Source: Fusobacterium perfoetens
Lineage (GTDB): Bacteria > Fusobacteriota > Fusobacteriia > Fusobacteriales > Fusobacteriaceae
DNA: 64,000 bases
NCBI RefSeq assembly: GCF_021531475.1
Contig: NZ_JADYTX010000002.1
Span: 1-64,000, forward strand
Direction: 5' to 3'
Shown: positions 1 through 64,000 of the stretch, one piece after another
How positions within the stretch are numbered: the stretch's first letter is position 1
Layout: the number at the start of each line of letters is the position of its first letter
Program-made: the position numbers and the translations under genes
The notes under the pieces: model-generated
What the model saw: only the letters and a program-made list of their open reading frames with translations
Told to the model about the DNA's origin: nothing
Databases searched by the model: none

Positions 1-1
1 T

Positions 2-730
2 AGAAGTCCAATAGAATATAGGAAATTTAAAGAAAAAAATGTTGATAATTAAATTGAGTACTTGACAGGGTACAGATCAGATTTAAAATATAAATCTAAT
101 GAACTTGGAAATTATATAGATATTACTCATAAATATAGTACTAAGAAAAAAAGAGTTATAATGGATACTATTCCAACTTATAGAGCTGATGTTTACTATA
201 ACGGAAAAGATTATAAATTTATAAGTGTAAGATATACAATGCTTAAAGACAAAGGACAATATTTTGAAATAGATAATAATAGATATGAGTATGAAAAAAT
301 AAAAAAAGAGATAGATGATAAGTATCAATTTATTTTCTCTATATTTAGTGGGGATATAATAGAAGTTCAAAAAAAAGATGGAACAATTGAAAAAGTAAAA
401 TTTAAAGGTGTCAATGATGATGAAGCTAAGAAATTTGAGATTGATTTTATAGATAAAAATAATGGTGGAATTATCGAAAATTTAAGAAAATTAAAAGAAA
501 TATTAAAGAATGATAAGGAGATTTATATCGAAAAAAACTTAAATGAATTGTTTAATAAAGAGTTTGAGCATAAAGAAGCTGTAGAATTTTTAGAAAAATT
601 TCCAACAAGTTCTAAACAAAAATTTTTAACAATAGGAAAAGATGTAGTTAAATTTGAAAAAATATATATTAATGTACTTGGAAAAGAATATATTTCACAA
701 GAAAAATTTGAAAATATTATAAAAAAATAA
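2..730 (+). pseudogene. cas9: Cas9 C-terminal part, interrupted by an in-frame TAA
   Basis: The downstream part carries the IDIT and RADVYYN motifs and a C-terminal VLGKEY segment. They resemble the PAM-interacting C-terminus of Cas9 from Streptococcus thermophilus CRISPR1, recalled from family knowledge. It is followed by tracrRNA, cas1, cas2 and csn2, as expected of a type II-A locus. The frame is open from base 2, meets TAA at 50-52, and continues open in the same frame to TAA at 728-730. The other two frames have stops before base 25, and the residues on both sides of the TAA line up collinearly with the St1Cas9 family. A nonsense change therefore explains it better than a frameshift. It would remove about 225 C-terminal residues, including most of the PAM-reading region. 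No good ribosome binding site precedes the downstream part. The 5' end of cas9 lies outside the window. Confidence 0.82.
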
Positions 731-759
731 TTGAAAAGAATAAATAAAAATGATATAAT
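731..759 (+). promoter_or_regulatory. tracrRNA promoter
   Basis: TTGAAA at 731-736, a 17-bp spacer and TATAAT at 754-759, with TG at 751-752 forming an extended -10. It starts immediately after the cas9 stop and predicts a transcript start near 766, just before the anti-repeat. Confidence 0.8.
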
Positions 760-765
760 TGAGGG

Positions 766-862
766 GACAAAGGACGCTTTGTCTTCATACTTAAGTTTTA
801 CAAGACCTACTAAAATAAGGTCTTGTACCGGAATCGTCCCTCTTTGAGGGACTTTTTCTTTT
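766..862 (+). ncRNA. tracrRNA of the type II-A CRISPR system
   Basis: Bases 784-815 are the near-perfect reverse complement of the 36-bp CRISPR repeat. UUCAUACUUAAG, UUUUACAAG and UACUAAAA pair with the repeat, leaving one small ACC bulge. The anti-repeat is preceded by a 5' hairpin (GACAAAG loop CTTTGTC, 766-783). It is followed by a small GGT/ACC nexus-like hairpin near 819-829 and a terminator. The tracrRNA lies between cas9 and cas1 on the same strand, and the promoter at 731-759 sits exactly where it should. The repeat-side strand that pairs is the one read from the leader side of the array. The RNA would guide crRNA maturation by RNase III and load Cas9. Confidence 0.88.
836..862 (+). 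terminator. tracrRNA intrinsic terminator
   Basis: Seven-bp stem GTCCCTC/GAGGGAC (836-842 with 846-852), loop TTT, then a T-rich run to about 865. It ends only some 17 bases before the cas1 start, so cas1 is either read through it or has another promoter. Confidence 0.8.
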
Positions 863-881
863 TTTGAAAAAAAGGAGAAAA

Positions 882-1787
882 ATGAGTTGGAGAACAATCT
901 ATATAAGAGAAAGTGAAAGATTATGTTTATACTTAGATAGTTTGATGATAATAAAAGATGGAGAAGAATATAAAATTCCTTTAAGAGATATTGGAAGTAT
1001 TATTTTAGAGGATAATAGGACTTCAGTTACTGTAAAATTGATGAATAAAATAATAGAATATAATATTTTATTAATTTTTTGTGATGATAAATATAATCCT
1101 AAAACAATGGTTTATCCATTGGGAGGGTATTTTAGACAATCCAAAGTAGTTGAAGAACAAATAAATTGGGATATAAATTTAAAAAAAGTATTATGGAAAG
1201 AGATAGTAAAAATTAAATTAGAAAATCAAAAGGAAATTTTAAAAAAATTAAATAAAAATAAAGAAGTTATTAAGCTTATAGAAAAATATCAATCAGAGGT
1301 AGTGGAAGATGATATTGAAAATAGAGAAGGACTAGGAGCAAAAATATATTTTAGAGAATTATTCGAAGAAGAATTTATAAGAGGAAAAAATGATGTAGTT
1401 AATAGTGCGTTAAATTATGGATATACTATTTTTAATAGTAAAATTTCTAGAATAATAGCTAGTAAGGGACTATTACCTTATTTAGGAATACATCATAAAA
1501 ATGAGTATAATCAATTTAATTTATCAAGTGATATTATAGAGGTTTTTCGACCAATAGTAGATTATTATATTTATCTTAATATAAAAGATGCTGAATATTT
1601 TTCAAGAGAAGATAGAATAGAATTAATAAATCTTTTAAATGCCAAATTAGAGTACAATTCTTATATGGAAACAACCTATAATGTAATGGAAAAATATATA
1701 GAGTATATTATAGATTTTTTTAAAACTGAAAGATTAGAAGTAAATAAAATACCTGTGTTAAAAAGAATAAATTTTTATGAGTTATAA
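882..1787 (+). CDS. cas1: CRISPR-associated endonuclease Cas1 (type II)
   Basis: A 301-residue Cas1 integrase subunit that, with Cas2, inserts new spacers at the leader end of the array. The N-terminus MSWRTIYI matches type II Cas1. The metal-binding region is visible as REGLGAKIYFRELF (Glu), LGIHHKN (His) and LSSDIIEVFRP (Asp/Glu), so the catalytic site looks intact. The start at 882 is chosen for AAGGAG four bases upstream and for agreement with type II Cas1 N-termini. A TTG at 864 in the same frame would overlap the tracrRNA terminator T-run. It overlaps cas2 by 11 bases. Confidence 0.95.
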   Translation: MSWRTIYIRESERLCLYLDSLMIIKDGEEYKIPLRDIGSIILEDNRTSVTVKLMNKIIEYNILLIFCDDKYNPKTMVYPLGGYFRQSKVVEEQINWDINLKKVLWKEIVKIKLENQKEILKKLNKNKEVIKLIEKYQSEVVEDDIENREGLGAKIYFRELFEEEFIRGKNDVVNSALNYGYTIFNSKISRIIASKGLLPYLGIHHKNEYNQFNLSSDIIEVFRPIVDYYIYLNIKDAEYFSREDRIELINLLNAKLEYNSYMETTYNVMEKYIEYIIDFFKTERLEVNKIPVLKRINFYEL

Positions 1788-2100
1788 ATATATGCGACTT
1801 TTGATAATGTTCGATCTTCCGATGGATACTAATATGGAAAAAAGAGAATATAGGGAATTTCGACATTTTTTGATAGAAAATGGTTTTTTGATGCTTCAAT
1901 ATTCAGTTTATTGTAGAATTTGTACAAATCAAACAATGGCAGATAACTATATGAAAAAGATTGAAAAATTTCTTCCTAGTGATGGAAGTGTTAGAGGATT
2001 GATAATAACAGAAAAGCAATATGAAAAAATGAAAATATTTTTAGGACAAAAAAGCAAACAAGAAAGAATAATTACTGATAAAAAAATAATAATATTTTAA
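1777..2100 (+). CDS. cas2: CRISPR-associated endoribonuclease/adaptation protein Cas2
   Basis: A 107-residue Cas2 with the ferredoxin-like opening MSYKYMRLLIMFDLP, which matches the type II-A form. The family Asp is in the first strand (FDLP). The start lies inside the end of cas1, indicating translational coupling. It is followed by GGGGGA and csn2 after nine bases. Cas2 forms the scaffold of the Cas1-Cas2 spacer-integration complex. Confidence 0.95.
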   Translation: MSYKYMRLLIMFDLPMDTNMEKREYREFRHFLIENGFLMLQYSVYCRICTNQTMADNYMKKIEKFLPSDGSVRGLIITEKQYEKMKIFLGQKSKQERIITDKKIIIF

Positions 2101-2109
2101 GGGGGAAGT

Positions 2110-3180
2110 ATGATAGAAATAAAAAATTTTAGAAATATATCTTCTCTAATTATGAAAAATAGAAATTATACAGTAATTACTGGAGATGATGAGATACTTT
2201 TAAAAGATATATGTGATAGTATCTATTTTTATTATAATGATAAAAAATTAGGGAAAAAAGATAAAATAAATGATTTGAAATTAGAAATAGTAAATTATTT
2301 CTCAAAAGTAAAGGAAAAAGTTTCTTCTAAACAATGTATATATTTTTTTCAAGAAAAAATAGAAGAAGAATTTGATTTAGGTAGTAAAACTGTTCTTTAT
2401 TCAAGATTTAATAATCTTTTTAAAGAAAAATTGCCAACAGAACCAATATTGATTACTATAAATTCTTTGATAGAAGATTTAGAAATAGATAAATTTACAT
2501 TGGATATAGTTTCAGAAATCTCAAAATATAGTGATTATCAATTAAAATTTTCTTTTGACAAATTAACTTCTAGTGATTTAATAAAAAAAATAAAAATATC
2601 TGTATTAAAAGATGAAAATGATATAGAAATAAATAATTTAACTTCTTTTGAAAAACTAAAAATAACTTTGGGAATATTAGATGAAGAAACTATAAAGGAT
2701 AAAATATATATTTTTCTTTTTCCCGAAAAAAATATTTCTATAAAAGAATTAAAAGAGCTAAAAAAATTTTTATTAGAACTGTCAAAAAATAATAAAATTA
2801 TTATTGCTACCTTTTCAAAATATTTATTTGAATTTTCTAGTTTAGATAACTTAAATATTTATCAAAATAAAGAACTTAAAAATCTATTTTTTGAAGAAGA
2901 ACTAATAAAAATATTTGAAGAAAACTATCCTGTATTGGAAACAAAAGAAAATATATCTCAAAAATTAAAATCTGTTTTAAATATTTATTTAGGAGAATTT
3001 TTCTATAAAAACAAAATTACAAATAAATTTTCTTTAGAAGAAGAAAATCTTTATATAAATGATTATGAACACATTTTTTTATTATTATTCTATCTAAAAT
3101 TATCAAAAATAAACTATCAAAAAGATATTGAGTATAATCATAAATCTCCATTTTCTAGTTATATAGAAGAAAAACTTTAA
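2110..3180 (+). CDS. csn2: Csn2, long form (type II-A adaptation protein)
   Basis: A 356-residue protein immediately downstream of cas2 and directly before the array, which is the csn2 position. The N-terminal half has the degenerate P-loop-like fold of Csn2 (VITGDDEILLKDICDSIYFYY at about 19-39, then a QEKIEEEFDLG segment). Csn2 proteins bind DNA ends as ring-shaped tetramers during spacer acquisition. The common form has about 220 residues; this length fits the long subgroup that accompanies CRISPR1-type Cas9, which agrees with the Cas9 remnant. The stop is at 3178-3180, only 33 bases before the first repeat. RBS GGGGGA lies upstream of the ATG. Confidence 0.85.
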   Translation: MIEIKNFRNISSLIMKNRNYTVITGDDEILLKDICDSIYFYYNDKKLGKKDKINDLKLEIVNYFSKVKEKVSSKQCIYFFQEKIEEEFDLGSKTVLYSRFNNLFKEKLPTEPILITINSLIEDLEIDKFTLDIVSEISKYSDYQLKFSFDKLTSSDLIKKIKISVLKDENDIEINNLTSFEKLKITLGILDEETIKDKIYIFLFPEKNISIKELKELKKFLLELSKNNKIIIATFSKYLFEFSSLDNLNIYQNKELKNLFFEEELIKIFEENYPVLETKENISQKLKSVLNIYLGEFFYKNKITNKFSLEEENLYINDYEHIFLLLFYLKLSKINYQKDIEYNHKSPFSSYIEEKL

Positions 3181-3213
3181 AAAATAGATAAATTATGTTA
3201 TAATCAATTTGAG
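3176..3213 (+). promoter_or_regulatory. CRISPR leader, leader-anchoring sequence and promoter
   Basis: The leader has only 33 bases between the csn2 stop and the first repeat. ATTTGAG at 3207-3213, directly abutting repeat 1, is the known type II-A leader-anchoring motif recognised during integration. An extended -10 (TG, one base, TATAAT at 3199-3204) with a weak TTTAAA -35 at 3176-3181 would start transcription at about 3211, essentially at the first repeat. Orientation matches the tracrRNA anti-repeat. Confidence 0.8.
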
Positions 3214-5018
3214 GTTTTAGTACCTTGTAAAATTTAAGTATGAAAAAATATTTGGTTATGATAGAAATAAACTATTTATGTTTTAGTACCTTGTAAAATT
3301 TAAGTATGAAAAAATTTTCTGAAGAAGTAGGCAGTAAAAATAGGTTTTAGTACCTTGTAAAATTTAAGTATGAAAAAATCATTCATGCCGCCCCGTGATT
3401 TCATGGCACGTTTTAGTACCTTGTAAAATTTAAGTATGAAAAAATAGATAGAAGATTTGAGCAAATACTTTCTTTGTTTTAGTACCTTGTAAAATTTAAG
3501 TATGAAAAAATTATTGTAATATATTAAATTGTTGCATAAGTGTTTTAGTACCTTGTAAAATTTAAGTATGAAAAAATTTTAGGAATTAATACTGCTCCCT
3601 CTGTAGTGTTTTAGTACCTTGTAAAATTTAAGTATGAAAAAATAAAAATGAAAAAAATAAAATCAGTCGATTTGTTTTAGTACCTTGTAAAATTTAAGTA
3701 TGAAAAAATATGTTTTATATACTGCCATTGTCGTTCCTCGTTTTAGTACCTTGTAAAATTTAAGTATGAAAAAATTTTTCTTACTGCTGAAATATGTAGA
3801 AAAATGTTTTAGTACCTTGTAAAATTTAAGTATGAAAAATTATAAGTATTTTAGATTATTATAACATTTTGTTTTAGTACCTTGTAAAATTTAAGTATGA
3901 AAAAATCAATATGGAGAAAACGGGTATCAATTTATAGTTTTAGTACCTTGTAAAATTTAAGTATGAAAAAATCACGTTTTAAGACGTTCTAATACTTCAA
4001 TGGTTTTAGTACCTTGTAAAATTTAAGTATGAAAAAATTATTTCAAACAAGGAGCAATCAAAAGATACGTTTTAGTACCTTGTAAAATTTAAGTATGAAA
4101 AAATGGTTAAGTGATAATTTAATAGTAGAACTTAGTTTTAGTACCTTGTAAAATTTAAGTATGAAAAAATCTATTCTCACGGGGGCATATACAAATTAAG
4201 TTTTAGTACCTTGTAAAATTTAAGTATGAAAAAATTACTAAAGATAGCAAATGAAAAGCTAGATTGTTTTAGTACCTTGTAAAATTTAAGTATGAAAAAA
4301 TTAATTCTGTGTTCAGTAGTTCGTAAGTTCCGTTTTAGTACCTTGTAAAATTTAAGTATGAAAAAATAATGATCTCTTTAGATTCTCTTCAAGCCATGTT
4401 TTAGTACCTTGTAAAATTTAAGTATGAAAAAATAAAAATTGTATTGTGAGTATATGGGATAAGTTTTAGTACCTTGTAAAATTTAAGTATGAAAAAATAT
4501 CTGCCCTTGTAAATATTTCTTCGTCTGAGTTTTAGTACCTTGTAAAATTTAAGTATGAAAAAATTTAATTTTGTTGTTTTAGAGGATATATTTTTGTTTT
4601 AGTACCTTGTAAAATTTAAGTATGAAAAAATATAAGGGGGTATAAAAATATGTTGCTAGATGTTTTAGTACCTTGTAAAATTTAAGTATGAAAAAATTCC
4701 CATAATGATTTTAATTTATTATTGTCTGTTTTAGTACCTTGTAAAATTTAAGTATGAAAAAATAATTAATGCACGAAGTAACAAATATTTATAGTTTTAG
4801 TACCTTGTAAAATTTAAGTATGAAAAAATATTTAACTACTGGAGAGATTATATTCACAAGTTTTAGTACCTTGTAAAATTTAAGTATGAAAAAATTCATT
4901 AATGAGTTCCAAATTAATAAAGCCCGTTTTAGTACCTTGTAAAATTTAAGTATGAAAAAATCTTTTATAATTTAATCTTATTTCTTTATCTGTTTTAGTA
5001 CCTTGTAAAATTTAAGTA
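3214..5018 (+). CRISPR. Type II-A CRISPR array, 28 repeats and 27 spacers
   Basis: The 36-bp repeat begins GTTTTAGTACCTTGTAAAAT and ends TTAAGTATGAAAAAAT. Repeat starts: 3214, 3280, 3344, 3410, 3476, 3542, 3608, 3674, 3740, 3806, 3871, 3937, 4003, 4069, 4135, 4200, 4266, 4332, 4398, 4463, 4529, 4596, 4662, 4728, 4794, 4860, 4926, 4992. Spacers are nearly all 30 bp; exceptions are spacer 2 (28), spacers 15 and 19 (29) and spacer 21 (31). All repeats are identical except repeat 10 (3806), which lacks one A, and the terminal repeat 28 (4992), which is conserved only for its first 27 bases and marks the old, leader-distal end. Spacer 3 (3380-3409) is unusually GC-rich. Confidence 0.98.
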
Positions 5019-5033
5019 AAATTATATAAATAA

Positions 5034-5066
5034 GTTCAGTGGTTCTACCCTGAGCTTTTTTATTTC
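5034..5066 (+). terminator. Terminator after the CRISPR array
   Basis: Stem GTTCAG plus GG pairing with CC plus CTGAGC (5034-5055, loop TTCTA), followed by a T-rich run. It sits 16 bases after the last degenerate repeat. Confidence 0.75.
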
Positions 5067-5133
5067 TAATTTTTTAAGAACTTTCTAAAAAAATGAAAGA
5101 TATTTTTAATTATTAAATATAATAAAAAAATTC

Positions 5134-5162
5134 TTGAAAAAATATGTTTTTTTTGTTAGAAT
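5134..5162 (+). promoter_or_regulatory. Promoter of the MATE exporter gene
   Basis: TTGAAA at 5134-5139, 17-bp spacer and TAGAAT at 5157-5162 with TG at 5154-5155 (extended -10). The gene starts 38 bases downstream. Confidence 0.7.
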
Positions 5163-5199
5163 TAACTTCGGTAAAAAATAAAAAAGAAGAGGGGAAAGT

Positions 5200-6531
5200 A
5201 TGAGTAAAATAAAAGTAAAATCACTAGTTTCATTGACAATACCTATTTTTTTAGAGCTTTTATTGATAACCATTGTAGGAAATATTGATACACTAATGTT
5301 AAATCATTATAGTGATAAAGCTGTTGGAGCAGTAGGAGGAATAAGCCAAGTTCTTAATATTCAAAATGTAATTTTTGGATTTATAAACCTTGCAACTTCT
5401 ATTCTTTGTGCTCAGTTTATAGGTGCAAGAAATAAAAAGAAAGTTCAAGAGGTTATAACAGTATCTCTTATAGTAAATCTTTTGCTTGGACTTTTAATGG
5501 GAGCTTTATATTTTGGATTTTGGGAGCTTATATTACAAAAAATAAACCTTCCATTGGAGTTAGTAGATATAGGAAAAACATATTTTAAACTTGTTGGAGG
5601 GTTATGTGTATTCCAAGCTGTAACACTTACTTGTAGTGCAATAATGAAAAGTCACGGAAATCCAAAACCAATGCTTTATGTAAATATGGGAGTAAATATT
5701 TTAAATATTTTTGGTAATGGAATGTTTATATTTGGTTGGTTTGGAATGCCAGTTCTTGGGGCAACAGGAGTTGGAATTTCTACAGTAGTATCAAGATTTG
5801 TCGGTTGTATTGTTGGATTTTTAGTAATGAGTAAGTATTGTCATTTTAAATTTAGAAAGAAATTTTTAAAACCTTTCCCATTCCATATTGTAAAAAATAT
5901 TCTTTCAATAGGTATTCCTACTGCTGGAGAAAACTTTGCTTGGAATGTGGGGCAGTTGATGATAATGGCTATGGTAAATAAAATGGGACCTACAATGATA
6001 ACATCTCGTACTTATCTAATGCTTATAGCTAATTTCGTTATGACATTTTCAATATCTTTAGGACACGCCACGGCTATTCAAGTGGGGCAACTTGTAGGAG
6101 CTAGAGAAGATGATGAGGCTTATAGAAGATGTATCAATAGTTTAAAAATTTCTATTTTACTAGCAATAGTAGTTACAGGAACTGTGGTAATATTTAAAAG
6201 ACAAATAATGGAAGTTTTTACAAAAGATGAGGCGATACTTGCTGCTTCTCTGGTAGTTTTTCCATTTATGTTTGTTTTAGAAGTTGGAAGAGTTTTTAAT
6301 ATTGTTATAATAAACTCACTTCACGCTGCTGGAGATATAAAATATCCAATGGCAGTTGGAGTAGGATTTGTATTTTTAGTAGCAGTTTTATTCTCATATA
6401 TTTTAGGAATAAAATTTGAAATGGGACTTGTAGGAATTTGGATAGCCAATGCAGCTGATGAATGGTTCAGAGGTATTGCAATGTGGTTTAGATGGAAAAG
6501 TAAAAAATGGAAAAATAAAAGATTTATATAA
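5200..6531 (+). CDS. MATE family efflux transporter
   Basis: A 443-residue inner-membrane protein with about twelve hydrophobic segments and the N-terminal SLTIPIFLELLL region and internal two-fold layout of MATE/NorM exporters. These move drugs or other cations outward using Na+ or H+. Substrate cannot be read from the sequence. RBS AGAGGGG lies eight bases before the ATG. It is a single-gene unit with its own promoter, bounded by a strong bidirectional terminator, and is not part of the CRISPR operon. Confidence 0.88.
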   Translation: MSKIKVKSLVSLTIPIFLELLLITIVGNIDTLMLNHYSDKAVGAVGGISQVLNIQNVIFGFINLATSILCAQFIGARNKKKVQEVITVSLIVNLLLGLLMGALYFGFWELILQKINLPLELVDIGKTYFKLVGGLCVFQAVTLTCSAIMKSHGNPKPMLYVNMGVNILNIFGNGMFIFGWFGMPVLGATGVGISTVVSRFVGCIVGFLVMSKYCHFKFRKKFLKPFPFHIVKNILSIGIPTAGENFAWNVGQLMIMAMVNKMGPTMITSRTYLMLIANFVMTFSISLGHATAIQVGQLVGAREDDEAYRRCINSLKISILLAIVVTGTVVIFKRQIMEVFTKDEAILAASLVVFPFMFVLEVGRVFNIVIINSLHAAGDIKYPMAVGVGFVFLVAVLFSYILGIKFEMGLVGIWIANAADEWFRGIAMWFRWKSKKWKNKRFI

Positions 6532-6537
6532 AAAAAT

Positions 6538-6572
6538 AAAGCTGTTGCAAAAGAAAAATGCAACAGCTTTTA
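6538..6572. terminator. Bidirectional terminator between MATE gene and fhs
   Basis: AAAGCTGTTGCA (6538-6549) pairs perfectly with TGCAACAGCTTT (6559-6570) and has T or A runs on both sides. It serves the two convergent genes. The GCTGTTGCA arm recurs in other terminators of the window. Confidence 0.85.
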
Positions 6573-6584
6573 TAATTTAAGTTA

Positions 6585-8249
6585 TTAGAATAATCCAGAG
6601 ATTTTTCCAAATTCATCAATATCTATTGTTTCAGCAGCTGGTACTTTTGGAAGTCCTGGCATATCGATAATATCTCCAGCCATAGCAATAATAAATCCAG
6701 CTCCAGCAGCCATTTTGATTTCGTTGATTTCAACAGTAAATCCACTTGGTCTACCTAATAAGTTAGCTTTATCTGATAAAGATTTTTGAGTTTTTGACAT
6801 ACAGATTGGAAGTTCGTTATATCCATTTTCTTCGATGAATGTTAACATTTTCTTAGCTTTTGCAGAGAATGTAACTCCAGCTCCACCATATATTTCTTTA
6901 ACTATTGTTTCAATTTTAGCTTTTGGAGAAAGAGATAAATCATATAGTGGTTTGTATTGTTCGTGGTTATTTTCAACAGCTTCAAGAACTAATTTGGCAA
7001 GTTCTTCTCCACCTTCTCCACCTTTTGCCCATACATCACAAAGAGCAACTGGAACACCTTGTTCAAGGCATCTATTTCTTATTAAATCAAATTCAGCTTC
7101 AGTGTCTGTTAAGAATCTATTCATTGCAACAACAACTGGAAGATTGTATTTTTTCATATTTTCAATATGTTTGTCTAAGTTTTCTAAACCTTTAGATAGT
7201 GCTTCTAAGTTTTCTACTCCTAAATCTTTTGCTCCACCGTGGTGTTTTAGAGCTCTAACTGTAGCAACTATTACAACGCAGTTAGGAGAAAGATTTCCTT
7301 GTCTACATTTAATATCTAAGAATTTTTCAGCTCCTAAGTCAGCAGCAAATCCAGCTTCTGTAATTGCGTAGTCACTCAATTTTAAAGCCATTTTTGTAGC
7401 GATTAAAGAGTTACATCCATGAGCTATATTTGCAAATGGTCCTCCGTGGATAAGTACTGGAGTATTTTCAAGAGTTTGAACTAAGTTTGGTTTTATAGCA
7501 TCTTTTAATAATGCTGTTACAGCTCCAGTAATTTTTAAATCAGCTACTGTAAGTGGTTTTCCATTTACATCATAAGCAAAAATTATTCTAGCAATTTTTT
7601 CTTTTAAATCTTTTAAAGAATTAGCAAGACATAAAGATGCCATAATTTCTGATGCAACTGTTATTTGGAAAGAGTTTTCTCTAGGAATTCCAGAAGCAGA
7701 ACCTCCAAGACCAATAACTATATTTCTCAAAGATCTGTCGTTCATATCTACAACTCTTTTCCAAGTTATTTTTGTTATATCAATATTTAATTTATTTCCA
7801 AATTTAATATGGTTGTCTATTACTGCAGAGATAAGGTTATGAGCTACACCGATAGCATGTAAATCTCCAGTGAAGTGTAAGTTGATTTCTTCCATTGGAA
7901 CTACTTGAGAATATCCTCCACCTGTTGCTCCACCTTTTATTCCGAATACAGGTCCAAGTGATGGTTCTCTAAGAGCTGCCATTGAATTATATCCCATTCT
8001 GTTTAGAGCTTGTGTAAGTCCTACTGTAACAGTTGATTTTCCTTCTCCAGCTGGTGTAGGAGTGATAGCAGTTACAAGAACTAATTTTCCATCTTTTTTA
8101 TCAGATAATCTGTTTAAAAGATTAAAGTCAATTTTTGCTTTGTATTTTCCATACATTTCATAGTCATCTTCTGTAAGACCTAATTTTTCAGCAATTTTAC
8201 TTATAGGTAATAATTTTGCCTCTTGAGCTATTTGGATATCTGTTTTCAT
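6585..8249 (-). CDS. fhs: Formate-tetrahydrofolate ligase
   Basis: A 554-residue enzyme making 10-formyl-THF from formate, THF and ATP. The P-loop-like motif [11 protein letters not shown] is at 63-73 and the length is usual for the family (about 555). RBS AGGAGG precedes the ATG. It supplies one-carbon units for purines and other synthesis. The mRNA leader is a ZTP riboswitch, so expression should rise when 10-formyl-THF is limiting and ZTP accumulates. The gene is monocistronic. Confidence 0.97.
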
Positions 8250-8284
8250 TTAATAATCCTCCTGAATATTTTTATTTTAGGGAT

Positions 8285-8382
8285 AAAAAAAGCCGAACTT
8301 CTAGGCTTTTTTGCCCAGACGGTCGGCTTACTAAGAGTTATACTCCCTGTGGTCAGTTCCACTTCCGTCAGTTGTATAACCA
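8285..8382 (-). ncRNA. ZTP riboswitch (pfl motif) with terminator platform
   Basis: Read on the minus strand, the leader contains AACTGACGGAAGTGG, then CCACAGGGAGTATAAC and GCCGACCGTCTGGGCA. These are the conserved blocks of ZTP/AICAR-sensing pfl RNAs, whose known targets include fhs. The aptamer spans about 8382-8312. Immediately downstream is a terminator (GCC, loop TAGAAGTTC, GGC with a T-run ending at 8285). The bases GCCGA of the aptamer 3' part can alternatively pair with TCGGC of the terminator. This fits ligand-stabilised antitermination. The predicted RNA start coincides with the aptamer's first base. Confidence 0.93.
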
Positions 8383-8387
8383 AGTTT

Positions 8388-8416
8388 ATGATAACATATT
8401 TTTTTTGATTTGTCTA
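8388..8416 (-). promoter_or_regulatory. Promoter of the fhs riboswitch transcript
   Basis: On the minus strand, TAGACA (8416-8411), 17-bp spacer and TATCAT (8393-8388) with TG two bases before it. It lies nine bases past the agcS stop and predicts a start near 8381. Confidence 0.75.
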
Positions 8417-8424
8417 TAATAATT

Positions 8425-9789
8425 TTACAGATTTTTATGTTTAGCTCTGTCACTAGCATCAGCAACTTTTTTAACTAGTTTGTATAAAGCTATAATAGCA
8501 ATTAGGTTAGGTATTGCCATAAGCCCATTAAATAGGTCTGATAAATTCCATACTAAATCAACTTTTGCCATTGAACCAAGAATTATAAATAATATTACAA
8601 TTACTCTATATGGATTCATACCTTTTTCTCCAAAAAGATATTTTATATTAGCGATACCGAAATAGTACCAACCAATAATAGTAGAAAGAGCAAAGAAGAA
8701 TAAACAAATAGCTATAAATATTCCTCCGTAACTTCCTAAAACTTTATTAAAAGCAAGTTGAGTAAGAGTAATTCCAGTAAATCCACTTCCAACTCCACCA
8801 GTCATAATAATAACAAAAGCTGTACAGTTTAAAACTACAAATGTGTCAATGAAAACAGTTATAATAGCAACAGATCCTTGATGACTAGGTTTATCAACTT
8901 TTGCAACTGCGTGAGCGTGAGGAGTAGAACCCATACCAGCTTCGTTAGAGAATAATCCTCTTGCCACTCCAAATCTAACAGCCTCTTTTATTGTAATACC
9001 AGTAGCTCCTCCTAAAACAGCAGATGGATTAAAAGCACCAGTGATTATCATTTTGAAAGCTGGGATAACTTGTGAAAAATTAAATATAATTATAAGGATA
9101 GAAGCTCCAACATATAATCCAGCCATTATAGGAACAACTTTTTCTGTGAAAGAAGCTATTCTTTGAGTTCCTCCCCAGAAAATAAATCCAGATACAATAG
9201 CAATAGGGATTCCTATATAGATAGGTTTTATAGAAAGTACATTACTAAAAGCTGAAGCGATTGAGTTAGCTTGAACAGCATTTCCCATAAATGATAGAGC
9301 TAAGACACAAGAAAGAGCAAAGAAAATAGCAAGCCCTTTACTAAATCTGTTTTTTCCAAGTCCTTCACTGATATAGTAAGCAGGTCCTCCAACAATCTCT
9401 CCGTCCACTCTTTGTTTGTAAAGTTGTCCTAAAACTGCCTCAGCGTAAACAGTTGCCATTCCAAAGAAAGCACTAACCCACATCCAAAATATTGCTCCAG
9501 GACCTCCTGAGGCGATAGCTGTAGCTGCTCCAGCAAGGTTACCAGTTCCAACTTGAGCTGCAATAGCAGTTGCTAAAGATTGGAAAGAACTCATTCCGTC
9601 TGCTCCAGCACTTTCACCGTTTAAGTTTACACCTTTTACTGCTCTTTTGTAACCTTCACCAAATTTCCTGACTTGTATAAATTTTAAAACAACAGTAAAA
9701 AATATACCTGTACCAATAAGAAGTAGTATTAAAACCTTATTCCAAACAAATCCACTGACATTCTGTACCAACAAATTAAAATTCTCCAT
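8425..9789 (-). CDS. Sodium:alanine/glycine symporter (AGCS family)
   Basis: A 454-residue membrane carrier with about ten hydrophobic segments and the AGCS landmarks TAIAAQVGTGNLAGAATA and GLFSNEAGMGSTPHAHA. It imports alanine or glycine with Na+. The start at 9789 (MENFNLL) is chosen because GAGGAGAGGA precedes it at normal distance; an upstream in-frame non-ATG extension has no RBS. No separate terminator is visible; transcripts could end at the fhs riboswitch terminator. Confidence 0.9.
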   Translation of the reverse strand: MENFNLLVQNVSGFVWNKVLILLLIGTGIFFTVVLKFIQVRKFGEGYKRAVKGVNLNGESAGADGMSSFQSLATAIAAQVGTGNLAGAATAIASGGPGAIFWMWVSAFFGMATVYAEAVLGQLYKQRVDGEIVGGPAYYISEGLGKNRFSKGLAIFFALSCVLALSFMGNAVQANSIASAFSNVLSIKPIYIGIPIAIVSGFIFWGGTQRIASFTEKVVPIMAGLYVGASILIIIFNFSQVIPAFKMIITGAFNPSAVLGGATGITIKEAVRFGVARGLFSNEAGMGSTPHAHAVAKVDKPSHQGSVAIITVFIDTFVVLNCTAFVIIMTGGVGSGFTGITLTQLAFNKVLGSYGGIFIAICLFFFALSTIIGWYYFGIANIKYLFGEKGMNPYRVIVILFIILGSMAKVDLVWNLSDLFNGLMAIPNLIAIIALYKLVKKVADASDRAKHKNL

Positions 9790-10085
9790 ATATATCCTCT
9801 CCTCAATATTTTTTAAAAAATTTACTAAATGATACCACAAATAATTATTTTTTGGAATAGTTTTTTTGAAAAAATTTAAAAATATTTTTTATAAATTTTA
9901 ATTTGATTTTAAATAGAACTTAATATTCTAAAAAAATATATTAAAGTAAAAAAATATAGTTTTATTCTTTAGATGTTTTTCAAAAAAATATATACCATAT
10001 TAAAAAATTTTTTTCCTTTATTTGAATTTATGTGGTATACTATAATGTATATAAAATTATTTTATTAGAATAATAGGAGGTTGAA
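9790..10085. promoter_or_regulatory. Divergent intergenic region between agcS and the grdX-like gene
   Basis: Almost pure A/T. Leftward, TATCAT with a TG extension at 9834-9829 is a likely -10 for agcS. Rightward, TATAAT at 10041-10046 is a likely -10 for the grdX-like gene, with no convincing -35 at normal spacing. AGGAGG precedes the 10086 start. Nothing else is recognised. Confidence 0.45.
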
Positions 10086-10475
10086 ATGTCATTTACAATA
10101 GTTACTAATAATAAAAAAGTTTTTAATTTTTTTAAAGAAACTGATGAAGTTGTGTTGCTAGAGAATGAGGATATTTGCAGAGTTTTAGCAGAAGTTTACA
10201 AGTGTATTTTAAAAGGGCATAAATTATTAAGTGATCCTATAATTTATAACTTAGAAAACTCTAATAATCCGTTTAAATCTATTATAGTTTCTAAAGATTT
10301 TACAGCAGAAAATGGTATATCTCTTAATTTAATAAAAGGAGCTCTTAATATAGGAAAAAAATTGCCAGATATCTCTATGGAGAATATTTCTGAAGAAAAC
10401 CTAGAAGAGTATAAATTTATAGACTTAAATCTGCTTATAAATAGTATAAAAGAATTAAAAAATTTAAACTTATAA
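10086..10475 (+). CDS. GrdX-like protein
   Basis: A 129-residue cytoplasmic protein with the GrdX pattern: an N-terminal TIVTNN strand, then KGHKLLSDPI at about 46-55 and NPFKSIIVSKD at about 65-75. GrdX is a small protein of unknown role usually encoded with glycine/sarcosine/betaine reductase genes; none of those is present in this window. It is the first gene of a two-gene unit with the degenerate EAL gene 16 bases downstream. RBS AGGAGG. Confidence 0.7.
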   Translation: MSFTIVTNNKKVFNFFKETDEVVLLENEDICRVLAEVYKCILKGHKLLSDPIIYNLENSNNPFKSIIVSKDFTAENGISLNLIKGALNIGKKLPDISMENISEENLEEYKFIDLNLLINSIKELKNLNL

Positions 10476-10491
10476 ACTTAAAGGGGTTGTA

Positions 10492-11124
10492 ATGACTAAA
10501 CTAAATTTTAAAGAGATTTTAAATAAAGTAGTATTTGATTTTATTCCAGTTATAAATCTAAAAACAAATGAGATTTACGGATATAAAATAATTAAAAATT
10601 TTTCAAACACAGGTTTTTCAAGTAGTGAAGAGGTATATTCTCTGGCGTCAGAGAACGGTTTATTTGAGTTTTTTACTTTGAAATTACAGGAAAAATCTTA
10701 TAAACTAGCTTTGGAAAAAGGTTTTTCAGAGAAAAAATTATTTTATACTCTAAGGGTAGACTATATTGATGATCCAGATTTCTTTTTTGAGAGTGTTAAA
10801 AATTTAATATCAAATTTTGATATTCCTCTTGAAAATCTTATCTATGAGATAAAAGGTATCCACGGTTGGGACTCTATTAGTGATTTTTTAAATTATTTTG
10901 ATGATGACTCACCTTTATTATTCAAAGAATCAAAAATAGATTCATCAAGTCTTAATGTAATAGAAAATATGGATCCTAGATTTATAGAGGTTTCTTCAAT
11001 AGAATCTTTAAAAATTTTAAAAAGTAAAAAGAATATAAAAAGTAATATAATATTTAAAATAAAAGAAGAGATTTCAAAAGATGAGCTTTTAAGTCTTGGA
11101 GTAGATTTTATATACAAACATTAA
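10492..11124 (+). CDS. Degenerate EAL-domain protein
   Basis: A 210-residue protein following the EAL phosphodiesterase fold plan: FIPVINLKTNEIYGYKI (about 18-34, where active enzymes have the EAL signature), a helix LKLQEKSYKLALEKG, the strand KLFYTLRVDYIDDPDF, LENLIYEI, and KESKIDSSSL. The signature Glu is replaced (GYKI), the Asn strand is altered and the last part is short. Only the Glu of YEI and the KID remain. Cyclic-di-GMP hydrolysis is therefore unlikely; a binding or structural role is possible. RBS GGGG. Co-transcribed with the grdX-like gene. Confidence 0.65.
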   Translation: MTKLNFKEILNKVVFDFIPVINLKTNEIYGYKIIKNFSNTGFSSSEEVYSLASENGLFEFFTLKLQEKSYKLALEKGFSEKKLFYTLRVDYIDDPDFFFESVKNLISNFDIPLENLIYEIKGIHGWDSISDFLNYFDDDSPLLFKESKIDSSSLNVIENMDPRFIEVSSIESLKILKSKKNIKSNIIFKIKEEISKDELLSLGVDFIYKH

Positions 11125-11140
11125 AATAAATAAAAAAATT

Positions 11141-11173
11141 AGGAGCTTTGGTATTTTCCAAAACTCCTTTTCT
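11141..11173. terminator. Bidirectional terminator
   Basis: AGGAGCTTTGG (11141-11151) pairs with CCAAAACTCCT (11158-11168) with one mismatch and a T-run beyond. It separates the convergent EAL-like and nhaC genes. Confidence 0.8.
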
Positions 11174-11182
11174 TTTTAGATA

Positions 11183-12643
11183 TTATTTTGCAAAGCTAAT
11201 AAGAGTTGCAAATATATGTTTTATATTAGGCTTTTTTACAGTATCTTTATCTAAATATTTAATAGTAAATCCAGTATATCCATAGATACAAGATATAACA
11301 GGACTAATTAAATTCATAAAGCAGTATGGCACATAAACCCAAGGAGCGATACCAAGTGTTGCTATCATATAAGCTCCACAAGTGTTCCAAGGGATAAGAG
11401 GAGAAGTCATTGTACCAGAATCCTCTAAAGCTCTTGAAAGAGTAACTGGATCAAGATTTCTTTCTCTATATACATCTTTGAAAATTCTTCCAGTAATTAC
11501 TATTGAAAGATATTGTTCAGCAGCTAGCATATTTACAGCAAAAGCTGTAAGCAGTGTAGAAAGAATTAAACTTCCTGTTGAATTAGCAATGCTCATTATT
11601 TTCATAGCGATAGCGTTTAACATTCCAGTTCTTTCCATTACTCCACCTAAGAATAGAGAACAGATAATAAGAGCCACTGTACTTACCATACTATTCATTC
11701 CACCACGAGTAAGCAGATCATCTACCATTTGGTTTCCAGAATTAGAAACATATCCAACTTGTAAAGCTGTAACAAAATCTCTAAGAGATACTTTTTGAAC
11801 AAATACTGCAACAACTCCACCCATTATACTTCCAAATAAAAGTCCTGGTATAGCTGGAACTTTTTTTACTACAAGTCCAATTGTGATTATTGGTACTATA
11901 AATAAAATTGGTGTTATAGTAAATTCAGAAGTTAAAGTTGAAAGTATAGAATCAAGTACTGATGCGTCAACTTCTATTTCAGAATATTTCATTCCCATAA
12001 AAGTAAATATTATCATAGTGATAATAAAAGCTGGTATAGTAGTAGCTAACATTGATTTTATATGATCAAATAGATTAGAACCTGCCATAGCTGGTGCAAG
12101 GTTAGTTGTATCTGATAGAGGAGAAAGTTTGTCTCCCATATATGCTCCAGATATAATAGCTCCAACTGTTATGGGTGCAGGTATTCCAAGTCCAGCTCCA
12201 ACTCCCATTAAAGCGATACCGATTGTAGCAGCTGTACTCCAAGAACTTCCAGTTGCAATAGCAGCGATAAGAGATAATAAAACAGTAGCTGGTAAAAATA
12301 TACTTGGATCCATTATTTTAAGACCATAGAAAATCATAGTAGGAACAACCCCAGAAATAATCCAACTTCCTACAACCATTCCGATAATTAATAATATTAA
12401 GGCAGCTTCCATAGATGATTTAATTGTTTCAAGAATTCCTTCTAATATAGTAGACCATTCATAGTTTAATGCAAACATAGCCACACAAGCAGCTAACATT
12501 CCAGATATTATAATTGGAATATGTGGAGAAGCCTCAGTACACCTTATTGTATATCCTAATGAAATTATTAAAAATACTAATGGTATTAAAGCGTGAATAA
12601 ATTTTGTTTCTTTGATTACTTTTGATGTTGTTTCTTTTTTCAT
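11183..12643 (-). CDS. nhaC: NhaC-family Na+/H+ antiporter or related carrier
   Basis: A 486-residue membrane protein with about twelve hydrophobic segments. It has the family core ATGSSWSTAATIG followed by GDKLSPLSDTTNLAP at about 130-190, the ion-binding region of NhaC/YheL/MleN proteins. Members exchange Na+ for H+; some exchange organic acids such as malate/lactate, so the exact substrate is open. RBS GGGGG before the ATG. Its mRNA leader (12728-12850) is structured and ends in a terminator, suggesting ligand-controlled expression. Confidence 0.85.
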   Translation of the reverse strand: MKKETTSKVIKETKFIHALIPLVFLIISLGYTIRCTEASPHIPIIISGMLAACVAMFALNYEWSTILEGILETIKSSMEAALILLIIGMVVGSWIISGVVPTMIFYGLKIMDPSIFLPATVLLSLIAAIATGSSWSTAATIGIALMGVGAGLGIPAPITVGAIISGAYMGDKLSPLSDTTNLAPAMAGSNLFDHIKSMLATTIPAFIITMIIFTFMGMKYSEIEVDASVLDSILSTLTSEFTITPILFIVPIITIGLVVKKVPAIPGLLFGSIMGGVVAVFVQKVSLRDFVTALQVGYVSNSGNQMVDDLLTRGGMNSMVSTVALIICSLFLGGVMERTGMLNAIAMKIMSIANSTGSLILSTLLTAFAVNMLAAEQYLSIVITGRIFKDVYRERNLDPVTLSRALEDSGTMTSPLIPWNTCGAYMIATLGIAPWVYVPYCFMNLISPVISCIYGYTGFTIKYLDKDTVKKPNIKHIFATLISFAK

Positions 12644-12727
12644 TTTGTCCCCCTAAATTTTTAAATTTTAATTTCGAGAATTAAAATTTTAAATATCACC
12701 TCATTTTTAGAATAAAAAGTAATAAAA

Positions 12728-12850
12728 AAATGCCATTAGAACACTAATGGCATTACACACTAAACCCTGTGGACACATTAGAGCTCCCTGTCTATAAATG
12801 ACGAGGTTAGCTACGGTATTTAGCCGAATAAATGGGTCCCCCGCTTTTTT
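12728..12850 (-). ncRNA. Riboswitch-like leader with terminator upstream of nhaC
   Basis: On the minus strand the leader carries GCGGGGGACCCA, then CGGCTAAATACCG, GTAGCTAACCTCGTC and GACAGGGAGC. The GCTAACCTCGT block resembles the conserved element of the ydaO-type c-di-AMP riboswitch, but the GGGGUGAAU element of that class is absent. The neighbour (NhaC) also fits a Na+-sensing class. A perfect terminator follows (ATGCCATTAG, loop, CTAATGGCAT, T-run), and CTAATG in the aptamer-like part can pair with CATTAG of its 5' arm. Class is unresolved. The remaining 12851-12975 is AT-rich and presumably holds the promoter. Confidence 0.7.
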
Positions 12851-12975
12851 CTTAATTATAATTTGATACTAAAAATTATAAATAAAACTAAGCGATTGCT
12901 ATTCTTTATTTCAATATGAATTATACATCAAAAAAAATATTTGTCAATAGTTTTTTTTAAATATTAACATTATTT

Positions 12976-13314
12976 TTATACTAATGTACCTAATTTTTTT
13001 CCACCTAGTAGATGGAAGTGGATATGAAATACTTCTTGTCCACCATATTCATTACAGTTAGTGATTACTCTGTAACCTTCTTCCGCTATTCCTAAATCTT
13101 TTGCAATTTTTGCAATAGCTAGATACATTTCACCGATTAACTCTCTGTCTTCTTCTTTTATATCATTGATAGTAGGTATCTCTTTTTTAGGGATTACTAA
13201 TATATGAATAGGAGCTTGAGGGTTAATATCTTTAAAAGCTAGAACTTTATCATTTTCATAAACTATACTAGCTGGGATCTCTCTATTAATAATTTTTGTA
13301 AAAATTGTAGCCAT
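12976..13314 (-). CDS. HIT family nucleotide-binding protein (HINT-like)
   Basis: A 112-residue histidine-triad protein with the motif HIHFH at 97-101 preceded by GGQEVF. These are usually purine nucleoside phosphoramidases or adenylyl hydrolases. Length is typical of HINT. It is the last gene of an operon slyD-like, rpiB, HIT with gaps of 25-28 bases. RBS GGGAG. Confidence 0.93.
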   Translation of the reverse strand: MATIFTKIINREIPASIVYENDKVLAFKDINPQAPIHILVIPKKEIPTINDIKEEDRELIGEMYLAIAKIAKDLGIAEEGYRVITNCNEYGGQEVFHIHFHLLGGKKLGTLV

Positions 13315-13341
13315 ATCAATTCTCCCTTCTTAAGTTTGATG

Positions 13342-13770
13342 TTAGTCTTCTAACATTTCTACTCTAGCAACGTGTCTTCCACCTTCGAAAGCTGTAGTAA
13401 GGAAAGTATCAACCATTTCAAGAGCTAATACATCTCCAACCATTCTAGCACCGAAAGCTAAAACGTTAGCGTCGTTATGTTCTCTAGTAAGTCTAGCCAT
13501 TGTAGTATTCATACAAAGAGCAGCTCTTACACCTTTAACTTTATTAGCAGCGATAGAAATTCCTATACCTGTTCCACAGATAACAACTCCGTAGTCAGCT
13601 TCTTTTTTAGCAACAGCTTCTCCAACAGCTTTTCCATAAACTGGATAGTTAACAGATTCTGTTGAATGACAACCTAAATCAAGAACTTCATATCCTTTTT
13701 TTTCTAAATGAGATTTTACTTTTTCTTTTAATTCATATCCACCGTGGTCGCAACCTAAAGCAATTTTCAT
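13342..13770 (-). CDS. rpiB: Ribose-5-phosphate isomerase B
   Basis: A 142-residue LacA/RpiB-type isomerase interconverting ribose 5-phosphate and ribulose 5-phosphate. It has GCDHGGYELK at 6-15, Cys65 in VVICGTGIGIS (proton-transfer residue) and the REHNDANVL segment. RBS AAGGAG. It lies between the slyD-like and HIT genes on one transcript. It links to the split transketolase elsewhere in the window through the pentose phosphate pathway. Confidence 0.95.
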   Translation of the reverse strand: MKIALGCDHGGYELKEKVKSHLEKKGYEVLDLGCHSTESVNYPVYGKAVGEAVAKKEADYGVVICGTGIGISIAANKVKGVRAALCMNTTMARLTREHNDANVLAFGARMVGDVLALEMVDTFLTTAFEGGRHVARVEMLED

Positions 13771-13795
13771 TTTTTTAACTCCTTAAATATTTATA

Positions 13796-14455
13796 TTAGA
13801 AACCTTCAAATAGAGGTTCTCCAAATTCTAATTCTTTGTCAGTAGCTTCTCTAACACCTAAAACTTCTAATTCAAATCTAACATTTCTTCCAGCAAATGG
13901 GTGGTTTCCATCAGCTGTAACAACATCATCTTCAACTTTTGTGATAACGAAAGATTGCTCAGAACCATCTTCTAAGTCAGCTATAAAGTCAAGTCCAACA
14001 TAGATATCCTCAAATTCAACGAAGTCTTTTCTGTCCATTTCAACAACTAATTCTTCGTCACGTTCTCCGTATCCTTCTTCAACAGTTAAAGAAACTGTAT
14101 CTTTATATCCAGCTTTTTGACCAGTTAAAACTTCTTCGATTTTTGGAACGAAAGCTCCCATACCTTGAATATAGAAGAAAGGTCCAACTTCTTTAGTATC
14201 TTCTAATAATTCGTTAGTGTCATTGTCATATACTTTAAACTCAACAGTAACAACTTTACCTTCAGATATAGTGTTTGTGTTTCCTTTAGCTCTTTCAGAA
14301 GCTAATTTTTCTCTCAACTCTTTTATTTTATCTTCGTGGTTATGTCCACAACAACATTCTCCATCTTCATGGTGATGATGATGTTCATGTCCTCCACAAC
14401 ATTCGTGTTCTTTTTCGTGGTCATGTCCACAACAACATTCTTTTTCTTTATCCAT
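13796..14455 (-). CDS. SlyD-like FKBP peptidyl-prolyl isomerase with N-terminal His/Cys metal-binding segment
   Basis: A 219-residue protein. Residues 1-42 contain 8 Cys and 11 His in repeated CCCGHxH-like clusters. A charged helix and then a SlyD-type FKBP/insert-in-flap domain follow (GKVVTVEFKVYD, GPFFYIQGMGAFVPKIEEVL, EEGYGERD, DGNHPFAGRNVRFELEV). SlyD proteins fold clients and carry nickel or other metals on a C-terminal His tail; here the metal segment is at the N-terminus. Cytoplasmic. First gene of an operon with rpiB and HIT. A good RBS (GAGAGGTG) precedes the ATG. Confidence 0.9.
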   Translation of the reverse strand: MDKEKECCCGHDHEKEHECCGGHEHHHHHEDGECCCGHNHEDKIKELREKLASERAKGNTNTISEGKVVTVEFKVYDNDTNELLEDTKEVGPFFYIQGMGAFVPKIEEVLTGQKAGYKDTVSLTVEEGYGERDEELVVEMDRKDFVEFEDIYVGLDFIADLEDGSEQSFVITKVEDDVVTADGNHPFAGRNVRFELEVLGVREATDKELEFGEPLFEGF

Positions 14456-14489
14456 AATAACACCTCTCTTGTTTTAATTTGCTATCAAT

Positions 14490-14497
14490 AGTATATC
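14490..14497 (-). promoter_or_regulatory. -10 element for the slyD-like/rpiB/HIT operon
   Basis: Minus-strand TATACT at 14495-14490 with TG one base before it (extended -10), about 35 bases upstream of the slyD-like start. No strong -35 is seen. Confidence 0.5.
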
Positions 14498-14525
14498 ATA
14501 TCTTGAGTTAATTTTCTCTCTTTTT

Positions 14526-15131
14526 TTAAATTTTATATCCCATATTTTCTTTGACTAGGTCACAATTTTTTTTATCTGTTAAAATCTCTAGTAAAATAAA
14601 TGCCATTCTGAGTGCTGACTCAGGATTTGCAGTTGTAAAAATATTTTCATCACGGACTATAGTATCTTTTATAGGTATAGCACCAAATTTTTTAAGCTGA
14701 CTAAAATATCTCTCATTATCAAGGAAATATGTTGTAGCTTTTTTATTTTGTAAAACAGAAGCCTCTCCTAAAAGTATAGCTCCAGTACAAATCCCAACTA
14801 TAATTTTATTTTTTTTATAAAATTTTTGAATAATATCTTGGATTTTTGGATTTTTACCATCTTTAAAAAATCCTGCCATGCCAAATCCACCTGGGATTAC
14901 AAGAGCATCAAACCTGTCTATATCAATTTCATCTACTAATAAATCGATCTCTGTTTTTAGACCAAGGCTCCAAGTACATTTGATATCTTTTCCAAAAGAA
15001 GCAGTTTCCAATTTGATAGGATTTCCTTTATCTCCAACAACTGAGTTCCAACCAAAGACATCTATAAATGGAGAAACTTCTAAAATTTCAACTCCACTAG
15101 CCAGAAAAACTAAAATACTTTTCAAAATCAT
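14526..15131 (-). CDS. DJ-1/PfpI family protein
   Basis: A 201-residue class I glutamine-amidotransferase-like protein of the DJ-1/YajL group. It has Glu15, the GGFG turn at 81-84 and the nucleophile elbow GICTGAILLG with Cys115. Proposed family roles are protein/nucleotide repair or oxidative stress protection; the specific function is not readable. The ATG at 15131 is only one base from GGAG, so a TTG two codons later is possible. Confidence 0.88.
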   Translation of the reverse strand: MILKSILVFLASGVEILEVSPFIDVFGWNSVVGDKGNPIKLETASFGKDIKCTWSLGLKTEIDLLVDEIDIDRFDALVIPGGFGMAGFFKDGKNPKIQDIIQKFYKKNKIIVGICTGAILLGEASVLQNKKATTYFLDNERYFSQLKKFGAIPIKDTIVRDENIFTTANPESALRMAFILLEILTDKKNCDLVKENMGYKI

Positions 15132-15169
15132 ACTCCTTTTAACAAAAAATAAAAAAAATAAAAAAACTG

Positions 15170-15198
15170 TTGACTAATTCTGAAAAAAAACATAAAAT
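15170..15198 (+). promoter_or_regulatory. Promoter of the decarboxylase-arginase gene
   Basis: TTGACT at 15170-15175, 17-bp spacer and TAAAAT at 15193-15198. It is divergent from the DJ-1 gene. Confidence 0.65.
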
Positions 15199-15265
15199 AC
15201 AGTAATGTAAGAAAATTATAACACAAAAATCTAAAAATTAAAATATGGAGGTAAGAAAGAAAAGA

Positions 15266-17620
15266 ATGGCAAAATTAGATCAAAATTTGACACCATTATT
15301 TACAGTGCTAAAAGATGTATATGTAAAAAGAAATATAACACCTTTCCATGTACCTGGCCACAAACAAGGTAAAGGAATGGATAAAGAATTTCTTGAATTT
15401 TTTGGAGAAAATCCTTTAAAAATGGACGTTACAATTTTTAAAATGGTTGACGGATTACACCACCCAAAAAGTTGTATAAAAGAAGCTCAAGAATTAGCAG
15501 CAGACGCATATGGAGTTAAAAAAAGTTTCTTTGCTGTTAACGGTACATCTGGTGCGATTCAAGCCATGATTCTTTCAGTTGTAAAGGCTGGAGAAAAAAT
15601 ATTAATTCCTAGAAATGTTCATAAATCAGTTTCTGCTGGTATTATTCTAGCTGGAGCAATACCTGTATATATGAATCCTGTTATAGATAACGACTTAGGA
15701 ATAGCTCACGGAGTTAGACCAAGTACAGTTGAAAAAATGTTAGAACTACACCCAGACGCAAAAGCAGTTCTAATTATAAACCCTACATACTATGGAGTGG
15801 CTACTGATATTCAAAAAATAGCTGCTATAGTTCATAGACATGATATTCCATTAATAGTTGACGAAGCTCACGGACCACATTTACATTTCCATGAAGATTT
15901 ACCAATGTCAGCTGTTGATGCTGGAGCAGATATCTGTTGTCAAAGTACACATAAAATCTTAGGTGCTATGACTCAAATGTCTTTATTACATGTAAACTCA
16001 GACAGAGTTGACCCAACAAGAGTACAACAAATCTTAAGTTTACTTCACACAACTTCACCATCTTATCCTTTAATGGCATCTCTTGATTGTGCAAGAAGAC
16101 AAATCGCCACTCAAGGAAGAGAATTACTTTCAAGAACAATCGAACTAGCAAACTATGCTAGAGCTGAGATAAATAAAATAGCTGGAATGTACTCATTCGG
16201 TGAAGAAATAGTTGGAAGAGAGGGAATATTTGCATTTGACCCTACAAAACTTACAGTATCAGCAAAAGCTTTAGGAATAACTGGATTTGACTTAGAAACA
16301 ATGTTAACAGATGAATATAACATTCAAGTTGAACTTTCAGATTTCTACAACGTTTTAGGACTTATCACAATTGGAGATACAAAAGAAAGTGTTGATACTT
16401 TAATAAGAGCTTTACAAGACATCAGTGACAGATATTTCAATACAAAAGAAATCAAAAAAATAAAAACTTCAAGAATACCAGCTATCCCAGAGCAAGAACT
16501 AAACCCAAGGGAAGCATTCTACAGTGAAACTTCAAAAGTACCTTTCAAAGACAGTCTTGGAAAAATCTGTGCTGAGATGATAATGGCTTATCCACCTGGA
16601 ATTCCTATCATCATTCCTGGAGAAAGAATTAGTAAAGAAGTTATAAACTATGTAGAAGAATTACGTGAACAAAAAACTCACTTACAAGGAATGGAAGACC
16701 CTAATCTTGAATACATCAACATCATTGAAGATGAAGACGCAATGTACCTATACACTGAAAAAATGAGAAACAGAATCTTTGGTGTTCCTCTAAATCTTGG
16801 AGCAGATAGATCTGGTATTGAGTTCGGTATTGATGTATTATACGAAAACTTCTCAGATACTTTCGGTGAAATAGAAATGATAGACGTTGATAAACAAAGA
16901 GAAGACTTCAACGTTCCTATGATGAAATATAAAAATACTATCCTTAACACTTGTGAAAAAATAGCTAAAATGGTAGATGAAGCTGTTGAAGATGGATACA
17001 GACCAATAACAATTGGAGGAGACCACTCAATAGCTCTTGGAACTATCTCTGGAGTAGCAAAATCTAATCCAAATCTTGGAGTTGTGTGGATTGACGCTCA
17101 TGCTGATATGAACACAGAAGAAACTACAATCAGTGGAAATATCCACGGAATGCCACTTGCTTTCTTACAAGGTGAGGGAGATACAGATATGGTTAACTGT
17201 TATTTTGAGGGAGCTAAAATAAAACCTGAAAATGTAGTTATCCTTGGAGCTAGAGATATAGACGTTAGAGAATATGACGTTATCGAAAAACTTGGAGTAA
17301 AAGTTATACCTTATGACGATGTAATGCGTCAAGGAATAGAAGCTGTACTTGAAGAAATCGGAGATTACTTAAAAGTTTCTGATATCCATATAAGTTTTGA
17401 CGTAGATTCATTAAATCCAAAATTTGCTCCTGGTGTAAGTACTCCAGTTAAAAATGGATTTGACGAAGAAGATATCTTCAAAACATTCAAATATTTATTC
17501 AAAAACTACTTCATAACATCTGTTGATATAGTTGAATATAACCCAGTTTATGATAAGAGTTTAAAAACAGCTGCAATAGTTAGAGATATTACAGAATATA
17601 TGATCAATCCAATATATTAA
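15266..17620 (+). CDS. Fused Orn/Lys/Arg decarboxylase - arginase-type hydrolase
   Basis: A single 784-residue polypeptide. Residues 1 to about 480 are a fold-type-I PLP amino-acid decarboxylase of the short SpeA/Cad-like type (FHVPGHKQGKGMD near the start, VDEAHGPHLHF, PLP lysine in QSTHKILGAMTQ near 230). From about 500 a ureohydrolase follows with the Mn-binding motifs GGDHS (near 586), DAHADMN (610-616) and SFDVDSLNP (near 711). NIHGMPLA and NLGADRSG favour arginase over agmatinase. Both active sites look intact. The fusion could convert arginine to ornithine plus urea and then putrescine; arginine decarboxylase plus agmatinase is the alternative. An in-frame ATG at 15245 overlaps the GGAGG at 15247-15251, so 15266 is preferred despite a long spacing. 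Own promoter and terminator. Confidence 0.88.
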   Translation: MAKLDQNLTPLFTVLKDVYVKRNITPFHVPGHKQGKGMDKEFLEFFGENPLKMDVTIFKMVDGLHHPKSCIKEAQELAADAYGVKKSFFAVNGTSGAIQAMILSVVKAGEKILIPRNVHKSVSAGIILAGAIPVYMNPVIDNDLGIAHGVRPSTVEKMLELHPDAKAVLIINPTYYGVATDIQKIAAIVHRHDIPLIVDEAHGPHLHFHEDLPMSAVDAGADICCQSTHKILGAMTQMSLLHVNSDRVDPTRVQQILSLLHTTSPSYPLMASLDCARRQIATQGRELLSRTIELANYARAEINKIAGMYSFGEEIVGREGIFAFDPTKLTVSAKALGITGFDLETMLTDEYNIQVELSDFYNVLGLITIGDTKESVDTLIRALQDISDRYFNTKEIKKIKTSRIPAIPEQELNPREAFYSETSKVPFKDSLGKICAEMIMAYPPGIPIIIPGERISKEVINYVEELREQKTHLQGMEDPNLEYINIIEDEDAMYLYTEKMRNRIFGVPLNLGADRSGIEFGIDVLYENFSDTFGEIEMIDVDKQREDFNVPMMKYKNTILNTCEKIAKMVDEAVEDGYRPITIGGDHSIALGTISGVAKSNPNLGVVWIDAHADMNTEETTISGNIHGMPLAFLQGEGDTDMVNCYFEGAKIKPENVVILGARDIDVREYDVIEKLGVKVIPYDDVMRQGIEAVLEEIGDYLKVSDIHISFDVDSLNPKFAPGVSTPVKNGFDEEDIFKTFKYLFKNYFITSVDIVEYNPVYDKSLKTAAIVRDITEYMINPIY

Positions 17621-17628
17621 TAAAAAAT

Positions 17629-17660
17629 ATGTACCTAGTTTTCTAGGTACATTTTTTTTG
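17629..17660. terminator. Bidirectional terminator
   Basis: Perfect ATGTACCTAG/CTAGGTACAT stem (17629-17638 and 17643-17652) with a TTTT loop and a run of eight T on the plus side. It serves the convergent fusion gene and HTH gene. Confidence 0.85.
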
Positions 17661-17671
17661 TATTATATTTT

Positions 17672-18775
17672 TTATAATTCTATCAAACCATAAAATTTAT
17701 TTTTAGTAAAGATATAGATTATATTATAGTTGATAGGATTAAATTTTAATTGAATCTGTATTCCCTCAAGGTCTTCTAGTATATTAGATTTAAAAATATT
17801 GTTTTTAAGTCTAAAACTAGAGGCTGAAACTTTTCTTGTGGTTGTTTGTAAGAAAATATCAAGCTCTCTTAAGAAATTTTTATTTTCTATAAGACTTGGT
17901 TCAAACTTAAAATTAAGCTCTGGATTATCAAGATAAAGATACTGGTCTAAAAAATTTATAAGCTCCTCTTTTTCAAATATTTTATCCTTATCAAAAAATA
18001 TTTTATTTAAGTCATCATTTAAAAGAGAAATAAACTTTTGAAGATTTTTATCAGAGTTTGTATAGTTAGAGATTTTTATATTTACATTGTCAAAAATCTC
18101 TTTAAATAGACTTTTATTTATTATATTTTCTGAATCAATAAGTATCTCTTTTGGTTTTGTAGGTCGATTTTGAAAAATAGAATTTTTTAGAATACTTTCT
18201 CTGATGAAACCAAGTATAGAATAGATATTTGTTGGCTCAATATTTATTGTATAGTGGATAACTTTTAAGTTTACTAAATCGAAAAGTAGAAGAATTGTTG
18301 GAACTACTACCTTATCTCCTTGAACCAAAATAGATAGAGGAACTTCTATCACTGAAAAAATTTCATTGGATTTTTTTATTTTTTCTATATGATATGACAT
18401 AGATTTTTTGAAAAACCCATCAATATTATTTAAAATCCTGTAAAAAGTAGGATAACTTATGCTATAATTTTTTTCTTTTAAAAAACTTTGACAATTTTCA
18501 TAGAGCTTTGATATATTTGATTCTTTCTCTTTTGAACAAAATTTTTTTATAAGAGATAAACCTTCTTCATCAACAGATTTAAAGGAGTTTTTATCTTCTC
18601 TTTCTTTTTTTTCTAGTCCAAACATACCATTTTCTTTGTATGATTTTATCCATCTTTTAAGGGTAGCATAGGATATACCAGTCTCTAATTCAATCTCTTT
18701 TAATTTTTTTTCTTTTTTTAAAAAAGGCTCAATTATTTTAAATCTTTTTATCTTTATTTCTTCATGAGAATCCAT
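17672..18775 (-). CDS. HTH protein with degenerate DDE transposase-like core (domesticated transposase)
   Basis: A 367-residue protein. Residues 20-60 form a winged-helix/HTH typical of Mu/IS-type transposases (LKEIELETGISYATLKRWIK). A core follows with transposase strand order: IEVPLSILV, then PTILLLFDLVNLKVIHY, EILIDSEN, and a C-terminal beta-barrel-like segment ending YIFTKNKFYG. The first catalytic Asp position is not Asp, the Asp of IDSEN remains, and the Glu of the vErff helix is missing. Strand cleavage is thus unlikely; a DNA-binding regulator is more likely. No terminal inverted repeats are visible. It is divergent from the PTS gene. RBS GGAGG. Confidence 0.65.
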   Translation of the reverse strand: MDSHEEIKIKRFKIIEPFLKKEKKLKEIELETGISYATLKRWIKSYKENGMFGLEKKEREDKNSFKSVDEEGLSLIKKFCSKEKESNISKLYENCQSFLKEKNYSISYPTFYRILNNIDGFFKKSMSYHIEKIKKSNEIFSVIEVPLSILVQGDKVVVPTILLLFDLVNLKVIHYTINIEPTNIYSILGFIRESILKNSIFQNRPTKPKEILIDSENIINKSLFKEIFDNVNIKISNYTNSDKNLQKFISLLNDDLNKIFFDKDKIFEKEELINFLDQYLYLDNPELNFKFEPSLIENKNFLRELDIFLQTTTRKVSASSFRLKNNIFKSNILEDLEGIQIQLKFNPINYNIIYIFTKNKFYGLIEL

Positions 18776-18853
18776 ATAGAACCTCCATTTTATGCTAGAA
18801 TTAAATGTACAATAATATGATACACTATTATTTTATAAAAATCAAATAAAAAA

Positions 18854-18920
18854 TTTTTCTAAAAAAAGGCTCATTTTTTTAGAAAAAAACTTTGACTTTT
18901 TCTGACTGATATGATAATAT
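18854..18920 (+). promoter_or_regulatory. ptsG promoter with upstream 14-bp inverted repeat
   Basis: TTGACT at 18892-18897, 17-bp spacer and TAATAT at 18915-18920 with TG extension. Directly upstream, TTTTTCTAAAAAAA (18854-18867) is the perfect inverse of TTTTTTTAGAAAAA (18874-18887) around GGCTCA. This could be an operator shared by the divergent HTH and PTS genes. Confidence 0.6.
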
Positions 18921-19013
18921 TATTTCATACAAATAATAAAACAAAAAAGACAAAAAAAGTATTGTTTATACCTATATATCTCGAGAAAATATTTTTTTGT
19001 CAAAAAATTAAAA

Positions 19014-19041
19014 AGGAGGATATGTGAAATTTTTCACATAA
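19014..19041 (+). other. Palindrome and five-codon upstream reading frame before ptsG
   Basis: AAGGAGG is followed by GTG AAA TTT TTC ACA TAA (19024-19041). The same bases form a 9-bp-arm palindrome TATGTGAAA/TTTCACATA (19021-19040). The real ptsG start at 19050 follows with its own GAGGAA. It may be a short leader peptide, an RNA hairpin near the ribosome binding site, or an operator. Confidence 0.4.
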
Positions 19042-19049
19042 ATGAGGAA

Positions 19050-20534
19050 ATGAAAGCATTTGCAGAGATTCAAAAAGTAGGAAAAGCTTTGATGACTCCA
19101 GTTGCAATTTTACCAGCAGCAGGATTATTTCTAGCTTTTGGAAACAAATTGGGGATACCTTTAATGGAACAAGCAGGAAATATTATTTTTGCAAACTTAC
19201 CTCTTTTATTTGCAATAGGGGCAGCTATTGGTTTAGTAGGAGGAGACGGAGTTGCAGGACTATCAGCTGTAATAGCAATACTTGTTATGAATACAACGAT
19301 GGGAATTGTTTCTAATGCCGCAGCAGAAGTTGCAGCAAATAATACAGCTTACGCTATGGTAATGGGAATACCAACATTACAAACAGGAGTTTTTGGAGGA
19401 TTAATAGCAGGGGTTATAGCAGCTATCTGTTATAAAAAATTCTATAAAACAGAACTTCCTCCATTTTTAGGATTTTTCGCTGGAAAAAGATTAGTTCCAA
19501 TTGTTACAGCAGTTTTAGCATTTTTAGTTGGACTTGCTATGCCAGTTATCTGGATTCCTTTCCAAATGGGACTAGAAAAATTAAGTTTCTTAGCTAATGA
19601 AACTAATACAAATATCTCTACTTTCCTTTTTGGAGTAACTGAAAGAGCTTTAATACCATTAGGATTACATCATATATTCTATTCTCCATTCTGGTATCAA
19701 TTTGGTGAATATGTAAATAATGCTGGGGAAATAGTAAAAGGTGACCAAACAATATGGTTTGCAATGTTAAAAGATGGAGTAACTAATTTTTCAAGTGCTA
19801 CATATCAAGGAGCTGGAAAATTCTTAACTGGAAAATATCCATTTATGATGTTTGGGTTACCAGCAGCAGCTTTAGCAATGTACCACGAAGCAAAACCATC
19901 TAAGAAAAAAATAGCAGGGGGGATTTTACTTTCAGCAGCTTTAACATCTTTCTTAACTGGAATTACTGAACCATTAGAGTTTTCATTCCTTTTTGTAGCT
20001 CCAGTTTTATACGCAGTACATTGTATCTTTGCAGGTTTATCTTTTATGTTGATGAACTTATTCGGTGTTAGAATAGGAATGACATTCTCAGGAGGATTAA
20101 TTGACTACCTAGCTTTTGGAGTTTTACCTGGTACAAGTGGATTTGAAAATCACTGGTATATGGTAATAGTAGTTGGACTTGGTCTAGCAGTTATCTATTA
20201 TTTTGGATTTAGGTTTGCAATCAGAAAATTTAATCTTATGACTCCGGGAAGAGAGGAAGACACTGCAGAAGAAACAACAGAAAAAGTTGGAGAGAAAGAA
20301 CTTGTTGTTGGAGTTTTAAATGCGTTAGGTGGAAAAGAAAACCTAGTATCTTTGGATGCTTGTATAACAAGACTTAGAGTAGAGGTAAAAGATACAACTA
20401 AGGTAGAGGACAAAGAGTTAAAAAAATTAGGAGCTTCTGGAGTATTGAAAGTTGGAAAAAATGGAGTTCAAGCAATATTTGGTGCAAAAGCTCAATTTAT
20501 CTGTAATGATTTGAAAAAATTAACAGGAATATAA
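19050..20534 (+). CDS. ptsG: PTS glucose-type transporter, IICB component
   Basis: A 494-residue membrane protein. The IIC domain (about 1-395) has [33 protein letters not shown] and [16 protein letters not shown], as in glucose/GlcNAc/maltose-type IIC proteins. The IIB domain (about 415-494) has the phosphorylation Cys438 in [11 protein letters not shown]. There is no IIA domain, so it depends on a separate IIA, as in PtsG. The exact sugar is uncertain (glucose, GlcNAc or alpha-glucoside). It imports and phosphorylates its sugar using phosphoenolpyruvate. Single-gene unit. Confidence 0.88.
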
Positions 20535-20573
20535 AAATAAAGAAATCACAATACAATCTATTTTAAAAATAAA

Positions 20574-20616
20574 TTACACCCTCTAGTTTAGTTATCTAAG
20601 TTAGAGGGTGTAATAA
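20574..20616. terminator. Bidirectional terminator after ptsG
   Basis: TTACACCCTCTA (20574-20585) pairs with TAGAGGGTGTAA (20602-20613), with a second small internal TTAG/CTAA stem. It lies between convergent ptsG and the flavin reductase gene. Confidence 0.8.
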
Positions 20617-20655
20617 TTTAATATATTAGTTATCTTTGTATTTGAGAAAATTTAA

Positions 20656-21186
20656 TTAGTCTTTTACAAGAATTTTTTCTATTTCAGCTATATAGATAAG
20701 ATGGTATCCCCCACCTTCTCCATTTGCATTATTTTCTCCACCGTACCATTTACCAGCAAATTCAGAATCCATAAAATCTTCTGGTCTAAGAGGAGTAGTA
20801 CATAATTTTCTACAAGTAAAGCTCATTCTTGCTTCTTCAAAGTAAGGTGTTTCTCCATCATGAAGTACAGTAAATCCGCATTTTGCTATTTTGTCTTCAG
20901 TTCTTCCTGAAACTACTCCACAATATGCAAGTTGTTTTTTGAAAGATGGATCAAAAACAGTTAATGAAAATGTATCTGAAGCTTCTAAAAATTCGTGAGT
21001 GTATCTTTCAGGACGAACAGCTACAAAAACAACGTCCTTTTTCCACATTACTCCAAATCCTCCCCAACCAACTGTCATTGTATTTACTTTTCCTTCTTTT
21101 TCTGCTGTCATTAAAAACCAATCTTTTGCAAAAAGATTAAAAGTATTTTCCTTTAATTCATTAGGTTTAATTTCGTGAAATGCCAT
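20656..21186 (-). CDS. Flavin reductase family protein
   Basis: A 176-residue FMN-binding split-barrel protein (TMTVGWGGFGVMWKKDVVFVAVRPERYT at the flavin-binding region, DTFSLTVFD, AYCGVVSGR). Related proteins reduce flavin with NAD(P)H or act as flavoredoxins; substrate unknown. It starts 15 bases after the opine-dehydrogenase stop and is probably co-transcribed. RBS GGGAGG. Confidence 0.85.
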   Translation of the reverse strand: MAFHEIKPNELKENTFNLFAKDWFLMTAEKEGKVNTMTVGWGGFGVMWKKDVVFVAVRPERYTHEFLEASDTFSLTVFDPSFKKQLAYCGVVSGRTEDKIAKCGFTVLHDGETPYFEEARMSFTCRKLCTTPLRPEDFMDSEFAGKWYGGENNANGEGGGYHLIYIAEIEKILVKD

Positions 21187-21201
21187 AATTTTCCTCCCTT
21201 T

Positions 21202-22287
21202 TTATTCCCCGTCATATAAATAATTTTTTAATTGTTCAATGCTCATTCCAGCAATTCCTAACTCTTCTGCAGTTCTTCCTGTCTTACGACAATCTTGTCC
21301 CATAGCAATACTTCCTATAGTGATGAAAGAATCCATTATAGGAGTTTCAACTCCAACTAATTTACCGATAACAGACCAACCAACTAAACCAAATGGAATA
21401 TCTTCTGTAAAGTATCTATTAGTTAATCCATCAGGACCTTTAATTTTTCCAAATTGTTCATTTTTTGTAATAGCTTCATAAATATTTGTTTTTACACTTC
21501 CTGAAGAACCAAGAGCATCTACAACAGATATAGCTTTATATCCTAATTTTTTTATAATGTTCATTCTTTCTTCATCTAAAGCTTCTGTTACTTTTCCTAC
21601 ACAAGGAGTAATTCCTTCTTTATAGAACCAAAATTCTCCTTTCATAAGTTCTATTCTTCCAGCATTCATTATACAACCAGGAACGTGAACAACTGGATTT
21701 AAAGTAAATAATCCACTTTCTATTACACTTTCACTTGCTGATACTGGATAGAATTTCTTTAATTCTTCTATAACTTCTGCTGTTTTTTTAGCAGGCATAA
21801 CTCCTGTTTTTAAAGGAGAATGTACTCCCATTACCATTGATTCTCCAGGACCCATAAGTCTTGTATCATATGGTAAAGTATATGACTCAGCAAAAGCCAC
21901 ATCTTTTTTAATTCCTTTCTTTTTCATTTTATTCCAGAAAATAAGAGAACCAAATGTTCCTGCAAGAATTAAAATTATTTGTCCATCTTCTAAATGGTCA
22001 ACAAGAAGATCTGCATAATAACTGTGACCAAATGCTGGAACAGCTATAACAATATATTTTACACCTTTTACAGCTTCAGAAATATCAGTAGTAACCATTG
22101 CAAGATTTCCTACTCCCTCTCCTAAAACACCGTGTTGTATTATTTGCTTAGTTTCGAAAACTTTTTGCATTTTTCCAGCAAATTTTTCGTCTTCAAACAT
22201 ACGCACTTCAAAGCCTCTTCTTGCAAAATCCGCTGCGGCTGCGTGAGCACCATTTCCTCCTCCTAAAACTGCTACTAATTCACCCAT
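21202..22287 (-). CDS. NAD/NADP octopine/nopaline dehydrogenase family protein
   Basis: A 362-residue opine-type dehydrogenase. It has an N-terminal Rossmann motif VAVLGGGNGAHAAAADFARRG and a C-terminal octopine-dehydrogenase domain with NPVVHVPGCIMNAGRIE, which contains the conserved active-site His. It reversibly couples an amino acid and a keto acid by reductive condensation; substrates are not readable. The start at 22287 is chosen because AGGGGTG precedes it; the longer frame to 22344 has no RBS. Operon with the flavin reductase, divergent from a LysR gene that may regulate it. Confidence 0.88.
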   Translation of the reverse strand: MGELVAVLGGGNGAHAAAADFARRGFEVRMFEDEKFAGKMQKVFETKQIIQHGVLGEGVGNLAMVTTDISEAVKGVKYIVIAVPAFGHSYYADLLVDHLEDGQIILILAGTFGSLIFWNKMKKKGIKKDVAFAESYTLPYDTRLMGPGESMVMGVHSPLKTGVMPAKKTAEVIEELKKFYPVSASESVIESGLFTLNPVVHVPGCIMNAGRIELMKGEFWFYKEGITPCVGKVTEALDEERMNIIKKLGYKAISVVDALGSSGSVKTNIYEAITKNEQFGKIKGPDGLTNRYFTEDIPFGLVGWSVIGKLVGVETPIMDSFITIGSIAMGQDCRKTGRTAEELGIAGMSIEQLKNYLYDGE

Positions 22288-22334
22288 TAAAATCACCCCT
22301 TTGTATAAATTTCTACAAAATTTTAACTTCTTAT

Positions 22335-22388
22335 ATTTTAGCATTGAAAAAATTATTTGTATAATCTATAATCTATATATCAGATTAT
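22335..22388. promoter_or_regulatory. Divergent promoters and LysR operator candidate
   Basis: Rightward: TTGAAA (22344-22349), 17-bp spacer and TATAAT (22367-22372) for the LysR gene. Leftward: TAAAAT with TG extension at 22340-22335 and TATACA upstream for the dehydrogenase. The inverted repeat ATAATC, 9 bases, GATTAT (22368-22388) overlaps the rightward -10. ATAATCT is also repeated at 22361. This fits an autoregulated LysR box. Confidence 0.65.
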
Positions 22389-22418
22389 ATAATAAAAATA
22401 TAAGGGCGAGGAATCAAG

Positions 22419-23360
22419 ATGAATATTCAATATTTAAAATACGTAGTCGAAGTGGATAAGATGGGCTCTATAAACAAGGCTGCAAAAAATCTTTATATGG
22501 GACAACCAAATTTAAGTGCTGCTATAAAAGAATTGGAAAAAGATTTAGGAATTTCTATTTTTTATAGAAGTAAAAAGGGAGTTTTTCCTACAAAAGAGGG
22601 GGAGAAATTTTTAGTTTATGCTAAAAAAATAATTTCGGACATTAATCAATTGGAATCTTTATACACAGCAAATACAGACTCTACAATACGTTTTAGTATA
22701 GCTGCTTGTAGAGCTACTTATATTACAATGGCTGTTTCAAATTTTATAAACGATTTGAAAAATAAAAAAGAGATGACAGTTAATTTTAATGAAACTAACT
22801 CATTAAATGTTATTCACGAGGTAGCAAATGGAAATGCTGAAATAGGTATTATTCGTTGTCAAAATATTCACGAGAACTTTTTTGTTTCACTTTTAAAAAG
22901 TAAAAATCTTATTTTTGAACCTCTATGGGAGTTTAAAATGCTTTTGACTTTTTCGGAAAATCACCCCTTGGCTTCAAAGAAAAAAATAAAAGCTGAAATG
23001 TTGAAAAAATACATAGAGATTATTCAAGGGGATATAAAAATCCCTGTTGAAAAAAATAATAAAACTATAGATTCATACCAAACCTCTCCACAGAGCATAA
23101 GTGTCTATGATAGAGGTAGTCATATTAATCTTTTGGTAAATGTTAATGAAGCATTTATGTGGGTTCCGATACTTCCTGAAAATATCTTAAAAAGAAATCG
23201 TCTTACTCAGAGAGAGTGTACTGACTTACAAATCATAACAAAAGATATTCTTGTCTATTCAGCAGAAAGGAAGCAAAGTAACTATATTAAAAATTTTATT
23301 TCCTCTTTAAAAAAAGTTATAAATAATATTCCTACTATAGATGAGGGATTTTTAATTTAA
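22419..23360 (+). CDS. LysR family transcriptional regulator
   Basis: A 313-residue regulator. The N-terminal winged HTH (about 1-60: YLKYVVEVDKMGSINKAAKNL, then LSAAIKELEKDLG) is followed by a periplasmic-binding-protein-like effector domain. It is divergent from the opine-dehydrogenase operon and overlaps a palindromic operator candidate, so it probably controls that operon and itself. RBS GAGGA. Confidence 0.92.
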   Translation: MNIQYLKYVVEVDKMGSINKAAKNLYMGQPNLSAAIKELEKDLGISIFYRSKKGVFPTKEGEKFLVYAKKIISDINQLESLYTANTDSTIRFSIAACRATYITMAVSNFINDLKNKKEMTVNFNETNSLNVIHEVANGNAEIGIIRCQNIHENFFVSLLKSKNLIFEPLWEFKMLLTFSENHPLASKKKIKAEMLKKYIEIIQGDIKIPVEKNNKTIDSYQTSPQSISVYDRGSHINLLVNVNEAFMWVPILPENILKRNRLTQRECTDLQIITKDILVYSAERKQSNYIKNFISSLKKVINNIPTIDEGFLI

Positions 23361-23506
23361 TTTATTTTGATTTTCTTTTGTAGAGAGAAGATAAAGAGTA
23401 AAAATCATATTAAATTAATTAGTAAAAAAGATTTTTTTGTGCTATAATTTTTTTATAAAATTCTAACAAATATTAGGATTATAAAAAAGAATAAAGGAGG
23501 AAAAAA

Positions 23507-23995
23507 ATGAAAAAGATACTTTTAGGTGCGTTTCTTTTAATATCTTCTGTTAATGCACTAGCTTTTGATGCACATTTTAGATTAGGAGCTATTACAAACT
23601 CTTCATCTTATAACAAAGAAAGTGGAAGTTTTGAAAATTATGCTCCAACATTTGGAGTTGAAGTAACACAAAGTTTTGCTTTGGCTGACTTAGGTGTTGG
23701 AATAGCATATAACAAAAGTATAGAAGATGTTGAAGTTGAAACTATACCAGTTTACGGACTTGCAAAATTTAACTTTTTCCCTCTTCTTCCAATACAACCA
23801 TATGTAGTTGGAAAATTAGGAACAACTCTTTACAGTGATGACGATTATAGAGGAAAAGATGCTACAACATATTATGGAGCAGGAGTAGGAATGTATTTTC
23901 TAAATATGGAAGCAGAACTCCTATACTCTAGAACAAAAGTAGAAGATGATGACTTAAATCAAGTTTCATTTGTAGTAGGATTTAGTATATTCTAA
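23507..23995 (+). CDS. Small outer-membrane beta-barrel protein
   Basis: A 162-residue protein with a Sec signal peptide (MKKILLGAFLLISSVNALA, cleavage near 19). It has alternating hydrophobic strands and a C-terminal Phe (VVGFSIF) as required by the BAM machinery. This resembles small eight-stranded porin-like or OmpW/OmpX-type barrels. Function unknown. RBS AGGAGG. Single gene. Confidence 0.75.
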   Translation: MKKILLGAFLLISSVNALAFDAHFRLGAITNSSSYNKESGSFENYAPTFGVEVTQSFALADLGVGIAYNKSIEDVEVETIPVYGLAKFNFFPLLPIQPYVVGKLGTTLYSDDDYRGKDATTYYGAGVGMYFLNMEAELLYSRTKVEDDDLNQVSFVVGFSIF

Positions 23996-24021
23996 TAAAA
24001 AAATTAATAATCAAAAAATGA

Positions 24022-24052
24022 GAAACCTCCCAAATATTTGGGAGGTTTCAAG
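24022..24052. terminator. Hairpin between the barrel gene and gltS
   Basis: Perfect 13-bp arms GAAACCTCCCAAA/TTTGGGAGGTTTC (24022-24034 and 24037-24049). The T-run is on the minus-strand side, so it mainly ends gltS transcription, but the stem serves both directions. Confidence 0.75.
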
Positions 24053-24082
24053 TATATAGGGTATTGTAAGAAAATCTCTTAA

Positions 24083-25297
24083 TTATAGGTTACCACAGAA
24101 GTTTAAGAAGAAAGTGATGATCGCAGCATTTGTAAAGTTACTGATAAGACCACCTATTACTGGTACAACGAAGAAAGCGATTTTTGAATATCCATATTTA
24201 TCACAAACAGTTTTCATTGTTGCCATTGATACTGGTACAGCTCCTAAACCAAATCCTGTATGTCCTACTGCCATAACTGCTGCGTCGTAGTTCTTTCCAA
24301 GTAATCTGAAAGAGATAAATGCAGCGAAAGTAACCATTAAAACAACTTGAGCTATTAATAATATTACCATAGGAATTGCAAGGTCAGCTAATTGCCATAA
24401 TTTCATAGTCATTATTGACATTGTAACGAACATTGCAAGAGAAATTTCTCCTAAAATATCTATAGATTCATATAAAGCCTCATCTTCACCGATACAAGTA
24501 TCATATATGATTCTTATTAAAAGTCCACCAAGCATACATAAAACGTGGATAGGTAAGTTTACACCAGGTAAAACTTTTTTAAGGATAACAAGAAGTGTAG
24601 CTCCAAATCCACAAGCGATAAACATTAGACAAGCACCTTTTAAACTTCTAGCTTTATTCATTATAAATTCTTTTTGGTTAGCTTTTTCCATTTCAGCTAT
24701 CTCTTCAGCTGTAGCATTTCCTTTTAAACCATATTTTTGAACGATAGCATTTCCTAAAGGTCCACCAACGATACAACCAGAAATTAATCCAAATGTAGCA
24801 GCCGCAATAGCAACTTCAACAGCTCCAGTAGCTCCCATTTGTTCAGCTATTGGGGCAAATGATGCAGCATTTCCGTGTCCACCAGTCATTGGGATAGAAC
24901 CAGTCATAAGAGCGATTAAAGGTTTAACTCCTAAAACTTTTCCAAGACCAACTGCTAAAACGTTTTGTAAAAATGCAGTAACTGCAGCCAAGATAGTGAA
25001 GATAACTATTAGTTTTCCACCTTTTTTAAGTAAGCTAAGTCCAGCAGCAGCTCCACTAGCAGCGAAGAATAAACAATAGAATAAAGTATTTGTAGTTTTA
25101 CTATCAAATTTAAAATCCACAATTCCGTTAACGTGTAATCCACAAGCTATAATTGCAAATAAAAGCCCCCCTACAACAGCTGATGGAATACAGTACTTTT
25201 TCAAAATAGGAAATTTATTTCTTAAATAATCTCCTAACCAAATTAATAAAACTGTGAATGCAAGTGTTTGGAATATATCCAATTTAATCTCTAGCAT
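24083..25297 (-). CDS. gltS: Sodium/glutamate symporter
   Basis: A 404-residue GltS-family carrier with about ten membrane segments and the two pore-loop-like regions GSIPMTGGHGNAASFAP and AVGHTGFGLGAVPVSMATM. It takes up glutamate with Na+. Length is usual for the family (about 400). Single-gene unit. Confidence 0.93.
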   Translation of the reverse strand: MLEIKLDIFQTLAFTVLLIWLGDYLRNKFPILKKYCIPSAVVGGLLFAIIACGLHVNGIVDFKFDSKTTNTLFYCLFFAASGAAAGLSLLKKGGKLIVIFTILAAVTAFLQNVLAVGLGKVLGVKPLIALMTGSIPMTGGHGNAASFAPIAEQMGATGAVEVAIAAATFGLISGCIVGGPLGNAIVQKYGLKGNATAEEIAEMEKANQKEFIMNKARSLKGACLMFIACGFGATLLVILKKVLPGVNLPIHVLCMLGGLLIRIIYDTCIGEDEALYESIDILGEISLAMFVTMSIMTMKLWQLADLAIPMVILLIAQVVLMVTFAAFISFRLLGKNYDAAVMAVGHTGFGLGAVPVSMATMKTVCDKYGYSKIAFFVVPVIGGLISNFTNAAIITFFLNFCGNL

Positions 25298-25490
25298 ATA
25301 AAAACCTCCCTACAAAGTAAATAAAAACTATATAGAATATATAGCAATTTTTATACCAAATATTAAAAAAATTTATATCCTTAATATATAAGGGAAAAGA
25401 AAAAAATAAAAATAAAAAATATATTAAAATAGGAAAAAAATTCCAAAAATAAAAAAATAAGATGGAAAATAATTCCTATATAAGTAATTT

Positions 25491-25519
25491 TTGCTAAGGA
25501 ATGAAATCCGTGATATAAT
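25491..25519 (+). promoter_or_regulatory. Promoter of the M15-type lipoprotein gene
   Basis: TTGCTA at 25491-25496, 17-bp spacer, TG extension and TATAAT at 25514-25519. Confidence 0.7.
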
Positions 25520-25557
25520 GAAAAAGAGATTATATTTTTATGAAAGAGGATAAGTAG

Positions 25558-26037
25558 ATGAAAAAAATAATAGTTATTTTAACGATTTTATTTTTATTTG
25601 TTGGGTGTGGAAGAGTTCAGAAGAGAGGAAACCAAAAAATCTCGAGACATTTTACATTTTATGAGGCTACATATAGCTCTTATGGGAAAAGACATAGAAT
25701 CTCCAACTATCCAACAAGGGCAGACTACAAAAGAATAAGAAGCACAGCTCAGAGAATGGAGAGAATAAGAAAAATAGTGGGAAAACAAATCCATATAAAT
25801 AGTTGGTATAGAGGTTATAAAATAAATAGGAGAGTAGGGGGAAGTAGTACTTCTGCCCATACAAAAGGTTTAGCTGTTGATTTTAAAGTAAATGGAAGTG
25901 AAAGAGAGGCTTTTAATAGAATTATAAAATCAGGTTATAGCTACGACCAGATTATCTATTATTCTAGAAAAGGGTATATTCATATAAGTTTTAAGGAAAA
26001 TCCTCGCCACGAGAGAAGACAGAGATTTTATAGATAA
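25558..26037 (+). CDS. D-Ala-D-Ala carboxypeptidase-like M15 family lipoprotein
   Basis: A 159-residue lipoprotein. The signal peptide ends in the lipobox LFVGC (Cys near 17-18). The mature part is a small Zn peptidase-like domain of the M15/DUF882 type with HINSWYRGYKIN, SAHTKGLAVDF (metal-binding His and Asp) and KGYIHISF (second His). Such enzymes trim peptidoglycan peptides in the periplasm. RBS-like AGAGGATAAG precedes the ATG. Its own extended -10 promoter lies upstream. Confidence 0.8.
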   Translation: MKKIIVILTILFLFVGCGRVQKRGNQKISRHFTFYEATYSSYGKRHRISNYPTRADYKRIRSTAQRMERIRKIVGKQIHINSWYRGYKINRRVGGSSTSAHTKGLAVDFKVNGSEREAFNRIIKSGYSYDQIIYYSRKGYIHISFKENPRHERRQRFYR

Positions 26038-26040
26038 AAA

Positions 26041-26470
26041 AATTAATGTTGCCAAATTTTAAAAATAGTGTTGCCAGATCTATTTTTTATAAAGTTATAT
26101 TATTAGATGAATTATGATAATGATGTGCCATTTGTTGCCAAAGTTTTTATTGAGTTGGCACAGCTTTAATACCTTTTATTTTATATAGTTATAACTAAAA
26201 TTTTAGATTTGTGCCAAAAGTTGTGAAAAATTATACATATTTATATATGTAAATCTAAATAGGTAAATAAAATTATAATTTAGAAAATTTATATGTATAT
26301 AGTATATTTAGTGGCACACTTTTCATATTTTTAAATATAAATAATTAATATATCTAAAGTTAGGAATGTGCCAAAAGAAATATTGAATGGCACATTATTT
26401 TTTATATCCTTATGTTTTATGAGATTAAGAAAAGTGGCTTTGGCAACACTTTTAGCACAATTAGGCACAT
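26041..26470. repeat. Gene-free segment with a cluster of TGCCA/TGGCA inverted repeats
   Basis: No open frame of note in about 430 bases between convergent genes. It holds at least ten copies of TGCCA or its complement TGGCA: 26049, 26071, 26125, 26135, 26155, 26211, 26312, 26368, 26388, 26440. Several are exact inverted pairs: AGTGTTGCCA (26067) with TGGCAACACT (26441), GTTGCCAAAG (26134) with CTTTGGCAAC (26438), GTGCCA (26125) with TGGCAC (26156), and GTGCCA (26368) with TGGCAC (26388). GTGCCAAAAG occurs twice directly (26211, 26368). It could be a structured RNA, a binding-site array or a decayed repeat; identity unknown. Confidence 0.75.
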
Positions 26471-26476
26471 AAAAAA

Positions 26477-26505
26477 ATATCCTTTATCAAAGAAATAAAG
26501 GATAT
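26477..26505 (-). terminator. Terminator of the TauE-like gene
   Basis: ATATCCTTTAT/ATAAAGGATAT arms (26477-26487 and 26495-26505) with a minus-strand T-run just beyond. Confidence 0.8.
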
Positions 26506-26528
26506 AATCTATATTATATATTTAGTTT

Positions 26529-27296
26529 TTAGAAAAATTTAGATATTACCATTTTTGCAAGAGTAATTGATGTAACTATTACGAAGAAAGGTTTAACGAA
26601 TTTACCACCTTTGCTTATAGCAAGTTTAGCTCCACAATGTCCTCCGAAGAACATAACAGTTCCAAATATCAAAGCATAAGTATACTCAATATTTCCATAA
26701 TAGATAAACATAATAAGACTTGCAAAGTTTCCTACTAAATTTAAAACCTTGGCATTTCCAGTAGAGATAACAAAGTCCATTCCATATATTTTTATAAAAG
26801 CAAATAAAAGGAAAGACCCAGTTCCTGGACCAAAGAAACCATTATAAAATCCGATAACTGTTGACATAATGCAACCAGCGATTATATTTTTTTTGTTAAG
26901 CCCTTTGAAATTATCTTCTAAACCGATATTTTTATTGACAACTGTATAGATAAGCATTATAAATAATAAAAATATAATAAGTGGTTCTAATATTTTATCA
27001 TCTATCAAATTAAGTACATAAACACCTAGACAAGCTCCCAAAAAGTTTAATGGCACAAGGTATTTAAGCAGTGATGTAGTCATTTTACCAGAGGTAAAAA
27101 ATTTGATGCAACTTCCAACAGAAGATATAGTTGAGGCAAGTTTATGACTTCCCATAACAAGATGGATAGGAATTCCGATAGACATAAAAGCAGGTAGACT
27201 AATCAGACCTCCACCACCAGCAATAGCATCAACAGCAGCAGCAATAAAACTTAAAACACCAACAAAGATAAAATTTTCCAAAGGCATACCAAACAT
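26529..27296 (-). CDS. TSUP/TauE-SafE family membrane transporter
   Basis: A 255-residue membrane protein with about eight hydrophobic segments. It has AAAVDAIAGGGGLISLPAF near the N-terminus and FYNGFFGPGTGSFLLFAF in the middle, the paired repeats of TauE/SafE permeases. These carry small anions, often sulfite, sulfonates or thiosulfate. Substrate unknown. RBS AGGAGG. The downstream GntR gene is on the same strand but transcribed separately. Confidence 0.88.
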   Translation of the reverse strand: MFGMPLENFIFVGVLSFIAAAVDAIAGGGGLISLPAFMSIGIPIHLVMGSHKLASTISSVGSCIKFFTSGKMTTSLLKYLVPLNFLGACLGVYVLNLIDDKILEPLIIFLLFIMLIYTVVNKNIGLEDNFKGLNKKNIIAGCIMSTVIGFYNGFFGPGTGSFLLFAFIKIYGMDFVISTGNAKVLNLVGNFASLIMFIYYGNIEYTYALIFGTVMFFGGHCGAKLAISKGGKFVKPFFVIVTSITLAKMVISKFF

Positions 27297-27381
27297 AATA
27301 TTTCCTCCTAGTCAAATAAAGATACCCCAATATAATAATAGTTTATAAAAGTCATTTTGTCAATAAAAATACTAAAGAAAA

Positions 27382-27412
27382 AAGAGAATATATTAAAATA
27401 TCCTCTTAAAAA
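27382..27412 (-). terminator. Terminator of the GntR gene
   Basis: AAGAG and ATAT arms pair with ATAT and CTCTT (27382-27407), followed by T-rich sequence on the minus strand. Confidence 0.55.
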
Positions 27413-27421
27413 ATTTTCTTA

Positions 27422-28057
27422 TTAAAAAAGTATTCCTAAATAGTATTTGTAAGAATTTTCTATATGATTTCTAAAAGCCTTTACTGCTTTTTCCTTTTCC
27501 CCAGCCAAGATATAATTGATAGTTTCAATATGCTCCCTATTAGATTCCTCTATTCTCTCTTTGCTTTTTTTATCAAAAGAAAGCTTTCTAATTCTCACTA
27601 GATGTTCAAAAGTAGTGTTTAGCATATTTTTAACAAAAACATTGTCAACAGAATTAAAAATATAAAGATGGAAATCGTTATCAAGTTTATCTCTTTCAGA
27701 TTGATTCCAACTCTCATACTCTTCAAATCTACTTTTGAAAAGTTGTAATTTAACAGATGAAAGGTTAGCAAATGCAAGTTCTAGGACAGCTGGTTCAAAG
27801 TGGATCCTCACTTCAAAAATAGCATTGACCATATTCTCATCTACCTCAGTTACAAAGATTCCTTTACGTGGCATATTTGTAACCCAAAGCTCATTCTCAA
27901 GTCTTGATAGAGCCTCTCTTACAGGAGTTCTACTTATTTCTAAAAGATCTCCTAACTTTTTTTCTTCTAAGTATTCTCCGGGAGAAAACTCAAGATTTAT
28001 AATTTTATCTTTTATAATACTGTAAGCTTTTTCTTTTAAATTAACATAATTCCCCAT
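27422..28057 (-). CDS. GntR family regulator, FadR/FCD subfamily
   Basis: A 211-residue regulator. The winged HTH (about 8-70) contains GEYLEEKKLGDLLEISRTPVREALSRLE. The all-helical FCD domain follows with metal-binding residues in DNDFHLYIF and NREHIETINYIL. FCD proteins sense small carboxylic acids; the ligand is unknown. It is upstream of the TauE-like gene on the same strand and could regulate it. Confidence 0.92.
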   Translation of the reverse strand: MGNYVNLKEKAYSIIKDKIINLEFSPGEYLEEKKLGDLLEISRTPVREALSRLENELWVTNMPRKGIFVTEVDENMVNAIFEVRIHFEPAVLELAFANLSSVKLQLFKSRFEEYESWNQSERDKLDNDFHLYIFNSVDNVFVKNMLNTTFEHLVRIRKLSFDKKSKERIEESNREHIETINYILAGEKEKAVKAFRNHIENSYKYYLGILF

Positions 28058-28138
28058 AAAAAACCTCTTTTCATTCTACAAATAGTCTATTTATAGTATA
28101 CTCTTTTCAACAAAAAATATCAAATGATTTATAAAAAA

Positions 28139-28170
28139 AACCTTTTAATCGTTAAGACTAAAAGGTTTAG
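28139..28170 (-). terminator. Terminator of tRNA-Gln
   Basis: AACCTTTTA/TAAAAGGTT arms (28139-28147 and 28159-28167) with eight T on the minus strand. Confidence 0.8.
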
Positions 28171-28181
28171 TAGTTTATTAA

Positions 28182-28256
28182 TGGCTGGGATGGCTGGATT
28201 CGAACCAACGCATAACGGAGTCAAAGTCCGTTGCCTTACCGCTTGGCGACATCCCA
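28182..28256 (-). tRNA. tRNA-Gln (anticodon UUG)
   Basis: 75-base cloverleaf on the minus strand. The acceptor stem TGGGATG pairs with CATCCCA, followed by discriminator G and encoded CCA. The anticodon stem ACGGA/TCCGT closes loop CTTTGAC, giving anticodon TTG. The T arm contains GGTTCGAATCC. It stands alone with its own terminator. Confidence 0.97.
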
Positions 28257-28342
28257 ACTTATTTGGACTTGTTAATTATACCAAATAAAATAATAGTTGT
28301 CAATTAAAAAATATTTTTTTATTAAAAAGTATTGATATTCAA

Positions 28343-29152
28343 CTATTTGTTTTGAGTTTTTGCTATTAATTTAGCAACTATTTCTTCTAAAGCGTCGTGA
28401 GCGGCATTTTTTTCACCAGAACCGATATAAGGATTTCCAGAGTCACCAGCAGTAACGATAGCAGGGTTCATAGGAACTTTTCCTAAGAAATCTACACCTA
28501 AATCATTAGCAGCTTTTTCTCCTCCACCAGTTTTAAATATGTCGATTCTTTCTCCACAGTGTGGGCATACAAATCCACTCATATTTTCTACTATACCAAG
28601 GATTGGTAAGTTGATAAGTTTTGAGAATTTAATAGATTTTCTTGAGTCAAGAATAGATACATCTTGAGGAGTAGTAACAATAACACTTCCATCAGCTTTT
28701 CCAATAGATTGAGCAATTGTTAAAGGTTCATCTCCTGTTCCAGGTGGTAAGTCAACTACAAGGTAGTCAAGTTCTCCCCATTGAACATCTCCTAAAAATT
28801 GGTGTATTGCTCCTATTTTTGCAGGTCCTCTCCAGATAATAGGGTCATCAGAAGAACCTAAGAAGAAACTTAGAGAAACTACTTTTAATTTTCCATCTAA
28901 TAATTCTAATGGTTTGAAAGTAGCTGCTTTATATCCTTCTTTTCCTAACATAAGTGCAACATTTGGTCCGTGAATATCAGCATCTAAAATCCCTACTGTG
29001 TAACCTTTTAGAGCTAGACCGTAAGCGATATTTGTAGACATAGTAGATTTTCCAACTCCACCTTTTCCACTCATAACAACGATTTTATGTTTAACTTGTT
29101 CCATATTTTTTTTAACTCTTAGGTCAAGTTCACTCATTTCTTTGTTAACCAT
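28343..29152 (-). CDS. mrp: Mrp/NBP35 family Fe-S cluster carrier ATPase
   Basis: A 269-residue cytoplasmic P-loop ATPase of the ApbC/Mrp type. It has GKGGVGKST at 29-37, DADIHGPNV, DLPPGTGDE and the CPHCG pair (Cys196 and Cys199) that bridges a [4Fe-4S] cluster between subunits. It delivers clusters to apo-proteins. RBS AGGAGG. Confidence 0.94.
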   Translation of the reverse strand: MVNKEMSELDLRVKKNMEQVKHKIVVMSGKGGVGKSTMSTNIAYGLALKGYTVGILDADIHGPNVALMLGKEGYKAATFKPLELLDGKLKVVSLSFFLGSSDDPIIWRGPAKIGAIHQFLGDVQWGELDYLVVDLPPGTGDEPLTIAQSIGKADGSVIVTTPQDVSILDSRKSIKFSKLINLPILGIVENMSGFVCPHCGERIDIFKTGGGEKAANDLGVDFLGKVPMNPAIVTAGDSGNPYIGSGEKNAAHDALEEIVAKLIAKTQNK

Positions 29153-29289
29153 ATGATTTTTCCTCCTAAACTTATAAGAATTTGTTTTCTTAAACTTTAC
29201 AAAATTAACTATAATACAAAATAATTTTACTACTGATTTTATTAAATGTCAATAGAATATCAAATCAAAGTTATATAAATAAAAATTTG

Positions 29290-29329
29290 TTGATTTTTTC
29301 AGAAAAAAAGTATATACTATGTATATACT
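29290..29329 (+). promoter_or_regulatory. mazEF promoter and palindromic operator
   Basis: TTGATT (29290-29295), 17-bp spacer and TATACT (29313-29318). The -10 lies inside the perfect palindrome AGTATATAC TAT GTATATACT (29309-29329), a typical antitoxin autorepression operator. Confidence 0.8.
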
Positions 29330-29349
29330 AAAAGAAAGGGGTGGTTTTT

Positions 29350-29601
29350 ATGGCATTAACTACTTCAATTTGTAAATGGGGTAATGGTCAAGGAATTAGA
29401 ATACCAAAAAATATTTTAGATGTTTTAGGGTGGAATGAGTCTGAAAAAGTGGAGATTATAGTTGAAGATAATTCTGTAAAAATAAAAAAAGTGTCTGCTA
29501 AAGAGAGAAAAAATATAAAAGAATTATTTAAAAATTACGACGGAGTTTATACAAAAGAAACTATTGATTGGGGAGAGCCAGTAGGTAAAGAGATATGGTA
29601 A
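29350..29601 (+). CDS. mazE: MazE-type antitoxin (AbrB/SpoVT fold)
   Basis: An 83-residue antitoxin. The N-terminal swapped-hairpin DNA-binding domain (KWGNGQGIRIPKNILDVLGW, about 9-28) is followed by an acidic, probably flexible tail that would block MazF. The ATG at 29350 is preferred over the GTG at 29341 because GGGG lies at suitable distance. It overlaps mazF by seven bases. It probably represses its own promoter through the palindrome upstream. Confidence 0.9.
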   Translation: MALTTSICKWGNGQGIRIPKNILDVLGWNESEKVEIIVEDNSVKIKKVSAKERKNIKELFKNYDGVYTKETIDWGEPVGKEIW

Positions 29602-29924
29602 AACAAGGGGATATTATAAAAGTCAATCTTAATCCACAAGCAGGACATGAACAGGCAGGCTATAGACCAGCTGTGGTTGTAAGTAATGATACTTTCAACA
29701 AAATGGCAAGATTAGTAATACTTTGCCCAATAACAAATACTAAAAATAATTTTCCACTTCATATTCCTCTAGATGAAAGAACTAAAACTACTGGGACTGT
29801 TTTATGTGAACATATAAGAGCAATTGACTTAGAGGCAAGACCTCATATTTTTATAGAAAAAATTCCAGATGATATACTAGAGAATATTATTGATGTTGTA
29901 TTTGCTGAAATAGAAAAAGAATAA
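29595..29924 (+). CDS. mazF: MazF-type mRNA interferase toxin
   Basis: A 109-residue toxin of the PemK/MazF family. It has GDIIKVNLNPQAGHEQAGYRPAVVVS at the N-terminus (catalytic Arg in GYRPA) and CPITNT followed by a Thr/Ser-bearing strand in the middle. It cuts mRNA at short sequences; the target is not readable. Translationally coupled to mazE. Confidence 0.93.
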   Translation: MVKQGDIIKVNLNPQAGHEQAGYRPAVVVSNDTFNKMARLVILCPITNTKNNFPLHIPLDERTKTTGTVLCEHIRAIDLEARPHIFIEKIPDDILENIIDVVFAEIEKE

Positions 29925-29934
29925 TAAGATTAAA

Positions 29935-29970
29935 GGGACTGTTGCATTTTTTATAACAGTCCCATTTTAA
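29935..29970 (+). terminator. Terminator after mazF
   Basis: GGGACTGTT (29935-29943) pairs with AACAGTCCC (29955-29963), then ATTTTA. It can also act for the convergent nhaC-type gene. Confidence 0.75.
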
Positions 29971-29976
29971 TAAAAA

Positions 29977-31329
29977 TTATTTATCTATTTTGTTTTCTTC
30001 AAAATTCCAAGGATATTTATTTATATAATAATCAGCAAAAGGTACAAATATAGAAATTATAGCAAGAACAAATAAAAGTCCTTGATACCATAAATATGGT
30101 AATACATCAAAGAATGTAACAGCACCATTTGCGAAACCTATAAGAATTAACATTTGAGCTCCATAAGGGATAATTCCTTGAGCAACACAAGAGAATATAT
30201 CCAAAATAGTTGCAGTTTTTTTTGGGTCAACCTTGAATTTATTACTTATATTTTTAGCGATTGGTCCATTTATAATTATAGCCACAGTATTATTTGCAAC
30301 AGCCATATCTATAAGACCTACTAAAGTTCCAATACCGATAAGAGCAGATTTTTTTCCTTTTATCATAGTTTGGATTTTAGAGATAAGCCAGTTGATACCT
30401 CCAGCTCTTTTTACCATTTCAGCAAGTCCACCAGTAAGAAGTGATAACAAGAAAATCTCTATCATTTTTTCAAATCCTTTGTAGATATTGCTAGAAAATC
30501 CAAGTAGTGTAAAATCAGGAACTACACAAAGTCCAATAGCTCCAGCACTTAATACTCCAACAGTTAAAACTAAAAATACATTTATACCAGCTAGTGAAAG
30601 TCCAAGAACTAATATATAAGGTAGTATTTTTATAAAAGAATAATCATAAACTTCTGGTGGAATAATTGTTGCAGGTTTTCCAAAAACTACTAATAATATA
30701 ATAGTGATAATAGCAGCAGGAGCAGCCACCATAAGATTTACTCTAAATTTGTCCCTCATCTCAACCCCTTGAGTACGAGTAGCAGCGATAGTTGTATCAG
30801 ATATAACAGAAAGATTGTCACCAAATATAGCTCCACCAATAAGAGCAGCAAGAACAAGTCCAAGTGATACTCCAGATTTTTCAGCAAGTCCAACTCCTAT
30901 AGGACCAAGTGACACGATAGCTCCAACAGATGTTCCTGTGGCTGTAGAGATAAATCCAGCAATGATAAAAATCCCAGCGGCTATATATTGAGGCGGAATA
31001 AATGTAAGTCCAAAATTAACAGCAGAATCAACACCACCCATAGCAGAGGCAACTTGAGCAAAAGCTCCAGCCAAAAGATAAACTATACACATTATAAGAA
31101 TATCTTCATTTCCGCAACCTTTTAAAAAACTATCAAATTTTTCATTAAAACTTCCTTTAAAAATTAAAAAAGCCACTATGATACCTACAAATATTGCAAC
31201 TGGTGATGGTAGTTGATAAAATGCCATCTCAGTTCCTTTAAATTGAAGATAACACCCAGTACCTAAATAAACTAAAATAAAAACTAAAAAAGGCACAAGT
31301 CCTCTAAAACTACTTTTCTCTTGAGACAT
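29977..31329 (-). CDS. NhaC-type Na+/H+ antiporter family protein
   Basis: A 450-residue membrane protein with about twelve hydrophobic segments. STATGTSVGAIVSLGPIGVGLAE and GGAIFGDNLSVISDTTIAA give the NhaC ion-binding core. It is diverged from the NhaC at 11183-12643 and has no structured leader visible. It probably exchanges Na+ for H+ or a small solute. Confidence 0.82.
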   Translation of the reverse strand: MSQEKSSFRGLVPFLVFILVYLGTGCYLQFKGTEMAFYQLPSPVAIFVGIIVAFLIFKGSFNEKFDSFLKGCGNEDILIMCIVYLLAGAFAQVASAMGGVDSAVNFGLTFIPPQYIAAGIFIIAGFISTATGTSVGAIVSLGPIGVGLAEKSGVSLGLVLAALIGGAIFGDNLSVISDTTIAATRTQGVEMRDKFRVNLMVAAPAAIITIILLVVFGKPATIIPPEVYDYSFIKILPYILVLGLSLAGINVFLVLTVGVLSAGAIGLCVVPDFTLLGFSSNIYKGFEKMIEIFLLSLLTGGLAEMVKRAGGINWLISKIQTMIKGKKSALIGIGTLVGLIDMAVANNTVAIIINGPIAKNISNKFKVDPKKTATILDIFSCVAQGIIPYGAQMLILIGFANGAVTFFDVLPYLWYQGLLFVLAIISIFVPFADYYINKYPWNFEENKIDK

Positions 31330-31465
31330 CTCTCCCCCTTATAAATTTAATAATCATTACATTATAAAATATATAAGTAAAAAAGTCAATTTTCTATTAA
31401 AATTAAAGAAATAAAAAATTCTCATAAAAAGATAAAAAAAATATATGGCATTTAATAAATATTTA

Positions 31466-31474
31466 TGATATAAT
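31466..31474 (+). promoter_or_regulatory. -10 of the prfA operon
   Basis: TG, one base, TATAAT at 31469-31474 (extended -10), 38 bases before prfA. The -35 is weak (TGGCAT at 31446). Confidence 0.6.
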
Positions 31475-31511
31475 CTATAAGTTAAATATATAATGAGATA
31501 AGGAGAATAAA

Positions 31512-32588
31512 ATGTTTGGAAAATTAGACGAAGTTGTAAAAAGACACGAAGAATTAACTGCATTATTAGGTACTATTGAAGTTGCTAGTGATACAAAAAA
31601 AATGATTGAATATAACAAAGCATTAAACGAAATAACTCCAATAGTTGAAAAATATAATGAGTACAAATCATATAAAGAAGATTTAGATTTTATAAAAGAA
31701 AATATCAAGTCTGAAAAAGATCACGAAATGAAAGCTATGATGCAAGAAGAGATGGCAGAAATTGAAGAAAAATTACCTGACCTTGAAAATGAATTAAGAA
31801 TATTACTTCTTCCAAAAGACCCTAACGATAATAGAAACGTTATCATAGAAATAAGAGGAGGAGCTGGAGGAGACGAGGCTGCTCTATTTGCTGGGGACTT
31901 ATATAGAATGTACACAAGATACGCTGAAAGAAAAAGATGGAAAATAGACGTTATCGAATTCCAAGAAATCGGTGTTGGAGGAGTAAAAGAGGTTGTATTC
32001 TCAATCAGTGGACAAGGAGCTTACTCAAAATTAAAATATGAATCTGGAGTTCACAGAGTACAAAGAGTTCCTGAAACAGAGGCTGCAGGAAGAGTTCATA
32101 CATCAACAGCAACTGTTGCAGTTTTACCAGAAGTTGATGAAGTAGAACAAATTCAATCAATCAACCCATCTGAATTAAAAATTGATACGTATAGATCTGG
32201 AGGAGCAGGGGGACAACACGTTAATATGACTGACTCTGCTGTTAGAATTACTCACTTACCTACAGGAATCGTAGTTCAATGTCAAGATGAAAGATCTCAA
32301 TTAAAAAATAGAGAAAAAGCTATGAAACACTTACTTTCAAAATTATATGAGATGGAATGTGAAAAACAAAGATCTCAAGTTGAAAGCGAAAGAAAACTTC
32401 AAGTAGGAAGTGGAGCTAGATCTGAAAAAATAAGAACATACAACTTCCCTCAAGGAAGAATTACAGACCACAGAATAAAATATACTGTTTATCAATTAGA
32501 GGCATTCTTAGACGGAGATTTAGAAGAGATGATAGATGCCTTAACAACATTTGACCAAGCTGAAAAATTAAAAAATATTGCGGGGTAG
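31512..32588 (+). CDS. prfA: Peptide chain release factor 1
   Basis: A 358-residue RF1. The peptidyl-tRNA hydrolysis motif GGQ is at 233-235 and RVPETEAAGRVHTS carries the PxT stop-reading tripeptide (PET). It reads UAA and UAG, so UAA is a true stop here, which matters for the cas9 nonsense codon. RBS AAGGAG. First gene of an operon with prmC, whose product methylates the GGQ glutamine. Confidence 0.97.
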   Translation: MFGKLDEVVKRHEELTALLGTIEVASDTKKMIEYNKALNEITPIVEKYNEYKSYKEDLDFIKENIKSEKDHEMKAMMQEEMAEIEEKLPDLENELRILLLPKDPNDNRNVIIEIRGGAGGDEAALFAGDLYRMYTRYAERKRWKIDVIEFQEIGVGGVKEVVFSISGQGAYSKLKYESGVHRVQRVPETEAAGRVHTSTATVAVLPEVDEVEQIQSINPSELKIDTYRSGGAGGQHVNMTDSAVRITHLPTGIVVQCQDERSQLKNREKAMKHLLSKLYEMECEKQRSQVESERKLQVGSGARSEKIRTYNFPQGRITDHRIKYTVYQLEAFLDGDLEEMIDALTTFDQAEKLKNIAG

Positions 32589-32592
32589 GTCA

Positions 32593-33720
32593 ATGAGATT
32601 ATTAGAAATAATAAACTTTTCAAAGGAGTATTTGGAAAAATACTCCTTTTCCAAATCTAGGGTAGAAAGTGAAAAGCTAATAGCTTATGTACTTCATATG
32701 GATAGGATAAATCTTTATTCAAACTTTGAGATGGAACTTACAGAGAGCGAAAAAAAAGAGATAAAAACTTTTCTTAAAGAGATGGCTAGAAAGAGAAAAG
32801 GTTTTGAGGAAATCTTAAAAGAAAAAGAAGATACAAAAGAGATAGAAAAACCTCAAGAGGATTTTAAAAGCGAAAATATAGAAATTCTTACAAAATCAAT
32901 TCAATATTTAAAAAAATATGGGGTAGATAACGCAAAGCTTGATGCAGAATATATTTTTGCCAATGTTCTTGGAATTAAAAGAAATGCTTTGATGTTAAAT
33001 TTTCATGATAAAATTTCTGAGGAACAAAAATCACAAATAAGAGAATATATAGTAAGAAGAGGGAAAAAAAGAGAACCACTTCAATATATTCTTAAAGAGT
33101 GGGAGTTCTACGGTTTACCATTTATAGTCGACGAGAGAGTTCTTATTCCTAGACCAGATACAGAGATTTTGGTAGAAGAGTGTAAATTTTTATTAGAGGG
33201 GCTAGGAAATGACGAGCCTAAGATTTTAGATATCGGTACAGGAAGTGGAGCTATATCTATTTCTCTTGCAAAACTTTTCCCAAAATCAAAAGTTTTTGGT
33301 GCTGATATAAGTAAGAAAGCTTTAGAAGTAGCCACTCAAAATAGAGAACTAAATGGCGCGAGCAACGTAACATTTGTGGTGTCAGATGTATTTGAAAATA
33401 TATTGGAAAAAGATTTTGATCTTATAGTTTCAAACCCACCATATATTCCACTTACTGAGTACGAGGAGCTTATGCCAGAGGTAAAAAATTATGAGCCTAT
33501 GGGAGCTTTGACAGATAAAGGTGATGGATATTATTTTTATAGAAAAATATCAGAAGAGGCTTATGATTTTCTAAAAAAAGGTGGATACCTTGCCTTTGAA
33601 GTTGGATATAATCAAGGTGAAGAAGTTAGTAACATAATGAAAAAAATCGGTTATGAAGTAATGGGAATTATAAAAGATTATGGAAATAATCAAAGGGTAG
33701 TTATCGGTAGAAAGGAGTAA
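32593..33720 (+). CDS. prmC: Release factor glutamine methyltransferase with duplicated N-terminal domain
   Basis: A 376-residue PrmC/HemK; the family is usually about 280. The SAM domain has DIGTGSGAIS and the catalytic SNPPY motif (Asn281). The extra length comes from two copies of the N-terminal helical substrate-binding domain: about 1-72 and about 97-170, each with an LxxxxxYLxK, KLxAxxxxAxVLxxxR, EExxxIxxx pattern. The start at 32593 follows TAGGT; the longer frame begins inside prfA. It methylates RF1 and RF2 on the GGQ Gln. Confidence 0.93.
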   Translation: MRLLEIINFSKEYLEKYSFSKSRVESEKLIAYVLHMDRINLYSNFEMELTESEKKEIKTFLKEMARKRKGFEEILKEKEDTKEIEKPQEDFKSENIEILTKSIQYLKKYGVDNAKLDAEYIFANVLGIKRNALMLNFHDKISEEQKSQIREYIVRRGKKREPLQYILKEWEFYGLPFIVDERVLIPRPDTEILVEECKFLLEGLGNDEPKILDIGTGSGAISISLAKLFPKSKVFGADISKKALEVATQNRELNGASNVTFVVSDVFENILEKDFDLIVSNPPYIPLTEYEELMPEVKNYEPMGALTDKGDGYYFYRKISEEAYDFLKKGGYLAFEVGYNQGEEVSNIMKKIGYEVMGIIKDYGNNQRVVIGRKE

Positions 33721-33721
33721 A

Positions 33722-34753
33722 ATGTCTACTTTATTAAAAGATTACGAATATGATTTACCAGAAAGATTGATTGGTCAACACCCAAGAGAGCCAAGAGATC
33801 ATTCAAGACTTATGGTAGTTGATAAAAAAAATCAAACTACAGAGGATAAACATTTTTATGATATAATAGATTATCTAAAAGAGGGAGATGTCTTAGTAAG
33901 AAACTCTACTAAAGTTATTCCTGCAAGACTTATCGGAAGAAAAGAAACAGGAGCAGTTTTAGAGATATTTTTATTAAAAAGACAAAGTATAGATACTTGG
34001 GAATGTCTAGTAGGACACGCTAAAAAATTAAAACTTGGACAAAAAGTTTATATTGGAGAAAATAACGAACTTGTAGGAGAACTTCTTGAGATAAAAGATG
34101 ACGGAAATAGAATTATAAAATTTTATTTTGAGGGAGTTTTTGAGGAAGTTTTAGATAAACTTGGAGAAATGCCACTTCCACCATATATAGTTGAGGAGTT
34201 AGAAGATCAAACTAGATACCAAACTGTTTATGCAAAAAGAGGAGAATCAGTTGCAGCTCCAACAGCTGGACTTCACTTTACAGAAGAACTTTTAGAAAGA
34301 ATAAAAGCAAAAGGTATAATAATAGTTGATATATATTTAGAGGTTGGACTTGGAACTTTTAGACCTGTGCAAGTGGAAGATGTATTACAACATAAAATGC
34401 ATACAGAAAAATTTGAGATACCAAAAGAGGCTTGTGAGATTATAAACAAAGCTAAGAAAGAGGGAAGAAGAATAGTTGCTGTTGGTACTACAACAGTTAG
34501 AGCTTTAGAATCAGCTGTTGACAAAAATGGAAATCTTATAGAAGAAGTAGCAGATACAAATATTTTTATCTATCCAGGATATAAATTTAAAATGATAGAT
34601 GCACTAATTACAAATTTCCATCTTCCAAAATCAACTTTACTTATGCTTGTATCAGCATTTAGTTCAAGAGAGTTTATGCTAAAAGTTTATAGAGAGGCTG
34701 TGGAAAAAGAATATCATTTCTTCAGTTTCGGAGATGCAATGTTTATTTATTAA
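33722..34753 (+). CDS. queA: S-adenosylmethionine:tRNA ribosyltransferase-isomerase
   Basis: A 343-residue QueA making epoxyqueuosine in tRNA anticodons (position 34 of Asp, Asn, His and Tyr tRNAs). It has DYELP-type N-terminus YEYDLPERLIGQHP, RLIGRK, AAPTAGLHFT and FHLPKSTLLMLVSAF. Length is usual. It follows prmC by one base. Confidence 0.96.
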   Translation: MSTLLKDYEYDLPERLIGQHPREPRDHSRLMVVDKKNQTTEDKHFYDIIDYLKEGDVLVRNSTKVIPARLIGRKETGAVLEIFLLKRQSIDTWECLVGHAKKLKLGQKVYIGENNELVGELLEIKDDGNRIIKFYFEGVFEEVLDKLGEMPLPPYIVEELEDQTRYQTVYAKRGESVAAPTAGLHFTEELLERIKAKGIIIVDIYLEVGLGTFRPVQVEDVLQHKMHTEKFEIPKEACEIINKAKKEGRRIVAVGTTTVRALESAVDKNGNLIEEVADTNIFIYPGYKFKMIDALITNFHLPKSTLLMLVSAFSSREFMLKVYREAVEKEYHFFSFGDAMFIY

Positions 34754-34771
34754 TAAATTGAGAGGTAAAAT

Positions 34772-35326
34772 ATGAAAATAATAGCAGGAACTGCTAAAGG
34801 GAGAAAATTAAAAAGTAGAAAGGGTATGGACACAAGACCAACTCTTGCTAATGTAAAAGAATCACTTTTTTCTATAATTCAAAATTATATAGAAGGGTGT
34901 CGTTTCTTAGATCTTTTTAGTGGAACAGGAAATATCGCTTTAGAGGCTCTAAGTAGAGGGGCAGAAAAAGCTGTAATGATAGAAAAAGACCCTGAGGCTC
35001 TTAAGGTAATAATCGAAAATATAAATGATTTAGGTTTTGAAAATAAGTGTAGAGCTTATAAAAATGATGTTATAAGAGCTGTTGAAATACTTGGGAAGAA
35101 AAAAGAAAAATTTGATATAATATTTATGGATCCACCATATAAAGAGGAACTTTGTAGAAAAGTTTTAAAAGCCATAAGAAAAGCAGATATTTTAGAAAAA
35201 AATGGTTTAATAATCTGTGAACACCATATATTTGAAGACTTAATAGCTGATGAAGAGGGATTTAAGTTTACAGATAGAAGATTATACAGTAAAAAGGCAA
35301 TATCATTCTATGTTAATGAAGAGTAG
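34772..35326 (+). CDS. rsmD: 16S rRNA (guanine966-N2)-methyltransferase
   Basis: A 184-residue RsmD with IIAGTAKGRKLKS at the start, SAM motif FLDLFSGTGNIALEAL and the catalytic IFMDPPY motif near 117. It methylates G966 of 16S rRNA. RBS GAGAGG. Fourth gene of the prfA operon. Confidence 0.95.
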   Translation: MKIIAGTAKGRKLKSRKGMDTRPTLANVKESLFSIIQNYIEGCRFLDLFSGTGNIALEALSRGAEKAVMIEKDPEALKVIIENINDLGFENKCRAYKNDVIRAVEILGKKKEKFDIIFMDPPYKEELCRKVLKAIRKADILEKNGLIICEHHIFEDLIADEEGFKFTDRRLYSKKAISFYVNEE

Positions 35327-35354
35327 TTTTTTTAGTGAAGGGAGGAAGAAAAAT

Positions 35355-35807
35355 ATGAAAAAATGGGTAATAGCATTGATAATTTTAATTATCGGTATTT
35401 CTTCTTTTGCCAAAGAAAAAGTCACTGTAGTAGATGAAAACTATCTTATGGAAAACTATGAAAAGACAAAAGAGTATAATGAAAAATTACGTCTTATGAA
35501 AGAGGCGATTGAAAAACAATATTCGGTAACCTTTGATGAAAATATGGATAAATTGGAAAAAACAAAGGAGTACCAAAACTTCAAAAAAACTAGAGAAGAG
35601 CTAAGCCAAGAGATTAATCTAGAGATTGAATGGGCTATGTATGTTGTTTGTGAAACTGAAAATTTATATAATAAAGGGATATTCCTTTATGGAAGAACAA
35701 ATGATATTACAAAAAAGGTGTTAGATTTTTTAAATGAAGAATATAAAAGAGAAAATCCTTTTAAGAAAAAAATGAAAAAAACAGATATAATGGGCGTTAT
35801 AGCCTAA
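35355..35807 (+). CDS. Hypothetical exported protein
   Basis: A 150-residue protein with a signal peptide (KKWVIALIILIIGISSFA, cleavage near 19). The mature part is charged and helical, with two lysine/glutamate-rich stretches. No family recognised. RBS GGAGG at 35341-35345 fixes the start; the frame extends upstream into rsmD without a plausible start. Last gene of the prfA operon. Confidence 0.75.
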   Translation: MKKWVIALIILIIGISSFAKEKVTVVDENYLMENYEKTKEYNEKLRLMKEAIEKQYSVTFDENMDKLEKTKEYQNFKKTREELSQEINLEIEWAMYVVCETENLYNKGIFLYGRTNDITKKVLDFLNEEYKRENPFKKKMKKTDIMGVIA

Positions 35808-35813
35808 AAAATA

Positions 35814-35858
35814 AGGAGTTGTTGCAAATTTAATAAAAAATGCAACAGCCTCTTTTTA
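35814..35858 (+). terminator. Terminator of the prfA operon
   Basis: GAG, TTGTTGCA pairs with TGCAACA, CTC (35814-35852), followed by TTTTT. The same GTTGCA arms are seen at 6538 and 57622. Confidence 0.8.
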
Positions 35859-35908
35859 TTTTTCGGGGATTTGTGATATAATCTATATGTAAGTTTTAAG
35901 GAGGAAAT

Positions 35909-37297
35909 ATGGATAGATTAAAAAAACAAATAGATTTTTTGATAGAAATTGATAAACTTAAGGGGATACTTCGTCAAAGTCTTGTATTAGACGGAACAAG
36001 ACGTGAGAATGACACAGAACACTCTTGGCATATGGCAACGTCAGCTTTTATCCTAAGAGAGTATTACAAAAAAGATGTGGATATGGAAAGAGTAATAAAA
36101 ATGGTACTTATCCACGACGTTGTAGAGATTTTAGCAGGAGATACTCCAGCTTATAGCGACTACTCAGCAGAAGAAAAATATCAAAAAGAAGTGGCTAGTG
36201 CAAAAGAAACTTTTGGAATTTTACCAGATGACCAAAGAGAAGAATATATTGCTCTTTGGAATGAGTTTGAGGATATGGAAACAGATGAGTCAAAATTTGC
36301 TAATGCTTGTGATAGATTTCAAGGATTTATCCAAAACGTTACAAGTGATGCTCACACTTGGAGAAAATTCAGTCCTAAAAAAAGAAGAATTCTAAAAAGA
36401 ATGAGACCTATAATAGAATATATGCCAGAAGTTTATAATGGATATATCAAAGACTACTTACAAAAATATATTGACTTAGGTGTTGTAGAAGATGATTTTC
36501 CTATAAAAGCTGTGGTTACAGATATGGACGGAACTTTTTTAGCAACAGATAAAAGCATAAGTGATGAAAATAGAGAGGTAGTTGCAAAAGTAATAGACAA
36601 AGGTTTAGAATTTGTAGTGGCATCAGGTAGAGATTCTGTAAGCATAAAAGAACTTGTAAAAGATATTTCTGGAATAAAATATATAATCAGTCTAAATGGT
36701 GCAAGAGTTTATAAAAATGATGAGATTATATATGAGGCATCTATTGATGAAGACGTATCTTATGATATCCTTTCAAAAGCCAGTGAGATAAATCTTGAGT
36801 ATAGTGCCACTGGAGAAAAAAATATCTATTATTCACAACTTGATTTAGAATATAAAAATATTATAAATAATCCAAACTCAGGATTAAATTTTATATGTGA
36901 CAAAGAAAAGAAAAATATATTAAAAGATAAATATCAAAAACTTGTATTCTACAATGATAAAGAAAAATTTAAAGTTTTAAGAGATTATGTAAACGAAAAA
37001 TATTCAGACAAGGTAAATATATTTGATTCTGGAGATAGAATAATGGATATTGTATCAAAAGAAACAAACAAAGGAAAAGGACTTAGAATAGTGGCTGAGG
37101 ATATGGGAATAGCCTTAGATGAAATCATAGCTTTTGGAGATAATGAAAATGACCTTTCAATGTTAGAAGAGGTTATCTATTCTGTAGCTATGGGAAATAG
37201 TTTGGATATAGTCAAAGAAAAAGTTAGATATGTTGGAAAAACTAATAATGAGAGCGGAGTGGCTAAATTTTTAAATTTATTTTTAAAACTTGATTAG
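35909..37297 (+). CDS. Fused HD-domain hydrolase and Cof-type HAD phosphatase
   Basis: A 462-residue two-domain protein. Residues 1-195 form an HD phosphohydrolase of the YfbR/HDDC2 type (TEHSWH near 37, LIHDVVEI near 68, CDRFQGF). From about 199 a Cof/YbiV-like HAD phosphatase follows (DMDGTFL with nucleophile Asp205, ASGR, LNGARV, then GKGLRIVAEDMG and FGDNENDLSML). Both active sites appear complete. Probable substrates are deoxynucleotides for the HD part and sugar phosphates, FMN or other phosphomonoesters for the HAD part. RBS AAGGAGG. Confidence 0.9.
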   Translation: MDRLKKQIDFLIEIDKLKGILRQSLVLDGTRRENDTEHSWHMATSAFILREYYKKDVDMERVIKMVLIHDVVEILAGDTPAYSDYSAEEKYQKEVASAKETFGILPDDQREEYIALWNEFEDMETDESKFANACDRFQGFIQNVTSDAHTWRKFSPKKRRILKRMRPIIEYMPEVYNGYIKDYLQKYIDLGVVEDDFPIKAVVTDMDGTFLATDKSISDENREVVAKVIDKGLEFVVASGRDSVSIKELVKDISGIKYIISLNGARVYKNDEIIYEASIDEDVSYDILSKASEINLEYSATGEKNIYYSQLDLEYKNIINNPNSGLNFICDKEKKNILKDKYQKLVFYNDKEKFKVLRDYVNEKYSDKVNIFDSGDRIMDIVSKETNKGKGLRIVAEDMGIALDEIIAFGDNENDLSMLEEVIYSVAMGNSLDIVKEKVRYVGKTNNESGVAKFLNLFLKLD

Positions 37298-37309
37298 TAA
37301 AGGAGTATT

Positions 37310-38062
37310 ATGAAATTTATTTCGTGGAACGTTAATGGTATAAGAGCTTGTATGACAAAAGGGTTTATGGATTTTTTCAAGGAAGTAGACGCAGATATAT
37401 TTTGTCTTCAAGAAACAAAACTTCAAGCTGGTCAAATAGAGATGGACTTAGAAGGTTATCATCAATATTGGAACTATGCTGAGAAAAAAGGTTATTCAGG
37501 AACAGCGATTTTTACAAAAAAAGAGCCAATCAGTGTGGCTTATGGTCTTGGAATAGAGGAACACGACAAAGAGGGAAGAGTAATAACTTTAGAGTTTGAT
37601 GATTTTTATTTTATAACAGTTTATACTCCAAACTCTCAAACAGAGTTAGCTAGACTTTCATACAGAATGACTTGGGAAGATGATTTTAAAAAATATCTAA
37701 AAAAATTAGAAGAGAAAAAACCAGTTATATTCTGTGGAGATTTAAACGTGGCTCACAAAGAGATAGACTTAAAAAATCCTAAGACAAATAGAAAAAATGC
37801 AGGATTTACAGATGAAGAGAGAGCTAAATTTACTGAGCTTGTAAATGATGGATTTATAGATACTTTCCGTTATTTCTATCCAGAGATGGAGGGGATCTAT
37901 TCGTGGTGGTCTTATAGATTCAAAGCTAGAGAGAAAAATGCAGGGTGGAGAATAGACTATTTTATGGTATCTAGTTCTTTAAAAGATAGACTAGAAAGTG
38001 CTAAAATCCATACTGAAATCTATGGTTCAGATCATTGTCCAGTGGAGCTTGTTTTAAAATAA
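37310..38062 (+). CDS. xth: Exodeoxyribonuclease III (AP endonuclease)
   Basis: A 250-residue DNA-repair enzyme of the ExoIII/ExoA type. It has WNVNGIRA at 5-12, [27 protein letters not shown] and GSDHCPV, i.e. the full metal and catalytic set. It cuts abasic sites and removes 3' blocks. RBS AAAGGAG, 12 bases after the HD/HAD gene, so co-transcribed. Confidence 0.96.
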
Positions 38063-38094
38063 TTAAAAAATATTAAAAAAATTATTAAAAAACT

Positions 38095-38123
38095 TTGCAT
38101 TTTTTCTAAAATTGTGATATAGT
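38095..38123 (+). promoter_or_regulatory. Promoter of the ileS leader transcript
   Basis: TTGCAT at 38095-38100, 17-bp spacer, TG extension and TATAGT at 38118-38123. The start would be near 38130, 24 bases before the leader peptide. Confidence 0.75.
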
Positions 38124-38153
38124 GTACCTAACAAAAAACAAAGAGAGGGAAAA

Positions 38154-38234
38154 ATGATGACAATTATCAGCATTATAATAATATCAATAATATGCCTAAA
38201 AAAGAATATTATAGATAGTATTGTGGTGTTGTAA
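38154..38234 (+). CDS. Isoleucine-rich leader peptide of ileS
   Basis: A 26-codon frame (second ATG at 38157) with GAGGGA just upstream. It encodes 11 isoleucines, clustered as TIISIIIISII near the start and again near the end. It lies between a good promoter and a strong terminator directly before isoleucyl-tRNA synthetase. This is the classical arrangement for attenuation: stalling at Ile codons when charged tRNA-Ile is scarce would favour readthrough. No T-box sequence is present. Not a stable functional protein; the role is inferred from position and composition. Confidence 0.8.
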   Translation: MMTIISIIIISIICLKKNIIDSIVVL

Positions 38235-38240
38235 AAATTG

Positions 38241-38296
38241 TTATTAATATAAAAATTTAATTAATAAAGGCAACCTGCAAGGGTTGCCTTTTTTTA
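38241..38296 (+). terminator. Attenuator hairpins of the ileS leader
   Basis: Terminator AAAGGCAACC (38266-38275) with GGTTGCCTTT (38282-38291) and seven T. Just before it, TTATTAAT (38241-38248) can pair with ATTAATAA (38260-38267), overlapping the terminator's first bases. GTTG near the leader stop (38228-38231) could alternatively pair with CAAC of the terminator arm. Confidence 0.8.
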
Positions 38297-38331
38297 TTCA
38301 AAGATTGATAAAGTTTAGCAGGAGGGGATTT

Positions 38332-41300
38332 ATGTACAAAAAAGTATCTACTAATTTGAATTTCGTAGAAAGAGAAAAAGAAATTGAAAAGTTTTGGGAA
38401 GAAAACAAGATTTTTGAAAAAAGCTTGGAGTTAAGAAAAGGAGATAAGACATACACTTTCTATGACGGACCACCAACAGCAAATGGAAAACCTCATATCG
38501 GTCACGTTTTAACAAGGGTTATAAAAGATATGATCCCTAGATATAGAACAATGAAAGGATATGACGTTCCTAGAAAAGCTGGTTGGGATACTCACGGTTT
38601 ACCAGTAGAACTAGAAGTTGAAAAACTTTTAGGAATCAACGGAAAAGAACAAATCGAAACTTATGGTTTAGAGCCATTTATAAAAGAGTGTAAACAAAGC
38701 GTTTGGAAATATAAAGGAATGTGGGAAGATTTTTCTAAGACAGTTGGATTCTGGGCTGATATGGAAAATCCTTATGTAACTTATGATAATAACTTTATAG
38801 AGTCTGAATGGTGGGCTTTAAAACAAATCTGGGATAAAGGACTTTTATACAAAGGATTTAAAATCGTTCCTTATTGTCCAAGATGTGGAACTCCATTATC
38901 AAGTCACGAAGTAGCTCAAGGATATAAAGATGTTAAAGAAAGATCAGCAATAGTTAGATTTAAAGTAAAAAATGAAGACGCATATATTCTAGCTTGGACA
39001 ACTACTCCTTGGACATTACCTTCAAACGTAGCTCTTTGTGTTAACCCTAACGAAGCTTATGTAAAAGTTAAACACGGAGAATACACTTATTATATGGCTG
39101 AAGCTTTAGTTGAAGCTGTATTAAAAGAAAATTTTGAAATTTTAGAAAGATATACTGGAAAAGATTTAGAATACAAAGAATATGAACCATTATTTGATTT
39201 TGTAAATCCAAATAAAAAATGTTGGTTTGTAACTTGTGACACTTATGTAACATTAACTGATGGTACAGGAGTAGTTCATATTGCTCCAGCTTTCGGGGAA
39301 GATGACGCCAACGTTGGAAGAAACTACGATTTACCATTTGTACAACTTGTAGACGCTAAAGGGGAAATGACAAAAGAAACTCCTTGGGCTGGAACTTTCT
39401 GTAAAAAAGCTGATAATCCAATCTTAGTTGACTTAGAAGAAAGAGGACTATTATTTGACGCTCCAAAATATGAGCATAGTTATCCACACTGCTGGAGATG
39501 TGATACACCACTTATCTATTATGCAAGAGAATCTTGGTTTATCAAAATGACAGCTGTTAAAGAAGACTTAATCAAAAATAATAATAAAATTAACTGGATT
39601 CCAAAAAGTATCGGTAAAGGACGTTTTGGAGATTGGCTAGAAAATGTACAAGATTGGGGAATCAGCCGTGACAGATATTGGGGAACTCCACTTAACGTTT
39701 GGGAATGTGAATGTGGTCACAGACACGCAATCGGAAGTATCCAAGAATTAAAAGAGATGTCACCAAACTGCCCTGAAAATATCGAACTTCATCGTCCATA
39801 TATAGACGAAGTAACTATTACTTGTCCTCACTGTGGAAAACAAATGAGAAGAGTAAAAGAAGTTATCGACTGTTGGTTTGACTCTGGTTCAATGCCATTT
39901 GCTCAACATCACTATCCATTTGAAAATCAAGATTTGTTTAAACAACAATTCCCAGCTGATTTCATTTCAGAAGCTGTAGACCAAACAAGAGGTTGGTTCT
40001 ATTCATTATTAGCTGTTTCAACATTGATTTTCAATGAAGCACCATATAAAAACGTAATAGTTCTTGGACACGTTCAAGATGAAAATGGACAAAAAATGTC
40101 TAAATCTAAAGGAAATGCTGTTGACCCATTTGAAGCACTAGCTACTTATGGAGCAGACGCAATTCGTTGGTATTTCTATATTAACTCAGCTCCTTGGTTA
40201 CCAAATAGATTCCACGGAAAAGCAGTTCTTGAAGGACAACGTAAATTTATGTCAACTTTATGGAACACTTATGCTTTCTATGTATTATACGCTGAGATAG
40301 ATAAATTTGATCCTACAAAATATACTTTAGATAAATCAAAACTTACAGTAATGGATAAATGGTTATTATCTAAATTAAACACTGTCGTAAAAGAAGTAGA
40401 TGAAAACTTAGCTGATTACAAACTTCTTGAAGCTGCAAGATGTATGCAAGATTTCGTTGATGAGTTAAGTAACTGGTACGTAAGAAGAAGTAGAGAACGT
40501 TTCTGGGTACAAGAAATGACAGAAGATAAAATCACAGCTTACATGACTTTATACACAACTTTACTAACTATGGCAAAACTTGCTGCTCCAATGATTCCAT
40601 TTATGACAGAAGAAATTTACCAAAATATAGTTAGACAAGTAAATCCAGATGCTCCAGAAAGTATCCATTTATGTGACTATCCAGTAGTTGATGAAACTGT
40701 AATTGATAAAGAATTAGAAGATAATATGGAAGAAGTTCTACAAATCGTAACTTTAGGAAGAGCTTGTAGAAATGCTGCTAATATTAAAAATAGACAGCCA
40801 CTTGCTAACATCTATGTTCAAGCTGAAAATAAATTAAATGAACTTTATCAAAATATAGTTAAAGAAGAATTAAATATCAAAAATATTGAATTCACTGAAG
40901 ATTCAGCTCAATTTACTTCTTACAAATTTAAACCACAATTAAAAACTTTAGGTCAAAGATTTGGTAAAAAAGTAAATGAAATTAGAACTCTACTTGCTGA
41001 CATTGATGGAAAACAAGCTAAAAAAGATTTAGATACACTTGGATTTGTAACTTTAGTATTATCTGACGGAGAAGAAGCTAAACTTGCTGAAGCTGATCTA
41101 TTAATCGAAACAGTTCAAAGCGAAGGATATGTACCTTTAACTGATAGAGGAATAACTGTAGTTCTTGATACAAACTTGACTCCTGAATTACTAGAAGAAG
41201 GATTTGTAAGAGAAGTTGTAAGTAAAATCCAAGCAATGCGTAAAGAGGCAGATTTCAATATCACAGACCATATTCAACTATTTGTAGCTGAAAATGATAA

Positions 41301-41442
41301 GATAAAAGAAATCGTTTCAAGAAACGCAGAAGCAATTAAATATGATACTTTAACAGACGAAGTTGTATTTGATACTGTTGATGGATTCGTTCAAGATGTA
41401 AATATCAACGGAGAAAAAGTTAAATTTGGAATTAAAGTAAAA
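38332..41442 (+). CDS. ileS: Isoleucyl-tRNA synthetase, eukaryote-like (type 2) form
   Basis: A 1036-residue class I synthetase. The HIGH motif is in TANGKPHIGHVLTR (55-58) and KMSKS is at 588-592. The editing domain (WTTTPWTLPSN) and anticodon domain (LSNWYVRRSRERFW) are present. The sequence around HIGH (DGPPTANGKPHIGHV, then RKAGWDTHGLPVE) is of the IleS2 type, which in known cases tolerates mupirocin. The start at 38332 follows AGGAGG; the longer frame runs back into the terminator. Regulated by the upstream Ile leader. Confidence 0.97.
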
Positions 41443-41460
41443 TAATAAAATGATTTTTTG

Positions 41461-41493
41461 ATAGGTTGCTATAAAAGGCAACCTATTTTTTAA
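41461..41493 (+). terminator. Terminator after ileS
   Basis: ATAGGTTGC (41461-41469) pairs with GCAACCTAT (41478-41486), followed by TTTTTT. Confidence 0.85.
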
Positions 41494-41519
41494 TTTTTTA
41501 TAATAAAACAAAAAAAGAA

Positions 41520-41547
41520 AAAAGGCTCAGTATTTAAACTGAACCTT
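41520..41547 (-). terminator. Terminator of the ferredoxin gene
   Basis: Minus-strand AGGTTCAG, loop, CTGAGCCT with a T-run (41547-41520). Confidence 0.75.
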
Positions 41548-41572
41548 TTGGTGATTAAGCTATATCCGAGAA

Positions 41573-41752
41573 TTATTCTCCTGCTGATATTGCTCCAACT
41601 GGACATCCACCAGCACAAGCTCCACAGTCAACGCAAGCGTCTCCTATAGTGAATTTTCCGTTATCGTTAGCTGATATTGCTCCAACTGGGCAAGTTCCTT
41701 CACAAGCTCCGCATCCAACACAAGTATCTTGATCTATTACGTGCATTTTCAT
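41573..41752 (-). CDS. 2x[4Fe-4S] ferredoxin
   Basis: A 59-residue clostridial-type ferredoxin. Two clusters are laid out as CVGCGACEGTC, CPVGAI and CVDCGACAGGC, CPVGAI, eight cluster-ligating Cys in total (11, 14, 17, 21 and 40, 43, 46, 50). The two halves are near repeats of one another. It carries electrons for anaerobic redox enzymes. RBS GGAGGA before the ATG. Monocistronic with its own terminator. Confidence 0.95.
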   Translation of the reverse strand: MKMHVIDQDTCVGCGACEGTCPVGAISANDNGKFTIGDACVDCGACAGGCPVGAISAGE

Positions 41753-41755
41753 TCC

Positions 41756-42072
41756 TCCTATTTTTTCTTTTAAAAAATTTTATTTTTTTACTAGTGATAT
41801 GTTTAGTATACATTAACTTTTATTTTTTGTCAAGAGTTTTTTTGAAAAAATGTGTTAATATGAAACAAGAAAGTTTTGAGGGGCAAAATATTTTTAAGAG
41901 TTTATTTTCAGAGGTTAAAAATTAATATTAAAAAAATTATCTACAGAAAAAATATTTTATTTTATAGAAAAATACGAAAATAATACAGTAAAGAGCTATC
42001 TAATAAATAATTGATATATTTTTACCTTTGTTATATAATAGAATTATTAAAATTAAAAAAGTAAGGTGAATT
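41756..42072. other. Intergenic region with dnaQ-like promoter and a possible broken small gene
   Basis: TTGATA (42011-42016), 17-bp spacer and TATAAT (42034-42039) form a good promoter for the gene at 42073. Upstream, ATG at 41860 opens a 21-codon frame ending at 41925. Another frame then continues coding-like (KLSTEKIFYFIEKYENN) to TGA at 42014. Together they could be one small gene split by a frameshift, but there is no RBS and no recognised family, so this is weak. Confidence 0.4.
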
Positions 42073-42669
42073 ATGGGAAAAAATATAGTTTCTTTAATAA
42101 TTTTTGATACAGAAACAAATGGCTTAACAATAGATGATTCTGTCCTTTCCATTTCTGCTGTAAAAGTTTTTTATGATTTGGAAAATGAGAGATTTTTAAA
42201 AGATTTTGAAGAGTATGATAGGTATTATTATATCCGTGAGGGAGAGGAAGAAAACGAGGGAGCTATCAGTGTAAATGGGCTTAATCGAGATGAGATAACA
42301 AAAAGAAGAGGGGAAAATTGTCAATATCCAAAATATTTTTACGAAGATATAAAAAGTTTTGAAAGATTTTGTGATGGTGCGAGACATTTTATAGGGCATA
42401 ATATAAAATTTGATTTAAAATATATTGAGGGGCATATGAATATTGAAAATACTTTTGATACTATGTACACTAACAAATATGTTTTGAAACTACCCTCAAA
42501 TTATGGATATAAAAATCCAAAACTATCTGAAACAGCAGATTATTACCAAATTGATGTAGGACAATATAGTTTTCACTCAAGTCTTGATGATGTCAAAGTA
42601 ACAGCAAAGATTTTTAGACTGATGTGCAAGAATAAAAATAAAAACGCAATGGAATTTTTAAGAAAATAA
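42073..42669 (+). CDS. DnaQ-like 3'-5' exonuclease (DEDDh)
   Basis: A 198-residue RNase H-fold exonuclease. Exo I is FDTETNG (Asp and Glu near 11 and 13), Exo II GHNIKFDLKYI, and Exo III HSSLDDVKVTAKIF (His and Asp). It has no polymerase or clamp-binding part, so it is a stand-alone repair or RNA/DNA processing nuclease. It lies 12 bases before recQ; a joint role in DNA end processing is plausible. RBS AAGGTG. Confidence 0.85.
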   Translation: MGKNIVSLIIFDTETNGLTIDDSVLSISAVKVFYDLENERFLKDFEEYDRYYYIREGEEENEGAISVNGLNRDEITKRRGENCQYPKYFYEDIKSFERFCDGARHFIGHNIKFDLKYIEGHMNIENTFDTMYTNKYVLKLPSNYGYKNPKLSETADYYQIDVGQYSFHSSLDDVKVTAKIFRLMCKNKNKNAMEFLRK

Positions 42670-42681
42670 AAAGGTAAATTT

Positions 42682-44616
42682 ATGAATATAGAAGCTTTAA
42701 AAATTTTAAAAAAAATATATGGTTATGACTCTTTTAGAAAGGGACAGAACTATATAATAAAAAGTATTCTTTCTAAAAGAGATACTTTGGGAGTGATGTC
42801 AACAGGTGGGGGAAAATCTATCTGTTATCAAATCCCAGCTCTTATGTCAGAGGGGATTGCTGTGGTTATATCTCCGCTTATCTCTTTGATGAAAGACCAA
42901 GTGGATAGTTTGAAAATTCTTGGGATAAATGGTGTATATGTAAATTCAACTCTCACAAGGGAAGAGTATAAGAAAGTTGTAGGAGAGTTAAGAAGTGGAA
43001 AAGTAAAACTTTTGTATTTGTCCCCTGAAAGAATTGTAAATGAAAAATTTATAAACTTTATGAAAACTTTAAATCTTTCTTTTATTGCTGTTGATGAGGC
43101 GCACTGTATCTCACAGTGGGGACACGATTTTAGAAAGAGCTATTTAGAAATCCCTAAATTTGTAAAAGGGATAGGGAAAAAACTTCCAATCCTTGCCTTA
43201 ACTGCTACAGCCACTCCAAGAGTGATGAAAGATATAGAAAATCTTTTGGAGATGACAAATACTTACAAATATGTTGATGGTTTTGATAGAGAAAATCTAT
43301 TTTTTAAAGTGGAAAAAATAAGCGAGTCTGTTATAAAAAATTCAGAAGTTTATATCAGTAAATATATAAGAAAACATAAAAATATGTCTGGGATAGTTTA
43401 TGCAAGTACTAGAAAAGAGGTAGACGGGCTTTATAGTTATTTAAAAGATATAAAAAATTATAGTGTTGGAAAATATCACGCAGGTCTTACAAAGGAAGAG
43501 AGAACTGAGGCACAGGAGAAATTTTTAAAAGATGATATTAAGATTATGATAGCTACTAATGCTTTTGGTATGGGGATTGATAAATCCAACGTTAGATATG
43601 TAATCCATAAAAATATACCAAAGGATTTGGAAAGTTATTATCAAGAGGCTGGTCGTGCTGGAAGAGATGGATTACCAAGTGAGGCAATTTTGCTTTTTGA
43701 TGAAAAAGATATTGCCACACAGGATTTTTTTATAGATAATAACGACGAGCTAGATGATGTTCAAAGAAAAATAAAACGGGAAAAATTAGATGAGATGGTG
43801 AGATACGCCAATCTTACAAGTTGCTATAGGGAGTTTATTCTGAAATATTTTGGAGATAAGAGAATAAAAAATTATTGTGGTAACTGTGGAAATTGTAGAA
43901 ATGCAAAAGATGTGGAAGATTTAACAATAGAAACAAAAATGGTTATCTCCTGCATAGGCAGAGCCAAAGAAAAAATTGGTATCTCTACTCTTGTTAATAT
44001 TTTACTTGGAAAAGCTGATACTAAAATAGAGAGAAAAGGTCTGAGAGAACTTTCAACATTTGGTATAATGAAAGATAGAAATCAAGAGTGGCTAGAGGAG
44101 TTTATAAACTTTTTGATTTTAGAAAATTATATAGAGCTAACAGCAGGAAGTTATCCAACAGTCCAACTGAATAAAAACTCCTATGAAGTTTTAAAGGATA
44201 TTAAAAAAATCCAAAGAAAATTAAATGAGGTTGTTACTTTTGATTACTACGAAAATAATCTTTTCCAAAAACTAAATGGTCTTAGAAAGAAAATAAGTGA
44301 AAAGGAAAATGTAGCTCCATATATAATTTTTTCTGATATGACTTTATTTGAAATGGCTGAGAAAAAACCTAAAAATCGTTGGGAAATGTTAAAGATAAAA
44401 GGTGTGGGAAATCAAAAGTTTAAAAATTATGGAGAGGATTTTTTAAATATTATAAATGAGTTTTCTGAGGAAGATTTGGAAAAATTAAAAATAGAAAATA
44501 TTATAGATGAAGAATATTTAGAGATAAGTAAAATAGAGAACTTAAAGAGAGAATTAAACTTAAATATGAACACTCAAAAATTAAAAGATATAATTATTAA
44601 AAATTTATTTTTATAA
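42682..44616 (+). CDS. recQ: ATP-dependent DNA helicase RecQ
   Basis: A 644-residue superfamily 2 helicase. It has YGYDSFRKGQ (motif 0), STGGGKSICYQIP (I), DEAHCISQWGHDFR (II and aromatic loop), LALTATATP (III) and QEAGRAGRDG (VI). A zinc-binding RQC region follows (CYREFILKYFG, then CGNCGNC) and then a C-terminal HRDC-like domain (FEMAEKKPKNRWEMLKIKGVG). It unwinds recombination and replication intermediates. Operon with the DnaQ-like exonuclease. Confidence 0.95.
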   Translation: MNIEALKILKKIYGYDSFRKGQNYIIKSILSKRDTLGVMSTGGGKSICYQIPALMSEGIAVVISPLISLMKDQVDSLKILGINGVYVNSTLTREEYKKVVGELRSGKVKLLYLSPERIVNEKFINFMKTLNLSFIAVDEAHCISQWGHDFRKSYLEIPKFVKGIGKKLPILALTATATPRVMKDIENLLEMTNTYKYVDGFDRENLFFKVEKISESVIKNSEVYISKYIRKHKNMSGIVYASTRKEVDGLYSYLKDIKNYSVGKYHAGLTKEERTEAQEKFLKDDIKIMIATNAFGMGIDKSNVRYVIHKNIPKDLESYYQEAGRAGRDGLPSEAILLFDEKDIATQDFFIDNNDELDDVQRKIKREKLDEMVRYANLTSCYREFILKYFGDKRIKNYCGNCGNCRNAKDVEDLTIETKMVISCIGRAKEKIGISTLVNILLGKADTKIERKGLRELSTFGIMKDRNQEWLEEFINFLILENYIELTAGSYPTVQLNKNSYEVLKDIKKIQRKLNEVVTFDYYENNLFQKLNGLRKKISEKENVAPYIIFSDMTLFEMAEKKPKNRWEMLKIKGVGNQKFKNYGEDFLNIINEFSEEDLEKLKIENIIDEEYLEISKIENLKRELNLNMNTQKLKDIIIKNLFL

Positions 44617-44708
44617 AAAATAAACTTTTTTTAAAGAAATGTAGTCTATATGGTATAACGATGAATAAAAATTGTTATAATAAATTTCTCTCCCCAAAAG
44701 AAATATAT

Positions 44709-44748
44709 AAAAATCCACTTTTCTATATATGAAGAGTGGATTTTTATT
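44709..44748 (+). terminator. Terminator between recQ and the DUF486 gene
   Basis: AAAAATCCACT (44709-44719) pairs with AGTGGATTTTT (44735-44745), ending in T-rich sequence. Confidence 0.8.
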
Positions 44749-44845
44749 TTACTATTAAGTTACTAAAAAATTAAAATAATTTCTTGATTATTTATAAAAA
44801 ATATTATAAAATTATATGCTAAATTATAATTTTAAGGGGGATTTT

Positions 44846-45178
44846 ATGAAATTTTTACCTATCGGTCTTTTATTTGTTTCAAATATTTTTATGTCATTTG
44901 CCTGGTATGGACATCTAAAAAATACAGGAAGTGCTTTATGGTTTGCCATAGTTTCTAGCTGGGCAATAGCATTCTTTGAATATTGTTTCTCTATTCCAGC
45001 TAATAGAATAGGTTCTCAATATTTCACAGTGGCTCAATTAAAAATAATACAAGAAGTTGTCACTTTAGTTGTATTTTCTGGATTTTCAGTTTTATATCTT
45101 AAACAAGAGTTTAAATTAAATTATATCTATGCTTTTATCTGTCTTATAGGTGCAGTATACTTTATGTTTAAAAAATAA
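44846..45178 (+). CDS. DUF486 family membrane protein
   Basis: A 110-residue protein with four predicted membrane segments (FLPIGLLFVSNIFMSFAWYGHL, ALWFAIVSSWAIAFFEYCF, a third around VVTLVVFSGFSVLYL, YIYAFICLIGAVYFMF). The pattern SWAIAFFEYCFSIPANRIG is typical of DUF486, distantly like small DMT transporters. Function unknown. The start at 44846 follows AGGGGG. Single gene. Confidence 0.85.
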   Translation: MKFLPIGLLFVSNIFMSFAWYGHLKNTGSALWFAIVSSWAIAFFEYCFSIPANRIGSQYFTVAQLKIIQEVVTLVVFSGFSVLYLKQEFKLNYIYAFICLIGAVYFMFKK

Positions 45179-45190
45179 ATATAAAAAAAT

Positions 45191-45220
45191 AAGGAGTTGT
45201 CGTTTGACAACTCCTTGTTC
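45191..45220. terminator. Bidirectional terminator
   Basis: AAGGAGTTGTC (45191-45201) pairs with GACAACTCCTT (45206-45216); the loop is GTTT. Confidence 0.8.
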
Positions 45221-45233
45221 TTTAAATAAGAAA

Positions 45234-45446
45234 CTATTTAGCTTGGTTTTCTTCTTCAGCTATAAGTCTGTTGATTTCATCTATTACGATATCAGCGTTT
45301 AATCCGTGAGATTCGATACCTTCTCCTAAAGTTTCTCCAGCTGCTACCATACATCCGATACATCCTAAACCATATTTTCTAAATACCATTCCTACTACTG
45401 GATATTGTCTTGCAACTTCAAGTATGTTACTATCTCTTGTTACCAT
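45234..45446 (-). CDS. DUF1858 domain-containing protein
   Basis: A 70-residue cytoplasmic protein with a DUF1858 (ScdA N-terminus-like) domain: ILEVARQYPVVGMVFRKYG, the CIGC pair near 29-32, and ETLGEGIESHGL. The Cys pair suggests metal, Fe-S or redox chemistry; the biochemical role is unknown. RBS AAGGAGTG. Confidence 0.88.
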   Translation of the reverse strand: MVTRDSNILEVARQYPVVGMVFRKYGLGCIGCMVAAGETLGEGIESHGLNADIVIDEINRLIAEEENQAK

Positions 45447-45601
45447 ATATAATCACTCCTTAGTTTAAAATAAATTTTTTCACTGTTATTATACTAGATT
45501 TTTCTTTCGTTGTCAATAAAATAAGAGATTAAATATTTTAGTCTACAAAACTATTTTTTTATAAGTATATTTTTAAAATCAAATTTTTCTAAAATATATA
45601 T

Positions 45602-46567
45602 TTATCTTCCTACAACGTTTAAAAGGTCGTGGACTCTTACAATTCCCACAAGTTCTCCATTTTTCATAACAGGAAGTACAGAGATTTGGTTTTCTCTATT
45701 TTCCATAAGATCAAGAGCTTCTATTGCCATTATACTTTCTTCAGCATAAGTGAAATTCTTTGTCATTATATCTTGAGCTTTCATTTTGAAAAATTCTTCT
45801 TTTTTAGATAGAGCTCTTCTTAGATCTCCCTCTGTTATTATTCCTACCATTTTGTTATGCTCATTCATAACACAAACTGCTCCAAGTCTTTTTTTAGTCA
45901 TATTAAGAATAAGCTCATCAACCGATGAAATATCTTTTACAAGAGGAAGACTATCTCCAGAGTGCATAACATCTCTAACTTTCATAAGAAGTCTTCTTCC
46001 TAAAGTTCCACCGGGGTGATAAACAGCAAAATTTTCAGGTTTAAAATTTCTTCTAGCTATTAAAATAGCAGCTAGAGCATCCCCCATTACAAGAGTAGAA
46101 GTAGATGATGCCATTGGAGCAAGATTTAAAGGACAACCCTCTTTTTCAATTCCAATATTTAAAATATATTTTGCCTCTCTTCCAAGAGGAGATTTTTCAT
46201 TTCCTGTCATAGCTATAAGAGTAGCACCTATTCTTTTTATAGATGGAATAAGTGATAAGACTTCTTCACTGTTTCCACTGTTTGATATAGCAATAACCAC
46301 ATCTTCTTCACAGATCATTCCTAAATCTCCGTGTAATCCTTCAGCAGAGTTCATAAATATTGCGTGTGTTCCTGTTGAGGCAAGAGTTGCGGCGATTTTT
46401 TTTCCAATAAGTCCAGATTTTCCAATTCCTGTTATTACAACTTTACCCTTTGAATTAAGAATCAATTCAACCACATTTTCTATACTTTCATTTATTTTAT
46501 CTCTAACCTTTATAAGTTCTTCTATCTCTGAATCGAATAATTTTTTTGCAATTTCTACTGTATTCAT
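45602..46567 (-). CDS. kdsD: D-arabinose 5-phosphate isomerase
   Basis: A 321-residue KpsF/GutQ-type isomerase turning ribulose 5-phosphate into arabinose 5-phosphate, the precursor of KDO for LPS. It has an SIS domain (about 30-170: GKSGLIGKKIAATLASTGT, ISNSGNSEEV) and two CBS domains (VRDVMHSGDSLP, then QDIMTKNF onward). RBS AAAGGAG. Evidence for an outer membrane with LPS, with gmhA at 50462. Confidence 0.93.
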   Translation of the reverse strand: MNTVEIAKKLFDSEIEELIKVRDKINESIENVVELILNSKGKVVITGIGKSGLIGKKIAATLASTGTHAIFMNSAEGLHGDLGMICEEDVVIAISNSGNSEEVLSLIPSIKRIGATLIAMTGNEKSPLGREAKYILNIGIEKEGCPLNLAPMASSTSTLVMGDALAAILIARRNFKPENFAVYHPGGTLGRRLLMKVRDVMHSGDSLPLVKDISSVDELILNMTKKRLGAVCVMNEHNKMVGIITEGDLRRALSKKEEFFKMKAQDIMTKNFTYAEESIMAIEALDLMENRENQISVLPVMKNGELVGIVRVHDLLNVVGR

Positions 46568-46628
46568 CTAAACATCTCCTTTAAAAATATTCTTACAATC
46601 ACATTATACCACTTTATACAAATAAAAA

Positions 46629-46665
46629 AAACTACCTTTATTAAAATTAATAAAGATAGTTTTGA
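46629..46665 (-). terminator. Terminator of fabK
   Basis: ACTA and CTTTATTA arms pair with TAATAAAG and TAGT across 46629-46663, with a minus-strand T-run. Confidence 0.7.
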
Positions 46666-46668
46666 TAA

Positions 46669-47622
46669 TTATTTTATATTTTCAAAATATTTAAAAAGTC
46701 TTTCTCTTTCAGTTTCTAAATCTTTGATAAGTCCTTCGATTATTTCTAGAGCAGATTCTCTTTTTGTAACCATAGATGCAACTTGTCCAGCCATTACGCT
46801 TCCTTCTTTTACATCTCCATCGATAGCAGCAAGTCTTAATTTTCCAGTTCCTTTAGCTTCTAAATCTTCTACACTTGCTCCATGTTTTTCCATTTCAAGA
46901 AGTTCTTTTGCTAATTTATTTTCAATTACTCTAACAGGGTGTCCAGTGTAATTTCCAGTTGCAACAGTTGATCTGTCTTTAGCTTTTATTATAGCTTCTT
47001 TGTAGTTGTCGTGAACTGTACATTCGTCAGCAACTATAAATTTAGTTCCAACTTGTACTCCTTCAGCTCCAAGAGCGAAAGCAGCTAGGAATTGTTTTCC
47101 TCCTCCAACTCCTCCAGCTAAGATAACAGGGATTGATACAGCTTCGGCTATTTGTGGAGTAAGAGCCATTGTTGTGATTTCTCCAATATGTCCTCCAGCT
47201 TCTAATCCTTCAGCAACTAAAGCGTCAGCACCGATTTTTTCCATTCTTTTTGCAAGAGCCACAGAAGAAACAACAGGTATAACTTTTATTCCAGCTCCTT
47301 TTAATTTTTCCATATATACTCCAGGGTTTCCAGCTCCAGTAGTTACTACTTTTACTCCCTCTTCTATACAAACATCTATTTGTTCAGCCACGTTTGGCAT
47401 CATTAGCATTAGGTTAACTCCAAATGGATTTTCAGTTATCTCTTTAGCTTTTTTTATCTCTTTACGAAGAATATCAACAGGCATACCTCCACCAGCGATT
47501 ATTCCTAATCCTCCAACTTTTGAAACGTGTCCAGCTAAATTTCCATCAGCTATCCAAGCCATAGCCCCTTGAAAAATAGGATATTTTATTCCTAATAATT
47601 GACAAACTCTATTATTTTTCAT
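46669..47622 (-). CDS. fabK: Enoyl-ACP reductase II (FabK; nitronate monooxygenase family)
   Basis: A 317-residue FMN-dependent TIM-barrel protein. It has [14 protein letters not shown] at the N-terminus, [12 protein letters not shown] (catalytic His), [14 protein letters not shown] and [12 protein letters not shown] (FMN phosphate site). These features favour FabK, the last step of each fatty-acid elongation cycle, over plain nitronate monooxygenases. It stands apart from other fab genes here. A good RBS (GGAGG) precedes the ATG. Confidence 0.88.
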
Positions 47623-47701
47623 TTAACCTCCTATGGTTCTCTAAAGTATTTTCTCTGTGATTATATCATTTTTTTTAAATTTCTTCAAATTTTTCCTAAA
47701 A

Positions 47702-48472
47702 CTAATAACTAAACTTTTCATCTATATAAGTATCAAAAATTTCTTTTGGTCTAAGAGATTTTCTAAGTTCTAAGAATTTGTTTAGTCTTTCTTCTGAGCT
47801 GTTTATAATAAGTTCTTCAGGATAGTCAACTTCTTCAATAATTTTTCTAGCTAAGTCTGTATGTCCTACCAAACGACAATAGTGAGAGTCAGTATTAACA
47901 GTTATAAAGCAACCGTATTTTTTAGCGATTCTTGCTACCTCGCTACATCTTTCATAAGAACCAATTCTTGTTCCTCCTAGAGAGCTATTATTTATTTCCA
48001 AAGCCACGTTACATTCTTTTGCAACTTTTATAACTTCTTCAAAATCTATAGGAAACTCTTTATTTCCTGGGTGAACTAAAATATCTATTTTTTGAGATTT
48101 TATAATATTGATAGCGGATTTTGTATTTTTTTCTATTGGTTGGTATTTATGATATTCTCTACAACCGTGGAAACCACAAAGTATAATATCAAGATGTTGA
48201 TAGATAGCTTGATTTATATCAAATTCTCCATTTTCTCCAATTATATTTGCCTCAACTCCTTTTAAAACTCTTACTCCTTTGATAACGTTTGGAAGAACTC
48301 TTATATTTAAAAGTTGCCACCAGTGAGGAGTATCCAAAAGAGCAGGACCGTGGTTTGTAATAGCTATTACTTTCATACCTTTTTCAGCAGCATAAGTAAC
48401 ATTTTCTTCGATTGTGCTAAAAGCGTGAGGATTAGTATTACTATGTACGTGCAAATCTATTTGATAATCCAT
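47702..48472 (-). CDS. PHP domain phosphoesterase (YcdX-like)
   Basis: A 256-residue metal-dependent hydrolase. It has DLHVHSNTNPHAFST at 6-20, TNHGPAL, LCGFHGC, VHPGNKEF, ALEINNSSLG and VNTDSHYC, the metal-ligand set of YcdX/PhoH-type PHP phosphatases. The trinuclear metal site appears complete. Substrate unknown. Confidence 0.9.
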   Translation of the reverse strand: MDYQIDLHVHSNTNPHAFSTIEENVTYAAEKGMKVIAITNHGPALLDTPHWWQLLNIRVLPNVIKGVRVLKGVEANIIGENGEFDINQAIYQHLDIILCGFHGCREYHKYQPIEKNTKSAINIIKSQKIDILVHPGNKEFPIDFEEVIKVAKECNVALEINNSSLGGTRIGSYERCSEVARIAKKYGCFITVNTDSHYCRLVGHTDLARKIIEEVDYPEELIINSSEERLNKFLELRKSLRPKEIFDTYIDEKFSY

Positions 48473-48596
48473 AAAAATTTTTTGTGTATTACTACACCCT
48501 CCTTTATAAAAAATATTTTCTAAGAATATTATATCATATTTTTTCGATACTTATATATTTTATTAAGAAAATAATTTTACTTTTTTATCATCACAA

Positions 48597-48605
48597 TGGT
48601 ATAAT
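48597..48605 (+). promoter_or_regulatory. -10 of the ThyX-like gene
   Basis: TG, one base, TATAAT at 48600-48605 (extended -10), 35 bases before the 48640 start. The -35 is weak. Confidence 0.5.
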
Positions 48606-48639
48606 ATAATGTAAAATTAAAAATGGAGGTAAAAAATTA

Positions 48640-49272
48640 ATGTTAAATATATTTAATGTAAGAGTATATGGATTAGAAGAAAGTGCAAAAGCTAGTGGTT
48701 ATCCAATGATTAGTGGAATGATACCAGCTTATGACGATGATATTTGTGAGCTTTCTGAAAAAGATATAAAAAGAATAGAAAAATTAGGAAATGCAATCCC
48801 AGCTAGTGGACACGATTGTTTTTTAAAAGGGATAACAGTACAATTTGATATTACATACCCTAACTATTGGACTCCACAATTCCAAAGATACCACTTTGCA
48901 GATATAGTAAGTTCAACTTCTAAAATGCACAGAATAACTAAAATGAATTTAAAAGAAACTTGTAATAAATATGTAGATGATGTTGTTATAGAAAATCTTC
49001 AAAAATGGGTAGATATTTATAACTCTTTTGAAGCTGGAGAGGAAACAAAAAAAGTTGGAGATAAAGAATACACTCAATATGAAATCTTTATGAAAATAAT
49101 TTCTAACGCTCCATTAGGTCTTGAACAAACAATGAGAGTTACAACAAACTATCTTCAATTAAAAACTATTTACAATCAAAGAAGACATCACAAACTTAAG
49201 GAAGATTGGGGAGCTTTCTGTGATTGGTGCTTAACTCTACCAAGATTTAAAGAGCTTTGCTTAAATAGATAA
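48640..49272 (+). CDS. Uncharacterised protein with possible ThyX-like fold
   Basis: A 210-residue cytoplasmic protein. The pattern KGITVQFDITYPNYWTPQF, then QRYHFADIVSSTSKMHR, and later QTMRVTTNYLQLKTIYNQRR resembles the order of strands and helices of flavin-dependent thymidylate synthase. The RHRxxS signature is not present in standard form (RYHFADIVSS). I cannot name its function; it may be a diverged ThyX relative or unrelated. RBS GGAGG. Single gene with its own terminator. Confidence 0.5.
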   Translation: MLNIFNVRVYGLEESAKASGYPMISGMIPAYDDDICELSEKDIKRIEKLGNAIPASGHDCFLKGITVQFDITYPNYWTPQFQRYHFADIVSSTSKMHRITKMNLKETCNKYVDDVVIENLQKWVDIYNSFEAGEETKKVGDKEYTQYEIFMKIISNAPLGLEQTMRVTTNYLQLKTIYNQRRHHKLKEDWGAFCDWCLTLPRFKELCLNR

Positions 49273-49279
49273 GAGAATT

Positions 49280-49307
49280 AGGGCTGTCGTTTTGGACAGC
49301 TCTTTTG
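49280..49307 (+). terminator. Terminator after the ThyX-like gene
   Basis: AGGGCTGTC (49280-49288) pairs with GACAGCTCT (49295-49303), followed by TTTTG. Confidence 0.8.
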
Positions 49308-49578
49308 TTTCAATGTATAAATGTATATATATTTTTTTAATAATTAATTTATTTAATAGTATACTTAAAAGTAGATATTATTAATTAAAACTTTCTAATA
49401 AAAAAGATAGGGGTAAGATTTGTTTTTATTTTTTTGGGAAAAAATTAGAAAAAGTTGGTTAAAAAATCAAAAAAATTTAAAAAAATTAAAAAATATATAT
49501 GAAATATATAATTTATGTGATAGAATGTATTGTAAAATAAAATTTTTAATATATATTTTCAATATATTAGGAGGAAAG

Positions 49579-50451
49579 ATGGATTTACATTATCTAAAAA
49601 TTTTCTATGAAGTTGCCAAGGAAAAAAGTTTCACAAAGGCAGCTACTAAACTGTATATCAATCAGTCTGCAGTTTCTATTCAAATTAAAAAATTTGAAGA
49701 ACTATTAAATGCGAAATTATTCGATAGAAGTTCTAAGAAAATAAGACTTACTTATACAGGAGAGGCTCTTTATAGAATGGCTGAGGATATTTTTAACAAA
49801 GTCCAAAGAGCTGAAAAAGAGATAAATAGAATTATAAAACTTGGAAAGGCAAAAATAATTATAGGTTCTACTTCAATTATAGGTGACCCATTACTTCCAA
49901 AATTAATGAAAGAGTTTAGTGAAGAATACCCAGAGATTGAGTATGAAATTCAAATTTCTGATAAGCCAACACTTTTAAAAACTCTTAAAGAGGGAGGAAT
50001 AGATATCGCTTTAGTTGACGAAGAGCATATTGTTGACCCTAATCTTGATATTATCACAGTTGAAAAAGTTCCATACTATTTAATAACTGGTGATGAAAAT
50101 ATAAATATTACAAATGTTGCTGATTATCCTCTAATCAGTAGAAATAATGTTCCAAATAACTTAAAGGCTATTAATTTCCTTGAAGAAAAATATCAAATTA
50201 ATTTTGATAATAGAATTATAGTTCAAGGAAGTTTACAAATAATAAAAGGAATGGTAAAAAATAAACTTGCCAATGTAATTTTACCTTATTATGCTATTGA
50301 TAAAGAGATAAAAAATGGTGAGTTTAAAGTTATTGAAGAGATTGTAGATGTAAAAGATGGATATCAAGTTATAGTGACAAAGGATAAAAATACTTTAGTT
50401 CCTATTATTAAATTCTTAAACTTTATATCTAGCTACAAATTATTAAAATAG
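49579..50451 (+). CDS. LysR family transcriptional regulator
   Basis: A 290-residue regulator. HTH at about 1-60 (YLKIFYEVAKEKSFTKAATKL, then QSAVSIQIKKFEELL), then a substrate-binding domain (KIIIGSTSIIGDPLLPKLMKEF). The start at 49579 is chosen because GGAGGA precedes it; the longer frame is implausibly A-rich. Ten bases before gmhA on the same strand, so perhaps co-transcribed. Confidence 0.92.
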   Translation: MDLHYLKIFYEVAKEKSFTKAATKLYINQSAVSIQIKKFEELLNAKLFDRSSKKIRLTYTGEALYRMAEDIFNKVQRAEKEINRIIKLGKAKIIIGSTSIIGDPLLPKLMKEFSEEYPEIEYEIQISDKPTLLKTLKEGGIDIALVDEEHIVDPNLDIITVEKVPYYLITGDENINITNVADYPLISRNNVPNNLKAINFLEEKYQINFDNRIIVQGSLQIIKGMVKNKLANVILPYYAIDKEIKNGEFKVIEEIVDVKDGYQVIVTKDKNTLVPIIKFLNFISSYKLLK

Positions 50452-50461
50452 AGGAGGGGCA

Positions 50462-51037
50462 ATGAATCTTATAGAGTCTTATAAAACTGAACTAGAACTT
50501 TTAAAAAGTTTTATAGAACAAGAAGAAAAAGAAAAAATGACAGAAAAAGTTGCAAGTGAATTAGCTAAAGCTTTTTCTAATGGAAATAAAGTTTTAATCT
50601 GTGGAAATGGTGGAAGTAATAGTGACGCACTTCATTTTGCAGAGGAGTTTACAGGAAAATTTAGAAAAGAAAGACGTGCTTTACCAGCTATCGCTATATC
50701 AGAGTCTTCTCATATTACTTGTGTTGGTAATGATTATGGATTTGATTATATTTTCTCAAAAGGTGTTGAGGCTTTTGGAAAAGAGGGAGATTTATTTATA
50801 GGTTTATCTACTAGTGGAAACTCTTCTAACGTAATAAAAGCAGTTGAGATGGCAAAATCTCTAGGAATGAAAACAGTGGGACTTCTTGGAAAAGACGGAG
50901 GAAAGTTAAAAGGACTTTGTGACTTTGAATTTGTTATTCCAGGGGAAACTTCTGATAGAATCCAAGAGATTCATATGATGATTTTACATATAATTATCGA
51001 AGGTGTTGAAAGAATAATGTTCCCTGAAAACTACTAA
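50462..51037 (+). CDS. gmhA: Phosphoheptose isomerase
   Basis: A 191-residue SIS-domain enzyme turning sedoheptulose 7-phosphate into glycero-manno-heptose 7-phosphate for LPS inner core. It has CGNGGSNSDALHFAEEFTGKF (about 47-67), STSGNSSNV and SDRIQEIHMMILHIIIE with metal-site Glu/His. RBS GAGGGG. It indicates an LPS-bearing outer membrane. Confidence 0.94.
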   Translation: MNLIESYKTELELLKSFIEQEEKEKMTEKVASELAKAFSNGNKVLICGNGGSNSDALHFAEEFTGKFRKERRALPAIAISESSHITCVGNDYGFDYIFSKGVEAFGKEGDLFIGLSTSGNSSNVIKAVEMAKSLGMKTVGLLGKDGGKLKGLCDFEFVIPGETSDRIQEIHMMILHIIIEGVERIMFPENY

Positions 51038-51054
51038 TTTTAGGAGTTGATTTT

Positions 51055-51879
51055 ATGAAAAAACTGATACTTGGATTTTTTATTCTGTTACAAACTATTA
51101 TTTTTTCTGATGAAAATATTGGATATATCTCCTCTTTTAATATTTTAAGATTGGGAGCCAATGAAAAAAATTATAAAGAGGTTGGAAAAATCTTAAGCAG
51201 TTTTGACATTGTAGGTTTAGAAGAGGTATTTTCTGAGGCTGGAGTTCAAAAAGTAGTAGATGAACTAGAAAAAGTTACTAGTGTAGATTGGGATTATCAT
51301 ATGACTTCTTACCCTGTTGGAACTAAAAAATATAAAGAACATTATGCTTATGTATTTAGAACTGACAGAGTAAAATTTTTAAAATCTCGTGGATATTTTA
51401 AAGATAGACAAAATGATTTCATAAGAGAACCTTATGGAGCTGATTTTAAAATAGGTAATATGGACTTTACTTTTGTTCTTTTACACTCTATCTATGGAGA
51501 TAAAAAAAGTTTTAGGGTGGCTGAGGCTAACTCTTTGAGAAAAGTTTATGATTATTTTCAAGATATGGATAAAGAAGAGAATGATATTATAATAGGTGGA
51601 GATTTTAATCTATCTGTTAGAGATAACGGTTTTAAAAATCTTCTTTCTCACGAGGATAAAATTATCTATTGTATCTCTCCAAATCTTAAGACTACAATAG
51701 GAACAAAAGGACTTGCAAATCAATACGATAATATTTTTATATCAAAATATACAAGTGAGTTTACAGGAAATAGTGGAACTTTAGATTTTACAAGAAAAAA
51801 TTATAAAAAAGCGAGAAAAGAAGTATCAGATCATCTTCCTATTTTTATAGAAGTGAATATTTCAAAAGATGATGATTAA
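51055..51879 (+). CDS. Exported DNase I-like endonuclease/phosphatase family protein
   Basis: A 274-residue protein with a signal peptide (KKLILGFFILLQTIIFS, cleavage near 18). The mature EEP domain has SSFNILRLG, DIVGLEEVF (Glu), HYAYVFR, IIGGDFNLSV (Asp, Asn) and VSDHLPIFIE (Asp, His). The catalytic set looks complete. A secreted or periplasmic nuclease, possibly for scavenging extracellular DNA; phosphodiesterase activity on other substrates is possible. RBS GGAG; 17 bases after gmhA. Confidence 0.88.
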   Translation: MKKLILGFFILLQTIIFSDENIGYISSFNILRLGANEKNYKEVGKILSSFDIVGLEEVFSEAGVQKVVDELEKVTSVDWDYHMTSYPVGTKKYKEHYAYVFRTDRVKFLKSRGYFKDRQNDFIREPYGADFKIGNMDFTFVLLHSIYGDKKSFRVAEANSLRKVYDYFQDMDKEENDIIIGGDFNLSVRDNGFKNLLSHEDKIIYCISPNLKTTIGTKGLANQYDNIFISKYTSEFTGNSGTLDFTRKNYKKARKEVSDHLPIFIEVNISKDDD

Positions 51880-51884
51880 GTAAC

Positions 51885-51918
51885 AAAGAGATTGTTGTGA
51901 AAGCAACAACCTCTTTAT
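51885..51918 (+). terminator. Terminator after the nuclease gene
   Basis: AAAGAG, TGTTG pairs with CAACA, CTCTTT (51885-51916), then a T-rich tail. Confidence 0.75.
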
Positions 51919-51943
51919 TTTTATATTTTAGAATGGAGTTTAT

Positions 51944-52576
51944 ATGGAAAAAAGAGCTTTTGTTTTTTTTAATGGGGTTATGGACTGGGAAAATTCTTAT
52001 TATAAAAAACTTTTAGAAAATGAGAAAAACATTTACTGTGCTGACGGTGGTACAAAATATGCTTTGGATATGGGAGTTGTACCTTTAGAGATTTGGGGAG
52101 ATTTGGACTCTTTGGACAAGTCTTATATAGAAAAAGCTAAAGAATTAAATGTAAAAATTTTAAAATTTAATGCAGATAAAGATTTTACAGATGGAGAACT
52201 TATAGTAAAATATCTTTCTGAAAAAGGTTTTGATAAGATTTATATTTTAGGAGGACTTGGAGGAAGAACAGACCATTTCCTAACAAATCTTAATATTGTT
52301 TTTAAATATGATAATATTATTTTTCTTGATGAAAAGGAGATTATTTTTAGAGTAGAAGATGGAATGGAGATAAAAAATAGAAAAAATCATACTATATCTT
52401 TTATCCCAATGAGCAGTGAAGTAAATAATATTTATCTTGAGGGATTTAAGTATCCTCTTAATGGATATAATCTAAAACTTGGAGAAAGTATATGTAACAG
52501 TAATATAATTGTAGAAGACTTGGCAAAGGTAAAATTTTCTTCAGGAAAACTACTGGGAGTATTACAAAAATTTTAA
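51944..52576 (+). CDS. thiN: Thiamine pyrophosphokinase
   Basis: A 210-residue enzyme phosphorylating thiamine to TPP. It has CADGGTKYALDMGVVPLEIWGDLDSL at about 30-55, NADKDFTDGELIVKYL and LGGLGGRTDHFLTNL. Length is typical. TPP is the cofactor of the split transketolase at 55822-57610. RBS GGAG. Confidence 0.94.
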   Translation: MEKRAFVFFNGVMDWENSYYKKLLENEKNIYCADGGTKYALDMGVVPLEIWGDLDSLDKSYIEKAKELNVKILKFNADKDFTDGELIVKYLSEKGFDKIYILGGLGGRTDHFLTNLNIVFKYDNIIFLDEKEIIFRVEDGMEIKNRKNHTISFIPMSSEVNNIYLEGFKYPLNGYNLKLGESICNSNIIVEDLAKVKFSSGKLLGVLQKF

Positions 52577-52585
52577 CTTTTTAAT

Positions 52586-52614
52586 TTGATTTTTATTGAT
52601 AACTATGGTAGAAT
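52586..52614 (+). promoter_or_regulatory. uraA promoter
   Basis: TTGATT at 52586-52591, 17-bp spacer, TG extension and TAGAAT at 52609-52614. No PyrR-type attenuator hairpin is visible before the gene. Confidence 0.7.
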
Positions 52615-52667
52615 ATTACCCGAAAAATAATTTTTTACAAAAAATTTAATATAACTTGGAGGTTTTT

Positions 52668-53891
52668 ATGAACGAAATTTCTACTAAGGGAAAGTTAATA
52701 CTAGGACTTCAACACGTATTAGCTATGTTTGGAGCTACTGTATTAGTTCCTTTTCTTACTAAGTTAAATCCATCTGTTGCACTTTTAACAGCTGGTGTTG
52801 GAACTCTTATTTTCCATCTATGTACTAAAAAAATAGTTCCAGTTTTCTTAGGTTCTTCTTTTGCTTTTATAGGAGCTATCGCCCTTGTATTACAAGAAGA
52901 GGGAATTGCTGCTGTTAAAGGTGGAGTAATAGCTGCTGGTCTTATCTATGTACTTATGAGTTTTCTTGTAAGAATATATGGAATTGAAAAGATTAAATCT
53001 TTCTTCCCACCAATAGTTGTTGGACCAATAATAGTTGTTATAGGATTAAGACTTAGTCCTACTGCTATTTCAATGGCTGGATTTTCAAATGGAAGATTTG
53101 ATCCAAAAAGTTTATTAGTTGCTGGAACAGTTGTTATCAGTATGGTTGTTATCTCTTCTGTTGGAAAATCTTTCTTAAGACTTATACCAATATTAGTTTC
53201 TGTTATTATAGGTTATGTTCTTTCTATATTCTTAGGAATGGTAGATTTCACACCTATAAGAGAGGCTAGTTGGATAGGATTTTCTCAAGATGCAATGACA
53301 TCACTTACAACTTTACCTGATTTTTCTTTAACAGGAATTTTAGGAATTGCTCCAATAGCTTTCGTTGTTTTCATTGAACATATTGGAGATATTACAACAA
53401 ACGGAGCTGTTGTTGGAAAAGATTTCTTTAAAAATCCCGGAATCAGTAGAACTTTATTAGGAGATGGACTTGCTACAATCGCTGCTGGATTCTTAGGTGG
53501 ACCTGCAAATACAACTTATGGAGAAAATACAGGAGTTCTTGCAGTAACAAAAGTTTACGATCCAAGCATTTTAAGAATTGCTGCTTGTTACGCAATCGTA
53601 CTTTCTTTCATTGGAAAATTTGGAGTAATATTACAAACTATTCCATCACCAGTTATGGGAGGAATTTCAGTTATTCTATTTGGAATGATAGCTTCTGTTG
53701 GAATGAGAACTCTTATTGAATCACAACTTGATTTCTCACTATCAAGAAACTTAATAATAGCTTCTCTTATCTTAGTATTTGGAATTGGGATTGATAACGT
53801 TGTTATCTGGAAAACAGTTTCATTATCAGGATTAGCTATTGCGGCTTTTGTAGGAATTATTTTAAATAAAATTTTCCCAGAGACAGAATAA
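52668..53891 (+). CDS. uraA: Uracil/xanthine permease family transporter
   Basis: A 407-residue NCS2-family nucleobase carrier. It has LGLQHVLAMFGATVLVPFL at the N-terminus, VFIEHIGDITTNGAVVGKDF (TM8 binding Glu) and GGPANTTYGENTGVLAVTK (TM10 signature). It most resembles uracil permeases. About 14 membrane segments. The start at 52668 follows GGAGG. Confidence 0.92.
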   Translation: MNEISTKGKLILGLQHVLAMFGATVLVPFLTKLNPSVALLTAGVGTLIFHLCTKKIVPVFLGSSFAFIGAIALVLQEEGIAAVKGGVIAAGLIYVLMSFLVRIYGIEKIKSFFPPIVVGPIIVVIGLRLSPTAISMAGFSNGRFDPKSLLVAGTVVISMVVISSVGKSFLRLIPILVSVIIGYVLSIFLGMVDFTPIREASWIGFSQDAMTSLTTLPDFSLTGILGIAPIAFVVFIEHIGDITTNGAVVGKDFFKNPGISRTLLGDGLATIAAGFLGGPANTTYGENTGVLAVTKVYDPSILRIAACYAIVLSFIGKFGVILQTIPSPVMGGISVILFGMIASVGMRTLIESQLDFSLSRNLIIASLILVFGIGIDNVVIWKTVSLSGLAIAAFVGIILNKIFPETE

Positions 53892-53897
53892 AAAATA

Positions 53898-53942
53898 AAA
53901 GGATTAACTTTCTCAAATTAATGAGGGTTAATCCTTTTTTTC
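53898..53942. terminator. Bidirectional terminator after uraA
   Basis: AAAGGATTAAC (53898-53908) pairs with GTTAATCCTTT (53927-53937), then a run of T. Confidence 0.85.
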
Positions 53943-53944
53943 TA

Positions 53945-55036
53945 TTATTTAATATTTATTTCTAAGAAATTATCTTTTTTATTATCCATTGGAAAAGATT
54001 GATATTTAACTGATGAAAAATCTATTTTCTTTAAATCAATTTTTCTTATTTGGCTGTTATCCATAGTTTTATAATAAAATTCTCTATTTGATAAGTCACT
54101 AACTGCTGTCCATTGAGTAGCACTTATTACATCTTTTGGAATATTTCCTTTGTATTCTTTTGGAAACTCTATCTCAATAGGTATATCAAAATTATTTAGA
54201 ATATGAAAAGCTTTATTGACTGCAAGTTTTGTATTTTCAACCTCTCCGATAGTATTTACATAGAAAAATGCTCTAATAAATCTTGATGGAGGAGTTATAT
54301 CTCCAGGAAGTCCCAAAGCTCCTGTTCCAGCTCCAAAAGAAAATAATTCTTCTCCATTTACATTAAAAGAGTTAGCATTTCCAGAATAAATATTTATATA
54401 ATTGTTAAGATTTTTTATATGCCATTCATAGTCAGGAGAATTTGTTAATACTCCAACTTTATTATCATAAATTTTTATTTCACCATTGTTAACTATTTCT
54501 AAAACAATATTATTTCCTCTAACGTCTCCTATTCTCCAATGAGCTGTTGGAAGAGGTTTTCCTTTATCATCATAACCAATATTTACAACTTTTATTTTTT
54601 TAATTTCCTCTTTTACTTCATCTACTGTCTCAAAGTTTGACAAAATCCAAGTTACCAATTCCATATCAGCAATAGATATATTAGCTTTTGATTTTTCATG
54701 TTCTGCTAAACTTCCATAGTGAGGAAAATAAAAAAGTCCTGCATTTAACCCTTTTTCGTTTATCCCCTCTCCGATAAACTGGTCAACCACAACACTAGCT
54801 CCAACAAATCCATATTTAGCCTTCCACTTAAGTCCATTAATTTTACCCTCTGTTGTAAGAGCTTTAAACTCTCTACCCCTTGGAGAAATAATAATTTTTC
54901 CATTTATATTACTTTCTCCAAATTCAATAGTTCTTCCTTGGACGAGATCTCCATTTTGAGTCCTAAGACTTATCCCAGTACAAGGATATGTAATAGCTGA
55001 TGCCATCAAAAAAAGCGATAATATTGTTTTCTTCAT
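53945..55036 (-). CDS. Choloylglycine hydrolase/penicillin V acylase family protein (exported)
   Basis: A 363-residue Ntn hydrolase. The signal peptide (about 1-18) ends directly before Cys19 (TYPC, then TGISLRT), so cleavage would expose the catalytic N-terminal Cys. Family residues are visible: RTIEFGES (Arg), NEKGLNAGLFYFP, VLTNSPDYEWH (Asn). These proteins split bile-salt amides, penicillin V or N-acyl homoserine lactones; substrate preference cannot be read. Location: periplasm or outside. Single gene. Confidence 0.9.
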   Translation of the reverse strand: MKKTILSLFLMASAITYPCTGISLRTQNGDLVQGRTIEFGESNINGKIIISPRGREFKALTTEGKINGLKWKAKYGFVGASVVVDQFIGEGINEKGLNAGLFYFPHYGSLAEHEKSKANISIADMELVTWILSNFETVDEVKEEIKKIKVVNIGYDDKGKPLPTAHWRIGDVRGNNIVLEIVNNGEIKIYDNKVGVLTNSPDYEWHIKNLNNYINIYSGNANSFNVNGEELFSFGAGTGALGLPGDITPPSRFIRAFFYVNTIGEVENTKLAVNKAFHILNNFDIPIEIEFPKEYKGNIPKDVISATQWTAVSDLSNREFYYKTMDNSQIRKIDLKKIDFSSVKYQSFPMDNKKDNFLEINIK

Positions 55037-55179
55037 AAGTCCCTCCTTTGCTGTATATTTTTTTAGACTTTGTTATTTCAAAAAAGTTTGAAATATTTTA
55101 TTTTTCTTAAAATTAAATGATGATTTTTTTCAAAAAATATAGTACAATAGTAGTAGAGAAATTTATAATAGGTGATACT

Positions 55180-55785
55180 GTGGACAGTTTTTTTCAATCC
55201 TTTGATAAAATTATTTTTTACAAAATAATTTTTATTTTTATTGCTTTTAATGTTGGGATTAAGTTTCCAGATTGGGATTTTCATCTAAATCTAAAACATA
55301 GAAGTATAGTAACTCACAGTCCTCTTATTTTAATAATTCTTTTACAATTTTACATAATGGAAAAAAGTGAGTTTTTGAGAATATTTATAAGTGGTTTTGC
55401 AATGGCTTTGACATTACACTTTATATTTGATATTTTTCCAAAAGGTTGGTCAAGGGGGGCTTTGTTACATGTGCCGATATTAAAACTTGAACTTAAACCT
55501 TTTATATCAAAAAGTTTTTTTGCAGGCTTTATAGTTATATCACTATTTATATCACTTTATACTACAAAGAATTTGGAGGAATATTTTCTACTTGGAATTT
55601 TTTCTGTAATTAAAATTATAAGAGATATAAAAAAAGAGGGGAAATTATTTAGACCTTTATGTTTGTTTCTAGTAAGTTTTTTATTGGTAGGAAACATAAA
55701 ATATGATTCTTTGCAAAAAGAATTGATAAAAAATGGTTCTTTTTTGGTTAAACAATTTGACAAAATAAGTAAAAAAATAATATAA
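55180..55785 (+). CDS. Membrane-bound metal-dependent hydrolase-like protein (DUF457/YdjM-type)
   Basis: About 201 residues with four or five membrane segments. It carries KFPDWDFH, KHRSIVTHSPL and LHFIFDIFPKGW, the His/Asp pattern of DUF457 membrane hydrolases. The start is uncertain. GTG at 55180 has AGGTGA just upstream, and a likely -10 (TACAAT, 55143-55148) lies downstream of the alternative ATG at 55117, which lacks an RBS. Substrate unknown. Confidence 0.7.
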   Translation: MDSFFQSFDKIIFYKIIFIFIAFNVGIKFPDWDFHLNLKHRSIVTHSPLILIILLQFYIMEKSEFLRIFISGFAMALTLHFIFDIFPKGWSRGALLHVPILKLELKPFISKSFFAGFIVISLFISLYTTKNLEEYFLLGIFSVIKIIRDIKKEGKLFRPLCLFLVSFLLVGNIKYDSLQKELIKNGSFLVKQFDKISKKII

Positions 55786-55821
55786 TATGATGATTATTAA
55801 TATTGAAAGGGGAATTTTTAA

Positions 55822-56643
55822 ATGAAGGATATTAATCTTTTATCAACAAAAGCTAATGAAATCAGAAAAAACATTGTTTCTATGATAACAGAGGCTAAAT
55901 CTGGACATCCAGGAGGATCTTTATCAGCTACTGATATTTTAACAACATTATATTTTCACGAAATGAATATTGATCCAAACAATCTAAAAATGGAGAACAG
56001 AGACAGATTTGTTTTATCTAAAGGACACGCTGCTCCTGCTCTTTACGCAACTTTAGCTGAAAGAGGATACTTTGATAAATCTCTTTTAAAAACTCTTAGA
56101 AAATACGGTTCTATTTTACAAGGTCATCCTGACATGAAAAAAGTACCAGGAGTAGAAATTTCTACTGGGTCTTTAGGTCAAGGTTTATCTGTTGCTAATG
56201 GAATGGCTTTAAACTCTAAAATCTACGGAATCGATTACAGAGTTTACGTAATAATGGGAGATGGAGAAACTCAAGAGGGACAAGTTTGGGAAGCTGCAAT
56301 GACAGCAAGCCACTACAAATTAGATAACGTTTGTGCTTTCTTAGACTTTAACAATCTTCAAATAGATGGTAATGTTGATAAAGTTATGGGTATCGAACCT
56401 GTTGCGGATAAATGGAGAGCTTTTGGTTGGCACGTAATCGAAATTGATGGACACAACTTTGAAGAAATTATAGCTGCTCTTGACGAAGCAAAAACAGTTA
56501 AAGGTAAACCAACTTTAGTTGTTGCAAAAACAGTTAAAGGTAAAGGAGTTTCATTTATGGAAAACGTTTGTGGATTCCATGGAGTTGCACCTACAGCTGA
56601 AGAATGTAAAAAAGCTTTAGAAGAATTATCTTGTAATGACTAA
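55822..56643 (+). CDS. Transketolase, N-terminal subunit
   Basis: A 273-residue TPP-binding half. It has AKSGHPGGSLSATDIL, SKGHAAPALYATLAERG, GSLGQGLSVANG and the TPP motif GDGETQEGQVWEAAM through DFNNLQIDG. Two-gene transketolases are common in anaerobes; the C-terminal half is encoded next. The enzyme transfers two-carbon units in the pentose phosphate pathway. RBS AAAGGGG. Confidence 0.95.
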   Translation: MKDINLLSTKANEIRKNIVSMITEAKSGHPGGSLSATDILTTLYFHEMNIDPNNLKMENRDRFVLSKGHAAPALYATLAERGYFDKSLLKTLRKYGSILQGHPDMKKVPGVEISTGSLGQGLSVANGMALNSKIYGIDYRVYVIMGDGETQEGQVWEAAMTASHYKLDNVCAFLDFNNLQIDGNVDKVMGIEPVADKWRAFGWHVIEIDGHNFEEIIAALDEAKTVKGKPTLVVAKTVKGKGVSFMENVCGFHGVAPTAEECKKALEELSCND

Positions 56644-56680
56644 TTAGAAAAGATTTAAAAAATTTTTGGAGGATTTAATA

Positions 56681-57610
56681 ATGATAAAAAAAGCAACAAG
56701 AGAAGCTTATGGAGAAGCTTTAGTTGAACTTGGTAAAATAAATAAAGATGTAGTTGTTTTAGACGCTGACCTTTCTGGTTCTACTAAAACTAGTTCTTTC
56801 AAAAAAGTATTTCCTGAAAGACATATAAACGTTGGGATAGCTGAGGCTGACTTAGTAGGAACTGCTGCCGGACTTGCAACTTGTGGAAGAACAGTATTTG
56901 CATCTACTTTTGCAATGTTTGAAGCAGGACGTGCTTTTGAACAAATAAGAAATACAGTAGCTTATCCTAAATTAAATGTAAAACTTGCACCTACTCATGC
57001 AGGAATATCTGTTGGAGAAGACGGAGGATCTCACCAATCAGTAGAAGATATAGCTCTTATGAGATCTATCCCTGGAATGGTTGTTTTATCTCCAGCTGAT
57101 GCAACTGAAACTAAAAAAATGGTTTTCGCTGCTGCTGAATATGACGGACCAGTTTATATCAGAATGGGAAGATTAGGAGTACCAGTAATATTTGATGAAG
57201 AAACTTATGATTTCCAAATCGGAATTGCAAATACACTAAGAGATGGAAAAGATGTAACAATAGCAGCAACAGGACTTCTTACTTATGAGGCTTTAAAAGC
57301 TGCTGAAGAATTAGAAAAAGAGGGAATTTCAGTTAGAGTAATCAACGTAGGAACAATCAAACCTCTTGATGGAGAGACAATATTAAAAGCTGCTCAAGAA
57401 ACAAAATTTATTGTTACAGCTGAAGAACATTCTGTAATTGGAGGACTTGGTTCTGCTGTATCTGAATTTTTATCAGAAGTACACCCAACAAAAGTTAAAA
57501 AAGTTGGAATCTATGATCAATTTGGTCAAAGTGGAACTGGAAATGAGCTTTTAGAAAAATACGAATTAACTTCTAAAAAACTTATCTCTGTAATAAAAGA
57601 AAACTTATAA
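56681..57610 (+). CDS. Transketolase, C-terminal subunit
   Basis: A 309-residue pyrimidine-binding and C-terminal half. It has REAYGEALVEL, DADLSGSTKT, NVGIAEADLVGTAAGLA (Glu activating TPP), HAGISVGEDGGSHQSVED and TAEEHSVIGGLGSAVSE. The start at 56681 follows GGAGG; 37 bases after the N-terminal subunit. The two subunits form one active enzyme. Confidence 0.95.
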   Translation: MIKKATREAYGEALVELGKINKDVVVLDADLSGSTKTSSFKKVFPERHINVGIAEADLVGTAAGLATCGRTVFASTFAMFEAGRAFEQIRNTVAYPKLNVKLAPTHAGISVGEDGGSHQSVEDIALMRSIPGMVVLSPADATETKKMVFAAAEYDGPVYIRMGRLGVPVIFDEETYDFQIGIANTLRDGKDVTIAATGLLTYEALKAAEELEKEGISVRVINVGTIKPLDGETILKAAQETKFIVTAEEHSVIGGLGSAVSEFLSEVHPTKVKKVGIYDQFGQSGTGNELLEKYELTSKKLISVIKENL

Positions 57611-57621
57611 TTTTTTTATTA

Positions 57622-57670
57622 AGGCTGTTGCATACTTTGGCTAAAACTTGTAAAAGTTGCAACAGCCTAT
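57622..57670 (+). terminator. Terminator of the transketolase genes
   Basis: AGGCTGTTGCA (57622-57632) pairs exactly with TGCAACAGCCT (57658-57668) around a 25-base loop. The downstream T-run is poor (ATTATTA), so efficiency is uncertain. Confidence 0.6.
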
Positions 57671-57702
57671 TATTAAACAAATTTTTGATAGGATGGTAGT
57701 AT

Positions 57703-58524
57703 ATGCAAAACGAATCTAAACAATTATTTATCTCCCTTGAAATGGTAAAATCTTTTTTAAGCATTATTTTTGCTACAATTGTTTTTAATTTTTTTATTTC
57801 TGGTATATTAAATACCAATAACCAAATAAAAACCCTTAAAAATACAGATTTTATTTCTGCTGAATTACAAAATAATCTATCGCTTGAACAAAAAAAGGAT
57901 TTAGAAGTAAAACTTCTTAATATTCCTGAAATAAAAAAAGTTACATACATCGACAGTTTTATAGCCTTTCAAAATCTTCAAAATGATTTGGGAATAGTAC
58001 TTCCACAAGCTGAAAACCCATTGCCAGATTCTTTGAGAATATATGTAAAAAATCTTAATAATTTTGAAAAAATACAAGAGATTTTAGACTCAACTCAAGA
58101 GATAAAAGAATATTTTTTAGATACTACTTATTCTGATAATATAAATAGAAAGATTAAGTTTTTTGATATGTTATCAATAATCCTTACTATAAGTACAGCT
58201 TTTGTTGGATTTATAATTATAACAATAGCTTCAATGCAGTTTAAAATTGATTATGTAGGTACTCTTATAAATGTAGGATATAATAAAAATACAATCAATG
58301 CTACAAAAACTATAAATCTTCTTCCATTTACTTTAGCTGTGTTATCTGGAGAGGTAATAGCTTTTAATGTGTATTATCTAATTAGAAATTGGTTGATTTC
58401 TAGTGAAATTTGCTCATCTGTTTTGACTATTAATCAAATATCATGGGTACAATTTTTCCTTAATTTACTTGTTATAATTATTATCTGGTTACTTCCAGTA
58501 AAAGAAAGATGGGAGAATGAATAA
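57703..58524 (+). CDS. ftsX: FtsX-like cell-division permease
   Basis: A 273-residue membrane protein. One N-terminal segment (about 20-36) is followed by a periplasmic domain (about 40-145) and three C-terminal segments, the FtsX topology. The loop between segments carries FKIDYVGTLINVGYNKNTI, matching the FtsE-contacting element. The partner ATPase gene ftsE is not upstream in this window. It overlaps the EnvC-like gene by one base, supporting an FtsX-EnvC complex. A start RBS is not strong. Confidence 0.82.
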   Translation: MQNESKQLFISLEMVKSFLSIIFATIVFNFFISGILNTNNQIKTLKNTDFISAELQNNLSLEQKKDLEVKLLNIPEIKKVTYIDSFIAFQNLQNDLGIVLPQAENPLPDSLRIYVKNLNNFEKIQEILDSTQEIKEYFLDTTYSDNINRKIKFFDMLSIILTISTAFVGFIIITIASMQFKIDYVGTLINVGYNKNTINATKTINLLPFTLAVLSGEVIAFNVYYLIRNWLISSEICSSVLTINQISWVQFFLNLLVIIIIWLLPVKERWENE

Positions 58525-59630
58525 TGAAGAAGTTGTGCATATCTCTTTTATTATGTTTTGTAAGTTTAGTTAGTTATTCTGATACAAAAGCTAATATGAC
58601 TAATAAACTAAAAAAAATAGATATGGAGATTAATTCAAAAAAACTTGCTATAAAAAAAATTGATACACAAAAAAAATCACTAGAAGAGCAGATTGAAGAT
58701 ATTAGAAAAGATATTGTAAAGTTAAATGAAGATAAAAAAAATATAGAAGATGATATAGAGGCTACATTAAAGAAAATAGACTATAGCCATATTAACTTAG
58801 ATTTTAGTAAAAAAGAGCTAGAAAGAAAAAAAGCGGAGTTTCAAGCAAAAATCATAGCATGGAGTAGAAGAAAAAATAATAATCTTTCTTTTGAAGAAGA
58901 TGCTATGCTTAAGAGACAATTCGGAAAAATACTTTATGATGATATGAAAAAAATAGAACATATCAAAAGAGTAAAACAAGATATCTCTATTGTCAGTGCT
59001 AATATAGAAAATGAAAAGAAAAAATTAAGTTCTTTGAAAAATCAACTTAATAGAAATATACAAGCTACAGCATCAAAGGAAAAAGAAAAAAATCGTTTGA
59101 TAGCTCGTCTTAATTCTGAAAAAAGTAGACATATTTCAAAATTAAGCTCTTTAGAAAAAGAGAAAGCTCGTATTCAAAAAGAGATTGAAAAAATTATCTA
59201 TTCACAATCGGTTTCTAAACCAAGTAAGAGTGTAGATTATTCAGTGGCTATTAAAGGACTTGGTAAAGGGGTTAAACCTTTAGAAGATGGAAAAGTTGTA
59301 GTTCAATTTAGAGAGAAGAAAACACAAAATATTTCAAGTAATGGTGTAGAGATAGAATCAAGACTAGGTGCTCCAGTAAGAACAACCCATAAAGGAAAAA
59401 TTATCTATGTTGGAAAAATTCAAGGTCTTGGTAAAGTTGTAATGATTGATTATGGATATAATACAATCGGAGTTTATGGAAACTTAATCTCTTCTAAAGT
59501 TACAGTTGGAAAAAAAGTAAATCAAGGAGAGGACATTGGAGTTTTAGGACTTTCTATGGACGGAAAACCAGTTCTTTATTACGAAGTTAGACTTAACTTG
59601 AAATCAATTAACCCAATCAATGTTTTATAA
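58524..59630 (+). CDS. envC: EnvC-like murein hydrolase activator, degenerate LytM domain
   Basis: A 368-residue exported protein. Signal peptide (about 1-20), a long two-part coiled coil (about 22-230), then a C-terminal LytM/M23 domain (about 255-368). The zinc ligands are lost: NGVEIESRLG replaces the H-x-x-x-D site and GKPVLYYEVRL replaces HLHFE. This is the state of EnvC, which activates amidases rather than cutting peptidoglycan itself. The one-base overlap with ftsX fits FtsEX-EnvC control of septal splitting. Confidence 0.88.
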   Translation: MKKLCISLLLCFVSLVSYSDTKANMTNKLKKIDMEINSKKLAIKKIDTQKKSLEEQIEDIRKDIVKLNEDKKNIEDDIEATLKKIDYSHINLDFSKKELERKKAEFQAKIIAWSRRKNNNLSFEEDAMLKRQFGKILYDDMKKIEHIKRVKQDISIVSANIENEKKKLSSLKNQLNRNIQATASKEKEKNRLIARLNSEKSRHISKLSSLEKEKARIQKEIEKIIYSQSVSKPSKSVDYSVAIKGLGKGVKPLEDGKVVVQFREKKTQNISSNGVEIESRLGAPVRTTHKGKIIYVGKIQGLGKVVMIDYGYNTIGVYGNLISSKVTVGKKVNQGEDIGVLGLSMDGKPVLYYEVRLNLKSINPINVL

Positions 59631-59650
59631 AGTGTTGTTAGGAGAGAAAT

Positions 59651-60457
59651 ATGAAAGAAAAATGTGTTATTTTTTATAATTCTACAAAAGCAAAAGCTGT
59701 TGAGATTTATACAGATTTGAAGAATTTTTTGAAAGAAAAAAATATATCTCTCCTACCAAAAGAAAAAATTACTGAGGCAACTTTTGCTATTGTAATCGGT
59801 GGAGATGGGACACTTCTTAGAGCTTCAAAGGAGATAATAAAAAATGAATCTATCCCTGTGATAGCTATTAATGCAGGAAGGTTAGGTTTTCTTACGGAGA
59901 TAAAAGAGATAGAGGCTCGTGAGATTTGCGAAAGCTATCTAAAAGGAGATTATAAAATATACAGTAGAGGACTTTTAGATGCAAAAATAAATAATGAAAC
60001 TTATAATATACTTAATGAGGTAGTGATAACTACTGGACCTTTAGATAAAAAATTAGTCTCTGTAGATATTTTTTCAGATAGTGGAAAAATAAATACCTAT
60101 ACTGGTGATGGAGTAATTATAGCCACTCCAACTGGGTCAACAGGATATTCTCTTTCAGCTGGAGGACCTATTGTTTCATATTATCTTGACGCAATTATTA
60201 TAACTCCTATTGCACCTCACAATCTTTCTACAAGACCGATTGTTTTATCATCTGAGGAGGTTTTGTACGCCAAAGTTAATTATAATGATGTAAGTAATTT
60301 TTTGATAATAGATGGGGATTTTATAAAAAAATTAAATGTTAATGACAAAATTACTATTAGTTATTCTGATAAAAAACTTAATTTAGTTTTACCAAAGGAA
60401 AGAAATTATTATTCTATCCTAAAAGAAAAATTAAAATGGGGAGATAATTTATGCTAA
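59651..60457 (+). CDS. nadK: NAD kinase
   Basis: A 268-residue ATP-NAD kinase. GGDGTLLRA starts at 50, NAGRLGFLTEI and NEVVITTG follow, and TPTGSTGYSLSAGGPIV is the substrate-binding block. It makes NADP. RBS AGGAGAG. It overlaps recN by seven bases. Confidence 0.95.
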   Translation: MKEKCVIFYNSTKAKAVEIYTDLKNFLKEKNISLLPKEKITEATFAIVIGGDGTLLRASKEIIKNESIPVIAINAGRLGFLTEIKEIEAREICESYLKGDYKIYSRGLLDAKINNETYNILNEVVITTGPLDKKLVSVDIFSDSGKINTYTGDGVIIATPTGSTGYSLSAGGPIVSYYLDAIIITPIAPHNLSTRPIVLSSEEVLYAKVNYNDVSNFLIIDGDFIKKLNVNDKITISYSDKKLNLVLPKERNYYSILKEKLKWGDNLC

Positions 60458-62112
60458 GAGAATTATTGATTGAAAATTTAGCCATTATAGAAAAACTTAA
60501 TCTTGAATTTGGTGATGGACTTATTACTCTTACTGGGGAAACTGGAGCAGGAAAGTCCATAATATTAAGTGGGATAAATCTTCTTTTAGGAGAAAAAGCA
60601 AGTGTTGATATGCTTCGTAGCGGAGAAAATATGTTGGTGGCTCAGGGAGTTTTTGAGATAAATGAGGAGCAAAAAACTGAACTTGAAAAATTGGACATAG
60701 ATACAGAAGACAACGAAGTTATAATAAGAAGAACCCTTGATACAAAGGGAAAAGAAAAATCCTTTGTAAATGGAGCTAGAGTTCCTCGTAGTAAACTTAA
60801 AGAAGTTATGAAAACTTTAGTTGATATTGTGGGACAACACTCTCATCAAATGCTTCTTAACAGAGAAAATCATATAAAACTTCTGGATAAATTTATAGAG
60901 GAAGAAGCTAAGAATGTAAGAATAAAGCTAGAGGAATCCCTTGAAAAATTTAATAATGTAGATGTAAAAATAAAAGAGATAGAAAAAGAAAAAAAAGAAA
61001 CAGCAGATAAAAAAGAGTTTTATGAATTTCAACTTGACGAGATAGAAAAAGCAAATCTAAAAAAAGATGAGGATATTGAGCTTGAATCTGAATATAAAAA
61101 ACTTTTTAATGCTGGAAAGATAAAAGAAAAACTTTCAATGTCTGGATTTTATCTAAAAAATGATGAGGTAAATGCTTTAAGTGTTATTTATTCTTGTAAA
61201 AAAAATATAGAATCAATTATAGATTGTGGAAAAGAGTTTGAAGATATTTACGAGCAACTTGAAAGAATATATTATGATCTTGAAGACTGTGCATCTACTA
61301 TTGAGCAGATTGAAAGTGATATTGAGATAGATGAAAATCGCCTTGATGCAGTGGTAGAGAGATTAAATATTATAGAAAAATTAAAAAATAAATATGGAAG
61401 TTCTATTGACGAGGTTTTAGAGTATGCTAAAACTATTTCACAAAAACTTAGAACTTTAGAGGATAATAACTTTGAAGTTGAAAATCTTCTAAAAGAAAAA
61501 GAAAAATTTAGAGAAGATTATTGGAAATATGCAAAAGAATTGAGAGACATCAGAAAAAGATTTATAAAAAAAATAGAGGAAAATCTTGGAAAAGAGCTAG
61601 ATTTTCTTAATATGAAAGACGCAAAACTTGATATAAAACTTGAAGAAAAAGATATTATGACAAAAAATGGTTCTGATGCAATAGAATTTTTTATTGCAAC
61701 GAACATTGGACAGCCACCAAAACCATTACAAAAAATTGCATCAGGTGGGGAAGTCAGTAGAATTATGCTTGCTCTAAAAGTTATATTCTCCCACGTTGAT
61801 AATATTCCTATTTTGATTTTTGATGAGATTGATACAGGAGTAGGTGGAGAAACTGTCAGAAAAATAGCTGATAAATTAAAAGAGATTGGAAGAAATGCAC
61901 AGGTTATTTGTATAACTCACTCTCCAGCTATTGCCTCAAAAGCAAATGAACAATATTACATTAAGAAAACTTCTAAAGATGGGGAAACATTTACATCTGT
62001 AAAAAAACTTTCTTACGAAGAGAGAATTTCAGAGATAGCTCGTATGTTGGCAGGAGAAAATGTTTCAGAGGCAGTAATAGAACATGCAAAAGAGCTTTTG
62101 TCAGAGGAATAA
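60451..62112 (+). CDS. recN: DNA repair protein RecN
   Basis: A 553-residue SMC-like ATPase. Walker A is GETGAGKS at 29-36, then a long coiled coil (about 150-390), the signature IASGGEVSRIMLALK and Walker B ILIFDEIDTGVGGETV. It holds broken DNA ends during recombination. The coding region runs on directly into the Xer-like gene (stop at 62110-62112, next ATG 62114). Confidence 0.95.
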   Translation: MLRELLIENLAIIEKLNLEFGDGLITLTGETGAGKSIILSGINLLLGEKASVDMLRSGENMLVAQGVFEINEEQKTELEKLDIDTEDNEVIIRRTLDTKGKEKSFVNGARVPRSKLKEVMKTLVDIVGQHSHQMLLNRENHIKLLDKFIEEEAKNVRIKLEESLEKFNNVDVKIKEIEKEKKETADKKEFYEFQLDEIEKANLKKDEDIELESEYKKLFNAGKIKEKLSMSGFYLKNDEVNALSVIYSCKKNIESIIDCGKEFEDIYEQLERIYYDLEDCASTIEQIESDIEIDENRLDAVVERLNIIEKLKNKYGSSIDEVLEYAKTISQKLRTLEDNNFEVENLLKEKEKFREDYWKYAKELRDIRKRFIKKIEENLGKELDFLNMKDAKLDIKLEEKDIMTKNGSDAIEFFIATNIGQPPKPLQKIASGGEVSRIMLALKVIFSHVDNIPILIFDEIDTGVGGETVRKIADKLKEIGRNAQVICITHSPAIASKANEQYYIKKTSKDGETFTSVKKLSYEERISEIARMLAGENVSEAVIEHAKELLSEE

Positions 62113-62113
62113 T

Positions 62114-62917
62114 ATGGGGTTAGTACAATATTTTTTAGAAGAAATAGATAGAGAGGGAGTAATATCTAAAAAAACCATTGAGTTTTATAAAAGTGATTTA
62201 GAGTTTTTTGAAGATTTTTTAGAAGATGTATCTTTGGATAAAGTTACACAGGAAGAACTTGATAGGTATCTTCAATATATAAAAGATAGATATTCTGAAA
62301 ATACAGTTATAAGAAAGATAACTTCTTTAAAAAGTTTTTATAAGTTTTTATTAAAAAAGGAGATTATAAAAGAATCTCCCATTGATAAAATATCTACAAG
62401 TAGAAAAAATATAAAAATTCGTGACAAAATAGAAGAAAGAGAGTTAAAGGCTATTATTGATATTTGTCCAGATGATTTTGTAGGTGAAAGAGATAGGATA
62501 ATTATAAAACTTTTAGCATCTACTGGATTAAAAATAGTGGATATATTAGGGATAAAACTTTTTCAACTGAAAGAGAGTGATTATAAAAGTTTTTCTCTTA
62601 ATCAAAGAAATATTTTTACTATAATTGATGTATATCCAGAATTAGCTCAAGAGATAAAAGAGTTTGTTGAAAAATATAAAATAGATTCTCTTTTTATCTT
62701 TGAGGGAGTTGATAACCAAAAATTTAAAACTAATTTTATAAAATATGCAAAACTTGCAAAAATTGATAGAAATGTAGTTCCTAGTATGATAAAAAATAGG
62801 TATATACTTGAAAAAAAGAAAGTGGATACAGAAGAGGAACTTGACGAGATAGAGTTATTTGAAAAAATAAAAAAAGAATACCTGAGAATAGGAATAGGAG
62901 ATGAGGGGTTAAAATGA
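62114..62917 (+). CDS. XerC/D-like tyrosine recombinase fold, catalytic residues missing
   Basis: A 267-residue protein with the N-terminal SAM-like core-binding domain (YFLEEIDREGVISKKTIEFYKSDLEFF, then SENTVIRKITSLKSFYKFLL) and a C-terminal domain starting near 125. In active Xer proteins the first Arg is in tGLRisEl; here it reads STGLKIVDI. The HxLRH region is VPSMIKNRYI, and no clear nucleophile Tyr block follows. It is therefore probably inactive as a recombinase. The start follows the recN stop by one base and it overlaps era by four, an operon position rather than a mobile one. Confidence 0.78.
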   Translation: MGLVQYFLEEIDREGVISKKTIEFYKSDLEFFEDFLEDVSLDKVTQEELDRYLQYIKDRYSENTVIRKITSLKSFYKFLLKKEIIKESPIDKISTSRKNIKIRDKIEERELKAIIDICPDDFVGERDRIIIKLLASTGLKIVDILGIKLFQLKESDYKSFSLNQRNIFTIIDVYPELAQEIKEFVEKYKIDSLFIFEGVDNQKFKTNFIKYAKLAKIDRNVVPSMIKNRYILEKKKVDTEEELDEIELFEKIKKEYLRIGIGDEGLK

Positions 62918-63807
62918 AAGCGGGATTTATAGCAGTTGTTGGAAGGCCAAATGTAGGAAAATCTACATTGATAAATAAATTGGTAAATGAGAAAGTAGCT
63001 ATTGTATCAAATAAAGCTGGTACAACTAGAGAAAATATAAAAGGAATTTTAAATATGGGAGGAAATCAATATATTTTTATTGATACTCCAGGGATTCACA
63101 AACCTAAACATCTTTTAGGGGAATATATGACATCTTCAGCTATAAAAATATTGAAAGATGTTGACCTTATACTTATGCTTTTAGACGGAACTCAAGAGAT
63201 AAGCACAGGGGATCAATTTGTAATGGAAAAAGTTTTGGAAGCTAGAAGAACTCCAAGAATCTTAGTTATAAATAAAATTGATAAACTTACAGATGAGCAA
63301 CTTAAAGAAAAAAGAAAAGAAGTTGAGGAAAAACTTGGTAAGTTTGATGGAATAGTTGAGATTGCGGGAGAATATGCAATAGGACTTGGGAAACTTTTAA
63401 ATGAGATAGACCCATTCTTAGAAGAGGGAATCCAATATTATCCAGAGGATATGTATACAGACATGCCTGTTTATAGAATAATCACTGAGATTGTAAGGGA
63501 AAAAATCTTATTAAAAACTAGAGATGAGATACCTCACTCAATCGCCATTGAGATTATAAATGTTGAAAAAAGAGATACTGGAAAAGATAAATTTAATATA
63601 AATATTTATGTTGAGAGAGATTCTCAAAAAGGAATAATTATTGGAAAAGGTGGACGTCTTTTAAAAGAGATTGGTACTGAGGCTAGACACGAGATTGAGA
63701 TTTTACTTGGAAGAGATATTTTCTTAGAACTATGGGTTAAAGTAAAAGAAGATTGGAGAAAGAAAAAACCATTCCTTAAAGAACTTGGATATTTTGATGA
63801 GGAATAA
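62914..63807 (+). CDS. era: GTPase Era
   Basis: A 297-residue ribosome-assembly GTPase. It has GRPNVGKST at 10-18, DTPGIHKPKH (G3), NKID (G4) and the C-terminal KH domain (GKGGRLLKEIGTEARHEIE) that binds 16S rRNA. Length is typical. It overlaps the Xer-like gene by ATGA, indicating translational coupling. Confidence 0.97.
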   Translation: MKAGFIAVVGRPNVGKSTLINKLVNEKVAIVSNKAGTTRENIKGILNMGGNQYIFIDTPGIHKPKHLLGEYMTSSAIKILKDVDLILMLLDGTQEISTGDQFVMEKVLEARRTPRILVINKIDKLTDEQLKEKRKEVEEKLGKFDGIVEIAGEYAIGLGKLLNEIDPFLEEGIQYYPEDMYTDMPVYRIITEIVREKILLKTRDEIPHSIAIEIINVEKRDTGKDKFNINIYVERDSQKGIIIGKGGRLLKEIGTEARHEIEILLGRDIFLELWVKVKEDWRKKKPFLKELGYFDEE

Positions 63808-63837
63808 TTTAGTATAAAAGTCTAGGAGGGAAGTATA

Positions 63838-64000
63838 ATGAAAGTTTTAATGGTTAATGGAAGTTCTCATGAAGGTTGTACTTATACAGCTTTTACTGAG
63901 ATTGGGAAAGTTTTAGAAAAAGAAGGAATAGAATGGGAAATATTTAATGTTGGTGGAGCTCCTTTAAGAGATTGTATCGGTTGTGGAGGTTGTAAATCTT
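63838..64000 (+). CDS. Flavodoxin-like NAD(P)H-dependent oxidoreductase (partial, cut by window end)
   Basis: The first 54 codons show MKVLMVNGSSHEGCTYTAF, the phosphate-binding loop of the NADPH-dependent FMN reductase family, and CIGCGGCK, typical of iron-sulfur flavoprotein-like members. Strong RBS AGGAGGG. The rest lies beyond the window. Confidence 0.82.
   Translation, partial: MKVLMVNGSSHEGCTYTAFTEIGKVLEKEGIEWEIFNVGGAPLRDCIGCGGCKS

Follow-up and report, generated by a model that had tools for sequence, protein, structure and literature searches.

Organization of the ileS2 leader region

Within the window, the whole 64-kb stretch of DNA analyzed here, the gene ileS2 (38332-41445, + strand) encodes a 1037-aa isoleucyl-tRNA synthetase (IleRS), with an ATG at 38332 and a Shine-Dalgarno (SD) sequence at 38320-38327. 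The upstream neighbor of its leader is an exodeoxyribonuclease III gene (exoIII, 37310-38062). The leader, all on the + strand, starts from a predicted sigma-70-type promoter at 38095-38123, recognized by inspection and by a scan, with a -35 element TTGCAT (38095-38100), a 17-nt spacer and a -10 element TATAGT (38118-38123). Next come a leader SD sequence, AGAGAGGG (38142-38149), and a frame of 26 codons, 11 of them Ile codons (38154-38234), that would encode the peptide MMTIISIIIISIICLKKNIIDSIVVL. A terminator scan of the leader found one intrinsic terminator, with 0.0 expected from shuffled sequences; it spans 38266-38298 and consists of a stem at 38266-38291 and a T-run. The promoter lies between the upstream gene and this terminator in the scan, while neither inspection nor the scan revealed a convincing second promoter between the terminator and ileS2. 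Every element that the initial annotation had described ahead of ileS, namely a promoter, a 26-codon frame that includes 11 Ile codons, a pre-terminator hairpin and a strong terminator, is present where it had been placed.

The leader region is very AT-rich, and Ile codons and AU helices arise cheaply in such sequence. Even so, only 0.125% of dinucleotide shuffles of the intergenic region contained a short frame that reached 11 Ile codons, a share that fell to 0.005% when an SD sequence was also required. When both strands of the window were searched, the frame was the sole case of an 11-Ile short frame with an SD sequence. None of the Rfam families overlaps the leader.

A type-2 isoleucyl-tRNA synthetase beside a type-1 enzyme

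By full-length similarity, the ileS2 product is a type-2 (eukaryote-like) IleRS. It scores 1077 bits against the NCBIfam MupA model, 1056 bits against MupB and 987 bits against TIGR00392, and the type-1 enzyme of the same genome reaches only 362 bits with the MupA model. The best-matching solved structures are those of Priestia megaterium IleRS2 (among them 8c8v; 1128 bits along the full chain), as compared with only 403 bits for the P. megaterium type-1 entry 8c9e; the species and type of these structures are as assigned in PMC10485003. The protein is distinct from the plasmid enzymes themselves: its 1077 bits lie under the curated cut-off of 1900 bits for MupA proper (NCBIfam NF000257), its 1056 bits lie under the 1900-bit cut-off for the plasmid enzyme MupB, and its identity to MupA is only about 46%. 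IleRS2 carries a canonical HIGH motif, for which mupirocin resistance without hyper-resistance would be expected (PMC10485003). The fusobacterial IleRS2 is therefore a putative drug-resistant enzyme.

The housekeeping type-1 gene, ileS1, encodes 925 residues and lies on a separate contig of the same genome (G000:C5:53889-56663). It begins 3 bases past a histidine-kinase-like gene and is followed by lspA, and inspection of this operon context revealed no leader before ileS1. In a plasmid collection, ileS1 comes closest to a Fusobacterium vincentii record, at 71%, with all further records below 60%; the window therefore most likely derives from the Fusobacteriaceae.

Across a comparison set of 98 genomes of the phylum, in which G000 denotes the genome of the window, type-2 ileS occurs in eight genomes of two genera: G000 and G001 in the genus of the window, and six in another genus. 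Seven of these eight also have a type-1 ileS. The exception is G001, a genome that is 99% complete, where type-1 ileS is absent from its usual place, a whole-genome search found no copy elsewhere, and the neighbors of ileS1 in G000 are separated by only 87 bases. Judged from its genome sequence, this relative relies on the putatively attenuated ileS2 as its sole IleRS gene. The ileS1 gap in G001 runs from the histidine-kinase gene to lspA, at about 14399-14487 of locus L125 (G001:C1:99500-115500). The G001 type-2 ileS is located just upstream of this block, which comprises tex, kinase, lspA and glyQ.

Conservation of the leader

A leader cassette comprising promoter, short frame with an Ile run, protector helix, terminator and antiterminator was found at all eight type-2 ileS loci, a conservation that rests on eight related sequences in about four clusters. 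The -10 region and the promoter spacing are kept in the seven other leaders, and a purine-rich SD site is found in all eight. The predicted peptides are MMTIISIIIISIICLKKNIIDSIVVL in G000, MNFTNTIIIISSIIK in G001, MGYRKAIIIISIICSK in G074 and G079, MTLRAAIIIIISIICFQ in G075 and G076, MALRVAIIIIISIICFQ in G077 and MTLRAAIIIIISIIYFQ in G078. In every leader the Ile run is preceded by six codons and varies by whole codons only, and the peptide drifts between species outside the run. The G000 run, ATT-ATA-ATA-ATA-TCA-ATA-ATA (38172-38192), forms the core of segment 1 of the proposed attenuator. Alignment of related leaders had been named as a check in the initial annotation, and it shows the leader Ile codons retained at 8/8 loci. 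The 26-codon length proved to be a local feature: the frame is present in G000, but the conserved leader has 15-17 codons, with 6-7 Ile codons in the other seven species.

The G000 frame lacks the stop codon of the seven other leaders; it reads on through 38190-38234 and ends within segment 2b, described below. It is possible that a terminating ribosome in G000 would itself block the antiterminator, which would be a shift of attenuator logic within the family. Sensing of Val or Leu was considered and rejected, as the VVL residues occur only in the G000 extension and are not conserved.

A covariance model built from the eight leaders recovered these eight from the 98 genomes at E-values of 1.2e-16 or better and gave no convincing match in those genomes beyond the eight type-2 ileS loci. 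Weak matches in G014, G001:C5, G026, G080, G032, G010 and G030 resemble plain terminators at gene ends and were rejected. The genes upstream of the leader vary by species (exoIII, rpsP and others), which indicates that the leader and ileS2 travel together.

RNA secondary structure of the leader

The Ile-codon run is predicted to pair with the segment that follows it (AAUAUUAUAGAU.UUAUU), forming a long helix in which segment 2b is masked as well. In G000 this protector (1:2) hairpin spans 38155-38246, and its core joins 38168-38193 with 38206-38231. Relative to shuffled sequences, the protector has z-scores of -1.9 to -6.2 across the eight leaders (-5.0 in G000), and the whole leader has z-scores of -3.3 to -7.7. 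In the model structure 96% of cells are paired, as against 30-58% when the structure is slid, and five pairs have changed on both sides; the terminator also shows compensatory pair changes between species. Covariation and pairing in eight related leaders support the structure, short of proof.

With the protector absent, an antiterminator is predicted, in which segment 2b pairs with the terminator loop and 5' arm. In G000 the 5' strand is UUGUGG-U-GUUGU (38221-38232) and the 3' strand is segment 3, GCAACCUGCAA (38270-38280), which overlaps the terminator 5' arm and loop. The antiterminator is the best single fold at seven of the eight loci, with another fold being slightly better in G077. Scored by itself, it surpasses shuffled sequence by only a small margin. 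It is predicted to be mutually exclusive with both the protector and the terminator.

These structures bear on a different explanation of the short frame, namely that its product is a small hydrophobic peptide with an activity of its own, for example as a type I toxin, with the terminator ending its transcript and ileS2 being expressed from a separate, unseen promoter. Known small membrane toxins are short and Ile-rich, as is the G000 peptide. However, the peptides of the seven other species have 15-17 residues and vary outside the Ile run, the frame is found only before ileS2, the interval between terminator and ileS2 offers no convincing second promoter, and segment 2 is both complementary to the Ile codons and a competitor of the terminator. 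We consider a self-acting peptide very unlikely.

Effect of ribosome position on the predicted fold

The transcript was folded as far as the loop of the terminator while a ribosome, represented by a 30-nt footprint, was moved along the frame codon by codon; this footprint size and equilibrium folding are assumptions. When no ribosome is present, all eight leaders sequester segment 2b in the protector, with 12-16 expected pairs, and have little or no antiterminator, which never exceeds 0.5 pairs. Placing the first Ile codon (codon 4 of the G000 leader) in the A site reverses the predicted fold in each of the eight: 7.5-12.3 pairs now belong to the antiterminator, and no more than 1.8 remain in the protector. 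A ribosome at the stop codon restores the protector in six leaders, and in G000 it covers segment 2b itself. G001 is an exception, since a ribosome at its stop codon leaves the antiterminator possible. When the stretch from frame to terminator was shuffled in six leaders, with 400 trials, the switch arose 0, 0, 4, 0, 1 and 0 times.

In G075, G076, G078 and, in part, G077, a stall further along the Ile codons favors the antiterminator much less, suggesting that the effect in these leaders depends mainly on the first two Ile codons. Some middle codons of the Ile run in G000 are also weak for the antiterminator.

One could also suppose that there is no regulation at all, the Ile-rich frame being a by-product of AT-rich sequence and the terminator serving the upstream gene. 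While the genome is AT-rich and intergenic terminators are common, this explanation sits poorly with the presence of a promoter between the upstream gene and the terminator, with the retention of promoter, frame, helix and terminator beside ileS2 as the upstream gene varies, and with the chance tests on shuffled frames and on the shuffled switch. The probability that we would assign to it is accordingly slight.

Proposed mechanism of ileS2 control

We propose that ileS2, a second, type-2 ileS, is very probably controlled by a ribosome-mediated transcription attenuator that senses tRNA-Ile charging, a model that draws on sequence conservation and folding. When Ile-tRNA is plentiful, a ribosome would pass the Ile codons and reach the stop codon. 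The protector helix would then form or, in G000, the ribosome at the stop codon would cover segment 2b instead; the terminator would form, and transcription would stop ahead of ileS2. When Ile-tRNA is scarce, through isoleucine shortage or inhibition of the type-1 enzyme, the ribosome would stall as soon as it met the first Ile codons. In that position it would prevent formation of the protector, segment 2b would pair with the terminator 5' arm and loop, and with the antiterminator formed, RNA polymerase would continue into ileS2. Stalling, termination efficiency and induction of ileS2 are predictions of the sequences and models. The ribosome-stalling attenuator suggested in the initial annotation is thus borne out as a good fit to the sequence, with a conserved Ile run, protector and terminator and a predicted switch beyond shuffled controls. 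Its proposed target needs amending: the gene does encode an isoleucyl-tRNA synthetase, but one that is a second, type-2 (MupA-like) enzyme and not the ordinary ileS.

In seven of the eight species, ileS2 would back up the housekeeping enzyme in an inducible manner. In G001, where ileS2 is the only IleRS gene, the switch would work as feedback. A related possibility keeps the same attenuator and assigns it to ordinary isoleucine homeostasis, as opposed to a response to antibiotics that act on the type-1 enzyme. Attenuation of pheST in γ-proteobacteria has such a role (PMC1262725), and G001 retains the leader with only a type-2 gene. However, seven of the eight genomes already possess a leaderless type-1 ileS, so that control of supply alone would be redundant, and type-2 enzymes are the known route to mupirocin resistance (PMC10485003). 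We view a homeostatic role as a serious contender whose chances fall somewhat short of even. If the back-up model is correct, inhibition of the housekeeping IleRS would itself induce the resistant-type enzyme, and inducible tolerance to IleRS inhibitors is predicted in some fusobacteria.

Origin of ileS2 and possible replacement of a T-box

The eight fusobacterial IleRS2 proteins make up a single supported clade (SH-aLRT 99) next to clostridial enzymes, the nearest of which has 76% identity. The tree was rooted by midpoint, which makes the direction of transfer presumptive. The gene is accessory and was apparently acquired horizontally. In the nearest clostridial lineages, an Rfam T-box lies directly upstream of ileS at 10 of 11 loci, and no convincing Ile-rich leader was found near the gene at clostridial ileS2 loci. 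At the eight fusobacterial leaders the Rfam T-box model gave 0/8 matches, and it gave none in the window or elsewhere in G000, in agreement with the initial annotation, which had seen no T-box before ileS.

A 2008 survey reported no T-boxes in Fusobacteria or Thermotogae (PMC2494555). The idea that the phylum lacks T-boxes is contradicted by matches in 20 of the 98 genomes. Two of them score above the gathering score, at L164 (G074:C53:5272-5519) and L165 (G006:C2:400391-400662), and those in 18 other genomes are weaker. These matches, along with the T-boxes of the nearest clostridial ileS2 genes, would be the grounds for viewing the leader as a diverged T-box or another tRNA-binding RNA. Given the lack of a T-box match at the eight leaders and a length of only ~170 nt that is taken up by frame, protector and terminator, the likelihood of this explanation is close to negligible.

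For the stalling attenuator, the simplest reading of the sequences seems to be that one tRNA-charging sensor replaced another after gene transfer; alternatively, the donor of ileS2 may itself have had no T-box. We regard as evenly balanced a fuller scenario in which a clostridial type-2 ileS entered a fusobacterial ancestor, its T-box was swapped for a stalling attenuator to give a self-triggering back-up, and in one lineage the switchable copy displaced the housekeeping gene. One gene family would then show two unrelated RNA sensors of tRNA charging substituting for each other after gene transfer.

Relationship to known systems

A close parallel is the auxiliary, indolmycin-resistant tryptophanyl-tRNA synthetase of Streptomyces coelicolor, which Vecchione and Sello (2010, as cited in PMC4787780) are said to have described as controlled by ribosome-mediated transcriptional attenuation. 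The two systems reportedly share a second, resistant-type synthetase beside a housekeeping enzyme and a leader with cognate codons. They differ in that the former involves Trp and actinobacteria, whereas the latter involves Ile, a type-2 IleRS and fusobacteria, and in that fusobacterial ileS2 is tied by descent to T-box-controlled relatives.

Leader-peptide attenuators are described for the synthetase genes pheST in γ-proteobacteria and trpS2 and leuS in Streptomyces (PMC1262725). These resemble the ileS2 leader in having a leader peptide with cognate codons and an antiterminator and terminator before the synthetase gene, but they concern other amino acids and other phyla. The same study reports no attenuator on ileS, and describes T-boxes for ileS in Actinobacteria. 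In Firmicutes, ileS is widely under T-box control (PMC2494555). The T-box shares with the ileS2 leader its input (tRNA-Ile charging), target (ileS) and output (antitermination); it binds tRNA directly, whereas the proposed sensor here is a translating ribosome and no T-box sequence is present.

Coexistence of type-1 and type-2 IleRS is named only for a small group of Bacillaceae (PMC10485003). The ileS1/ileS2 pair of P. megaterium and the staphylococcal plasmid gene mupA likewise place a type-2 IleRS beside a type-1 enzyme (PMC10485003), and P. megaterium IleRS2 shares the canonical HIGH motif. Unlike these, the ileS2 described here is fusobacterial and chromosomal and has a predicted leader-peptide attenuator. 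A literature search, mostly of freely accessible papers, turned up neither an Ile attenuator on ileS nor an attenuator on a fusobacterial synthetase gene. To our knowledge and in the literature searched, ileS would here have its first leader-peptide attenuator, and fusobacteria their first on a synthetase gene; the leader is an unusually clear predicted switch that is open to testing.

Other features of the window

A ZMP/ZTP riboswitch lies at 8306-8385 (- strand) of the window, directly upstream of a 554-aa frame (6585-8249, - strand) that, by its sequence, resembles formate-tetrahydrofolate ligase, a usual target of this riboswitch. At 35909-37297 (+ strand), one 462-aa frame combines an HD/YfbR-like nucleotidase domain with a Cof-type HAD hydrolase domain (Pfam).
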